Shown in pieces: positions 1 to 44,404 of a stretch of 44,404 nucleotides of DNA. Numbering within the stretch: position 1 is the first letter of the stretch; each line of letters starts with the position of its first letter. The position numbers and the translations under genes were made by a program. The DNA is taken from NCBI RefSeq assembly GCF_000422445.1, contig NZ_AULU01000025.1, positions 1 through 44,404 of the forward strand, in the 5' to 3' direction. The notes beneath the pieces are model-generated. The model searched no databases. It worked only from the letters and a program-made list of their open reading frames with translations, and was not told the origin of the DNA. The stretch is from Paenibacillus assamensis DSM 18201 (GTDB lineage Bacteria; Bacillota; Bacilli; Paenibacillales; Paenibacillaceae).

Positions 1-312
1 TATGTTCACCCCGAGGCGATATTCCATTCGGATCAAGGTATGCACTACACGAATCCTAACATACAAAAGCAGATCGCTGAGTTAGGGTTTCAGCAGTCTA
101 TGTCGCGTAAGGCTAATTGTTGGGACAATGCTTCCATGGAAAGCTTCTTTGGTCATTTGAAAGATGAGTTGGACTATAAGCAATGTACAAATTTAGAAGA
201 ATTGCGAATTTGTGTAGATGAGTACATCACATTTTATAACTCACATCGATATCAGTGGACATTAAATAAGATGACTCCTGATGAATTCAGGAGCCATCTT
301 GTTGCTGCTTAA
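1..312 (+). CDS. IS3-family transposase OrfB, C-terminal part (partial)
   Basis: The reading frame is open from base 1, so the N-terminal part lies outside the window. The 103 visible residues are the C-terminal half of an rve/DDE integrase core of the IS3 OrfB type. Visible signatures are HSDQG, which carries the second catalytic Asp, a conserved NCWDNASMESFF stretch with the third catalytic acid (Glu of MESFF), and the family tail beginning YNSHR and ending PDEF. The family catalyses copy-out/paste-in transposition, normally as an OrfAB frameshift product. The stop at 310-312 is followed within 25 bases by the element end. No lesion is visible in the part present. Family assignment is firm; the group (IS150-like) is an inference from the end sequence. 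Confidence 0.93.
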   Translation, partial: YVHPEAIFHSDQGMHYTNPNIQKQIAELGFQQSMSRKANCWDNASMESFFGHLKDELDYKQCTNLEELRICVDEYITFYNSHRYQWTLNKMTPDEFRSHLVAA

Positions 313-358
313 ATCGAAAGGACCTTTTTTATATACTGTCCACTAATAGGGTTACAGT
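1..358 (+). mobile_element. Right end of an IS3-family insertion sequence
   Basis: The element includes the OrfB fragment and a short tail. A probable terminal inverted repeat lies at 336-356; on the minus strand it begins TGTAACCC and ends TTAGTGGACAG. A TTAG(T)TGGACAG block also occurs at 44119-44130, just before the OrfA start at the other edge of the window, so the two flanking elements are of the same type or closely related. The exact outer boundary and any target duplication cannot be fixed from one end. Confidence 0.7.
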
Positions 359-505
359 TCAGACTGGCTTTCTGGTGCCCTTTCATATTGTTATAGCGTG
401 TTTTTTTTTATACATAGGGTACAAACCTTCACTCATATATCCTTCAATAGGGTGTGTTCTATAGACCGTACATTTAACAATGAACAGTTAAATGGAGGGT
501 AGATC

Positions 506-1318
506 ATGTATATTGAAGTGGAAAAAGGCATACATGTTTTTGTTGAGGATATTAATCCTGGAGGACAGACGAACAAAACGATCTTTTTCGTGCATGGTTG
601 GCCGCTTAATCACAATATGTTTCAGTATCAGTACAATGTTCTGCCGCAGCATGGAATTCGCTGTGTGTGTATGGATATTCGTGGGAATGGGCAATCAGAT
701 AAGCCATGGGGTGGCTACACGTTTGATCGATTAGCGGACGACATCGCTGTGGTGCTGGAGACATTGAGACTTGAAAATATAACGCTGCTTGGTTTTTCTG
801 TGGGCGGAGCCATTACGATTCGTTATATGTCTCGCTACAAAGGTCGTCGCGTTTCGAAGTTGGCACTAGTCGATGCCGTTTCTCCTTCATTCGTGAAAGA
901 TGCAGATTCTCCTTACGGAGTTCCAAGAGAACAAGCAGATGCCCTTATTAAACAAATGTACGTGAATTTACCTGTATTTCTTAGTGGTCTGTCTCCATCT
1001 TTTTTTAATCGGAATTTAGGCAATGCAACGAATGATTGGTTTGTAAATATGGCTTTGGATTCCGCTTCATATGCCCTTATTAAATTATTGCAAGCAGCAG
1101 CTAATGAAAATGTAGAAAAAGATTTAAGTCAAATTCAAGCGCCAACAGCCATTTTTCATGGTGTTCATGACCAGTTGATTCCGTACAAAAGTGCTGAATT
1201 GACGAATCAACGAATGAAGAACTCTAAGCTCTTTCCATTAACGAATAGTGGGCATGGGGCGCCAATCTGTCAAGCAGATGAATTGAATAAGCTGCTTATT
1301 GATTTTGTGAATTCGTAA
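506..1318 (+). CDS. Alpha/beta hydrolase (esterase / non-heme haloperoxidase-like)
   Basis: A 270-residue soluble protein of the alpha/beta-hydrolase fold, the usual length for the family. HGWP at residues 30-33 supplies the oxyanion hole, GFSVGG places the nucleophile at Ser98, HGVHD gives the acid at Asp222, and SGHG gives the catalytic His250. There is no signal peptide, so it is probably cytoplasmic. The closest families by motif are arylesterases and cofactor-free haloperoxidases, but the substrate cannot be read from sequence. The ATG at 506 follows a GGAGGG ribosome binding site at 494-499. The gene stands alone between the IS end and the two-component genes. A weak hairpin (1365-1388) with a T-rich tail may end it. 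Confidence 0.88.
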   Translation: MYIEVEKGIHVFVEDINPGGQTNKTIFFVHGWPLNHNMFQYQYNVLPQHGIRCVCMDIRGNGQSDKPWGGYTFDRLADDIAVVLETLRLENITLLGFSVGGAITIRYMSRYKGRRVSKLALVDAVSPSFVKDADSPYGVPREQADALIKQMYVNLPVFLSGLSPSFFNRNLGNATNDWFVNMALDSASYALIKLLQAAANENVEKDLSQIQAPTAIFHGVHDQLIPYKSAELTNQRMKNSKLFPLTNSGHGAPICQADELNKLLIDFVNS

Positions 1319-1438
1319 AGCGAGTTGGTTTTGAGTAAGGTGGACATGTATAGGGTTAACAATGGGGCCTAGCGTATATCTGAGGCTCTATTTGTTCTGT
1401 TTCTATCGTTCAGATACAATTATTAAGAATCTGTACTT

Positions 1439-1467
1439 TTAATTCGGGCATATAGTTCTGCTATAAT
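1439..1467 (+). promoter_or_regulatory. Probable sigma-A promoter with extended -10, upstream of the VanR-like gene
   Basis: The -10 is TATAAT at 1462-1467, preceded by TG one base away (TGCTATAAT), which makes an extended -10. The -35 position (1439-1444) reads TTAATT and is weak, as is common with extended -10 promoters. It lies about 37 bases before the response regulator start. Confidence 0.5.
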
Positions 1468-1504
1468 GGTGACGTTGTAAACTTCTTATAGGGGATGAAA
1501 AGAA

Positions 1505-2194
1505 ATGACGCGTATTACCATTCTCATCGCGGATGACGAACCAGAAATCGCAGAGTTACTCGCGCTGCACATAAAAAAAGAGGGTTACTACCCAATTGTC
1601 GTATCTAACGGTAAGGCGGCGATCCAAGCTGTGGAGTCGAACGCTATTGATCTAGCTGTACTTGACATTATGATGCCTGAAATGGACGGGTATGAGGTAA
1701 CGCATCGTATTCGTGAGCTTAGCTCCATGCCTATTATATTCCTAAGTGCGAAGGCAACGGATTTGGACAAAATTACAGGCTTGGTTAGAGGAGCAGATGA
1801 TTACGTCACAAAGCCCTTCAATCCGATGGAACTGATTGCTCGTGTCAATGCTCAGCTGCGGCGTTCGATGCAGTTGAACCAACAAGCACCAGCGATAAAG
1901 CCAATACTAGAATTCGGGGGATTATCGATTTCGTATGATCAGCGTACGGTTTCCCTTTATGGCAATGCTATCGAACTAACTCCGAAAGAATTCGATATTT
2001 TATATTTGTTAGCCAGCTCTCCGAAGAAAGTGTATCCTACAGAGCTTATTTTTCAACAGGTGTGGGGCGAAGCTTATTTTGAAGGCGGGAACACGGTAAT
2101 GGTACATATTCGTACCCTGCGCAAAAAGCTAGGAGAAGATAAGAATAAGTTTATCAAAACGATTTGGGGAGTAGGGTATACCTTCAATGGCTAA
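1505..2194 (+). CDS. OmpR/PhoB-family response regulator, VanR-like
   Basis: A 229-residue two-domain regulator. Receiver residues 1-120 carry the acidic pair Asp10/Asp11, the phosphoacceptor Asp54 in LAVLDIMMPEMDG, the Ser/Thr switch in FLSAKA and the conserved Lys103 in VTKPF. A winged-helix DNA-binding domain occupies about 130-229 and ends GVGYTFNG. The sequence resembles the VanR group, whose members are phosphorylated by a partner kinase and control nearby promoters. It overlaps the kinase gene by 8 bases, so the two are translationally coupled. No vanH, vanA or vanX ligase genes are present, so resistance should not be inferred. Possible targets are its own operon or the ABC importer operon downstream. 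Confidence 0.92.
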   Translation: MTRITILIADDEPEIAELLALHIKKEGYYPIVVSNGKAAIQAVESNAIDLAVLDIMMPEMDGYEVTHRIRELSSMPIIFLSAKATDLDKITGLVRGADDYVTKPFNPMELIARVNAQLRRSMQLNQQAPAIKPILEFGGLSISYDQRTVSLYGNAIELTPKEFDILYLLASSPKKVYPTELIFQQVWGEAYFEGGNTVMVHIRTLRKKLGEDKNKFIKTIWGVGYTFNG

Positions 2195-3323
2195 GTTGAA
2201 AATGATACAAAGTTTTCGTGCGAAAATGATTATGATGTTAGGCTTGAGTATGCTGTATTCCGGTATCGTTACATTTGCCACCTATAAGGTGTTTCAGACA
2301 TACTATCATCTGACTGTAAAAATGGAGAGCCCACTTGCGGACGTGCGATTCTTTATTAAAAAAATTGGCGATATTAACTTTTTCTTAATTTTCTTTATTC
2401 CATTATCGATTTTTTTCTTCTTTCTACTTACGAAACGATATGCGAATTATTTTAGTCAAATATCGGATGGTATCCATCATCTTGCGAATGGTGACTTCAA
2501 TCATCGAGTCCAACTTGCCACGAAAGATGAGTTTGGTGCTATTGCAGCAGACATCAATGCAGCTAGTGTTCAATTGCAGGAGGCCGTGAAGAGAGGCGAC
2601 TTTGCCGAGAGCAGTAAAGAACAGCTGATATTGAATTTGGCACATGATTTGCGCACGCCTCTTACTTCGGTTCTAGGATACTTAGACTTCATTTTAAAGG
2701 ACGAGCATCTAACTCCTGAACAAACGAAGCATTATACGACAATCGCCTATACAAAGTCGAAACGACTGGAAAAGCTGATTGATGAGCTCTTTGGTATTAC
2801 GAAAATGAATTACGGTATGGTTTCGATGGAGCGGCAATCAATTGATTTGAGCGAGCTGCTACACCAGTTAAGCGAAGAACTGTATCCAATGTTTGAAAGT
2901 AATCACCTCATTTCGAGAATTAGAGTGGCTTCTGATTTGACGATTCAAGGGGATGGCGAGCTGCTTGCGCGCGTATTTGAAAATTTGCTGACCAATGCCA
3001 TTCGCTATGGGAATGATGGTCAGTTTGTAGATATTAATGGATTTGTTGAGGATAGAGATATCGTCGTACAGGTTGTGAACTATGGCTCCCAAATTGATCC
3101 GGAAGATTTGCCGCATCTGTTCGACATGTTCTACATAGCGGACAAAGCAAGGACGCATCAGGAGGGCAGTACAGGTCTGGGCTTATTTATTGCGAAAAAT
3201 ATTGTAGAGCAGCATCAAGGCTCCATCACGGCCGAGAGTAATGTGGTTCGTACAAAGTTTGAAGTAAGGCTGCCGCGACGTAAGGAAACAACTGAAACTT
3301 CTTCACTTTCAGCAAATACGTAA
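2187..3323 (+). CDS. Membrane sensor histidine kinase, VanS-like
   Basis: 378 residues. Two membrane segments (about 14-34 and 63-82) bracket a very short extracellular loop, typical of small VanS-like sensors. A HAMP region follows (about 85-135), then the HisKA domain with the phosphoacceptor His153 in NLAHDLRTPLTS. The ATPase domain has its N-box at FENLLTNAIRYG (Asn270), a variant G1 region (VNYGSQIDPEDL) and a G2 box GSTGLGL at about 327-333. The start overlaps the regulator gene, so both come from one mRNA. The signal sensed is unknown; the short loop suggests membrane or cell-wall cues, as for related kinases. The tail after residue 365 is polar and unremarkable. Confidence 0.92.
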   Translation: MAKLKMIQSFRAKMIMMLGLSMLYSGIVTFATYKVFQTYYHLTVKMESPLADVRFFIKKIGDINFFLIFFIPLSIFFFFLLTKRYANYFSQISDGIHHLANGDFNHRVQLATKDEFGAIAADINAASVQLQEAVKRGDFAESSKEQLILNLAHDLRTPLTSVLGYLDFILKDEHLTPEQTKHYTTIAYTKSKRLEKLIDELFGITKMNYGMVSMERQSIDLSELLHQLSEELYPMFESNHLISRIRVASDLTIQGDGELLARVFENLLTNAIRYGNDGQFVDINGFVEDRDIVVQVVNYGSQIDPEDLPHLFDMFYIADKARTHQEGSTGLGLFIAKNIVEQHQGSITAESNVVRTKFEVRLPRRKETTETSSLSANT

Positions 3324-3371
3324 TCCTTAATGTAGAAACAGTAAAATGATAAATTATTTCGGGTTTGCTCA

Positions 3372-3440
3372 CATCCTTTCTATTTATTGAAGTGCTCGAC
3401 TGACAATCGACATATTCAACAATAGAAAGGATGTTTTTTA
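3372..3440 (+). terminator. Rho-independent terminator after the two-component genes
   Basis: Arms CATCCTTTCTATT (3372-3384) and AATAGAAAGGATG (3421-3433) are perfectly complementary, with further inner pairing, and are followed by six Ts. The loop is long (about 36 nt). The rest of the gap to the next ribosome binding site at 3612 shows no convincing gene or element. Confidence 0.75.
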
Positions 3441-3627
3441 ATTTCATTGAAAAACCAAGATATTGCTGCCGAGATTTGTTGCGTGAGGTGCTGAACGTAC
3501 ACTCTAACAACAGCGATAGTGAGAGTGGTTCATACTGAAGAAATTCAGGTTATAAAAATGGGCTGCTATAAATACATGTATAAAGTAATTTCATAATATT
3601 GTTCATTGCTTAAAGGAGGAAGAGTTG

Positions 3628-3948
3628 ATGGAGAGACCTATTGGAATTATTGTATCTGAACCAAGACCTTTAGCAGGCCAAGGCAGTCGCTCAAGCGGTA
3701 ACTTTTCGACTAAATGGTTTGGAGGCGCACACCGTATGCTTGTTGAAGTGACTGTAGATGGCCAAATTGATGAAACGATTACATTTAGTATTGCTGAAGA
3801 CCGAAGCGGCAACGATCCTGTTAAAGCTCGTAACGTACATAACAATACAGAACTAGAGTATATCGAAAGTAATTCTCTGTATATCTGTGAAACCAAATGT
3901 CCAACGAATAAAAATTTTACGGTTACAATTAAACCGTATGTGAATTAG
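3628..3948 (+). CDS. Small protein of unknown function, tandem paralogue A
   Basis: A 106-residue protein that I do not recognise. It has no signal peptide or membrane segment and alternates hydrophobic and polar residues in a way that suggests an all-beta fold. Blocks shared with the next gene are RPI...VS near the N-terminus, SR.SGNFST.WFG, VEVTVDG.I, ITFS, GND, LEY..SN..YIC and NF.VT..P.V at the end. The ATG at 3628 is chosen over a TTG at 3625 because AAAGGAGGA (3612-3620) lies 7 bases before it. The two genes are 47 bases apart and each has its own strong ribosome binding site, pointing to tandem duplication. A small beta-sandwich surface or spore-associated protein is possible but unproven. 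Confidence 0.75.
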   Translation: MERPIGIIVSEPRPLAGQGSRSSGNFSTKWFGGAHRMLVEVTVDGQIDETITFSIAEDRSGNDPVKARNVHNNTELEYIESNSLYICETKCPTNKNFTVTIKPYVN

Positions 3949-3995
3949 TGGATTTAAACATTAACTTTTTATAAAACACTTCGGGAGGACAAATA

Positions 3996-4322
3996 ATGAG
4001 CAGACCTATTGCTGTTGTCGTATCGAATTTTTCTGACTTAGAAAATCAACGAAGCCGTGCAAGCGGTAATTTTTCAACCGTATGGTTTGGATCCTGCAAA
4101 GCTATGGATGTTGAAGTGACGGTTGATGGGAAAATAAATAACGATATTACATTTAGCATGTCAATTGACATTGAAAATGGTAACGATATTGCTAAATATA
4201 ATGAGGTTAAAAATGGATCCCGATTAGAATATTACGGCTCCAACACCTTTTATATTTGCAATGTACATACATCCTTGAGTGAACGTAAAAATTTTAAAGT
4301 AACACTCAGTCCTGTAGTGTAA
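3996..4322 (+). CDS. Small protein of unknown function, tandem paralogue B
   Basis: A 108-residue paralogue of the preceding gene, sharing roughly 45% of residues by eye over the whole length, with the same block order (SGNFST.WFG near residue 30, VEVTVDG near 45, YIC near 85). Its ATG follows GGGAGGA with good spacing. Both copies keep one Cys in the YIC block, but the other Cys residues differ (copy B has one after WFG, copy A one after YIC), so a conserved disulfide is unlikely. Copy B is a few residues longer in the middle and near the end. No membrane or export signal is visible. The function is unknown; conservation of the hydrophobic pattern indicates both copies are under selection rather than decaying. 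Confidence 0.75.
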   Translation: MSRPIAVVVSNFSDLENQRSRASGNFSTVWFGSCKAMDVEVTVDGKINNDITFSMSIDIENGNDIAKYNEVKNGSRLEYYGSNTFYICNVHTSLSERKNFKVTLSPVV

Positions 4323-4549
4323 CCAATGAATAGGTTTGGCCATTACAAGCGAAGCTGAAGTTGCATGCCTCGACTAATCGTTAGTGCAGCCGAGATCTTA
4401 TCTACAGACTTTTAAGAAAAACTTTATCTTTACCCTACTTCTTTTTAAAAAGTTTTCTTTATCCTTTCTGTATGAAAGGCATGAAGATACTGACACGAAG
4501 AAGTAGGGTTTTTGTGCGGTTAAAAATGAAAACGAGGAGTGTCCATGAA

Positions 4550-5869
4550 ATGAGAAAGAAGCCATTAGCCATTATAGCGAGCTGCGTACTACTGGCGCTA
4601 ACGACCGCATGCGGTGTCCGTGGAGAATCGAAGCCTAAGCCGAAATCGGCAGCGGGTAAAACAATCGTTACTTTCTCTATTAGAGAATCGAATCCGTTTT
4701 ATCAAGTGGTGGAGAAGAAATTTGAAGCGAAGTATCCAGACATTGACTTGGAAATCCAAGCTTATAAGCAAGCTGGGGAAAAGTCGAAGCCTGGCGCGCA
4801 TGCTCAGTACATAAAAACGATGAACACCGAGGTGCTAGCTGGAAAAGGCGCTGATGTCATCGAAATGAGTAGTTTGCCTGTTGATAAGTACGTAAACAAA
4901 AAGCTGCTTGTAAATTTGAGCGACTTGATGGAGAAGGACAAATCGTTAAACAAAAGTGACCTTCAGATGAATGTGCTAGATGCTAGAAAGATTAATGGTG
5001 GTTTGTATACAATGCCATACTCGTTCTCGCTAAGCGTATTTGTCGGTGATGGTGACATTTTAAACCATGCAAATGTAGACGATAAAAGCTGGAGTTGGCA
5101 GCAATTCGGTAACATTTCAAAGAATCTGATTGAGCAGACGGGCAAAGGTGATAAGCGTTACGCTATAGCGAACCAACCACCAGATTATACCCTACAGGAA
5201 TTCGTAGTGGACAGCTACAAGGATCTTGTAGATAGTACGAATCAGAAAGCCAATTTTGATTCTGCCTTATTTGTAGATATGTTACAGCAAGTTAAAAGGA
5301 TGTACGATGATGGGATAATGACATCGGAACCAGCGGAGCATGGGAAGCAGTTGTTTCATTCAATGAGGATCGTTTCACCAGAGGAATTTATCGGTTCCTA
5401 TATGTTATATAACAATCCAAAGCTGCTGCATAAGCCGCATGCCGAAGGTCAATCAGGTGGCCCCAGAATTTTTACGGCGGATGAGCTTGGGATTAAGTCC
5501 AGCAGTAAGGTCAAAGATGAGGCGTGGACGTTTATTTCCTTCTTATTGTCGGAAGAAGTGCAATCACTACAAGAAAGACATGGGTTTTCACTGCTGACGT
5601 CACTCAATGACAAGAAGCTAAATGAGATTCAGGATCAGATGAAGAACGGCACTTATAAGTTTCCGGAAGGGAAACCGGTCAATGTGCCAATCGAAGCTTT
5701 TGCTCAGTTTAAGCAGTTCACCCAAGAAGCGAATAACTATGCAGCATGGGATGCGAAGGTAACGAACATTGTATATGAAGAAACAGTCGCCTTTTTCGCC
5801 GGTCAAAAATCTGCCGAGGATGTTGCAAAATTGATACAAAATCGGGTGACGACGTTGTTAAACGAGTAA
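4550..5869 (+). CDS. ABC transporter extracellular solute-binding lipoprotein (carbohydrate-type)
   Basis: A 439-residue lipoprotein. The signal peptide is MRKKPLAIIASCVLLALTTAC, with the lipobox Cys at residue 21. The mature part has the layout of family-1 solute-binding proteins, which deliver sugars to MalFG-type permeases at the outer face of the membrane. The internal ATG at 4550 is preferred over in-frame ATGs at 4472 and 4526 because it gives a clean lipoprotein signal and follows GAGGAG. It is the first gene of a four-gene operon with two permeases and an adaptor protein. No ATPase gene is nearby, so a shared MsmX-type ATPase may power the importer. The ligand cannot be predicted. An imperfect hairpin around 4412-4463 may separate it from the upstream small genes. 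Confidence 0.88.
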   Translation: MRKKPLAIIASCVLLALTTACGVRGESKPKPKSAAGKTIVTFSIRESNPFYQVVEKKFEAKYPDIDLEIQAYKQAGEKSKPGAHAQYIKTMNTEVLAGKGADVIEMSSLPVDKYVNKKLLVNLSDLMEKDKSLNKSDLQMNVLDARKINGGLYTMPYSFSLSVFVGDGDILNHANVDDKSWSWQQFGNISKNLIEQTGKGDKRYAIANQPPDYTLQEFVVDSYKDLVDSTNQKANFDSALFVDMLQQVKRMYDDGIMTSEPAEHGKQLFHSMRIVSPEEFIGSYMLYNNPKLLHKPHAEGQSGGPRIFTADELGIKSSSKVKDEAWTFISFLLSEEVQSLQERHGFSLLTSLNDKKLNEIQDQMKNGTYKFPEGKPVNVPIEAFAQFKQFTQEANNYAAWDAKVTNIVYEETVAFFAGQKSAEDVAKLIQNRVTTLLNE

Positions 5870-5934
5870 CGCAATCATGGATTTAGAGTTAGATTCCTTC
5901 AAGTAGTCATTCGTTTCTAAAAGGAAGAACAATC

Positions 5935-6813
5935 ATGAAAATAATGTTGAGGAAATGGTCTCGTAAGGACGCCGTTGCGGCGCTCTTGTTTCTAGCTCCT
6001 AGTGTAATAGGATTTACACTATTTTATCTGGTTCCATTTCTGATGGGTGTTTCCTATTCGTTTAAAGACAATTCAGTCAGTGGACAATTCGTTGGACTGC
6101 ATAATTACAAGGAGCTGCTAGACAGCGGCTCCTTCCGTAAAGCAGCATCTAATACTTTGTATTTCACGGTTATTAGTGTTCCGCTAATGCTCGTGTTGTC
6201 ATTAGGACTCGCTTTGCTGCTCAATCAGCATCTATACCTTCGCAACTGGCTAAGAACCGCCTACGTCCTGCCGTTAGTTATTCCTGTAGCTTCTATTATT
6301 CTCATCTGGCAAATACTATTCGACTGGAATGGTTCTCTGAACGCTTGGTTGGAGTACTTTGGCATGGATCGAGTAGATTGGATGAAGACAGACGCAGCTC
6401 GTAATGTTGTCATTGTCGTTTATTTATGGAAGAACATTGGTTATAACATCATTTTGTTCTTAGCAGGTCTGCAGCAAATACCAAAGGATTATTATGAGAC
6501 TGCACAAGTAGAAGGGGCAGGGAGACTGCGCCAATTTCGCAGTATTACGCTCGTCTATTTGACTCCGATGATCTCATTTATTGTGTTAATGTCGATCATT
6601 AATTCGTTCAAAGTATTTCGGGAAACGTACCTGATTGCAGGCGATTATCCGCATGACAGTATTTATACGCTGCAGCATTTTATGAACAATATGTTTATGG
6701 CACTCGATATTCAGAAGCTAATGGCGGCTGCTGTGATGATGGTTGGCTGTATTTTAATCATTGTATTCGTATTATTCGCGTTAGAACGCCGATTCCAGAA
6801 GTCAATGGAATAA
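5935..6813 (+). CDS. ABC sugar-type permease, MalF/UgpA-like
   Basis: A 292-residue integral membrane protein with about six membrane segments, the usual length for the shorter MalF-type permeases. The cytoplasmic EAA loop reads ETAQVEGAGRLRQF (about residues 188-201) and matches the E..A...GA pattern that contacts the ATPase. It forms the first half of the heterodimeric channel with the next gene product. The ATG follows AAAAGGAAG, 65 bases after the binding-protein stop. No defect is seen. Substrate is presumably a carbohydrate from family membership, but nothing in the sequence identifies which. Confidence 0.92.
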   Translation: MKIMLRKWSRKDAVAALLFLAPSVIGFTLFYLVPFLMGVSYSFKDNSVSGQFVGLHNYKELLDSGSFRKAASNTLYFTVISVPLMLVLSLGLALLLNQHLYLRNWLRTAYVLPLVIPVASIILIWQILFDWNGSLNAWLEYFGMDRVDWMKTDAARNVVIVVYLWKNIGYNIILFLAGLQQIPKDYYETAQVEGAGRLRQFRSITLVYLTPMISFIVLMSIINSFKVFRETYLIAGDYPHDSIYTLQHFMNNMFMALDIQKLMAAAVMMVGCILIIVFVLFALERRFQKSME

Positions 6814-6832
6814 GGGCGGGAGGGAAGCAGAG

Positions 6833-7714
6833 TTGAAACGAAGTAGAAATGTGCTGCAGCGTTTGGCACTAACGGTTGTAATGACCGTCATAGCAATCAT
6901 TTTGTTGTTTCCTATTGTGATTACATTCACGAATTCGATTATGACACAGCTCGAGATGGAGATAAATTATGGATTGATCGGAGTAATGAAGGAAGTACAA
7001 CCAGGTGAAGAAAACCCATTCGTGAACCTCAAACTATTACCTGATAAAGTATCGTGGGAGCAATACGAGAAAGTGTTGATCGATAGTCCATTTTTTCTAA
7101 AATTGTTCTGGAATTCTGTATTCCTCATGGTGCCCATTATTGTGGGACAAACGATTGTAGCTGCTTTCGCTGCCTATGCGTTTTCCAAGTTGAGATTTTA
7201 TGGGCGAGAGACGTTGTTTGTCCTCTATGTGTTGACGATGCTTATGCCATTCCAAGTTACACTCGTGCCGAATTACATTATGGTGGATAGGCTTGGGATG
7301 TTAAATAATGCAAGTGCGATCATTTTACCAGGTATATTCGCGGCTTTTGGCGTGTTTATGCTGAGGCAGTTCATGCAGCAAATCCCTTATGCTTACATCG
7401 AGGCAGCTAAAATAGATGGTGCTGGGCATTTTCGAATTTTTTGGACTATTATTTTTCCTATGGTGAAACCAGGTGTTGCCGCCCTTGTTGTACTCCTGTT
7501 CGTTGACTATTGGAACATGGTAGAGCAGCCGCTTATTTTTCTAGAAGATCCGTTTGAACAGCCCTTATCGGTATATTTATCAGAAATTAATAAGGGAGAA
7601 CGAGGTGTTGCTTTTGCAGCTTCGATGCTATATATGACTCCGATGGTATTATTGTTTATGTATGCAGAATCAAATTTTATTGAAGGGATTCAACTATCTG
7701 GAATTAAGGGGTAG
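6833..7714 (+). CDS. ABC sugar-type permease, MalG-like
   Basis: A 293-residue membrane protein with about six segments and the second EAA loop of the pair, YIEAAKIDGAGHFRIF, at about residues 186-201. It starts at TTG (6833), supported by GGGAGGG 10 bases before it, and follows the first permease by 19 bases. The long extracytoplasmic stretch between the first two membrane segments (about residues 35-80) is normal for MalG-type subunits. Together with the preceding permease it forms the translocation path. The absence of an adjacent ATP-binding subunit fits Firmicute sugar importers that share one ATPase. Confidence 0.92.
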   Translation: MKRSRNVLQRLALTVVMTVIAIILLFPIVITFTNSIMTQLEMEINYGLIGVMKEVQPGEENPFVNLKLLPDKVSWEQYEKVLIDSPFFLKLFWNSVFLMVPIIVGQTIVAAFAAYAFSKLRFYGRETLFVLYVLTMLMPFQVTLVPNYIMVDRLGMLNNASAIILPGIFAAFGVFMLRQFMQQIPYAYIEAAKIDGAGHFRIFWTIIFPMVKPGVAALVVLLFVDYWNMVEQPLIFLEDPFEQPLSVYLSEINKGERGVAFAASMLYMTPMVLLFMYAESNFIEGIQLSGIKG

Positions 7715-7738
7715 TTCAAGTGGTTAGGAGGAAGTGCT

Positions 7739-8914
7739 TTGAACATAGGGGTGCAAATACTGAAAGATGGCAACGATGCAAAGCGTAAACGATACATTCA
7801 AGTCGCATTCCTTTTATTCATCGGGGTATTGATATTTTTTACGTTATTTAGCAATACGTTAGAGTCGATAAGATTACCGAAAGTGACCACGGAAAAGCCT
7901 ATACTAGGAGCTGTTGAACATAAGCTCGAAGGAAAAGCTGTGCTCCAGCCTATTGTAGAAGTTAAGTTAGTAGGTCCAGTGGAGTGGGAAGTACAAACGA
8001 TTCATGTTAAAGAAGGAGATCGAGTAAAAAAGGGACAACTTCTTATCCGTTATGATAGTACCGATGCGGAACGGGAATTGCTTAATGATACTGCTGAATG
8101 GAAGAAGGAGCAAATTGTACTTCAAAATATTCAGGATAAGTTTATTGAAATTGCAAGAGAAGGCGACGAGATGGCTGTTCGCACGGCGAAGCGAGACTTG
8201 GCAACGCATAAGCTCAATATGGAAATATTAGAACGCAATATACTTGAAAAGAGAGAGAAGTTAGCAGCAAAGAAGGAGATTGTAGCCCCTTTTGATGGTC
8301 TAATTACAAAGCTGAATGCCGTACAAGGAATGCGATCATCTGGTGAGCCTGATGTGCTGATTGCAGATAGCCGAGCAGGCCATCAATTTGAATTGCAGGT
8401 TGATGCAGCGTTGGTGTCTAATTTGGAACTCGCGGTTCATCGTAAAATAGCCGTTGAAGTTCCAATTACGTCAAAACAACCGGCGAGGACGATTGATGGG
8501 ACGATTATGAATATTGCGCATGCAGCATCTCGAATGGAGCAATTGAACCAGGAGTCAAGTGAGGGTGCTAGTGTCAGTGTTACGCAAATGATGATCCAAG
8601 TCAAACTAATAGACCCAACGCTTAAAGGTGGCGAACAAGTATCTGTTACGGTTACGAATCGTTCCAAAGAACAAGGGTTGCTCATTCTGGATAAGGCGGT
8701 TCATCAAGATCGCAAAGGCAAGTTTGTTTATAAAGTGGAGGAGCAGAGGGGCGCACTAGGCAATGTATTCGTGGCCAGAAAAGTAAAGATTGATTATATG
8801 GAATCAAGCGAGCATGATACGATGATTCAGTCGAATGAATTAGTTGAAGACGACCAAATTATTTTAGAAAGCAGTGAACCATTACAGGATAATAATCGGA
8901 TTCGTTTAGAGTAA
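7739..8914 (+). CDS. HlyD/RND-type membrane fusion (adaptor) protein
   Basis: 391 residues. One membrane anchor lies at about 21-40, with the rest outside the cell. The first half of a biotinyl-lipoyl-like domain is seen around 75-105 (VKEGDRVKKGQLLIRYDS), then a helical hairpin about 110-180 (coiled-coil character, rich in Glu/Lys), then the second lipoyl half at about 180-200 (VAPFDGLITKLN) and beta-barrel domains to the end. Adaptors of this family normally link an exporter to outer components; in Gram-positives they partner MacB-type ABC exporters. Here it is the last gene of an importer operon, 24 bases after the MalG-like gene, with its TTG start behind TTAGGAGG. That pairing is unusual. 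Its real partner is not visible in this window. Confidence 0.85.
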   Translation: MNIGVQILKDGNDAKRKRYIQVAFLLFIGVLIFFTLFSNTLESIRLPKVTTEKPILGAVEHKLEGKAVLQPIVEVKLVGPVEWEVQTIHVKEGDRVKKGQLLIRYDSTDAERELLNDTAEWKKEQIVLQNIQDKFIEIAREGDEMAVRTAKRDLATHKLNMEILERNILEKREKLAAKKEIVAPFDGLITKLNAVQGMRSSGEPDVLIADSRAGHQFELQVDAALVSNLELAVHRKIAVEVPITSKQPARTIDGTIMNIAHAASRMEQLNQESSEGASVSVTQMMIQVKLIDPTLKGGEQVSVTVTNRSKEQGLLILDKAVHQDRKGKFVYKVEEQRGALGNVFVARKVKIDYMESSEHDTMIQSNELVEDDQIILESSEPLQDNNRIRLE

Positions 8915-8949
8915 AAATAGTCGTAAACAAAAATAAAAGCTTATATATA

Positions 8950-9020
8950 GGAGTATTCATTCATTTCTCGTAGTATGGTCAAGCTGCTGCTGCGAAATGA
9001 AGGGATACTCCTTTCTATTA
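8950..9020 (+). terminator. Probable terminator after the importer/adaptor operon
   Basis: Imperfect inverted repeat: GGAGTATTC (from 8950) pairs with GGATACTCC (ending 9011), and the inner CATTTC pairs with GAAATG. A T-rich tail (TTTCTATTATCTTT) follows. Confidence 0.6.
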
Positions 9021-9028
9021 TCTTTATG

Positions 9029-9059
9029 TTGACAATTTTCAGGTTAGGATTACTATGAT
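9029..9059 (+). promoter_or_regulatory. Probable sigma-A promoter for the papain-fold/sensor operon
   Basis: A perfect -35 TTGACA lies at 9029-9034. Either TACTAT (9051-9056, 16-bp spacer) or TATGAT (9054-9059, 19-bp spacer) could be the -10. No dyad lies in the spacer, so the 16-bp reading is favoured. The first gene starts 52 bases downstream. Confidence 0.5.
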
Positions 9060-9110
9060 AGTGTGGCATGAATTTAGACGGATATCTACAACCTTATAGG
9101 GGGGAATACG

Positions 9111-9734
9111 ATGTCTCAACAACCTGTTTCTTATCAGGAAATTGAACCGAAGCTGCAAACGGGAGACATTTTTTTAGCGCATGGTGTATCAGGAGAAAGT
9201 TTACGTGTCGAGAAGCTGGAGCACTGTTTGTGGTCACATGTCGCGATGGTCGTTCGTGGACCGAATGACGAAGTATTACTGTGGGAATCCACCTCTTTAG
9301 ACAATTTAGAGGACATATGCTTCCATGTTAAGAAGTCGGGGCCACAGCTCGTAAAATTGCGGGAAAGACTGACGACGGATTTGAAGGGTAACTACGATTC
9401 GATGTTTGCCATTCGTTTGCTTGACGTCGAACGGACGCACAGTATGAATGATCATTTGGAAACGTTTATTGCCCAAGTGCACAATGCTTCATTCCCTAGT
9501 ACCCTCCGGATGTATTGGGAGGTTTTAGAGGGGAAGCTAGGCGTCAAATCTTCCTTTAAAGACTTTTTTTGCAGTAAGTTAGTAGCAGAAACCTACATAC
9601 AGTTAGGACTTCTTTCAGCGACAAAACCTCCAAATAGCTACGAACCTAGAGATTTTTCAGCACAACGTCCGCTTTCATTATTGAAGGGTGCTCGCCTCAG
9701 TGAAGAAATTCTTATTGATGTTAATTCCATTTAG
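9111..9734 (+). CDS. Permuted papain-fold (YiiX/NlpC-P60-like) protein
   Basis: A 207-residue protein of the circularly permuted papain/NlpC-P60 superfamily. The order of motifs is diagnostic: LQTGDIFLAHG near the N-terminus, then the catalytic His43 in LWSHVAMVV, and the catalytic Cys154 late in the chain in FFCSKLVAETYIQLGLL. Members hydrolyse or bind amide or thioester bonds in peptidoglycan peptides or lipids. There is no signal peptide, so the protein may act inside the cell. It is the first gene of an operon, ending two bases before the sensor kinase start, which suggests a role linked to that signalling system. The ATG follows GGGGGGAA. The enzymatic substrate is unknown. Confidence 0.75.
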   Translation: MSQQPVSYQEIEPKLQTGDIFLAHGVSGESLRVEKLEHCLWSHVAMVVRGPNDEVLLWESTSLDNLEDICFHVKKSGPQLVKLRERLTTDLKGNYDSMFAIRLLDVERTHSMNDHLETFIAQVHNASFPSTLRMYWEVLEGKLGVKSSFKDFFCSKLVAETYIQLGLLSATKPPNSYEPRDFSAQRPLSLLKGARLSEEILIDVNSI

Positions 9735-9736
9735 CG

Positions 9737-12700
9737 ATGAGGTGGCAGAGTCTCATTCGTCTTTTCTTATATTTACTTCTATGTATCACAGTACATCCTG
9801 CTAACGTCGATGCCAACAACGCTATTTCACCTGTAAACGGTGAGATTAAGGTAGATGAATGGGACTTTGAACGGGACGGGACGATCAAGCTGGACGGTGA
9901 GTGGGCTTTTTATTGGCAGCAACTGCTTAAACCTACCGACTTTCCTCTCCGATCTGGATCAATGGCGAGTACATATGTCAATGTACCTGACTATTGGTCC
10001 AACTACAAAGTGAATGGATTGCCACTTCCGTCAGAAGGATATGCCACGTATCGGTTAACCGTTAGTGGTCTGCAATCAGGAGAGCAGCTAGGACTCAAAC
10101 TGCGCAACGTATATTCTTCGTACGCGTTATGGGTAAATGATCGTCTGGTTATCTCAATAGGTTTACCAGGAGTAACTCCTGAAGAAACAAAGCCACAATT
10201 CGGCGCTTCTACCGTTGTGCCTATTGCGCCTAGTTCAGATGGAAAGCTAACTATTTTGCTGCAGGTAGCCAATTATGAGTATCCCAAGGGTGGTATCAAT
10301 AACTCTCTTATACTTGGTAATGCCAAACAACTATACCATGAGAAATCGGGCGAGCTTGTACAAGACAGCTTTATAATCGGTTCGCTAATGGTTATGGCAG
10401 TATACCATCTTTTCTTGTACGGATTACGACGTAATGATGTTATTTCGCTATATTTCGGATTATTTTGTCTATGCATTGCCGTGAGAACAATGCTTGTAGG
10501 ATCCAGATATATATTAGAAGTTTTTCCGATGATATCGTGGGAATGGTTTGCGAAAGCATCGTATTTGACGGTATACGTAGGTGAATTTTTCTTAATTTCA
10601 TTTATCTATCATTTATTCCCTCAATATTTGTCACGTATCGTGTGGCGGACGACACAAGGGCTAACGCTTGTCTTAACTGTGCTAGTCATTGTAACAGATG
10701 TGAAGGTGTACGATTACTCTCTAATCTTCTTTGAGGTGTATTCCGTAGGCTTAGTCTTATATGCTGTGTATGCAGCTATTCAGGCCATCCGTCAACGGCA
10801 ACAAGGGGCGATTCTACTCTTTTTAGGATTCAGTCTGTTATTTGTGACAGCTCTAAATGATACATTAAATCGCAAGGGAATTTTAGAAACACCAGCATTA
10901 TTGCAACTGGGTGTGTTGGGTTTTGTGTTTTTGCAAGCTTTGCTGCTGTCGATGAAGTTCACGCGAGCCTATATACAAGTAGAACGACTTTCAGATCGGC
11001 TATTGACGCTAGATAAGCTAAAGGATGACTTTTTAGCAAAAACTTCGCATGAGCTGCGTACACCTCTCCATGGCATTATTGGATTGGCTGATGCGCTTAT
11101 AGATGGCAGCTCGGGAAAGCTCAATTCACCTGTAATAGAGCTGCTACAGCTTATCAAAATAAGTGGACAGCGGTTAGCTCATTTAGTGGATGATATATTA
11201 GACTTCTCGAAGCTGAAGCATCAAGAGATCGTCTTAGTTCCAGTAACCGTTAATTTACGACTAGCGGTTGAGCTGACTATTCAAGTCGTTATGCCTTTAG
11301 CAAGGAATAAAGGGCTGTTGCTGTCACAAGAACTAGCGGATAACTTATACGTCATTGCTGACGAGAACAGGCTTCAGCAAATTCTGTATAACCTGATTGG
11401 CAATGCTATTACGTATACAGATACAGGGTCTATCATTATTAAAGCATATAGGCAGCATGGACAAGTTATCGTGAAAATTGTGGATACCGGAATCGGGATT
11501 GAAAAATCGGATCAAGCGAGAATTTTTGATTCTTTCGAGCAATTGCATTCCTATAACAGACCCTCTCAAGGAGGAAGCGGAATTGGGTTGTCTATCACGA
11601 AGAAGCTCGTCGAGCTTCATGGAGGATATATTGAGGTCATTTCACGCCCAGGTCACGGATCTACCTTTACCTTTACGCTTCCTTGGGCTGGAGAAGAAAA
11701 GCCATTAACAGCTCCACTTCCAAATACTAATCCGGTTCCACTTGAGTCAATTTCGCAATATGAGTTAGGGGGAGCAGAAGTAGAGGCTTTTGATACTCAT
11801 ATGCAGACTCTTCCCGCAGTGCTCATTGTGGACGATGATCCAATCAACATACAGGTGTTGGTGCAATTTTTAACAGGCCGGTATGCAATCCGTTCGACAT
11901 GTAATGGTCAAGAGGCTATTGACTGGATTCAAGAAGGGTACAAGCCAGATATTGCTTTGCTGGATGTCATGATGCCTTATGTATCTGGGCTTCAAATCGG
12001 TGCAGAAATACGTCGTTACCACACTTCAGGCGAACTACCGGTTATTTTCCTTAGTGCAAAAAGTCAAATCACGGATTTAGTTGCGGGCTTTCAACATGGA
12101 GGAAATGATTATTTAATGAAACCGTTTGATAAACAGGAGTTATTTGCTCGATTGGAGCTGCACTTGCAGCTAGCTCGTTGGCATACATCGTTGGAACATG
12201 AAGTGAAAGCTAGAACCAGTGAACTTGAGCAATCGATGGAAGAACGGGCTAGAGCTATAGCGGAGATTTCTGTGCTCGCAGAACGAAATCGGATAGCTAG
12301 GGATATTCATGATCATGTTGGGCATATTCTTACCGCCGGCGTTGTACAATTAGAAGCTGGTATGAAGCTAATGAGTGTAAATTCTCCTGACTCATTAGAG
12401 AAGCTGAAGCTTGTATCTGAGCTAGTTCGTAAGGGGCTTCACGAAATGAGGCAGTCTGTGCATATGCTCGCTGAACAGCCGATCGATAACCTTACCTTTC
12501 AAGATTACTTGGTTCAGATCATCAGAGATGCTGAGCAATATGCAGATGTCAAAGTAGATCACTGTATTGAAATGACAGAGAGAAACTTAGAAGATGACAC
12601 GAAGAAATTAATTCGTAACGCCCTACAAGAGGGAATAACGAACGGCATCAAACACGGGAAATGCACACATTTCCGATTTGAACTAAAGGAAACTTCTGAA

Positions 12701-12892
12701 TACATTCAGTTTAAACTAGAAAATGATGGCGTGCCTTTCGGCGCTGAGCAGTTGGGCTTCGGGCTGACTATGATTCGCCAATCCGTTCAACGTGTTGGCG
12801 GAACTTTCACAATTAGCACGAAGGATGGCACAGGCTGCGCGCTAACCTTTATCATGCCGCACATAAGGAGTGACCAAGTGTGTCTAGCATAA
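9737..12892 (+). CDS. 7TMR-DISM hybrid sensor with two kinase modules (HK-REC-HK)
   Basis: 1051 residues, unusually complex. A signal peptide (1-27) precedes an extracellular jelly-roll DISMED2-like domain (about 35-200, with DGEWAFYW and YATYRLTV). Seven membrane segments follow (about 210-405). A HisKA domain with His438 (KTSHELRTPLHG) and an ATPase domain (about 540-655, GGSGIGLS) come next. A receiver at about 694-810 has Asp743 in ALLDVMMP. A second kinase of the LiaS/DegS HisKA_3 type has His858 (RDIHDHVGH) and a terminal ATPase domain (about 945-1045). Phosphate may pass His438 to Asp743 and gate the second kinase, which would phosphorylate the NarL-type regulator whose gene overlaps by 13 bases. 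The start has no strong ribosome site and probably relies on coupling to the upstream gene. Confidence 0.9.
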   Translation: MRWQSLIRLFLYLLLCITVHPANVDANNAISPVNGEIKVDEWDFERDGTIKLDGEWAFYWQQLLKPTDFPLRSGSMASTYVNVPDYWSNYKVNGLPLPSEGYATYRLTVSGLQSGEQLGLKLRNVYSSYALWVNDRLVISIGLPGVTPEETKPQFGASTVVPIAPSSDGKLTILLQVANYEYPKGGINNSLILGNAKQLYHEKSGELVQDSFIIGSLMVMAVYHLFLYGLRRNDVISLYFGLFCLCIAVRTMLVGSRYILEVFPMISWEWFAKASYLTVYVGEFFLISFIYHLFPQYLSRIVWRTTQGLTLVLTVLVIVTDVKVYDYSLIFFEVYSVGLVLYAVYAAIQAIRQRQQGAILLFLGFSLLFVTALNDTLNRKGILETPALLQLGVLGFVFLQALLLSMKFTRAYIQVERLSDRLLTLDKLKDDFLAKTSHELRTPLHGIIGLADALIDGSSGKLNSPVIELLQLIKISGQRLAHLVDDILDFSKLKHQEIVLVPVTVNLRLAVELTIQVVMPLARNKGLLLSQELADNLYVIADENRLQQILYNLIGNAITYTDTGSIIIKAYRQHGQVIVKIVDTGIGIEKSDQARIFDSFEQLHSYNRPSQGGSGIGLSITKKLVELHGGYIEVISRPGHGSTFTFTLPWAGEEKPLTAPLPNTNPVPLESISQYELGGAEVEAFDTHMQTLPAVLIVDDDPINIQVLVQFLTGRYAIRSTCNGQEAIDWIQEGYKPDIALLDVMMPYVSGLQIGAEIRRYHTSGELPVIFLSAKSQITDLVAGFQHGGNDYLMKPFDKQELFARLELHLQLARWHTSLEHEVKARTSELEQSMEERARAIAEISVLAERNRIARDIHDHVGHILTAGVVQLEAGMKLMSVNSPDSLEKLKLVSELVRKGLHEMRQSVHMLAEQPIDNLTFQDYLVQIIRDAEQYADVKVDHCIEMTERNLEDDTKKLIRNALQEGITNGIKHGKCTHFRFELKETSEYIQFKLENDGVPFGAEQLGFGLTMIRQSVQRVGGTFTISTKDGTGCALTFIMPHIRSDQVCLA

Positions 12893-13539
12893 CGATACTA
12901 ATTGCAGAAGATCAGAGGCTTGTACGTGAAGGATTAGAAACGATTATCAATCTTGAGCCCGATCTTAAAGTCGTGGCAACAGCGGATAATGGGTACAACG
13001 CCTGTGTATTAGTTGAGCAATTACGACCGCAGCTCGTATTAATGGACATTGAGATGCCTGTCATGAATGGAATTATGGCTACACAACGGATTAAGCAGTT
13101 GTATCCCGAAACTATCGTATTAATCCTTAGCACTTTTACGGATGAGGACTATATTATCGAAGGGCTGGCGAATGGCGCGTCTGGTTATTTGCTGAAAGAC
13201 TTTTCATCGGACAAACTAACTACTTCGTTGAAAGAGGCGGCTCGGGGTGAATTGATGCTGCCATCTAAGCTTGCAGCAAAGCTCGCAGCTCGACTTCGCC
13301 TGGCAGCGCCTCCTCGGCTTGCAGTACGTGATTATGGGCTTACACCACGTGAACTTGAAATTGCAAAGTTAATAGTATCGTACAAAAACAATAGGGAAAT
13401 TGCGGATACGCTTTACATTGCGGAAGGAACAGTTAAGAACTATATTAGTATGATCTATGAAAAAATCGGCACCAATGATCGAGCCAAAGCCATTTCGATA
13501 TTAACTGATACGCTGGAAGGAACCATGTTTAATCATTAG
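12880..13539 (+). CDS. NarL/LuxR-family response regulator
   Basis: 219 residues. The receiver (1-120) has the acidic pair Glu10/Asp11, phosphoacceptor Asp56 in LVLMDIEMP, and Lys in YLLKDF. A LuxR-type helix-turn-helix lies at about 150-207 (LTPRELEIAKLI, then NNREIADTLYIAEGTVKNY). It starts at GTG 12880 inside the end of the sensor gene, with AAGGAG 9 bases upstream, so synthesis is coupled to the kinase. HisKA_3 kinases usually pair with NarL-type regulators, which matches the second kinase module of the preceding protein. Targets are unknown; self-regulation or the gene downstream (dioxygenase) are candidates only by position. Confidence 0.93.
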   Translation: MSSITILIAEDQRLVREGLETIINLEPDLKVVATADNGYNACVLVEQLRPQLVLMDIEMPVMNGIMATQRIKQLYPETIVLILSTFTDEDYIIEGLANGASGYLLKDFSSDKLTTSLKEAARGELMLPSKLAAKLAARLRLAAPPRLAVRDYGLTPRELEIAKLIVSYKNNREIADTLYIAEGTVKNYISMIYEKIGTNDRAKAISILTDTLEGTMFNH

Positions 13540-13573
13540 TCAATGTAATGTCTATTTAAATGGCATTTCTTAC

Positions 13574-13602
13574 ACCGACTCATTATAGGGTCGGTATTTT
13601 TG
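13574..13602 (+). terminator. Rho-independent terminator after the NarL-type regulator
   Basis: Arms ACCGAC (13574-13579) and GTCGGT (13590-13595) with an AT-rich loop, followed by ATTTTT. Confidence 0.75.
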
Positions 13603-13791
13603 CGTTTCTTATATAAAGGATATCTCTAAACTTCAGTGATGACTAGTTACTTCAGTCATAGGTAAGTCATATGACGAACTACACACTCCAGTCACTTACC
13701 TTGTATATGCATCTCCGCTATGATGAGGTCAACAGTACGACGACCGAATTGCAAATGAATGCTTCGAGTAGTGCTTAAAGGAGGTAAGTGT

Positions 13792-14529
13792 ATGAATGCT
13801 TTGAATGCGACACAATCCGCAGAAATACGTGCGAAATCTGCAGCGGCAGGACCAAAACCGATTAAACCTTGGACCATTTTACGCTATGACACGGATCGAT
13901 TTCCATTTGCCAAAATCATATCTCGTGATGTGTATAAGGTGAAACAGTTAGATTTACTTCACGAATTTGTGAAATCGAAGCGCAAGTTACTAGGTATGAG
14001 TGATATATTAACTCAAAAAGATAATTTGAGTGCCATAGCATTATTTCAAAAAAGCACGAAGGATTCTCCTTTTTATTTGTTCTATCATCACTTCATGCAA
14101 AAAGTGCTCTCTCCATTAGTGGGAAGTTCATTATCCTATTCAAGTCATCCCAATATGCGTGTTCATTTCCCTGGGACAGATAGTGAGAGCAGCTTCCATC
14201 ATGACATCCTCGTTACCCGTCGAATGGATCAAATGAATTGTTGGATGCCTTTTACAGATGTTGACGGAACAGCAACGCTCTGGTTAGAAAGTGATTATGG
14301 TCGCGGCGATTATGCGCCAGTACCTGTACAGTATGGGGAAGTGCTTATATTTGATGGGGGGTATTTGGGGCATGGTTCTGTTCCTAACGAAAGTAATGGA
14401 ACAAGAATTAGTCTCGATATGCGCTTTTCCTATAAAGGGGCTAATACGCGCATAGAGGGAGTCACCCTCCTGAACCAAATCGTACAGCGGAACGAAAGTG
14501 GATACGGTTTTAAACGAATGTACCGTTAA
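13792..14529 (+). CDS. StrG/PhyH-like Fe(II)/2-oxoglutarate-dependent dioxygenase
   Basis: A 245-residue protein with the jelly-roll oxygenase metal site: His136 and Asp138 (in SFHHDILV) and His194 (GHGSVPNE) as the two-His-one-carboxylate triad, with Arg205 (TRISLDMRF) as likely 2-oxoglutarate ligand. The local sequence resembles the StrG-like proteins found in antibiotic gene clusters, which are thought to hydroxylate small molecules. The ATG at 13792 is preferred over one at 13759 because AAAGGAGGT lies 8 bases before it. It is a single-gene unit closed by a strong terminator, with no biosynthetic partners around it. The GGTAAGT (13660s) and ACTTACC (13690s) inverted elements upstream might be regulatory. 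Confidence 0.72.
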   Translation: MNALNATQSAEIRAKSAAAGPKPIKPWTILRYDTDRFPFAKIISRDVYKVKQLDLLHEFVKSKRKLLGMSDILTQKDNLSAIALFQKSTKDSPFYLFYHHFMQKVLSPLVGSSLSYSSHPNMRVHFPGTDSESSFHHDILVTRRMDQMNCWMPFTDVDGTATLWLESDYGRGDYAPVPVQYGEVLIFDGGYLGHGSVPNESNGTRISLDMRFSYKGANTRIEGVTLLNQIVQRNESGYGFKRMYR

Positions 14530-14578
14530 GTGATTCAACAACGTGTGAACCATATGTTGGTCATATTGAAAATAAAGG

Positions 14579-14616
14579 AGTTGGCGTCGCCACGCACTGA
14601 CGACGCCAACTTTATG
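14579..14616. terminator. Bidirectional terminator between convergent genes
   Basis: Perfect 11-bp arms AGTTGGCGTCG (14579-14589) and CGACGCCAACT (14601-14611) lie between the dioxygenase stop and the stop of the minus-strand fusion gene. A short T-rich stretch follows on the plus strand, and AAATAAAGG precedes, giving Ts on the minus strand. Confidence 0.7.
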
Positions 14617-14625
14617 CGTGATAGG

Positions 14626-15582
14626 TTAGTATTTAGCTGCCCAAACTTCGATTTCGACTTTAAGCGAATCAACTGCTAATGCCGGAATATAACAAAACGT
14701 CATAGCTGGTGTGGCACCTCCGTGAAACTTCTCCCAAGCTTCATCGAAATAGTCCCAATCCATTTCTTCCGTTGCCCAAATATTCACCTTAAAAATATTG
14801 TCTGCAGTCACTGATTGGCTTTGCAAAACACGTAATATGTTCTGGAGCGTATTATGCAATTGCTGTTTTAGCTCCGGAGGGATATGTCCCTGTAAATCGC
14901 TTCCTACTTGACCAGACAATACGAGCAAATCAGCGCCTCGTGGGACAACAGTGAGGTGAGTGTACGGACCCATAGGAGGGACCAATGTAGTTGGATTGAT
15001 ACGCTGAACCCGTTTCTTCTCAGCCAATGTGTTATCGGAAGCTTCTGCTCTAACGATAGCCAACGTCTGATGATCTTCCCAACGGCCATTTATTTTTACA
15101 TTTTTCATAGCAATACCTTCTTTATGGAAGCCAGACTTCAGCAGCACTTTCATGGAACCTTGATTATGTAGCATAACACCAGCCTCAATCCGATGGAGGC
15201 CCAATTGCCTAAAAGCGTAGTCAACAACTAATGTAACTGCCTCCGTCATATATCCTTTCCCGTTGTGAGCTTGATCAAGGAAATAGCCAATCCAGCAGCT
15301 TTGCAGGTTATAACGTACAACCTCTGTTAAAGAGACTTCACCAATGACCTGCCCCGATTGCTGCAAGCAGATTACAAATAAATAACCTCGATCTGCTTCT
15401 TTTAACTCCATCTCTTCCTTAATTCGATCGATCTGGCCTGCAAGGGTATAGAAAGATTCCTCTCTTGAACCAGTGAAAGCTTGAAAGAACTCGCGATTGT
15501 TTCTTTCTAGTGCGAGTAGGTTCTCGGCATCGGATTCCTCAACCAATTTTACATAAATGTTTTCTCCGTTTAATCGTGTCAT
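14626..15582 (-). CDS. GNAT acetyltransferase fused to a RidA (YjgF/UK114) domain
   Basis: 318 residues in one uninterrupted frame. Residues 1 to about 178 are a RimJ/RimL-type GNAT domain with the acetyl-CoA loop AHNGKGYMTEA. Residues about 190-318 are a complete RidA-like domain (NPTTLVPPMGPYTHL, then LVLSGQVGSD). RidA proteins hydrolyse reactive enamine/imine intermediates using a conserved Arg; here that site reads TPAMTF with Met294, so the classical deaminase chemistry is probably lost. The GNAT half is closest to enzymes acetylating amines such as protein N-termini or antibiotics. The ATG follows AAAAAGGAG. A perfect terminator hairpin stands only 28 bases before the start, implying expression by read-through from the upstream leader. 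No internal start separates the two domains. Confidence 0.85.
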   Translation of the reverse strand: MTRLNGENIYVKLVEESDAENLLALERNNREFFQAFTGSREESFYTLAGQIDRIKEEMELKEADRGYLFVICLQQSGQVIGEVSLTEVVRYNLQSCWIGYFLDQAHNGKGYMTEAVTLVVDYAFRQLGLHRIEAGVMLHNQGSMKVLLKSGFHKEGIAMKNVKINGRWEDHQTLAIVRAEASDNTLAEKKRVQRINPTTLVPPMGPYTHLTVVPRGADLLVLSGQVGSDLQGHIPPELKQQLHNTLQNILRVLQSQSVTADNIFKVNIWATEEMDWDYFDEAWEKFHGGATPAMTFCYIPALAVDSLKVEIEVWAAKY

Positions 15583-15610
15583 CGTTCATTTCTCCTTTTT
15601 GTTAAATAAT

Positions 15611-15686
15611 AAAAAACACCACAGGAACCCTGTGGTGTACGAATCAAAATCAAAATAGATAACCACAAGGAAGCGACCTGTGGTGT
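15611..15686 (-). promoter_or_regulatory. Attenuator-like tandem hairpins before the GNAT-RidA gene
   Basis: Read on the minus strand, four complementary segments occur in order: ACACCACAGG (15686-15677), CCTTGTGGT (15670-15662), ACACCACAGG again (15638-15629) and CCTGTGGTGT (15625-15616), followed by six Ts. Segments 3:4 form a perfect 10-bp terminator with a 3-nt loop. Segment 2 can pair either with 1 or with 3, and segment 4 with 3 or 1. This is the 1:2/3:4 versus 2:3 logic of transcription attenuators. No T-box consensus (GGGTGGNACCGCG) is present. The inducing signal is unknown. Confidence 0.65.
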
Positions 15687-15703
15687 TTAAGATCCACTGT
15701 ATC

Positions 15704-15841
15704 CTAAGTCATGATCACCTTAGATAGAAGTCGCCGAATATCGAATTTGGACAGACGTATCCCGTGGTTAAATAGATCAAAGAAAACAGCAGTAGAATAT
15801 CCTGTGCCTTTAGACAAAGATTGCAATGATCGTTTCTTCAT
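15704..15841 (-). CDS. 45-residue small ORF (leader peptide or microprotein) before the GNAT-RidA attenuator
   Basis: The ORF begins at ATG 15841 with an AAAGGAG ribosome site (plus-strand 15851-15857) about 9-10 bases upstream. It encodes a basic 45-residue peptide starting MKKRSLQSLSKGTGYSTAVF and ending in TAG at 15704. A good promoter (TTGCAT, 17 bp, TATAAT) sits about 80 bases upstream. The stop lies 17 bases before the first of two tandem hairpins. It could be an independent microprotein terminated by the hairpin, or a leader whose translation controls read-through into the fusion gene. It is longer than classical leader peptides and has no run of one amino acid. I do not recognise the sequence. 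Confidence 0.55.
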   Translation of the reverse strand: MKKRSLQSLSKGTGYSTAVFFDLFNHGIRLSKFDIRRLLSKVIMT

Positions 15842-15922
15842 GAGGATACGCTCCTTTCGTGTAGTGGTAGATAGGATAAATACATTTGCTATTGCTCATC
15901 CGTTCATTCATACATGTCTAAA

Positions 15923-15951
15923 ATTATATGTGAAATGGCGAGCGAATGCAA
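15923..15951 (-). promoter_or_regulatory. Sigma-A promoter for the small ORF / GNAT-RidA leader
   Basis: On the minus strand: -35 TTGCAT (15951-15946), 17-bp spacer, -10 TATAAT (15928-15923). Spacing is ideal. It is the only strong promoter seen between the DUF421 gene and the GNAT-RidA gene. Confidence 0.65.
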
Positions 15952-16059
15952 GTTGTACGAACTCCGCAATGTGCAGCGTTCTTCAACCGTGCATAATGCT
16001 AGAGAAGGGAAACATAATAACGATTACAATTCGAACTATGATCGTAGGGATGCATACGG

Positions 16060-16755
16060 ATGAATGATTTTGCTCACGTAGATTTTTGGGAAATGATCAT
16101 CAGAGCTACTGCTGCGTTTGTTATCATATTATCGGTAACTCGTTTTCTTGGAAAAAAACAGCTCAGTCATCTTACTTTCTTTAACTATGTTACAGGTATC
16201 ACAATAGGCTCTATCGCTGCTGATATTGCAGGTGAAACAGAAACGCCATTTTTCAATGGTGTTGTCAGCATTGTCTGGTGGTCGGTGTTAACGATACTTG
16301 TCGGATTTATCGCGCTCAAATCAACTAAAGTACGTATTTTGCTGGACGGAGAACCAACAATCCTTATTAAAAGGGGGAAAATTATGAAGCAGGCTCTTTA
16401 TAGCAGTCGTTTAAATTTGGATGATTTGAGTATGATGCTTCGAGAAAACAATGTTTTCAGTACGAAAGACGTAAATTATGCCATTCTTGAGCCTGACGGG
16501 AGATTAAGTGTATTAATGAAAGAAGCTCAACAGCAGGTAACGAAAGCAGATATGAACATTGCTCCTAGGAAATTTGTTTATCTTCCTTCCGAAATTATTG
16601 CAGATGGAAAAATCGTATACAAAAATTTGAAGGAATTAAATCTTACTGAAGTTTGGGTACATAACGAATTAAAGAAACACGGAATTCGATCGGTAGAAGA
16701 GGTTTTGTATGCCGAAATTCAACAAGATGGATCGTTATTTATAGATAAATGTTAA
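16060..16755 (+). CDS. DUF421 (YetF/YcaP-family) membrane protein
   Basis: 231 residues. Three membrane segments occupy about 12-85, followed by the cytoplasmic YetF-type domain, recognisable by LTFFNYVTGITIGSIAAD, ILLDGEPTILIKRGKI, LNLDDLSMMLRENNVFS and VNYAILEPDGRLSVL. Family members are widespread in Bacillales and several are sporulation-linked, but the biochemical role is not settled. The ATG at 16060 has only a weak ribosome site (GTAGGGA). It is transcribed divergently from the small ORF/GNAT-RidA unit and sits upstream of an MFS exporter with a gap of about 120 bases, so co-transcription with the exporter is uncertain. Confidence 0.88.
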   Translation: MNDFAHVDFWEMIIRATAAFVIILSVTRFLGKKQLSHLTFFNYVTGITIGSIAADIAGETETPFFNGVVSIVWWSVLTILVGFIALKSTKVRILLDGEPTILIKRGKIMKQALYSSRLNLDDLSMMLRENNVFSTKDVNYAILEPDGRLSVLMKEAQQQVTKADMNIAPRKFVYLPSEIIADGKIVYKNLKELNLTEVWVHNELKKHGIRSVEEVLYAEIQQDGSLFIDKC

Positions 16756-16873
16756 TTTGGGCGTGTTCAGGTTAAGCAGCATTTTAGTCAGGCTGGAATG
16801 AAATGATGTATCAAGGGAAATCTTATCCGAGTGAGCAGTAACCAGCCTTGGAATGAAGAAAGAGGATGCATCA

Positions 16874-18109
16874 ATGGAGGAACAAAAGAAACATGATTTA
16901 GTTGCACTTGCCTCGATACCGCTAATCATGACGTTGGCCAACTCGATGCTTATTCCCGTGCTGCCTTTGATGCAGAAGAAATTAGGAATTACCTCTGTGA
17001 TGACCAGCTTAATCATAACGGTTTATGCAGCTGTATCCATCGTATGCATTCCGATAGCAGGATACTTATCTGACCGTTACGGTCGCAAGTTAATCATCAC
17101 GATCGGATTAATTATTGCAGCCATCGGCGGCGTTGTATCAGGCTTATCCGCTTGGAAATTAGAACAGAATGCCGCGTATATCGGTATTCTTATTGGCCGA
17201 TTTATCCAAGGCATTGGTGCAGCAGGGGCATTTCCTATCGTGATTCCATTGGTCGGGGATATGTTTAAAAGTGATGAGCAAGTAAGCAGTTCACTCGGCA
17301 TGATCGAGACATCGAATACATTTGGCAAAGTACTAAGTCCTATACTGGGCTCTGCGCTTACGTTAGTAGTCTGGTTTCTTCCGCTTGCGATAATACCGTT
17401 CTTCTGTTTGATCTCGATAGCTGCGATCGCAATCTTCGTCAAGGTGCCTAAGAAAAACAACCAGCAAAAGATCACGTTCAAAGCATTCCTCCATGATGTT
17501 GGCGACATTTTATACAAGGATGGCCGTTGGTTGTATGCGATTTTCGTAATCGGTGGGATCACGATGTATATTATGTTTGGGTTTTTGTATCATATGTCCA
17601 CAATGCTGGAGGACAAGCATGGAATCGAAGGAATTAAGAAAGGCGCTTTGCTTGCCATTCCGTTAAGTGCCATCTGCCTTGCATCCTATTTGACTGGTAA
17701 ATTAATTGGGACCGACAAATGTAAAATGAAGTGGATTAACTTTACGGGTACAGTCATTTTGACCGTAAGTATGGGGATGTTTTTATTTCTGGATACGACC
17801 AAGCTGCTAACGAATCTTATTCTCTTGTCCGTTGGAGGAATAGGGATTGGTCTCATATTGCCAAGTCTGGATGCCTTAATTACAGAAGGGATAGATAAAA
17901 AGCAGCGAGGGACGATTACGTCTTTATACAGCAGTATGCGTTTTATCGGTGTTGCAGCGGGTCCGTTGATCACTTCATTTTTTTTGGATAATGATAAAAT
18001 GGTGTTCTATATATTCACGGGTGCAGGCCTCCTATGCTGCGGCATCGCTTTGTTCGCCATTCATCCAAGCAAAGAGCGGCAAGAGGAAGAGGGATTGATG
18101 CCCACTTAA
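16874..18109 (+). CDS. MFS drug-type exporter (DHA1 family, YmfD-like)
   Basis: 411 residues with about 12 membrane segments, normal for DHA1-type major facilitator exporters that use the proton gradient to extrude drugs or siderophores. The motif-A loop GYLSDRYGRKLII (near residues 58-70) is intact, and the motif-C-like region is GMIETSNTFGKVLSPILGS. The opening HDLVALASIPLIMTLANSML resembles the bacillibactin exporter YmfD. The ATG at 16874 is preferred over 16853 because GAAAGAGG lies 8 bases before it. It stands alone; a hairpin downstream (18164-18185) has its T-run on the opposite strand. The exported compound is unknown. Confidence 0.87.
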   Translation: MEEQKKHDLVALASIPLIMTLANSMLIPVLPLMQKKLGITSVMTSLIITVYAAVSIVCIPIAGYLSDRYGRKLIITIGLIIAAIGGVVSGLSAWKLEQNAAYIGILIGRFIQGIGAAGAFPIVIPLVGDMFKSDEQVSSSLGMIETSNTFGKVLSPILGSALTLVVWFLPLAIIPFFCLISIAAIAIFVKVPKKNNQQKITFKAFLHDVGDILYKDGRWLYAIFVIGGITMYIMFGFLYHMSTMLEDKHGIEGIKKGALLAIPLSAICLASYLTGKLIGTDKCKMKWINFTGTVILTVSMGMFLFLDTTKLLTNLILLSVGGIGIGLILPSLDALITEGIDKKQRGTITSLYSSMRFIGVAAGPLITSFFLDNDKMVFYIFTGAGLLCCGIALFAIHPSKERQEEEGLMPT

Positions 18110-18160
18110 CATGTTTCAGGTTAGGGTGAAAAGATTTGGAGATGAGTAGTTGATCTCGTA

Positions 18161-18185
18161 AAAAAGCCACTCTGAAGAGTGGCTT
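18161..18185 (-). terminator. Terminator for the SLH-GH18 gene
   Basis: Perfect arms AAGCCACTCT (18164-18173) and AGAGTGGCTT (18176-18185), with the run of Ts on the minus strand (plus-strand A-run 18161-18165). Near-identical short direct repeats ATGAGCTATATAAGT and ATGAGCTCTATAAGT follow between 18197 and 18230. Confidence 0.7.
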
Positions 18186-18252
18186 ACATTCATAATGAGC
18201 TATATAAGTATGATGAGCTCTATAAGTGCAGGCGTCTACATAAGCCTTTCAA

Positions 18253-19884
18253 TTATGGTTTAGTCGTATGCTGCTTGAGCATTTCATAATCGGCTGCTGT
18301 ATAGTTACCCATATGCCATAAGGAAACACCTTGCAAGCCGTAAAACTTGGCCAGCCATATTTTATGTTCAATACTTTGCGTATTTTCATACCAAATCTCG
18401 TGGCTGCCGCGGTCATCTTTGAACGTAATTTTGCTTAAAAAGTACGGTGTCACGAATTCCACTTTGCTGCCCGATTTGGCTGCCCGCTCTTCCACTAACT
18501 TGATAGATGGTTGTTCTGACACCCTCGTTCCATCTGGTCGTGTTATCCATTGATTCGCTTGCTTTGAAATACCTAACACAAGCTTTTCTTTCGGTATTAC
18601 TTTCAATGCCGCTTGTATCGTTTCATTGACCAATGGCAGGGGAGCAGATGGAAGCCTGCTCTCCATATGTGTATAATCGTAAGCCATAAGAATCACTTGG
18701 TCGGCAATCGCACCGATTGATTTGTAATCGTAGCCTTTATACCAGTTTGTTGGTGGAACTGCTACGGAAAAGGTAAACCCATTCAAGCTCTGTTTCAACT
18801 CTCGTAAAAAAGATACAAAGGCAGCCTGCTCCGATTCTTTCTTAATACCTTCAAAATCAATAGAAATCCCCGAAAACCCATATGGATTATTCGCCATTTC
18901 CGATTGAACAGACTGAATAAAGGCTTGCTGCGCAGGAAGATCTGTAAGGAACTTGCTTAATTGACCTTTGCCGTTATGTGCAAATATACTCAGCTCTTTC
19001 TGTACGTTGTGCTGATCCGCAATCTGGATCGCAGCTTCCCAGCCACTAGGCACCGCATACTCACCAGCTTTCATATCCAATGAAGCGACGCCATCAGCTG
19101 TATAGCTAAGTTCGGACCAACCAAATTTGACGTCATTTAAATGGCTCATTTGATTCGCTTGTTTGAATGATTCAATCGCATAATAACCGATCCCGGATAG
19201 AGGCTGATCTTTAATTCGTTCATTGATGACCCGCTCAATAATAGACGCGGCTTCTTTTCTTGTTAAAGATGCATTTGGTCGAAATGCGCCTGTTTTATCG
19301 CCAACCATAATGCCTAGAGAGGAGCTGTAGTAAAGCTCAGGCAAATAGTTCGGGTTTATTTTGTTAGCATCTGCAAAGTTATGATTGCTCTGTTCGTCCT
19401 TCCAGCCAGAATCTTTCCATGCTTTACGTTCTGCGTCCGTCTTTTGTTGCAGCAGCAGGTTGCCTGTAAGTACAGCCACTTCTTCTCTCGTAATCTCATT
19501 TTTAGGTTTGAATTGACGATCCTTAATCATGAATTGGATCAGACCTTGATCATAAGCGTGTTTTACATAATCATAGGACCAGTAAGCAGCATCCTGCATA
19601 TCTTTTAATTTCATCGAGGTACCTGATTTTGACTCGTACTGTTCTGGGTTAGCTGCCATTAGCATTTTGACAAATGCCTCTCTTGTTAGAACGTCATTCC
19701 CTTGAAAGGTACCATTGCCCATACCAGAGACAACGCCTGTTACGGACAGCTTGTAAATACTATCAGTTGCCCAATCTTTCTTCACATCGGAATACGGTTT
19801 CAATTGAGCGTTATACGCCAATGTACTTCCTGTCCCTGCAAGCAGCAACATGGCAGTGGAAAGCGCTGCTATCTTTTTGAACAT
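18253..19884 (-). CDS. SLH-domain glycoside hydrolase family 18-like protein
   Basis: A 543-residue secreted protein. A signal peptide covers about 1-24 (FKKIAALSTAMLLLAGTGSTLA). Three S-layer-homology domains follow (about 25-72, 85-143, 165-218) and should bind pyruvylated secondary wall polymer. The C-terminal half is a GH18 TIM barrel like spore cortex and wall glycosidases (YaaH-type), with the catalytic motif GISIDFEG (Asp343, Glu345), LMAYDYTH, and the closing YGLQGVSLWHMGNY. The likely substrate is peptidoglycan or another GlcNAc polymer at the cell surface. The ATG at 19884 is chosen because GTAGGAGGA lies 6 bases before it; an in-frame ATG at 19908 would put that ribosome site inside the gene. 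It is a single-gene unit with its own terminator. Confidence 0.88.
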   Translation of the reverse strand: MFKKIAALSTAMLLLAGTGSTLAYNAQLKPYSDVKKDWATDSIYKLSVTGVVSGMGNGTFQGNDVLTREAFVKMLMAANPEQYESKSGTSMKLKDMQDAAYWSYDYVKHAYDQGLIQFMIKDRQFKPKNEITREEVAVLTGNLLLQQKTDAERKAWKDSGWKDEQSNHNFADANKINPNYLPELYYSSSLGIMVGDKTGAFRPNASLTRKEAASIIERVINERIKDQPLSGIGYYAIESFKQANQMSHLNDVKFGWSELSYTADGVASLDMKAGEYAVPSGWEAAIQIADQHNVQKELSIFAHNGKGQLSKFLTDLPAQQAFIQSVQSEMANNPYGFSGISIDFEGIKKESEQAAFVSFLRELKQSLNGFTFSVAVPPTNWYKGYDYKSIGAIADQVILMAYDYTHMESRLPSAPLPLVNETIQAALKVIPKEKLVLGISKQANQWITRPDGTRVSEQPSIKLVEERAAKSGSKVEFVTPYFLSKITFKDDRGSHEIWYENTQSIEHKIWLAKFYGLQGVSLWHMGNYTAADYEMLKQHTTKP

Positions 19885-20087
19885 CGTCATTCCTCCTACT
19901 AAATTCATCCATCTATTATACTAAACATGAGTATATTTATATATAAGTCTATGGCTATCTATCTCACACCGTATAAAAATCGTGTTCGGTATCCATCGCT
20001 TTGAACATGCTGTGCAGTTATAATCAATATATTTAGAATGTAGCGTAATAAGAGCTGAAGGATCTTAAACTTGGCAGGAGGGATAAG

Positions 20088-20594
20088 ATGCGTAATCTGG
20101 TTCTTTATACAGACAGATTGCTTTTGAGAAAGATGATCCAAGCTGATGTTGAAGTATTAATGGAAATTTTCTCGGATTCTGAGGCTATGAAATACTATCC
20201 ATCAACGAAAAATGAGCAGCAGGCGAGCGAATGGGTGGATTGGACACTGCGTAATTACGATACATATGGTACAGGGCTTTGGATCGTTGAAGATAAAGCA
20301 AAAGGAGACTTTCTTGGACAATGCGGCATAGTTCCTCAACAACTAGACGATGTAATCGAAATGGAGATAGGCTACCTGTTTGCTAGACGAGTATGGGGCA
20401 ATGGATATGCAACGGAAGCTGCATTGGCTTGCAAAAAATACGGCTTTGAGCAAATGGGGTTGAGGAAGCTAATTTCTTTCGTTGATGTAAATAACACGCC
20501 ATCGGCCAGGGTAGCTGAACGAATCGGAATGACGGTAGAAAAGACCATTAATAAATGGGAAAAAGATGTTTTAGTCTATGCGGTCTCCTTATAA
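20088..20594 (+). CDS. GNAT acetyltransferase, RimJ/RimL type
   Basis: A 168-residue GNAT protein of the RimJ/RimL branch, which acetylates protein N-termini or small amines with acetyl-CoA. Recognisable parts are the N-terminal strand LYTDRLLLRKM, the acetyl-CoA loop RRVWGNGYATEA (about 104-115) and VDVNNTPSARVAERIGM near the end. Full length, no defects. The ATG follows GGCAGGAGGG. It is a single-gene unit with its own terminator. It belongs to a run of five GNAT-encoding genes between 14.6 and 27.4 kb. Confidence 0.88.
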   Translation: MRNLVLYTDRLLLRKMIQADVEVLMEIFSDSEAMKYYPSTKNEQQASEWVDWTLRNYDTYGTGLWIVEDKAKGDFLGQCGIVPQQLDDVIEMEIGYLFARRVWGNGYATEAALACKKYGFEQMGLRKLISFVDVNNTPSARVAERIGMTVEKTINKWEKDVLVYAVSL

Positions 20595-20626
20595 AAGGAA
20601 TAAGAGTCTATTATAAAGTTGTAGAG

Positions 20627-20655
20627 GCGGCTCCTTGGGGCCGTTTTATTATTTT
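20627..20655 (+). terminator. Terminator after the GNAT gene
   Basis: CGGCTCC (from 20628) pairs with GGGGCCG (ending 20643) allowing one G-T pair, followed by TTTTATTATTTTAT. Confidence 0.6.
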
Positions 20656-20673
20656 ATAAATTTGTATGAACAA

Positions 20674-20699
20674 TGAACCTTTATTGACTCTGTGGTCTC
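20674..20699 (+). promoter_or_regulatory. Possible ECF-type autoregulated promoter
   Basis: TGAACC at 20674-20679 fits the AAC-core -35 of ECF sigma factors; GTCTC at 20695-20699 is a candidate -10 with a spacer of about 15 bp. It lies directly before the sigma factor gene, where autoregulation is usual. The match is short and tentative. Confidence 0.35.
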
Positions 20700-20723
20700 T
20701 TATCTATGAAAAGGGGAGTGAAC

Positions 20724-21287
20724 ATGAGAGTAAGCCATCTTGTCAGACAAGCCCAAAAAGGCAACAAGGAAGCTTTAGTACAGCTCATCATGGCCGATAA
20801 GGACGCTTATTATCGTCTCGCTTATTCGTACATGGGAAACGAGCATGATGCGTTGGATGCGATGGAAGACATGATCGTTACACTTTATGAAAAGATTGAC
20901 CAATTGCAAAAGGGTGAAGCCTTTTACAGTTGGAGTAAAACGATTCTCGTCAATCGCTGCAAAACGTTGCTTCGCAAAAAGGAGCGGTTGCTTCCAGTGG
21001 GAGATGAAGGAGAGTCTTCATTTGCTGCATTAACGGATGATAATCCATATCGCTATACAGAGTCAGAGATGAATATGGAGTTTCTGCTTTCTCATTTGAA
21101 TGAACAGCAGCGGGAAGCGATCGAACTTCGATATGTTCATGATCTTCCATATCAGATGATTGCGGACATGACCGGCGCACCGCTGGGAACGATCAAGTCA
21201 AGAATCTCACAAGGTATTCAAAAACTGAAAGTGATGATTGGAGGTGAGCATGATGAAGACAATCGAGGAGAAGTTAAAGGAGCATAA
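20724..21287 (+). CDS. ECF-type RNA polymerase sigma factor
   Basis: 187 residues with the two-domain ECF layout. Sigma-2 lies at about 8-75 (AYYRLAYSYMGNEHDALDAMEDM, then FYSWSKTILVNRCKTLLRKK), followed by a linker and sigma-4 at about 115-170 (NEQQREAIELRYVHDLPYQMIADMTGAPLGTIKSRI). It would direct RNA polymerase to a small regulon when released from its anti-sigma partner, whose gene overlaps by 38 bases. The ATG at 20724 is preferred over 20706 because AAAAGGGGAG lies just before it. The SigV/SigM-like layout suggests an envelope stress response, by family only. Confidence 0.88.
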   Translation: MRVSHLVRQAQKGNKEALVQLIMADKDAYYRLAYSYMGNEHDALDAMEDMIVTLYEKIDQLQKGEAFYSWSKTILVNRCKTLLRKKERLLPVGDEGESSFAALTDDNPYRYTESEMNMEFLLSHLNEQQREAIELRYVHDLPYQMIADMTGAPLGTIKSRISQGIQKLKVMIGGEHDEDNRGEVKGA

Positions 21288-22536
21288 ACAGACTTTTGAT
21301 ACGATGCAGACTCCTTCAGAACTGGAGGGACGACTTCGAGATGCGCTTCATAACGTTCCCGATAAAAAGAAAAGCAAAAATAAAGCCGTATCCTGGATCG
21401 CATCAGCGGCTGCGGTGTTCATTTTATTGGTTGGTGTGTATCAGTATCCTGCCCTAGCTTATTATGGTGAGAAGTTCTTCAAAACGAATTGGGGCGCGCT
21501 AAGCTTTTCTGAAGTAACAGAACAAGGATATGGTCAAAAGGTAGATGAAAGTATAACGCTTAGGGACGGCACTGTCGTTACTATCAATGGTGTTATGGCG
21601 GACGATAATGTGTTTCTCATGTACTACACGATGGATCGACCAGTGGGCATCGAGTTCAAGGATGAAGATTTTCGTCGATATGGCTTCGATAAATTAACAG
21701 GATTCCTGACAGATTCAAATTCGCAAGGGTACGGTGGCGGTGATGGTAAGAACAAGTCTCAGTTCGTGGGACAGGCTAGATTTGAACCTGTTAGCCCATT
21801 TTCTAGGACATTAACGGTTAACTTCTATGAATGGATTAATGACGAGCGAGTGTTTTATCCGATTTCTTTCAAGTTTGAAGCCAATAAAGCGATGAAGAGC
21901 ATTATCAAACAGGAGCTTGATCAATCCATTGAAGTCGATCATGGAACGATTCACTATAATTCTATTTCTGCTTCACCTACATCAACCCTTATTAAAGGGC
22001 GTTATGAATTTGAGGAATACCCGAGAACTTATGGCAAATACAAACTTTACGTGAATGGAATAGAAGTTCAATATAAGGGAAAGCATGGTAAAATGCCTGA
22101 ATTTGAGCTTATATTTGATATGCTACCAACAGACAGAATAAATTCCATTGAGCTTGAACTTGAAAACTTCTTAGGCTATCAAAAAATAGAAGAGCCCATT
22201 TCTCTCGCTTCACCATCAGATCGGTCCATTAAAATAGGCGATGAGAAGTTATGGATTCGCAGTGTAACCAAGACCGGGACAGGCTATGATGTTGTTATTG
22301 CTAGAAGAGAATTTACAAAATTGAAATGGGATACTATATCCGTAACAGCTGGTGGTAAAGTGATTCCAGTATCATCGATTTCTGAAAGCCGTCCTTGGGA
22401 TTTGAGGAATAATAATATTATGAGGGAAAACACGTTTTCCTTTAACACAAAAGATAAACCTGAATCCTTGCTGCTGGAGGATTTCACTTATATTAAAACC
22501 TACAATAAGAGAATATCTCTTCCTATCCATAAATAG
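21250..22536 (+). CDS. DUF4179-containing transmembrane anti-sigma factor
   Basis: 428 residues. A cytoplasmic N-terminus of about 45 residues, which would hold the sigma factor, is followed by one membrane segment (about 47-67, WIASAAAVFILLVGVYQYPA) and a long extracellular region. Residues about 75-190 match the DUF4179 pattern (LRDGTVVTINGVMADDNVFLMYYTMD), with further beta-rich domains to the end. The start lies within the sigma gene; GGAGGTGAGC precedes ATG 21250 and ATG 21253, either of which is acceptable. DUF4179 proteins are regularly encoded next to ECF sigma factors and are thought to sense the envelope. The terminator 90 bases downstream closes the pair. Confidence 0.85.
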   Translation: MMKTIEEKLKEHKQTFDTMQTPSELEGRLRDALHNVPDKKKSKNKAVSWIASAAAVFILLVGVYQYPALAYYGEKFFKTNWGALSFSEVTEQGYGQKVDESITLRDGTVVTINGVMADDNVFLMYYTMDRPVGIEFKDEDFRRYGFDKLTGFLTDSNSQGYGGGDGKNKSQFVGQARFEPVSPFSRTLTVNFYEWINDERVFYPISFKFEANKAMKSIIKQELDQSIEVDHGTIHYNSISASPTSTLIKGRYEFEEYPRTYGKYKLYVNGIEVQYKGKHGKMPEFELIFDMLPTDRINSIELELENFLGYQKIEEPISLASPSDRSIKIGDEKLWIRSVTKTGTGYDVVIARREFTKLKWDTISVTAGGKVIPVSSISESRPWDLRNNNIMRENTFSFNTKDKPESLLLEDFTYIKTYNKRISLPIHK

Positions 22537-22625
22537 AATGATCGGTTTTATATCCTGAATCAAAAACGCAGCAATAATTGTACCATTTGTATATAGGGCC
22601 GAGAGGGTCTTGTTCAGACAGTATA

Positions 22626-22671
22626 AGAACCCTGTCTTTCTTAAGAGACAGGGTTCTTTAACTTTTTAAAT
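22626..22671. terminator. Bidirectional terminator between anti-sigma and GNAT genes
   Basis: Perfect 12-bp arms AGAACCCTGTCT (22626-22637) and AGACAGGGTTCT (22646-22657) followed by TTAACTTTTT; located between convergent genes. Confidence 0.8.
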
Positions 22672-22692
22672 AGTCTGGATTTGTAATTGTGC

Positions 22693-23238
22693 CTACTTAC
22701 TATTCCATTCTTCCGCTAACACGCCATATACGACATGATCGACATAATGGTCATACAACCATTCGGCTTGTCGAATGCTGCCTTCCTGCACATAGTTTAA
22801 GCGCTCAGGTATGCTTCTGCTCTTTGTATTGCCTACGGCAGCTATAATTTCAACTTTATTAAGGCTTAATTCATGAAATGCATAATCAGTCAATGCACTT
22901 GCTACTCGGGTCATAATACCATTTCCTTGATACACTTGAGCAAGCCAATACCCTATTTGAGCGACTTGGTTAGAACGGTTGATTTGATTGAATCCTGCAA
23001 CACCAACAATTTGACCTTTGTATACGATAGCTGTAGTAAGATTTCTATTTTCTGCGAAGCCTGTAAGACACATTTGAATAAATGCTTTTGTATCTTCAAT
23101 ATTTGTTGTTTCATCGAGCCATGGCAGCCATTCTCTCAGATAGTTTCTTGAATCATTTGTTAATTTAAAAATACGATCTGCATCCTTTAGTTCTATTAAT
23201 TTAAGAGATAGTTCTTCATCAATGGTATGTATGAACAT
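22693..23238 (-). CDS. GNAT acetyltransferase, RimL/YdaF type
   Basis: A 181-residue GNAT protein resembling the RimL/YdaF group annotated as ribosomal-protein serine acetyltransferases. Typical parts are LREWLPWLDETT (about 33-44), VAQIGYWLAQVYQGNGIMTRVA with the acetyl-CoA loop (about 92-113), and the ending WLYDHYVDHVVYGVLAEEW. Full length. The ATG follows TAGGGGTGAGA on the minus strand. It is a monocistronic unit bounded by the convergent terminator downstream. The acetylated target cannot be assigned from sequence alone. Confidence 0.88.
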   Translation of the reverse strand: MFIHTIDEELSLKLIELKDADRIFKLTNDSRNYLREWLPWLDETTNIEDTKAFIQMCLTGFAENRNLTTAIVYKGQIVGVAGFNQINRSNQVAQIGYWLAQVYQGNGIMTRVASALTDYAFHELSLNKVEIIAAVGNTKSRSIPERLNYVQEGSIRQAEWLYDHYVDHVVYGVLAEEWNSK

Positions 23239-23355
23239 TGTATCTCACCCCTATAAGATATTGGTTGTTTTATACACTTTAGCAAAGAAAGAGTATTATA
23301 ATAAAGAAATAATTTATATATTTACCTATTTTCATAGTAAGGAGGGGATCGCTTC

Positions 23356-23739
23356 ATGCATGATCAAGAATTATCGCAAGCTGAGACGAGCAGATTACTG
23401 ACGTATTTTGATTATTTTCAACATGAACAAACGTTCACGGTTCACAAAAATGGTTATGAGTTTGAGAATGATACGGTTATGGAGTTTCGTGAAGTGCTCA
23501 CGGATACAGGGTTTTTAATGGTATTTGATTGGATGGAATGGCTCAATAGGCATGAAGTGTATAGAGATATAAATATTGATATTTCTGATCATATTAAGCA
23601 AGCTGATATGGAAACCCTTCGCAAACTAATGACAAGCTACATTAGAGGAGATCGGTTTAACGAAGGGTTATTTATCACCGTAATTAAGAAAGGTATCGTA
23701 GCTGCTATATTAGAAAGAGTAAAGGGGCTACATGGTTGA
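23356..23739 (+). CDS. DUF6508-like small protein
   Basis: A 127-residue acidic soluble protein matching the DUF6508 pattern: FMVFDWMEWLNRHEVYRD-like core (about 55-72) and ETLRKLMTSYIRGDRFNEGLF (about 88-108), followed by a short helical end with GIVAAILERV. Function is unknown for the family; it is common in Bacillales. The ATG follows AAGGAGGGG. The last 12 bases overlap the end of the convergent GNAT gene, so the two mRNAs are antisense at their 3' ends and no terminator is seen between them. Confidence 0.75.
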   Translation: MHDQELSQAETSRLLTYFDYFQHEQTFTVHKNGYEFENDTVMEFREVLTDTGFLMVFDWMEWLNRHEVYRDINIDISDHIKQADMETLRKLMTSYIRGDRFNEGLFITVIKKGIVAAILERVKGLHG

Positions 23740-24375
23740 TTTCTGCTGTCTTGGACGGAACATACCGTAGACGGGGACATGATCGAGTCGAGCTTCTCGC
23801 ATCAACACGAATCCGAACTTTTCATAGAGAGCCGTATTCGATTTGTTTTCTGTATCTAGCGCCACGCCATGCGACAGTGGGCAAGAATCTACGTCATGTA
23901 ACAGATGGTGCAGCAGTGCTTTTCCGATTCCTTTGCCTTGTGCTTCTGGTGCGACTCCAATCATAATCAGATAGTGATGGGCGGTACGAGGGGCCATGGA
24001 GCGGGTAACTTGCATGTATTTGTTTAACTGTTGAATCTTCCTAATTGGTAAGCGGCAAGCCAAAGAAATGAGTCTTCCAAGCAACTTTACGATGTCCATA
24101 GGCTTTATTGTATTGGTCGCAGGCTTCTCTATAATATAGGCCCCAAGCAGTTTCTCATTTTCAAAATAGCCCCATACATCTTCATGAAGCCATTCACTTT
24201 TATCAAATAGAAATGAAAAGAAATGAGCCGTATGGCGTCGAGCTTGCTCATTACACTCAGAATGGCCGAATATATGCAGAAAAATGGGATCTTGAGCAAA
24301 TGCGCTGCTCATAAGCGATACGAAAGAGGCTTTATTTGACTGATTCAGCTTGGATATACGATTAGAAGAGCTCAA
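23728..24375 (-). CDS. GNAT acetyltransferase
   Basis: A 215-residue GNAT protein of the longer type found in small-molecule acetyltransferases. The acetyl-CoA-binding segment is LIMIGVAPEAQGKGIGKALLHHLL (about 134-157), with strand-6 residues ALDTENKSNTALYEKFGFVL near 170-190. It starts at TTG 24375, overlapping the stop of the upstream membrane-protein gene (TTGA), with GGTGATGATAC as a weak ribosome site, so translation is probably coupled. It may modify a substrate handled by the membrane protein. Its stop overlaps the end of the convergent DUF6508 gene. Confidence 0.82.
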   Translation of the reverse strand: MSSSNRISKLNQSNKASFVSLMSSAFAQDPIFLHIFGHSECNEQARRHTAHFFSFLFDKSEWLHEDVWGYFENEKLLGAYIIEKPATNTIKPMDIVKLLGRLISLACRLPIRKIQQLNKYMQVTRSMAPRTAHHYLIMIGVAPEAQGKGIGKALLHHLLHDVDSCPLSHGVALDTENKSNTALYEKFGFVLMREARLDHVPVYGMFRPRQQKSTM

Positions 24376-24947
24376 GTATCATCACCAACTTTGTGAAATG
24401 GTTTGCTGCCATAATGATCGACGGCGAAGCTGAACAGCACTTTGATCATAAATAATATACAGGTCGTTAACATATAGGAATGGAGGTTAGGGAGCAATGG
24501 CAACAAGCCGAGTCCAATAGACAAGAGGAGGCCTGCAATGAATAATTGGGATTGCTTTCTGATAAGTGAGTTTACAATAAACGCACCAATAATCGTATAC
24601 GCCCACACAACGATGGAATGTTCTACATTTACACCAAGCAATAACGCAATAAGTACAATATGAACATGTATGCTTATAAATACGATCCGGTTTGTGCTCC
24701 GTGCCGCATAAAAGTTATTAGTCGAGACTGTAAAATTAGCGATACAGCCAGCAAATATATCGAAGATCAGAATACAGGCGAGTATACTGCGCCACAATGG
24801 TAACGATTGGATCATTTCGGGAGATCTCCACAGTAATGCCCCTGTTAGCAGTACCCCAAAGAACAGAACAGCGATTATCGATCCTATATGCTGCTTCTCA
24901 CCAAACACATCATGCAAAAACGGAGGAATACGTAGTTCCTTTTTCAT
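24372..24947 (-). CDS. Polytopic membrane protein of unknown family
   Basis: 191 residues with about five or six hydrophobic membrane segments (roughly residues 25-45, 53-74, 85-105, 107-127, 132-152, 155-178) and short basic loops. I do not recognise the family; there are no transporter signature motifs. The ATG at 24947 follows AAGGAG at 8 bases; a GTG three codons upstream is less likely. It forms a two-gene operon with the GNAT gene and is divergent from a TetR-type repressor, so TetR control of this operon is the natural hypothesis. Confidence 0.72.
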   Translation of the reverse strand: MKKELRIPPFLHDVFGEKQHIGSIIAVLFFGVLLTGALLWRSPEMIQSLPLWRSILACILIFDIFAGCIANFTVSTNNFYAARSTNRIVFISIHVHIVLIALLLGVNVEHSIVVWAYTIIGAFIVNSLIRKQSQLFIAGLLLSIGLGLLPLLPNLHSYMLTTCILFMIKVLFSFAVDHYGSKPFHKVGDDT

Positions 24948-24993
24948 CGAATACACTCCTTATTCTAAAGTTATGTAGTGATTGTATAAGATT

Positions 24994-25069
24994 ACTCTAA
25001 AACGATTATAACTGCAAAGCGTCTAAATGCAATAGGTTTTATACTCATATCATTGATATACTCTAAAAC
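24994..25069. promoter_or_regulatory. Candidate TetR operator region
   Basis: The intergenic space between the divergent membrane-protein operon and TetR gene contains ACTCTAAAAC twice in direct orientation (24994-25003 and 25060-25069) and GTTTTA (25036-25041) in inverted orientation to the second copy. Repeats of this kind are typical operator elements, but no single clean TetR palindrome is evident. Confidence 0.35.
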
Positions 25070-25099
25070 TTAAGCTACACTTTTTGTGAGGTGATAGAG

Positions 25100-25708
25100 A
25101 TGAACGGCTATGAACGTCGCAAACAGAAGAAAATCGATCAAATTTACCGTGCTTCCTTACCGTTGTTTATGCAATACGGGTTTCAAAAAGTGAGTGTACA
25201 TGAGATAGCTGAACTTGCTAAAGTATCTCCCGCGACCATATATAATTACTTTGGAACGAAAGAAAAACTTTATATAGATATGTTGATGGATTGGATGGAC
25301 ACGCGATTGGAGCAATGTGAACGCATTCTTGCTTCAGAGCTGTCTTACCCTGAAAAAACAAAGCAAATCATGCTGCTCGAAGCTGAAAGTGTTAAGGTTC
25401 TATTTGATGATGCAATAAATCCTTTAGGCACAGAGATGGACGAATGGGGCAGCCAATTGCAGAAGTATAACGTGGACAAAGTGATGCCTTTTTATATGAA
25501 GTATATTGAGATGGGCAAGCAGGAGGGTTTTATTAAAAAAGAGATTACGGAAGAGATGAGTATGATGTATTTCACGATGTACAAAAATGAACTGGAAAGA
25601 TATCAGAATTCAGCTGCGAATCGAGAGCAAGTTGAACAAAATATCGATCAGCTAATAGAGCTATTTTTCTTTGGCCTAATAGGTAGAATGGAACCTACTA
25701 ACTCGTAG
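25100..25708 (+). CDS. TetR-family transcriptional regulator
   Basis: 202 residues. The N-terminal helix-turn-helix is clear (QIYRASLPLFMQYGFQKVSVHEIAELAKVSPATIYNYFGTKEKL, about 14-57); the C-terminal ligand-binding half is variable, as usual. It should act as a dimeric repressor released by a small ligand. The ATG at 25100 follows GAGGTGA; a GTG three codons upstream overlaps that ribosome site. The gene is divergent from the membrane protein/GNAT operon, the likeliest target. No terminator is obvious after it. Confidence 0.88.
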   Translation: MNGYERRKQKKIDQIYRASLPLFMQYGFQKVSVHEIAELAKVSPATIYNYFGTKEKLYIDMLMDWMDTRLEQCERILASELSYPEKTKQIMLLEAESVKVLFDDAINPLGTEMDEWGSQLQKYNVDKVMPFYMKYIEMGKQEGFIKKEITEEMSMMYFTMYKNELERYQNSAANREQVEQNIDQLIELFFFGLIGRMEPTNS

Positions 25709-25759
25709 AATGGTCAGGATGGGCAGCGATGCATATTAAATTTGTAGGAGTTTTTATAA

Positions 25760-25879
25760 TTATGATATTTCAAGGGTCATATGATTGTGAAATAGCTTTA
25801 AGCCCGTCAATTTTTCTAATTCATAACCAATTGTCATTTTGCCAACAGCTTGAGGACCGAATAGTAGAACAAATTTCAT
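25760..25879 (-). pseudogene. Truncated P-loop kinase-like gene (N-terminal remnant)
   Basis: On the minus strand an ATG at 25879 with a good AAGGAG ribosome site opens a 39-residue frame reading MKFVLLFGPQAVGKMTIGY and on to a HNHMTLE block. This is the start of a P-loop NTPase/shikimate-kinase-like family in which the same opening is normally followed by well over 100 further residues. The frame stops at 25760 immediately after the HNHMT block and nothing recognisable continues in any frame towards the TetR gene. The rest appears deleted, while start and ribosome site survive. Confidence 0.6.
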
Positions 25880-25965
25880 GAGATGCAGCTCCTTGTATAA
25901 ATTTTTCAAATTATAGCTTGTATTCAAAGATCCAGCAACTATTTTTAAGACACGAAGGAGAAACG

Positions 25966-26313
25966 ATGACACTTACATTAGTTCCGTTACGTATTCCATC
26001 AGGGTGGACAACTTTCTACAATGTTTTTAACGAGGTTTATCCAGAGGATTTTACAACAAATGACTATATACATTGCTGGGAGTTTAAAGAGGATATTTTA
26101 CAATTCCGACATCTGAGCCATCATCGTATTCTTGATTTAGGATGGTATCCTGAATTTGATTGTACTGGAGAATATACTCTTGTATTAGTAGACTCGACGA
26201 ATGAAGAGCTAGACTGGGGTAATCCGATTTATTGTTTACGGACAAGGGATTATTCGAAGTTAATAGAGATCATAGAGGACTTACTGTTGAAAGTTAGTGA
26301 AGGCAGATTGTAA
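25966..26313 (+). CDS. Small hypothetical protein (IPSGW family)
   Basis: A 115-residue acidic soluble protein. The ATG at 25966 follows GAAGGAG at 6 bases; an upstream in-frame ATG (25918) lacks a ribosome site. It opens with LVPLRIPSGWTTFYNVFNEVYPEDF and contains RHLSHHRILDLGWYPEFD (about 54-71), a layout I associate with uncharacterised Bacillales proteins of this size but cannot name. It sits 18 bases before a DUF4279 gene, so the two are probably one operon. Such small acidic pairs are often immunity-like proteins, but no toxin gene is present here, so that remains speculation. Confidence 0.65.
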   Translation: MTLTLVPLRIPSGWTTFYNVFNEVYPEDFTTNDYIHCWEFKEDILQFRHLSHHRILDLGWYPEFDCTGEYTLVLVDSTNEELDWGNPIYCLRTRDYSKLIEIIEDLLLKVSEGRL

Positions 26314-26331
26314 TGGATAGCGAGGTGCGCA

Positions 26332-26760
26332 TTGGAGAAAACAAACGTAAGAGCTTGTTTCAGTTTGTATGGTGATGAATTTCCATTGGAATATGTAACA
26401 GAAAAAATAGGACTGAAACCATCTATGGGATATAGAAAAGGAGACCTTATATCCGCGAAGCAATCGGACAAACTCGGTATAACTATTCAAAGAAAAGAAA
26501 CGGCATGGCAGCTTGAAACCAACTATGAAGAATCACTTGATGTCGATAATCAGTTAAGTAAAATCATTGATATACTGCACGGAAAAAGAGAAGTAATCAA
26601 TGAAATTCGTAAGGATTTTGAATTGGAGTGTCGATTAGATATAGTCATCATAATGGAGAAGGGGTATACGCCAGCATTTTCATTGAATAGAAAAGTGATA
26701 GATTTTATCCACTTTATTCAGGCAGAAATCGAAATCGATCTATATGCAAACCCTTATTGA
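26332..26760 (+). CDS. DUF4279-domain protein
   Basis: 142 residues spanning a complete DUF4279 domain: strand FSLYGDEFPLEYVTEKIGLKPS (about 10-31), the YRKGD turn, the WQLETNYEESLDVDNQLSKII core (about 62-83) and an acidic end (IQAEIEIDLYANPY). It starts at TTG 26332 with GCGAGGTG upstream, 18 bases after the preceding gene. The family is uncharacterised and soluble. The unit is followed by the disrupted GNAT gene. Confidence 0.75.
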   Translation: MEKTNVRACFSLYGDEFPLEYVTEKIGLKPSMGYRKGDLISAKQSDKLGITIQRKETAWQLETNYEESLDVDNQLSKIIDILHGKREVINEIRKDFELECRLDIVIIMEKGYTPAFSLNRKVIDFIHFIQAEIEIDLYANPY

Positions 26761-26817
26761 GGAGTAGACCTTAATGAGTAGTCTTTAATCCTGTATGCAT
26801 CTTAGAGGAGAACAACG

Positions 26818-27360
26818 ATGTAGCATACCTATACAATTCGAGCATTAACACTGGATGAATGTACACGAATCAATGAAATCAATCCCGCTCAATACATCAA
26901 AAGAGCTTGGCGGGAAGTAGACGGCAAACGTCAACTAGTCGAAATCGATTACTATGAAAATAGCTGGCCCGATGGATATGAGCATTATCTCGGCAAACTA
27001 AAGCAAACGATATTTGATTGCGGCTATGCAGTCGGTGCTTTTGACGAAAGCGGCAAGCTAATTGGCTTTGGTACGGTTAATCGTGAGATGTTTGGCCACA
27101 AATACAAGCATATCTTACTGGACTCGCTCTTTATTTCACTAGAGCATCGCAATAAAGGTATCGGTAAAAGGTTGTTTCTCAGTTGTGCTGGCATGGCTCA
27201 GAAATGGGGAGCAGACAAGATTTATATTTGTGCGGGTTCGGCTGAGGATACCATCGTCTTTTACTATACATTGGGTTGTAAAGAAGCCGAGGAAATTAAA
27301 ATGGAGCTTTATGAAAGTGACCCAAGAGATATGCAGCTTGAATATGTAATCTCAGATTAA
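26818..27360 (+). pseudogene. GNAT acetyltransferase gene with an amber stop at codon 2
   Basis: A strong ribosome site (AGAGGAG, 26804-26810) is followed at normal distance by ATG (26818) and immediately by TAG (26821-26823). After the stop the same frame runs open for 178 codons and encodes an otherwise intact GNAT protein: YTIRALTLDECTRINEIN at the start, YAVGAFDESGKLIGFGTV, the acetyl-CoA loop LEHRNKGIGKRLF, and FYYTLGCKEA near the end. No ATG, GTG or TTG with a ribosome site lies between the stop and 27088, which is too late to give a working domain. A C-to-T (CAG to TAG) or similar change is the simplest explanation. The body shows no other lesion, so the event is recent, or the stop is bypassed, or it is a sequencing error. 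Confidence 0.8.
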
Positions 27361-27421
27361 TTCACATCCACGTTCTAGAAAATAGAGTGTGGAGTAACTA
27401 AAGCTAAGGAGGGGAATTATC

Positions 27422-28162
27422 TTGTCTACTCGTTATTTTATAATTACAGGAACCTCGAGAGGGATCGGTGAAACATTAGCAAAGTCTTTACTGGAAGATG
27501 GTCATTACGTCTACGGAATATCACGAGGAGAGTCTAAACTTCTATCCGCGTACGATAACTACAGGCATATCGGTTTCAACTTAAGCGAAGTAGATAAGCT
27601 CAATGAATTAATATGTTCTATTTTGGAACAAATGGAACATGTACAAGCAGATATGATCTGTTTAATTAACAACGCCGCGATGCTGGAACCTCTTAAGCCA
27701 ATTGAGCTCTGTACATATGATGAGATCGTATCCAACCTGCAAATTAGTTTAACAGCCCCAATCCTTCTATCTTCTAGCTTTATCAAACATACCACAGGCC
27801 TCGAAATAAGAAAGAAAATCATAAATATCTCTTCAGGATCTGCGGTTTATCCTGTGCCTGATATGAGCATCTATTGCACAGCTAAAGCGGGCTTGAACAT
27901 GTTCACCCAATGTATAGGAGCGGAACAGATGAATCGTAAATATCCTGTTGAAATCGTTGCTATCGATCCAGGGATGGTAGATACGTCTTTGCAGCAAAGT
28001 GCAAGAGAACAAGACACTGCACAGTTTTCTTGCGCAGGACTGTTTCAGGAAGCTTATACAAGCGGACAGCTGCAATCTACTGAGTTTGTCGTAAAGCATC
28101 TCAAGCAAATTATAGAAGAGAGAGTGGAAGCGGGAAGAACACTCACAGCTATTACGAGTTAG
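27422..28162 (+). CDS. Short-chain dehydrogenase/reductase (YueD/benzil reductase-like)
   Basis: A 246-residue SDR enzyme. The NAD(P)-binding motif is TGTSRGIG (about 9-16), NNAA follows at about 83-86, and the catalytic Ser of ISSGS (about 138) and Tyr-x-x-x-Lys in SIYCTAKAG (about 151-157) are all present. Sequence resemblance is to the B. subtilis YueD group, which reduces benzil and related ketones with NADPH. It starts at TTG 27422 behind AAGGAGGGG. It is a single-gene unit closed by a strong terminator. Physiological substrate unknown. Confidence 0.88.
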   Translation: MSTRYFIITGTSRGIGETLAKSLLEDGHYVYGISRGESKLLSAYDNYRHIGFNLSEVDKLNELICSILEQMEHVQADMICLINNAAMLEPLKPIELCTYDEIVSNLQISLTAPILLSSSFIKHTTGLEIRKKIINISSGSAVYPVPDMSIYCTAKAGLNMFTQCIGAEQMNRKYPVEIVAIDPGMVDTSLQQSAREQDTAQFSCAGLFQEAYTSGQLQSTEFVVKHLKQIIEERVEAGRTLTAITS

Positions 28163-28223
28163 TAAGTGGATAAACTAAACTTTTGGCGCAGTAAACATAC
28201 ATGAACTTATGTGATAAATAATA

Positions 28224-28264
28224 AACTCCTTCTCACTATAGTGTAGAGAAGGAGTTCTTCGCTT
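28224..28264 (+). terminator. Terminator after the SDR gene
   Basis: Perfect 11-bp arms AACTCCTTCTC (28224-28234) and GAGAAGGAGTT (28246-28256) followed by CTTCGCTTT. Confidence 0.7.
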
Positions 28265-28315
28265 TACTATGAACTTAACATATATACCCCAAAAGTATTA
28301 ATGTGGGTGTATTTC

Positions 28316-28392
28316 ATAAATCCATGAATATAACTTCAAGTAAACATTTATGTATATGATAATGTTTACTTGTATAAACCCGTGAAATAACT
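28316..28392. repeat. Direct repeats flanking a perfect 12-bp palindrome
   Basis: A perfect inverted repeat, CAAGTAAACATT (28337-28348) and AATGTTTACTTG (28361-28372) with a 12-nt AT spacer, is flanked by two nearly identical direct repeats: ATAAATCCATGAATATAACT (28316-28335) and ATAAACCCGTGAA-ATAACT (28374-28392). There is no T-run, so it is not a standard terminator. TATATACCC also occurs on both sides (near 28281 and 28430). The rest of the 343-base gap (28163-28505) holds only the two terminators. Confidence 0.65.
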
Positions 28393-28440
28393 AAAAACCT
28401 TATCATTCTTGTGTTCATTTCTCGACCTATATACCCATAA

Positions 28441-28466
28441 ATAGAAAGACCCCGCAGAACGCGGGG
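28441..28466 (-). terminator. Terminator for the minus-strand small-protein gene
   Basis: CCCCGC (28450-28455) and GCGGGG (28461-28466); on the minus strand the hairpin is followed by TCTTTCTATTT. It lies 40 bases beyond the stop of the gene at 28506. Confidence 0.65.
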
Positions 28467-28505
28467 AGCCTAGCCTGTCTATGCTTGTTTTACAATCGCG
28501 TACAC

Positions 28506-28886
28506 TTATGACTTTGTTATTAAATAAGGAGTTACGGATCTAGCAGTATTAGTGGCGTTATATACAGTAATTGCCCATACAGTATTGGATAATGGATAAC
28601 TTTCAACGGCATAAGCTTGATGGAATTCACCTATCGCCCACCCTGCACTTACAGGCTTTCTATTGCTATTGCGAATAAACAATCTAATTTCAGCATAATC
28701 CGTAGCTGGAATCTCCACATCATTAAAGATATGACGCCGGAATCCCCCTCCTAAATTCTCCGAGCTCCTTTCAGTAGGAGACATAAAGATTACTTTAATC
28801 TTCGGAATCTTTTTATTTTTTTGAATAGGAAGTTGAATGTTTTTTGGTTTTGGAAGCAATGGTCTTTTAATTTGTTTTCTTATCAT
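28506..28886 (-). CDS. Small basic-tailed beta-rich protein of unknown function
   Basis: 126 residues; I do not recognise it. The first 30 residues are strongly basic and Pro/Lys-rich (IKRPLLPKPKNIQLPIQKNKK), with no signal peptide. The remainder alternates in a beta-sandwich manner (VIFMSPTERSSENLGGGF, AEIRLFIRNSN, VWAITVYNAT, VTPYLITK). The order of an RSS.N(L/F) block, a (V/A)E(V/I) strand, an SN turn and a final VT.PY(L/V) resembles the tandem small proteins at 3.6-4.3 kb, suggesting remote relationship. The ATG follows AAGGAGG. It is divergent from a CAP-domain protein that also has a basic, signal-less N-terminus, so a shared spore or surface role is conceivable. Confidence 0.7.
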   Translation of the reverse strand: MIRKQIKRPLLPKPKNIQLPIQKNKKIPKIKVIFMSPTERSSENLGGGFRRHIFNDVEIPATDYAEIRLFIRNSNRKPVSAGWAIGEFHQAYAVESYPLSNTVWAITVYNATNTARSVTPYLITKS

Positions 28887-29090
28887 CTCATATCCTCCTT
28901 AAGCGTTCTAAGTTAAATAATGAATCTAGTAATTATGCTGCTTGGATGAAATGCCATCCTTGTTTGAATTGTGCGGTCATAACCTTTATGTTAATCCATC
29001 CAATATTTTGAAGGTGAAGCGGGTATAGCAGCCAAACTAAATAGGGACCTTCCCTATGTAAAGGGTGGGAGCGGGTGAATTAGCCGACAC

Positions 29091-29135
29091 CTTACTAGCA
29101 AAGTTTCATAGAAATATAAGAGAGATGCTAGTAAG
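29091..29135 (+). repeat. Leader hairpin just before the CAP-domain gene
   Basis: Perfect 10-bp arms CTTACTAGCA (29091-29100) and TGCTAGTAAG (29126-29135), 25-nt loop, ending 5 bases before the TAGGAGG ribosome site. No T-run. It could be an mRNA-stabilising or translation-control hairpin, or an operator. Confidence 0.5.
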
Positions 29136-29155
29136 GAGAGTAGGAGGCTGCTGCT

Positions 29156-29692
29156 ATGAAAAAAAGTCGTATGATTTCCTCATGTAGAAGAGTTAAACCT
29201 TATCCATTACAAAAACGAAAAGCTCTTTATGCGAAAGGGCTGATTATACAAAATAGAATCCGTGCAACTCAGACATTTGCCGATGACGTATTTCGTCTGG
29301 TCAATCAGGAGCGTACAAGTAGAGGGCTGAATCCCTTAGTCAAGCTAGAATTTACACTTGCCGACATGGTGTACACTGATTATTTAGGGCATATTGCGAC
29401 GATTAAAGCAGCAGATATGAGAGACAATAACTATTTTTCACATGACTCTCCAACCTATGGGACGCCTGGAGAGATGTTAATACGTTTTGGTGTGAATTGG
29501 ACTGCACAAGGCGAAAATATTGCAGCTGGTTACCCAACTCCTCAAGCAGTCATGACGGCATGGATGAACAGTCCTGGTCACCGCGCAAATATTTTAAATC
29601 CGAATTTCACTTATTTAGGTGTTGGTTACGTCCCGGGGAACGCTACCAGCACGTATGCTCACTATTGGGTTCAGTTATTTGTAAGGCTGTAG
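29156..29692 (+). CDS. CAP-domain (SCP/PR1, YkwD-like) protein
   Basis: 178 residues. A basic N-terminal tail (1-40) with no hydrophobic signal peptide precedes a complete CAP domain (about 42-178): VFRLVNQERTSRGLNPL, the His of SHDSPTYGTPGEML, GENIAAGYPTPQAVMTAWMNSPGHRANIL, and the closing YAHYWVQLFV. CAP proteins of the YkwD type in spore formers are extracellular or spore-associated; the lack of a signal peptide here favours deposition on the spore from the mother cell, an inference. The ATG follows TAGGAGG and a leader hairpin. A good terminator lies 58 bases downstream. Confidence 0.87.
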   Translation: MKKSRMISSCRRVKPYPLQKRKALYAKGLIIQNRIRATQTFADDVFRLVNQERTSRGLNPLVKLEFTLADMVYTDYLGHIATIKAADMRDNNYFSHDSPTYGTPGEMLIRFGVNWTAQGENIAAGYPTPQAVMTAWMNSPGHRANILNPNFTYLGVGYVPGNATSTYAHYWVQLFVRL

Positions 29693-29749
29693 TTTCAGAT
29701 GTATGAGATGAGGATGTCATTGAAGTCACGATAGTATGCGTAAAAGCCA

Positions 29750-29785
29750 AAGCACGGGGACTAAAAGGTTCCCCTGCTTTTTTTG
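29750..29785 (+). terminator. Terminator after the CAP-domain gene
   Basis: AAGCACGGGGA (29750-29760) pairs with TCCCCTGCTT (ending near 29779) with one bulged base, followed by a run of Ts. Confidence 0.75.
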
Positions 29786-29856
29786 GTTATCTCCATCGTT
29801 TCCACACAATTGTTATGTACAGTAGGATCAACACGCAAAAGATGGAGGTTTCGAAG

Positions 29857-31518
29857 ATGAAAAATAAACTGAAAATTCTTCTTGCTATCAACGCAATTAG
29901 CATCGTTCTGACAGGTTGTTTCGATACAAACAAACACGAAGGTATGGACCATTCTAATATGAATACGCAGGATTCAGAAAAAAACGCTGATGCTGCAAAC
30001 TCTCCTAAGGTTGTAACGGGTGACGGCAAGCTAACTAAAGCTGCACCTGTCGTGGATGGTAAAGCGTTCACCATTACAGCTCAAAGGAGCCATTTGCAAG
30101 TTTCGAAAGACACAACCTTGCCAGTGTGGACGTTTAACAACTCTGTACCAGGTCCAGAAATTCGAGTCAAAGTAGGCGATACGGTAAACATTCACTTGAA
30201 AAATGAACTAGAAGAGCCAGTATCGATTCATTGGCATGGATATCCTGTTCCTAATAACATGGATGGTATACCTGGTGTGACGCAGGATGCAGTCGTTGCA
30301 GGTAAATCATTTACATATGAATTTAAAGCTAATGTCCCGGGAACCTATTGGTACCACTCTCATCAAGACAGTGTAAATCAAGTCGACAAAGGACTTTACG
30401 GCACGCTTATTGTCGAGGATCCGAAAGAAAGGTACGACCGTGACTACACCTTAGTCTTGGATGAATGGATGAGTTCAGGAAGCATGGAGATGGGAAAAGA
30501 AGCAGTAGGTGATTCCAATAATGATGGCCATAGCATGGGTAACATGGAGGGAATGGACCACAGCCAAATGGGGCATGGCCAAGCGGAGTCCAATGGTAGC
30601 GAAGGCATGGATCACAGTAAAATGAACATGGGCAGCATGGGCGGCCATGATATGAGCATGTATGATGTATATACGATCAATGGCAAATCAGGTGACGCCA
30701 TTGATAAGCTGGTCGTCAAGGAAGGTGATAAAGTGCGGATTCGCCTCGTCAATGCAGGCTACCTTACGCATACGATGCATCTGCACGGCCATGAATTTAA
30801 AGTTATTGCTTCAGATGGACAGCCTGTGAATAGTCCAGCAGTGATTACAGACCAAGGGATTGCCATTGCACCAGGTGAACGCTACGATATCGAATTTACA
30901 GCCAATAACCCTGGCAATTGGCTTCTTGAAGAACACGGCTCGGATGACAGAGTGAAAAATATGAGGACGGTTATTGCTTACGAAGGTGCTGCAAACCATA
31001 CAGACGTATCGAATGCGAAAGAAAAACTGCCGGCATTTGATCTTACCAATTATGGCAAGCAAGCTGAGACGAAGTTCTCTTTGGAGCAGAAATTCGATCA
31101 AGATGTTCTGATGGATTTAAATACAGAAATGAAGAACGGCAAGATGGTCTATACGATTAACGGCAAAGTATTTCCTGACACCGATAAAATTAAAGTCGAT
31201 AAAGGCGAGAAAGTCAAAGTTACGTTCGTAAACAACTCTATGATGGATGATCATCCGATGCATTTGCACGGCCACTTCTTCCAAGTGTTAAGTAAGAATG
31301 GCAAGCCGCTTGCAGGAGCGCCTGTCATAAAAGATACGCTTAATGTGAAGCCAGGCGAGGAGTATGTAGTTGCATTCGAGGCGGATAATCCAGGGGATTG
31401 GATGTTCCACTGCCATGATCTGCACCACGCAGCTGACGGAATGGTCACGGATGTCATGTATAAAGGATATACAAGCAATTACACACCGGATCCGACTGTT
31501 GGCAACAAGCCAGAGTAA
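29857..31518 (+). CDS. Multicopper oxidase lipoprotein (CopA/laccase-like) with Met/His-rich insert
   Basis: 553 residues. A lipoprotein signal ends in VLTGC (Cys near residue 21). Three cupredoxin domains carry all copper ligands: HWHG (His125, His127), WYHSH (His167, His169), HPMHLHGH (His466 and His469 and following) and the type-1 site HCHDLHHAADGM with Cys519, His524 and Met529 plus His518 and His520 for the trinuclear cluster. A Met/His/Gly-rich segment (about residues 209-270, repeats such as GMDHSQM, GMDHSKM) resembles copper-binding inserts of copper-resistance oxidases. It probably oxidises Cu(I) at the outer face of the membrane. The ATG at 29857 is chosen for its lipoprotein signal and the GGAGG upstream; an upstream ATG at 29815 lacks a ribosome site. 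A PCYCGC lipoprotein gene follows. Confidence 0.92.
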   Translation: MKNKLKILLAINAISIVLTGCFDTNKHEGMDHSNMNTQDSEKNADAANSPKVVTGDGKLTKAAPVVDGKAFTITAQRSHLQVSKDTTLPVWTFNNSVPGPEIRVKVGDTVNIHLKNELEEPVSIHWHGYPVPNNMDGIPGVTQDAVVAGKSFTYEFKANVPGTYWYHSHQDSVNQVDKGLYGTLIVEDPKERYDRDYTLVLDEWMSSGSMEMGKEAVGDSNNDGHSMGNMEGMDHSQMGHGQAESNGSEGMDHSKMNMGSMGGHDMSMYDVYTINGKSGDAIDKLVVKEGDKVRIRLVNAGYLTHTMHLHGHEFKVIASDGQPVNSPAVITDQGIAIAPGERYDIEFTANNPGNWLLEEHGSDDRVKNMRTVIAYEGAANHTDVSNAKEKLPAFDLTNYGKQAETKFSLEQKFDQDVLMDLNTEMKNGKMVYTINGKVFPDTDKIKVDKGEKVKVTFVNNSMMDDHPMHLHGHFFQVLSKNGKPLAGAPVIKDTLNVKPGEEYVVAFEADNPGDWMFHCHDLHHAADGMVTDVMYKGYTSNYTPDPTVGNKPE

Positions 31519-31555
31519 TGTTTATTTCGTAACATATTTCTAACTCCTAGAGCGA

Positions 31556-31599
31556 CAATCCAAAAGCAATCACTAGAAAGTGTCGGATTGGTTATTTTT
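31556..31599 (+). terminator. Probable weak terminator between oxidase and PCYCGC genes
   Basis: CAATCC (31556-31561) and GGATTG (31585-31590) followed by GTTATTTTT. A TATAAT at 31605-31610 just after it may be the -10 of a separate promoter for the next gene, though no good -35 is seen. Confidence 0.45.
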
Positions 31600-31638
31600 C
31601 GTGATATAATGGAAGATATTTGATAAGGGAGTGTTTGT

Positions 31639-32154
31639 ATGAATAAAATAGCAAAATTCACTGGCGTATTCGCCCTTGGATTTAGTCTCCTATTAGCAGG
31701 CTGCAGCAGTTCAAGCGATTCTAGCAGTGGCAGCTCGAATGCAAACCATAACGTAGGCCATCAACAGCATGCACCAAATGGTGACCTGCAAGAAACTACG
31801 GCTTCCTTAGAGAAGCTGCCGGCATTTTTGGACAAACAGCCTGAACTTGTACGTACAGCTTACAAAACAGCAGCTAGTGTAACAGAACAATTGGAATACA
31901 TACCTTGCTATTGTGGCTGTGGTGACAGTGCGGGGCACAATAACAATTTGAACTGTTTTATCAAAGAAATTAATGAGGATTCTGTTGTATGGGATGATCA
32001 CGGCACTCGCTGCGGAGTATGTATCGAAACGGCAATCATTACGGCTAAAATGCACAAAGAAGGTTCCTCATTATCAGACATTCGTTCTGAAATTGATAAG
32101 AAGTATAAAGAAGGCTATGCGCCACCAACACCAACACCGATGCCTAGTGTATAG
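31639..32154 (+). CDS. PCYCGC-motif lipoprotein
   Basis: A 171-residue lipoprotein: signal ending LLLAGC (Cys near 22), a Ser-rich linker, a His-containing stretch, then the family hallmark PCYCGCG (Pro89-Cys90-Tyr-Cys92-Gly-Cys94) and a later RCGVC pair near residues 127-131. The family is uncharacterised; Cys and His arrangement suggests binding of a soft metal such as copper, and its position right after a multicopper oxidase supports this. The C-terminus is Pro/Thr-rich (PPTPTPMPSV). The ATG follows AAGGGAG. A strong terminator follows. Confidence 0.85.
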   Translation: MNKIAKFTGVFALGFSLLLAGCSSSSDSSSGSSNANHNVGHQQHAPNGDLQETTASLEKLPAFLDKQPELVRTAYKTAASVTEQLEYIPCYCGCGDSAGHNNNLNCFIKEINEDSVVWDDHGTRCGVCIETAIITAKMHKEGSSLSDIRSEIDKKYKEGYAPPTPTPMPSV

Positions 32155-32222
32155 TGCGTGCAGAATGGCAAGAACGTAAGTGAAGAAGTATATCCTTTTA
32201 ATAATTCGACATAGACAATGTA

Positions 32223-32258
32223 AAACTCCTGAAGGCTTAATAACCAACAGGAGTTTTT
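32223..32258 (+). terminator. Terminator after the PCYCGC gene
   Basis: AAACTCCTG (32223-32231) and CAGGAGTTT (32248-32256) with a T-run (GTTTTTG). Confidence 0.8.
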
Positions 32259-32417
32259 GTAAGATTAGTACCTAATATAGATGTGCAAATGAATATTAAA
32301 GCATATGCTAAAGTTTTTAGTTGAAAACCCGTTATTTATATTAAAACTTTATCATGATATAGTGATTTTTTATCTTAAAAATGAGTGCTAAACATAGATC
32401 GCTGTGCATATCTTCTC

Positions 32418-33887
32418 TTATTTCTTTCGAGTGAACTCTTTGATGACAGGGTATGTTTTTATCATACTTTTGATCTTGTTCTGGTCTATCAAATGTCCAT
32501 TCATCACAACAGCATGAATACGAGTTGTGTTGCGAATATCCGTTAATGGATTGGCATCTAAAATAACCAACTCCGCAAGCTTTCCTTCCTCAACTGTACC
32601 TTGATTCTCCTCATTGTCTAAGTAACGAGCTGGATTAATCGTAGCAGATTGAAGGGCTTGCAGGGGACTCAATCCCGCTTCCACTAACAGCTGCAATTCC
32701 TCATGTAGGCTAAAGCCATAATACAAGTTTGGCATCATGTATGTGGCATCCGAACCAGCCATAATAGGAACTCCTGCCTGATTCATTTTACGGATCAAAT
32801 CCGAATTAATCTTCACCATTTGATTCAACAACTTCACTTCTCTTTTATTACTTTGAGTTCTTTCCATCCCTGTCAGCCATTGCTTCTGAATAGATGGTGC
32901 AACATACTTGATCCGTTGATCAGGAGTTGGCTTATTTACACTTTTCATTGTGACCAGCGTCGGTACTTGGTAGGTCTCGTTTTGTTTGAAAATGTCATAC
33001 AGCTTTTGTGAATCACGAGCACTGTAATATGCGGCTGCTTTGATTTCATAGTCATAATAGCGCAGATGATCTTTATCTAATAGACCTGTTGCTGCTTCTT
33101 TAATAAATTGATCGAAGATTCTTGACTGTTGGGATGCTGTCGCGATGTGCATACCATGTAAATGCTCAAAGCTTTTCATGCCGTCATTTGAAGCTTTATC
33201 TGCGCGTATCGTAAGTGGCAGATGACCAGCAGCAGGCAGCTGCTGTTTTTTTGCTTCATCCAATGCAGCAGCGTATAGCTTTTCAGGCATATTGGAGTAG
33301 ATTTTTACATGATCCACTTTGTACTGTTTCAGAAGTTGGACAGCTTCACGAGTTTCTGCCTCTGTTTTCAAATTAAAATGATGCCCAGGTGCATGTTCAT
33401 TCGAGAATGTATTGAGTACCTTCCCGGAATAGACAATGCGTGGCATTAATGTACCCTTGTTGTGCATGTTTTGCGTCAATTTCACATGATTCAGACTAGT
33501 GCCCATTTCCCTGACGCCTGTTACTCCGTTAGCTAACAAAAGTGGAACCGCACTATCCATAAAATGTTCCATATGAACATGCATATCCCATAGGCCGGGA
33601 ATGACGTATTTGCCAGAAGCTTTAATGACTCGAGCATTTTCAGGAACATCGATATCTAGTGAATCATCAATACGCGTGATCTTGTTACCTGTAATGACAA
33701 TGGATTGCTTTGGTGTAAGCTTGCCTGTCTTCACATCCACAACGGTTACGTCTTGAATAATCAGACTGTTTTTTCCTTTTGGGCTAGGGGGATTGAGCAA
33801 AGCATAGGTTGTTTGCGCGAGCAGCCCGGATAGTATGATGACGATTAACATCATAATACTGTTTTTGCATACTAGATTTTTGTACAA
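32418..33887 (-). CDS. Exported amidohydrolase (imidazolonepropionase-like metallohydrolase)
   Basis: 489 residues from TTG 33887, chosen because AAAGGGTG precedes it; an ATG at 33929 in the same frame has no ribosome site. The N-terminus is a hydrophobic signal/anchor (MMLIVIILSGLLAQTTYA). The amidohydrolase TIM barrel has the metal motif DMHVHM, the bridging Lys of HVKIYS, AGHLP, FEHLHG and the GSDATYMM aspartate, all in the expected order, and the family's C-terminal strand (GKLAELVILDANPL). The family cleaves C-N or related bonds in cyclic or acylated compounds such as prolidase-type dipeptides; the substrate here is unknown. It is a single gene on the minus strand. Confidence 0.85.
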   Translation of the reverse strand: MYKNLVCKNSIMMLIVIILSGLLAQTTYALLNPPSPKGKNSLIIQDVTVVDVKTGKLTPKQSIVITGNKITRIDDSLDIDVPENARVIKASGKYVIPGLWDMHVHMEHFMDSAVPLLLANGVTGVREMGTSLNHVKLTQNMHNKGTLMPRIVYSGKVLNTFSNEHAPGHHFNLKTEAETREAVQLLKQYKVDHVKIYSNMPEKLYAAALDEAKKQQLPAAGHLPLTIRADKASNDGMKSFEHLHGMHIATASQQSRIFDQFIKEAATGLLDKDHLRYYDYEIKAAAYYSARDSQKLYDIFKQNETYQVPTLVTMKSVNKPTPDQRIKYVAPSIQKQWLTGMERTQSNKREVKLLNQMVKINSDLIRKMNQAGVPIMAGSDATYMMPNLYYGFSLHEELQLLVEAGLSPLQALQSATINPARYLDNEENQGTVEEGKLAELVILDANPLTDIRNTTRIHAVVMNGHLIDQNKIKSMIKTYPVIKEFTRKK

Positions 33888-34233
33888 AAAGATACACCCT
33901 TTCTGATTGCTGATATGGCTGCATGCCAATCAGTCGCTTCGTGGTTACAGGGTGAATATACAATCATATCCGTCATATGACATAGTGACGAGCTGTCATG
34001 AGATTCTATTACACGTAATTTAATACGCTGTTACATGTTTCATTTCGGTAAATAGGGTTATCGATACATCAAGGAAAATGAAGTCTTATTTATAATCATG
34101 CTTTCATGCTTGTCTGCAATCCTGACATTTGATTATACTTATATAGCATAGTTATGCTCGGTATGATCTATAGCTTACAGCTTGTCGTTCGTGGGCATAA
34201 TAATCGTTATTGAATTCCTAGGGAGTGTGCAAA
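33888..34233. promoter_or_regulatory. Divergent intergenic region with GTCAT/ATGAC palindromes
   Basis: The gap between the divergent amidohydrolase and VOC genes holds a perfect palindrome GTCATATGAC (33972-33981), a TGAC/GTCA pair five bases apart (33986-33997), and GCATAGTTATGC further right (near 34146). They lie where an operator for the amidohydrolase promoter would be expected. No small gene is seen here. Confidence 0.35.
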
Positions 34234-34611
34234 ATGATCAATCAAATTGGACAAATTATGCTGTATGTGAACGATCAAGATCAAGCAGTGAAGTTTTGGA
34301 CCGAAAAGGCAGGATTTATCGTCGTTTCGGAAGAGAGTCAAGGTCCAATGCGTTGGATTGAAGTCGCACCGTCGCAAGGAGGGCTAACGAGCTTCGTTCT
34401 TCATAACAAGCAGTTGATCGCTGAAATGCAGCCTGATATGAACTTAGGCACTCCTTCCATCATGCTATTTACCGATGATTTAGATGGATTGTACAGTAGC
34501 TTTAAAGAAAATGGGGTTACCGTTGGTGATGTTGTAAGCTTGCCTGGTGGGCGTGTATTCAACTTTGCTGATGACGAGAACAGCTATTTCGCTGTTATGG
34601 AAAAGAAGTAA
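34234..34611 (+). CDS. VOC-superfamily (glyoxalase/dioxygenase-fold) protein
   Basis: 125 residues, one complete VOC domain with two beta-alpha-beta-beta-beta modules: QIMLYVNDQDQAVKFWTEKAGF at the start and IMLFTDDLDGLYSSFKENGV at the middle, ending FNFADDENSYFAVMEK. The C-terminal Glu of the metal site is unclear, so enzyme or binding protein cannot be decided. The ATG at 34234 follows GGGAGTG. Single-gene unit with its own terminator. Confidence 0.87.
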   Translation: MINQIGQIMLYVNDQDQAVKFWTEKAGFIVVSEESQGPMRWIEVAPSQGGLTSFVLHNKQLIAEMQPDMNLGTPSIMLFTDDLDGLYSSFKENGVTVGDVVSLPGGRVFNFADDENSYFAVMEKK

Positions 34612-34630
34612 TTTGAAGTTTATTAGACGG

Positions 34631-34664
34631 AAACGTCATCACGTTGTGTGGTGACGTTTTTTTG
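34631..34664 (+). terminator. Terminator after the VOC gene
   Basis: Perfect arms AAACGTCATCAC/GTGGTGACGTTT (34631-34642, 34648-34659; one mismatch at the T/G position) followed by a T-run. Confidence 0.8.
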
Positions 34665-34820
34665 ATGTGAGCAGGTGTGGTAAGCTATATGTAAATATTG
34701 AATATATGAGAGAATAATAATAGATTGGTTTATCTTATTTTGGTTATTAGGCTAGCAATATAAAATAATTAGTAGACTGGTCATTTGTATACAGGATGGA
34801 GAATAGGGAGAGTGGAACGA

Positions 34821-35495
34821 ATGCCTACGATACTAGTTGCTGATGACGATGCGAACATTCGTGAGCTGGTCTGTTTATTTCTACGTAATGACGGGTTCGA
34901 CATAGCTGAAGCCGTGGATGGAAAGGAAGCACTAGCTATTTATTCATCAAGGCAAATTGACCTTGTCATACTTGATATTATGATGCCCCTTATGGATGGC
35001 TGGGCGTTATGCAAGGAGCTGCGAAGAGCCAATCCGGATCTCCCGTTACTTATGCTGACTGCTAGAGGCGAGACCTGGGAGAAGGTGAAAGGATTCGAGC
35101 TTGGGACGGATGATTATTTGACGAAACCGTTTGATCCGTTGGAAATGATGGCTCGCGTTAAGGCACTGCTGAAACGATACAAGATTGGCTCTATGCAGAT
35201 CATTCGCTTCGGCAGCGTCATACTTGATCGGCGGAGCTTTAAAGTGTTGATAGGGGAAGATACGCTCACACTGCCGCTCAAAGAGTTCGAATTACTGTAT
35301 AAGTTAGCTGGAACACCTGGACAAGTCTATACACGCGAGCAGTTGATCGAGCAAATTTGGGGTATCGATTATGCTGGAGATGAACGAACGATTGATGTAC
35401 ATATTAAACGCCTGCGCGATCGTTTTGCGAATACACATGATTTTCGTATCGAGACGATGCGTGGGCTTGGCTATCGGCTTGAGGTGGGTGAATGA
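34821..35495 (+). CDS. OmpR/PhoB-family response regulator
   Basis: 224 residues. Receiver with acidic triad Asp8-Asp10, phosphoacceptor Asp52 in LVILDIMMPLMDG, Thr of MLTARG and Lys of LTKPF. Winged-helix domain from about 125, ending MRGLGYRLEVGE. The ATG at 34821 is chosen because AGGGAGAG precedes it and it starts the receiver exactly; a GTG-type extension upstream would add a non-conserved tail. The gene overlaps its kinase gene by four bases (ATGA). Targets unknown; the membrane-anchored hydrolase gene downstream lies behind a terminator, so it would need its own promoter. Confidence 0.92.
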   Translation: MPTILVADDDANIRELVCLFLRNDGFDIAEAVDGKEALAIYSSRQIDLVILDIMMPLMDGWALCKELRRANPDLPLLMLTARGETWEKVKGFELGTDDYLTKPFDPLEMMARVKALLKRYKIGSMQIIRFGSVILDRRSFKVLIGEDTLTLPLKEFELLYKLAGTPGQVYTREQLIEQIWGIDYAGDERTIDVHIKRLRDRFANTHDFRIETMRGLGYRLEVGE

Positions 35496-36859
35496 TACGC
35501 TCCCTATATCCACGGGTTGTTCTAACCTTTCTTGTCTCGGTGATCGGGGGGACGATCATTGCTTTTTTAGTAGCAACTTGGGCTTTTGAAGATGAGTTGA
35601 ACGACAACTTGCAAGTAACGTTAGACGACTTCGGCCAAGATATCGTCCGAATCTATGAGGCATTTCCATTGCAAGACGCAGATTCGTTTGTAAGCGGAAT
35701 GAAGCAGCTCAATTCTTATTATTTGCGAATGTACAATGAATTAGGTCATCTTCAGATTTATGGGGCGATTGATGGGCATGAGCCTCTTCATGTGACCAAT
35801 GAACAAATAAAAAAAGTATTAGACGGTGAAGTTGTTCGAGTCAAGACGAATGGGATTAATCCTATACTTTTAGGATTACCGGTAAAAACAGAAGTGGGTA
35901 CGAAAGCTATGTTTCTGGAGCGACGCTCACCATCTTCAACTTCATTTCTTCGTATATGGACGTATCATTTTATGATATATTCGTTGGTCGGAGGAAGTTT
36001 GGTGATTCTGGTATCCGCTATATTCGTGGTCAGACCGATTAAGAAATTAACGCAAGCGACTAGGCGTATAGCAGGTGGAGATTTCAACGTCAAATTGAAT
36101 ATTAAACAACAAGGAGAACTAGGAACGCTGGCTCGGAGCTTTGAAGAAATGATGCATAATCTCCAGCAGCTTGAGCAGATGCGTAGGGAATTTGTAACGA
36201 ACGTATCGCACGAAGTTCAGTCGCCGCTTACTTCGATATCTGGCTATGCGGTAGCGCTCAAGCAAGTACACCTCACAGATCATGAGCGAAGTCGTTATCT
36301 TGATATTATTATTGCAGAAGCAGCTCGCATGTCCAACATGAGCGATAGCCTGCTCAAGCTGAGTATGCTTGAATCGCAGTCACAGCCACTACAGATGACT
36401 ACATTTAATCTTGATGAACAGATGAGGAGAGCTATCATCGCTATTCAGCCCCAATGGACAGCTCGAAGTATCCGTTTCGAGCTAGATTTGGAGTCCGTTC
36501 GCTTAGTGGCTGATCCTGATCTATTAAACCAAGTATGGACAAATATCATCGGTAATAGTATTAAGTTTTCTAAGGATGGTGGTGCAATTAGTATCAGCAT
36601 CAAACAAGATAGTAAGGTTGTAATTATCCAAATAACCGACACGGGGATTGGTATTCCTTTAGAGGACCAAAAGCGAATCTTTGATCGGTTTTTTAAGGCA
36701 GATCGATCCCATAGTCGCAAATATGAAGGCAGTGGACTGGGGCTCGCCATCGTTAAGCAGATCGTATCGCTTCATCAAGGCGATCTGCGAGTGGAAAGTG
36801 AGCCAGGTCAAGGAACGACCGTCATTGTTACATTACCACTAACAACGCCCACAGCGTAG
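35492..36859 (+). CDS. Membrane sensor histidine kinase
   Basis: 455 residues. A membrane segment at about 8-30, an extracellular sensor region of about 130 residues, a second membrane segment (about 162-185), HAMP (about 186-238), HisKA with phosphoacceptor His240 in NVSHEVQSPLTS, and an ATPase domain with N-box (NIIGNSIKFS), G1 DTGIGIP and G2 GSGLGLAI. The V-Q-S in the His box instead of the common L-R-T is shared by a subgroup of Bacillales kinases. It pairs with the overlapping OmpR-type gene. No frameshift or loss is seen. The sensor region has no recognised domain. Confidence 0.92.
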   Translation: MIRSLYPRVVLTFLVSVIGGTIIAFLVATWAFEDELNDNLQVTLDDFGQDIVRIYEAFPLQDADSFVSGMKQLNSYYLRMYNELGHLQIYGAIDGHEPLHVTNEQIKKVLDGEVVRVKTNGINPILLGLPVKTEVGTKAMFLERRSPSSTSFLRIWTYHFMIYSLVGGSLVILVSAIFVVRPIKKLTQATRRIAGGDFNVKLNIKQQGELGTLARSFEEMMHNLQQLEQMRREFVTNVSHEVQSPLTSISGYAVALKQVHLTDHERSRYLDIIIAEAARMSNMSDSLLKLSMLESQSQPLQMTTFNLDEQMRRAIIAIQPQWTARSIRFELDLESVRLVADPDLLNQVWTNIIGNSIKFSKDGGAISISIKQDSKVVIIQITDTGIGIPLEDQKRIFDRFFKADRSHSRKYEGSGLGLAIVKQIVSLHQGDLRVESEPGQGTTVIVTLPLTTPTA

Positions 36860-36910
36860 ATGGATTCATAATATGATATTCAATTTATCTACCGCATACA
36901 CGTATACTCG

Positions 36911-36970
36911 ATGCTACAGCAGCATGTGCAAGCTTCCTCCTTGCATATGACGCTGTAGCATTTTTTTTTT
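36911..36970 (+). terminator. Terminator after the second two-component system
   Basis: Perfect 10-bp arms ATGCTACAGC (36911-36920) and GCTGTAGCAT (36952-36961), with an inner stem (GTGCAAG/CTTGCAT), followed by nine Ts. Confidence 0.88.
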
Positions 36971-37078
36971 GCCAGTTCATACTCCGTTCATATTGCGGTC
37001 ATAGGGAGTACATCTTCCGCATGTAAGCTGTCCCTAACGACTTGTAAAGTCAGCCAAATGTGGACAGGAGAGATGAGA

Positions 37079-38062
37079 GTGGAGATAAAAGAGGAGCTAC
37101 TAAATAAGAGGACGAGCAGGGGTTGGAATAAACCGATTGTCATTCTTCTTAGAACAATAGGGATTTTAGCGGCAGTGATCGTACTTTTTCTTGCCATTGT
37201 GTTCACCGTGGATGTCATAAGCAGTAAATCAGAGCAACGAAAAATAGAATCCTATGGACAGTTGGTGACTGTAGACGGGAAACAGATGAATGTGCTAATT
37301 GAAGGAGAAGGGGAAGAAACAATCGTGCTCCTGCCTGGTTATGGTACAGCATCACCAGCACTTGATTTTAAGCTCTTAATAGAAGAGTTATCGCCATTTT
37401 ACAAAATAGTGGTGATTGAGCCTTTTGGTTATGGTTTAAGCGATGGAACCGAAAAAGAACGTACCACAGACCATATTGTAAGTGAAATCCATGAAGCGCT
37501 GCAGCAGCTGAATATGGAGCAGTACATCCTTATGGGTCATTCCATTGCAGGCATTTACGGGCTCGATTATGTTCACAAATATCCGAATGAAGTGCGTGCA
37601 TTTGTCGGGATTGATACGAGTGTTCCGACACAACCTGGTATGGATGTTACATTCCCATTAAAAACGTTTAGTTTCCTCAAGCATTCTGGTCTCCTAAGAT
37701 TGATGATGAATGTAAGTGGTGACGCTTATGATGGACTGCCATTTCATGATCAAACAAAAGAACAGATGCGAATGATTTCATTAAAAAACGCGTACGAAGC
37801 TACTATTTTAAACGAATTAAAGCATCTTTCTACTAATTTTAAGGAGGCGCAGTCGTTAACGTTTCCTAAAGATCTTCCTCTCTTATTATTTATTCAAGGG
37901 AATAATCCGCCTGTAGAAGGTTGGCTCCCTTTGCACGAAGAGCAGATCAAAGATGCTGTACATGGGAAAGTGATTCCCTTAGACGGCGGTCATTATTTGC
38001 ATCATACGCAATCCAAAGAAATTGCTAAGCAGTTTAGGGCTTTTATGAACGAAATAAAATAA
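37079..38062 (+). CDS. Membrane-anchored alpha/beta hydrolase
   Basis: 327 residues from GTG 37079, chosen because ACAGGAG lies 8 bases before; in-frame ATGs at 37058 and 37073 are badly placed relative to it. A membrane anchor occupies about 20-45 (VILLRTIGILAAVIVLFLAIVFTVDV), so the catalytic domain is extracytoplasmic. Catalytic features are LLPGYG (oxyanion loop), GHSIAG (Ser nucleophile), and DGGHYLHH (His). The family includes esterases, lipases and proline iminopeptidases; the substrate is not assignable. A ten-base gap separates it from an ATG of the next frame, but the phosphatase gene really starts 70 bases on, so co-transcription is likely. Confidence 0.85.
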   Translation: MEIKEELLNKRTSRGWNKPIVILLRTIGILAAVIVLFLAIVFTVDVISSKSEQRKIESYGQLVTVDGKQMNVLIEGEGEETIVLLPGYGTASPALDFKLLIEELSPFYKIVVIEPFGYGLSDGTEKERTTDHIVSEIHEALQQLNMEQYILMGHSIAGIYGLDYVHKYPNEVRAFVGIDTSVPTQPGMDVTFPLKTFSFLKHSGLLRLMMNVSGDAYDGLPFHDQTKEQMRMISLKNAYEATILNELKHLSTNFKEAQSLTFPKDLPLLLFIQGNNPPVEGWLPLHEEQIKDAVHGKVIPLDGGHYLHHTQSKEIAKQFRAFMNEIK

Positions 38063-38135
38063 GAAATATCCAATGGTCAATAAACATATATTGCAAATGA
38101 ATCGTTCAAATGAAAATGGAAAAGAGGTAACGGGC

Positions 38136-40436
38136 ATGAGGATCACAAAAGAGGTAAAAAAAAGATTACATAATGTCCTAATCGTGCTATTCGTTCTAAT
38201 TTTGTTTCCATTCCATGTAATAGGAGCAGCTAGTGCAAATGAGCAGCCAGTCGAGACTGCGGTCACACCGAGTAGTGAGGTTATTGCCCAATGGAATTTT
38301 ACCAGCGCAGGAACACAAGGAATTATTCCAGCTTCATCTGGTGTGAATCAGCAAAGTGCTACCATTCGTGCAATCGGTGGTCCATATTTCGAGGCGCTTG
38401 TGTCAACGGACAATAGTATCAAATATCAAGGCTGGCATAATGGAGCTAATACGAAATACTGGCTGGCTACGTTATCAACGAAAAATTATGAGAATATTAC
38501 TTTATCCTCTCAACAAACTTCAACAGGAACAGGCCCTCGGGATTTTAAGGTTCAAATTAGTGCAGATAATCAATCATGGACGGATATACCAAATGGTGCG
38601 CTTACGTTAATTACGAGCAACTTTAACTGCACGAACTGTAAACTTCAGGATATTCCACTTAACGCAAGCAATCAAGATGTATTGTATATTCGCTGGCTCG
38701 TTACTTCTACTAAAGCAACGAATTCAAGTAATGCTGCGGTTGGGCCTTATGGTTCAAGCTTATTTAAAGATGTTATTGTAAAAGGAACTCCCATCTCAGG
38801 CACAAATCCGGGTACTCCACCAGTTCCCCCAAAATTAATTAATATGACCTTTAACGGAGACCCGAAAACAAGCTTAGCCTTCGCCTGGTATACCGATGTA
38901 ATGACAGATACGGTCGTTCAAGTCGTTCAGGCTTCAGCAGTACAGGGCGGTGTGTTTCCAGAGAATGGAGTGATTACCTATCAAGGCAGCTCTGAAAAAA
39001 TTGGAACTTACGTGGTCAAGGGAGACAGAGCTACTCAAAAGAAAACGTATTATTATGCTCATAAAGCGATTGCGAATAACCTGACTCCAGGAACAGCTTA
39101 CAAATTCCGAGTAGGTAATGGAGCTCCGAACAGTTGGAGTCAGATCGGTTCCTTCACAACCGATGCGGCAGGGAATCAGCCCTATCATTTTATTGCCGGA
39201 TCTGATTCTCAAGCATCAAGTCGGTCAGGTTTTGAACCTTGGGCAGATACGTTCAAAAAAGCGAAAATACAAATTGGCGACCCTAAATTCCTTATTAATG
39301 TTGGTGATTTGGTAGACAACGGGGATTTGGAGGAGCAATGGCAATGGATGCTCGGTCTAGCCCAAAATGAACTTACAACTGTACCATTCGTTCCTGTTCT
39401 TGGTGGTCATGAGGTTCAAGATTATACTGGAGATGAGACAACACCGAATAATAACTTCTATAATCATTTTAACTTGCCTAAACAAGTGGTTGCCGGTACC
39501 GAAGATGGTTCCGTTTACTCTTTTGAATATGGTAATGCACTGTATATCATTTTCAACTCTCAGTACGAAGGAGGGCTTGCGAGTAATGGAAGCGTGCAGT
39601 GGGTAGATCAACAATATTTGGACCAAGTAAAATGGATGAAAAATGTCGTGGCCAAAAGTAATATGAAGTGGAAATTCGTTGCGCTGCATAAAGCTCCTTA
39701 CGGTGCAGGAGATAACTCAGGAAAATGGGAAGATAAACGAATTCAATTTTATAAAAAGCATCTTGTTCCTGCCTTTGATGAGATGGGAATAGATATGGTG
39801 TTTGAAGCTCACGATCATATGTACATGAGATCATTCCAAATGTACAATGATCAAGTTGTGCCAGCCTCACAAATTACGCTGGACAGTGAAGGGAATGCAA
39901 TCAATCCTAAGGGTACCATTTATCTGATGTCTAATGCATTCGGTAATAAATTTTATACGAAATATCCTGGCTATAACGATTATTTTGCAGCTAAAAATCT
40001 ACAGCCTTTTAAGAAAATGTTTACCGATGTTTATGTATCTGATCAAGTGCTGAAATTTACAGCCTATACAGCAGCAATAGCTGATGAAGGATCAGGTAAC
40101 AATGGAGTAAGGGCTTATGATCAGTATGGGATCAGGAGAACCGATGTTAAGCCAGGGATCGTCACGAATGCTAGTGTTGTACGAAATGGTAACAAAGCAG
40201 TGATTTCATGGAGCCCACCTGCAGGAAGTACAGAACCTGTAAGAGGTTTTAGACTATATGAGAAAAATGATAAGGTGTCCACACACTGGAGTGAATATAT
40301 TCCGGTCGTGGCAGGTAAAACACAATACAGCTTTACTGTAAACAATATTAATTCAACGATGAATTATGAATTCGTCATCAAAGCGGTTGGTACGAGATTA
40401 AATTCCGACCCTGTCGAAGTTAGTACGAGTAATTAA
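38136..40436 (+). CDS. Secreted purple-acid-phosphatase-like metallophosphoesterase
   Basis: 766 residues from ATG 38136, chosen for AAAGAGGTAACGG upstream and a clean signal peptide (1-33, LIVLFVLILFPFHVIGAASA). An N-terminal beta-sandwich (about 45-215, carbohydrate-binding-like) precedes the purple-acid-phosphatase FN3 domain (about 225-345) and the metallophosphoesterase (about 350-640). Metal motifs are GSDSQ (Asp357), NVGDLVDNGD (Asp391), VLGGHE (His425), ALHKAPYG (His518) and EAHDHMYMR (His559, His561). The canonical GNHE motif reads GGHE, so the Asn metal ligand is replaced by Gly424. A C-terminal FN3 domain (about 670-766) may bind wall or polysaccharide. It probably releases phosphate extracellularly, but activity may be altered by the missing Asn. 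Confidence 0.85.
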   Translation: MRITKEVKKRLHNVLIVLFVLILFPFHVIGAASANEQPVETAVTPSSEVIAQWNFTSAGTQGIIPASSGVNQQSATIRAIGGPYFEALVSTDNSIKYQGWHNGANTKYWLATLSTKNYENITLSSQQTSTGTGPRDFKVQISADNQSWTDIPNGALTLITSNFNCTNCKLQDIPLNASNQDVLYIRWLVTSTKATNSSNAAVGPYGSSLFKDVIVKGTPISGTNPGTPPVPPKLINMTFNGDPKTSLAFAWYTDVMTDTVVQVVQASAVQGGVFPENGVITYQGSSEKIGTYVVKGDRATQKKTYYYAHKAIANNLTPGTAYKFRVGNGAPNSWSQIGSFTTDAAGNQPYHFIAGSDSQASSRSGFEPWADTFKKAKIQIGDPKFLINVGDLVDNGDLEEQWQWMLGLAQNELTTVPFVPVLGGHEVQDYTGDETTPNNNFYNHFNLPKQVVAGTEDGSVYSFEYGNALYIIFNSQYEGGLASNGSVQWVDQQYLDQVKWMKNVVAKSNMKWKFVALHKAPYGAGDNSGKWEDKRIQFYKKHLVPAFDEMGIDMVFEAHDHMYMRSFQMYNDQVVPASQITLDSEGNAINPKGTIYLMSNAFGNKFYTKYPGYNDYFAAKNLQPFKKMFTDVYVSDQVLKFTAYTAAIADEGSGNNGVRAYDQYGIRRTDVKPGIVTNASVVRNGNKAVISWSPPAGSTEPVRGFRLYEKNDKVSTHWSEYIPVVAGKTQYSFTVNNINSTMNYEFVIKAVGTRLNSDPVEVSTSN

Positions 40437-40452
40437 CTAGCTTTATACGATA

Positions 40453-40496
40453 CTGCCCTATGATGTCACTATTGACTTATAGGGCAGCATTTTTTT
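40453..40496 (+). terminator. Terminator after the phosphatase gene
   Basis: Arms CTGCCCTAT (40453-40461) and ATAGGGCAG (40479-40487) followed by CATTTTTTTG. Confidence 0.85.
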
Positions 40497-40624
40497 GTGC
40501 GGGTATTTTGATGGAAACTAAAATGAAGTAAGAATACCAATGGCTTTGAATACGATGAATGGCATAGGTTCAACGAGCAAAATGGTACTCACGGTGACGA
40601 TTATAAGCTTGTTGATCAGGGGGA

Positions 40625-41290
40625 TTATTCAACTGTTATATTTCCTGATGATGTTTTCATTTGTACGGAATAGGTTCCATCTCCCGTTTGACCCTCTGTT
40701 TTTTGATTCGTAAATGTATGATTATCTAGCGAAAAAGCAATGGATCGCCTCCGGCTGCTAGTTTGAAGGTGCCAGCTTGCATCGGAATCTGTTGTTTTTA
40801 GTTTCAGTAGGACATTCCCACTGGTTGCATTTATATCAATATGATTTTTTATTTCTGAGAAATCCATCGTAATATTGCCGCTTTTCCCTCTGACCTCAAG
40901 TAGTTCTGCGTTCGTATCCTGAATATTGACTTGTCCTGAAGAACCATTGATGATGACTCTTCCTTCGTATTGAGAAGGTATTTGAACGAAGAGTTCGGGC
41001 TTCTCTCTAAGGTTTAACATTCGCCTAATATCACTTTTCAAGGATATATTGAGTTTACGCTTACTTTTGTGGAGTTTGATTCCTGGACCGTCATCGGAAG
41101 CAATGAACGAGGCCTTAAGATCCTCAGCTTCATAAGAACTTACATGAAGTGCTGTACTTCCATGATTGATATAAATCGTGTGAATATCCTTCAGCGCAAC
41201 CATTTGTGTCTCCTCATTTTCAACAGAAGAACACGCACTAATCAATAACAACATGCTAACCAATAGGGAGAATCTATACCGTTTTTTCAA
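40625..41290 (-). CDS. DUF4097-family lipoprotein
   Basis: 221 residues. Lipoprotein signal with Cys near residue 20 (LLISACSS). The mature part shows the repeated short beta strands of DUF4097, a putative beta-helix: VIINGSSGQVNIQDTNAELLEVRGKSGNITMDFS and SVQMKTSSGNITVE at the end. Related B. subtilis proteins (YvlB type) are linked to envelope stress, though their mechanism is unknown. It starts at TTG 41290 behind GAGGTGATC. Its promoter (41320-41350) has a 19-bp spacer with a dyad like the divergent merR promoter, so it is probably activated by the neighbouring MerR protein. Confidence 0.85.
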   Translation of the reverse strand: MKKRYRFSLLVSMLLLISACSSVENEETQMVALKDIHTIYINHGSTALHVSSYEAEDLKASFIASDDGPGIKLHKSKRKLNISLKSDIRRMLNLREKPELFVQIPSQYEGRVIINGSSGQVNIQDTNAELLEVRGKSGNITMDFSEIKNHIDINATSGNVLLKLKTTDSDASWHLQTSSRRRSIAFSLDNHTFTNQKTEGQTGDGTYSVQMKTSSGNITVE

Positions 41291-41319
41291 AGGATCACCT
41301 CAGCTATATATGATTTGAC

Positions 41320-41350
41320 ATTATAGCTGTTGACGCAGCGTCAACTTCAA
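41320..41350 (-). promoter_or_regulatory. MerR-type promoter for the DUF4097 gene
   Basis: On the minus strand: -35 TTGAAG (41350-41345), 19-bp spacer, -10 TATAAT (41325-41320). The perfect palindrome GTTGACGCAGCGTCAAC (41329-41345) fills the spacer. A 19-bp spacer with a central dyad is the hallmark of promoters untwisted by MerR-family activators. Confidence 0.75.
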
Positions 41351-41387
41351 GCTCTAAATTATTTCTTTATTAAATCAAAATTAGACC

Positions 41388-41418
41388 TTGAAACTGACGT
41401 TACGTCATTTATTATAAT
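41388..41418 (+). promoter_or_regulatory. MerR-type promoter for the microprotein-merR-GAP operon
   Basis: -35 TTGAAA (41388-41393), 19-bp spacer, -10 TATAAT (41413-41418). The spacer holds TGACGT-T-ACGTCA (41395-41407). It mirrors the divergent promoter 37 bases away, so both probably bind the same regulator and the operon is autoregulated. Confidence 0.75.
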
Positions 41419-41478
41419 AAATTTTGTTACTATACTTTGGATGCAAATGTAATTAAAGAATTAAAGAGGGTGTGAAGC

Positions 41479-41619
41479 ATGAAAAAAGATGACATGATTA
41501 TATACGGATGCGTAATCATTGGCGCAGGAATCGGCCTTTTGATTGACAACCCACTACCAGCCGTATGCATTGGCCTTGGAGTAGGTTATTTAATTAAATG
41601 TACAATATTTGAAAAGTGA
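41479..41619 (+). CDS. 46-residue Gly-rich membrane microprotein
   Basis: ATG at 41479 follows AGAGGGTGTG. The product (MKKDDMIIYGCVIIGAGIGL...) is 46 residues, with one or two hydrophobic segments (about 7-22 and 27-41) rich in Gly, joined by DNPLP; it ends CTIFEK. It stands between the MerR-type promoter and merR, with the merR start 26 bases after its stop, so it is the first gene of the operon. Small Gly-zipper membrane proteins of this kind are common next to envelope-stress genes in Bacillales. Function unknown. Confidence 0.75.
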   Translation: MKKDDMIIYGCVIIGAGIGLLIDNPLPAVCIGLGVGYLIKCTIFEK

Positions 41620-41644
41620 TTGGTGAAACGGAGGCACTTATACA

Positions 41645-42427
41645 ATGATTCATATTAATGAAGTATCGAATCTAACAAATACTACGGCCAGAACGCTCCG
41701 TTATTATGATCAAATTGGATTGCTGGCATCTTCCGCTAAAACGCAAGGTGGTCATAGGCTGTATACCGAAGAAGATCTTCAAAAGCTGCAGCAGATCCAA
41801 TTTTATAAAAGCATGGGTTATCGAATCTCAGACATTAAAGAGATACTGACTCAGCCGGAATGGAACTGGAACGCCGGTTTAGTCAAACAGTTAACTTATA
41901 TAATGGACGAACAAGCAAGATTAAAAGAAATGGAGCAGACGATACGGACCTTAGTAAGTGGCTTTGCGGTTGAGGAGGGTAATCAGGAAGGGGCAATCCA
42001 GAAGCTGATCAAGTTAATGATGCAGGACAAGAAAAGACGTGAGCATTTCAAAAAAGCCAGATTCAACGATGAAGAGCTTGAATCATGGAGAAACCTTCCA
42101 AATATGAATGCTGGAACTCCTGAATCCATGGAGTGGATAGGGCTTATTGGCTTACTTACCAAATACCATACATGTAAGGAATCCTCATCCGAATGTGTTC
42201 AGAATGTGATAAGAAGAATGCTAGAAAAACAAAAAGAAGAATTTGAAAATGAAGACGAGTTCATTAATAAACTGTGGGAAGTGAGAAAATGTCCAGATTC
42301 TTCTGAACAACTTGGTCTGTATCCCATTCAGCCGGAGGTTCTGGAATATATGGAGCGTGCATACGAGATTTTTATATCCAGTGCTGTAGACAGTGACAGA
42401 GGCACTCAACTAGGTGAGGGAACATGA
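41645..42427 (+). CDS. MerR-family transcriptional regulator (TipAS-like)
   Basis: 260 residues. MerR winged helix at the N-terminus (INEVSNLTNTTARTLRYYDQIGLLASSAKTQGGHRLYTEEDLQKLQQIQFYKSMGYRISDIKEIL), a dimerisation helix (about 75-110) and a C-terminal effector domain of about 150 residues (TipAS-like length). It lacks the conserved metal-binding Cys pattern of metal sensors, so a drug or small-molecule ligand is likelier. It probably binds the two 19-bp-spacer promoters upstream of its operon. The stop overlaps the next start (ATGA), giving coupled translation. The ATG follows ACGGAGGCA. Confidence 0.9.
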   Translation: MIHINEVSNLTNTTARTLRYYDQIGLLASSAKTQGGHRLYTEEDLQKLQQIQFYKSMGYRISDIKEILTQPEWNWNAGLVKQLTYIMDEQARLKEMEQTIRTLVSGFAVEEGNQEGAIQKLIKLMMQDKKRREHFKKARFNDEELESWRNLPNMNAGTPESMEWIGLIGLLTKYHTCKESSSECVQNVIRRMLEKQKEEFENEDEFINKLWEVRKCPDSSEQLGLYPIQPEVLEYMERAYEIFISSAVDSDRGTQLGEGT

Positions 42428-43080
42428 ATACCGAGCTGTTATTGATGATTGGCGGTTTGTCTCTTTTGGATACGCTAAGTCCTGCCATATTAGGTGTAAC
42501 CGTTTACTTGCTGCTAACTGAGAAAGAGAAATTAGGTTCAAGACTACTCATTTATTTAATAACCGTGATCGGATTTTATTTTAGCGTTGGTGTGGCTCTT
42601 AAGATTGGATTTGGATTCTTTTTTGAAGTGTTTTCTTCGTTCTTACACAATCGTGTAATCAGCTGGTTCTTGTTTATTGTAGGGGTGATCTTCTTTGTTT
42701 GGAGCTTCTATATTCCCAAGAGCCAAAAATCACGAATAACAAACCCAAAGTCTAAACGCATATCTGCTATGGTAGCATTAGGAGTCACAACATCACTTGT
42801 AGAGGTCGGGACAGCATTTCCTTATTTTACGGCAATTGCGCTTATGACGAATGCAGGAGTAGTCTGGTATCAGTGGTTTCCGGTGTTAATAACGTATAAT
42901 GTAGTCATGGTGCTCCCGGCATTGATTTTGTACTTGTTATATATACTTTTGGGGCGAACCATGCAAAAGCCATTAACATACATGCAGAAACAGTTTTCTA
43001 AAAATACTAGTTCTGTCGCTTCGTGGATTATGTGCATTGTAGGAGTGCTGTTAATGCTATATAGCGCAGATTATTTGTAA
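42424..43080 (+). CDS. GAP-family (Sap-like) membrane protein
   Basis: 218 residues with about six membrane segments and the GAP/Sap opening LLDTLSPAILGVTVYLLL (about 14-31). The second half has SLVEVGTAFPYFTAIALM (about 125-142). Family members in mycobacteria take part in transport of glycolipids (GAP, sulfolipid-addressing protein); in Bacillales they are thought to be LysE-like transporters, but the substrate is unknown. Translation is coupled to merR through ATGA overlap. The last gene of the operon; no clear terminator follows. Confidence 0.82.
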   Translation: MNTELLLMIGGLSLLDTLSPAILGVTVYLLLTEKEKLGSRLLIYLITVIGFYFSVGVALKIGFGFFFEVFSSFLHNRVISWFLFIVGVIFFVWSFYIPKSQKSRITNPKSKRISAMVALGVTTSLVEVGTAFPYFTAIALMTNAGVVWYQWFPVLITYNVVMVLPALILYLLYILLGRTMQKPLTYMQKQFSKNTSSVASWIMCIVGVLLMLYSADYL

Positions 43081-44182
43081 TGGATTGTGAATTGGGGAAA
43101 AGATAGATGCATTAGAGCGCGTGTATAGTGTGTGTAAATTTATGAGCAAGTATCTGTAAATGAACTATTGACGTATGTTGATGCTATTATTGGGCCATTC
43201 TAATTACTAGAGCAGCCCAATATATAGGAAATGAGAGTAAGCGTTTTCAAATAAATAATTATGTAAACGTAATTCAAAACAGACCGTTTCAAAGTAGACA
43301 TATAGACAATTCGCAAATATGGTGAGTCTTAGTAAGCAGCTTAATGATAATTAGTCTGAAAAATGGCTTTATATGAAGCGAATTCAGATTAAAGCCCAGT
43401 CAGTCAGATCAAAATGAAATGATGAACACAGTAAGTATCTAGAATCAGCCAATGTGTGCAGCACGAATAAAGCATTAGAGTTAATTTATAATAAGTGCAC
43501 GTATGATACGTTACAAACACAAAATTAAATGGATACTGGAACAGAACGTAGAAAAAATCTAAAGCAGCTAGCATGAATGAAAGATAAAAGATGTTATGGT
43601 AAACAACATATAAAATAATAATGGATATGCACATAAACGGAAAATGTGGCTAAAATAGAGCCAATTTAAGAAGAACTACTTTTTAACTTTAATACTATTA
43701 CACAAAACCCGTATTTTGTACATATGTCTATAAAACTAAAATAAGCTATATTACTACAGCCTTGTGTCCAACCATGTCGGATGACAAGAAGTTGATGACA
43801 TTCCTGTGTAATCTCATTTTAATAACGCACAGTAACTTTATTGTTTGTATTCACTTAAGTTCTTATGCTACTGGTCAGTAGTTTGTAATCACATTATGTT
43901 AAATCAAACTTGACCCCTAATTAATTGAATCTTATATATGTTCATACCTCCATAAACAATATTTTATATAGTTCTTTATCTCATCACATTGTGAGTAAAT
44001 TACTGATTCAAATGTGATGAGTGACTGCATAACAAATAACCTACCTTCGGAAGTTATCCAACGAAATAAGTAGGTTTAAGAGGATTAATATATTAGATTC
44101 GCTTTGGATCGGCTACACTTAGTTGGACAGAAAAAATAAGGGCTAGTAGAATAAGAGCAATATAACAAGGAGCGGATCTACT
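43081..44182. other. AT-rich stretch without a convincing gene
   Basis: About 1.1 kb with no ORF supported by a ribosome site and protein-like composition. The longest minus-strand frame (43404-43634) is hydrophobic and Tyr/Cys-rich from low-complexity AT sequence and has no ribosome site. Inverted repeats are CTCATCACATT/AATGTGATGAG (43980-44021) and AACCTAC/GTAGGTT (44038-44076). The end of the stretch (about 44105-44130) is the probable left end of the next IS3-family element. No RNA gene was recognised. Confidence 0.6.
43980..44021. repeat. 11-bp inverted repeat in the gene-free stretch
   Basis: CTCATCACATT (43980-43990) and AATGTGATGAG (44011-44021) with a 20-nt spacer. No T-run follows on either strand within a few bases, so a terminator is only weakly supported. 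Confidence 0.5.
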
Positions 44183-44404
44183 ATGCCAAGACAAAGACGT
44201 ACATTTACTGCTGAATTTAAGAGACAGATGGTTCAGTTATACGAAAATGGAAAAGCAAGAGCAGCTATTGCAGATGAGTACGAACTAAGTGCTTCTGTAC
44301 TAGATCGCTGGATTAAGCAATACCAGCAGTCAGGATCATTCTCAGAGAAAGACAATCGGTCTACTGAAGAGAATGAACTTATTGCATTACGTAAAGAAAA
44401 TGAA
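44105..44404 (+). mobile_element. Left end of an IS3-family insertion sequence (partial)
   Basis: The probable left terminal repeat precedes OrfA and contains TTAGTTGGACAG (44119-44130), related to the right-end repeat at 336-356. The outer boundary near 44105 is a guess. The element continues beyond the window. Confidence 0.6.
44183..44404 (+). CDS. IS3-family transposase OrfA, N-terminal part (partial)
   Basis: An open frame from ATG 44183 to the window edge, 74 residues, preceded by AAGGAGCG. It begins MPRQRRTFTAEFKRQMVQLY and holds the helix-turn-helix of OrfA (AAIADEYELSASVLDRWIKQYQQ), then the start of the leucine-zipper region (ENELIALRKENE). OrfA proteins bind the element ends and form, by -1 frameshifting with OrfB, the active transposase. 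Same strand and family as the OrfB end at the left edge. Confidence 0.92.
   Translation, partial: MPRQRRTFTAEFKRQMVQLYENGKARAAIADEYELSASVLDRWIKQYQQSGSFSEKDNRSTEENELIALRKENE

Follow-up and report, generated by a model that had tools for sequence, protein, structure and literature searches.

A probable ribosome-controlled transcription attenuator before a GNAT-RidA fusion gene of Paenibacillus assamensis

How is a gene expressed when only 28 nt separate its start codon from a terminator-like hairpin? The gene for a GNAT-RidA fusion protein in the window, the 44,404-nt stretch of Paenibacillus assamensis DSM 18201 DNA analyzed here, raises this question. The original prediction saw the answer in conditional read-through governed by a small upstream open reading frame (uORF) and mutually exclusive hairpins. 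Our analysis favors this reading: the leader at 15841-15583 is probably a transcription attenuator under ribosome control, and uORF translation would decide between terminator and antiterminator.

The leader, its gene and their relatives

The features of the locus are, in window coordinates:

15923..15951, minus strand: candidate promoter TTGCAT-17-TATAAT, with the -10 at 15928-15923
15857-15851, minus strand: uORF ribosome site AAAGGAG, read from the sequence
15844..15857, minus strand: ribosome site with GUAUCC after it, a potential pairing partner of GGAUAU (15802-15797) within the uORF
15841-15704, minus strand: uORF of 45 aa, MKKRSLQSLSKGTGYSTAVFFDLFNHGIRLSKFDIRRLLSKVIMT, with a predicted stall region at about codons 18-22
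15749..15763, minus strand: 15-nt core element GGGATACGTCTGTCC, conserved across leader classes
15734-15729, minus strand: P0a, GCGACU, which forms the 5' side of helix P0; 35 distinct leaders have it 100% paired
15700..15726, minus strand: hairpin A, enclosed by P0 in the predicted fold of the P0a-P0b stretch
15694..15697, minus strand: GUGG, which can pair with CCAC at 15683-15680 of segment 1
15686-15677, minus strand: segment 1, ACACCACAGG, its 3' end overlapping P0b
15678-15673, minus strand: P0b, GGUCGC, 3' strand of helix P0, overlapping segment 1
15670-15662, minus strand: segment 2, CCTTGTGGT; pairing 1:2 conserved, 2:3 98.6% paired
15638-15629, minus strand: segment 3, ACACCACAGG, partner in 2:3 and 3:4
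15625-15616, minus strand: segment 4, CCTGTGGTGT; with the U run (15610..15625), the intrinsic-terminator-like end of 3:4
15616-15611, minus strand: six Ts, followed by a 28-nt gap before the ATG (15582)
14626..15582, minus strand: controlled gene, GNAT (RimJ-like)-RidA-like fusion of 318 aa

The 45-codon ORF with its ribosome site, the four segments, the six Ts and the 28-nt gap all lie where the original prediction had placed them, and segments 3:4, described there as a terminator, form a 10-pair terminator-like stem with a U run. The reported lack of a T-box signature agrees with our Rfam search, which gave no family at gathering threshold anywhere in the window. The promoter, called ideal, fared less well: its -10 is perfect, but TTGCAT shares only TTG with the -35 consensus (3/6), and TTGCAT-17-TATAAT is absent from the list returned by a promoter scan at its threshold. 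Averaged over 39 leaders, the top promoter score ahead of the uORF was 8.95 of 12 versus 8.00 for shuffled sequence, a weak excess. Since 5 kb contained four terminator-like sites versus 3.6 expected, the hairpins alone are within chance. The leader fold was better than 199/200 shuffles (z -3.2; 1/200 as good), and it is this fold and, above all, its conservation that is beyond chance.

The fusion protein matched Pfam PF13302 and PF01042, both over their cut-offs, and its best solved relative by sequence was 3igr, RimJ. Canonical RidA carries a catalytic Arg in a PAR motif. The fusion resembles the RidA (YjgF/YER057c/UK114) family in its PF01042 domain but differs in having P[AS]MT where canonical RidA has PAR. 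This motif was present in 23/23 uninterrupted fusions and in 87/87 loci with a stand-alone RidA-like gene (RidA-only loci), and the active-site Arg of PAR was not found in any of these. Because the RidA domains at 14626-15582 and at L228-L317 carry P[AS]MT and not PAR, those of the fusion and of the RidA-only loci may not be imine deaminases. Downstream, a strong GC-rich terminator-like stem (14579-14611) lies between the fusion gene and a convergent ORF (13759-14529) that is 2OG-Fe(II)-oxygenase-like.

Near-full-length relatives of the fusion were found in 10/19 genomes of the genus, its own included, together with one broken copy. For a scan of named genomes we used the best 80 of 236 matching stretches; among these, the closest named relative was P. 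arenosi (92% identity), and the hosts, by record title spore-formers of several genera, included Paenibacillus, Brevibacillus, Hazenella, Laceyella, Thermoflavimicrobium, Paenactinomyces, Robertmurraya, Heyndrickxia, Metabacillus, Psychrobacillus, Priestia and Bacillus. The uORF was present in 39 distinct leaders, of which 25 belong to near-full-length fusion matches, 13 to genes for GNAT alone and one to the broken copy (L178-L180 were dropped as duplicates). All 25 near-full-length matches read were preceded by the uORF and both hairpins; the frame is interrupted in two near-full-length matches, L110 and L141. At 47 others of the 80 loci a motif search gave no such uORF; leaders with GTG starts (e.g. 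L212) are undercounted because the search used fixed motifs and then ATG starts only. On plasmids, no tblastn match to the uORF was obtained. The original prediction had proposed a comparison of relatives and had named loss of the pairing segments there as evidence against it. The segments are conserved: 39 leaders keep the ORF and the exclusive hairpins, and their pairing shows compensatory changes, which supports the attenuator reading.

Some copies have decayed. The broken GNAT-RidA copy (L034/L024, genome G008) has an in-frame stop and a still recognizable leader, and in genome G006 a decayed piece of leader and gene (L323) lies ~2.7 kb from the intact copy. In genome G434 a leader (L204) breaks off close to the end of its contig, following a second CCACAGGTCGTT repeat that may mark an insertion boundary.

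The uORF peptide and the 15-nt core

Among 116 unique sequences of codons 1-21, taken from GNAT-type and RidA-type leaders, the median dN/dS was 0.14 (1834 of 3000 sampled pairs), and third positions held 12150 of the 16416 differences in codons 13-21 (74%). The amino acids of GYSTAVFF are nearly invariant and its codons vary. To judge from these patterns, the uORF is under coding (purifying) selection. With an E limit of 0.01, a profile built from 22 uORFs (alignment A4) recovered the peptide head MKKxSLxxLSxGxGYSTAVFF in 124 of 392 genomes from the order; its weakest matches are doubtful. Most uORFs of the family are 21 aa long and end right after GYSTAVFF. We read 90 of the 98 remaining places, leaving out the 8 weakest, and a stand-alone RidA-like gene followed directly in 87/90; in L278, L304 and L306 it was not directly downstream or not assignable. 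One peptide head therefore precedes RidA, GNAT and GNAT-RidA genes. The family, in most cases a uORF of 21 aa ahead of a lone RidA gene, appears to be new.

Codons 14-16 of the uORF can pair with its ribosome site and the GUAUCC behind it. Each leader's own stem was stronger than swapped ones both in the GNAT-type leaders (class 1; 1 of 20000 permutations as low) and in the RidA-only leaders (class 2; 0 of 20000). A ribosome stalled near codon 21 could hold this ribosome site open. Near-identical rows were removed before these tests and before those on the core stem described below; alignment A5 was made without L247, L278, L302 and L227.

The RidA, GNAT and most ABC-F (RAxF-45) leaders read share a core with the consensus GGG(A/U)NNNGUNUG(U/C)CC, placed 77-81 nt downstream of the uORF start. 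In 38/39 GNAT-type leaders GGGANNNGUNUGUC(C/U) follows the start codon at a distance of 77-80 nt. Indels have put the core out of frame in L013, L015, L016, L100, L096-L098, L107, L127 and L034, and a tree of 37 leaders, which omits L034 and L109, requires four or more frame changes, three of them forced by well-supported branches. In 96/103 RidA-only leaders the core is located 77-80 nt from the start, 11-14 nt past the stop codon. Its survival through frame changes and its place beyond the stop codon in RidA leaders argue that it acts there as RNA. The outer stem of the core hairpin covaries in these leaders (own -5.06 versus swapped -2.54 kcal/mol, 0 of 20000 permutations), and the core is, on this comparative evidence, constrained as RNA in RidA-only leaders. 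The corresponding permutation test in GNAT leaders gave no support for the outer stem (7012 and 4272 of 20000).

As a DNA pattern, the core had 38 matches in the 19 genus genomes versus 2 for the reversed pattern. In the genome of the window it matched exactly twice, in the GNAT-RidA leader and in an ABC-F leader. Summed over a per-genome table, 148 genomes gave 151 matches versus 13 reversed, so the core can be used for finding further genes of the same kind. From the matches listed we hand-picked 80 family loci with the core: 42 led to ABC-F genes, with the start codon exactly 81 nt upstream in 34 of them, 21 lay inside long ORFs, and 17 were other, including one (L359) that also leads to an ABC-F gene. 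Two of these 17 are SDR (short-chain dehydrogenase) genes with a terminator-like hairpin (L355, L383), and the core stands before a third such gene at L319; the uORF there would be a different one. The pattern also occurs upstream of repeated uncharacterized genes with identical flanks (L382, L426, L381), possibly a mobile element and possibly chance.

The ABC-F leaders bring in an annotated small-protein family, RAxF-45 (NF041642). We considered the uORF of the window as a member and rejected it (15.4 bits, E 0.011, versus a curated cut-off of 27 bits). ORFs over this cut-off occurred in 16/19 genus genomes and 53/295 family genomes. The genome of the window has one, before an ABC-F gene (L037, contig 5) whose best NCBIfam match was "ribosomal protection-like ABC-F" (348 bits versus a cut-off of 380; the protein is cut). 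A GC-rich hairpin with a T-rich tail lies between that ORF, which carries the 15-nt core, and its gene. Assigned by reading the sequence, an ABC-F gene lay downstream in 35/36 RAxF-45 loci read; L091 is interrupted, and L064 is a sub-threshold RAxF-45 match elsewhere. The core was present in 34/35 ABC-F leaders, always in frame and with Gly always GGG, and the start codon lay exactly 81 nt upstream in 31/34. RAxF-45 thus resembles the uORF of the window in having the same core as DNA at a nearly equal distance from the start codon, preceded by an [R/T]-A-x-F-like stretch, and differs in that its ORFs precede ABC-F and not GNAT-RidA genes. The 15-nt core common to RidA, GNAT and ABC-F leaders appears to be new.

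Could the RNA itself be the sensor, with the core and its stem binding a ligand or protein and steering the hairpins, and uORF translation only modulating the outcome? The persistence of the core out of frame and beyond the stop codon and the covarying outer stem in RidA-only leaders would fit. We nevertheless consider this unlikely: the peptide, whose codons change synonymously, is the most conserved part of the leader, the spacing between uORF start and core is fixed, the outer stem lacks support in GNAT leaders, and no Rfam match exceeded threshold. When six leader loci were searched at E up to 5, Rfam returned nine weak matches, none at gathering score.

Purifying selection on the peptide would also be expected if the uORF encoded a working small protein and the hairpins were a leaky terminator between two genes, and 43 homologous small proteins stood among the matches listed, several annotated as hypothetical proteins. 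This explanation is improbable in our view, as the RidA-only peptides end at residue 21 and have lost everything after F21, the stop position is coordinated with P0 pairing, and the class 1 and 2 copies read directly precede a gene of the target type, except in L278, L304 and L306.

Helix P0 and the predicted switch

How could translation of the uORF reach the terminator? A helix missed in the original prediction, P0 (GCGACU:GGUCGC), can tie uORF translation to segment 1, judging by its conservation. In 35 distinct leaders 210/210 cells were paired, compared with 18-61% in slid controls. Two pairs and 12 cells had changed on both sides, from G-C to A-U in six leaders and from A-U to G-C in six; this count of pairs was not above shuffles (288 of 500). 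On the tree, the latter, a double change of the fourth pair, falls in two separate places, the P. dendritiformis group and Metabacillus; P0 has also changed in the broken copy L034, which was left out of the tree. When the P0a-P0b stretch was folded alone, P0 closed the best free fold in 36/36 leaders, and CCACA of segment 1 was mostly paired upstream in this fold in 32/36, being incompletely hidden in L034, L118, L124 and L156.

The other pairings were compared in alignment A2, which holds 36 leaders and omits L109, L111 and L113, in which parts of the structure are missing. Pairings 1:2 and 3:4 were kept in these 36, with 3:4 97.7% paired and two of its pairs changed on both sides (A2, 36/39 leaders); one covariation control for 1:2/3:4 and P0 can be exceeded by relatedness alone. 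The alternative pairing 2:3 put forward in the original prediction can form in nearly every leader (98.6% paired); its covariation in A2 was not beyond shuffles, since its segments repeat those of 1:2 and 3:4. In an RNA ending after segment 3, P0 with 2:3 was lower in energy than 1:2 in 35/36 leaders, and in full-length RNA 1:2 with 3:4 was lower than P0 with 2:3 in 31/36. Without constraints, the finished leader RNA of this locus folded best as 1:4 with 2:3 nested and without P0. As this is neither the terminator nor the P0 fold, the switch would have to rely on folding during transcription.

Three findings speak for an attenuator: dN/dS and the third-position excess point to a translated ORF, the 3:4 stem with its U run forms a predicted intrinsic terminator before the gene in 36/39 leaders, and P0 versus 1:2 and 2:3 is an exclusive alternative linked to the ORF. 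We propose that, without inducer, the ribosome would read to the stop codon, at most 6 nt before GCGACU or beyond it, and mask GCGACU; 1:2 and then the 3:4 terminator would form. With inducer, the nascent ...GYSTAVFF would stall the ribosome some 40 nt before GCGACU, near codon 21, leaving P0a free to pair with GGUCGC; segment 1 would be hidden, 2:3 would form and transcription would read through. The uORF stop codon starts at -6 to +36 nt relative to the P0a start in 38/39 leaders (in L111, P0a is lost), so a terminating ribosome should always mask P0a. An untranslated leader would be expected to read through too, a point that tells against this model. ABC-F genes lie behind related leaders with the same core, which makes a small molecule that targets the ribosome during translation (an inhibitor of translation or a metabolite) a likelier inducer than shortage of an amino acid. 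The core, just ahead of the edge of the stalled ribosome, might as RNA support stalling or time the refolding.

The sign of the switch would be reversed if P0 and 1:2 coexisted as a pseudoknot, which would promote termination, with a ribosome held over GCGACU giving read-through. P0 and a 6-pair 1:2 stem can be written as a sterically possible pseudoknot in which 98.4% of cells pair; however, P0 competes with the full 1:2 for the GG of segment 1 and its closed fold hides most of CCACA in 32/36 leaders, which makes this arrangement very unlikely. The weakest alternative is a trp-type attenuator stalled by starvation for an amino acid such as phenylalanine: two adjacent Phe codons (20, 21) are conserved, but they are the only approach to a run of sensed codons, the GYSTAV before them is equally conserved, in amino acid and not in codon, and the target gene is not biosynthetic, so that the amino-acid-responsive attenuation suggested in the original prediction is disfavored to the point of being scarcely credible.

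Relation to known leaders

Literature searches over open-licence papers found no published account of the GYSTAVFF leader or of the 15-nt core, and nothing on RAxF-45, on arrest peptides linked to RidA or on uORFs of Paenibacillus ABC-F genes; what they gave on RidA with leader peptides and on attenuation of ABC-F genes in Paenibacillus was unrelated, judging by titles and the opening of the abstracts. Beyond the attenuator itself, we entertain a broader and somewhat doubtful proposal: that the core is an undescribed RNA module which acts with the nascent peptide at the front edge of the stalled ribosome (about codon 21-22), that across Bacillales and Paenibacillales a single widespread leader family controls the genes for ABC-F, RidA, GNAT and GNAT-RidA proteins, and that the C-terminal motif of RAxF-45 is this module translated. 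If so, GNAT and RidA-like proteins would respond to one shared compound that acts on the ribosome, the GYSTAVFF head would link them to ribosome stalling, and the agent that stalls the peptide would hint at their substrates. Peptide-controlled stalling would gain a component in the mRNA, an RNA element that is independent of frame and keeps a fixed spacing to the start codon in three classes of leader, and RAxF-45 would become a regulatory leader.

Drug-inducible erm and cat leader peptides are short, act in cis and are sensed in the ribosome tunnel. The peptide described here is likewise short and is predicted to act in the same way, and differs from them in target, length and motif. Closer parallels are the attenuators of the ARE-ABCF genes vmlR of B. 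subtilis and cplR of C. difficile, which are reported to share with this leader type a uORF, a chain of anti-antiterminator, antiterminator and terminator, and read-through expected on ribosome stalling (PMC9226507, PMC10201436). The uORFs of that type are reported as MIN, MR[I/M], MK[L/Q] and MAGN (PMC9226507, PMC10201436), whereas here a conserved peptide of 21 residues precedes a different target gene, with an upstream P0-closed fold and the 15-nt core. In terms of how it would work, the leader is, by analogy, a ribosome-mediated transcription attenuator of the vmlR kind.
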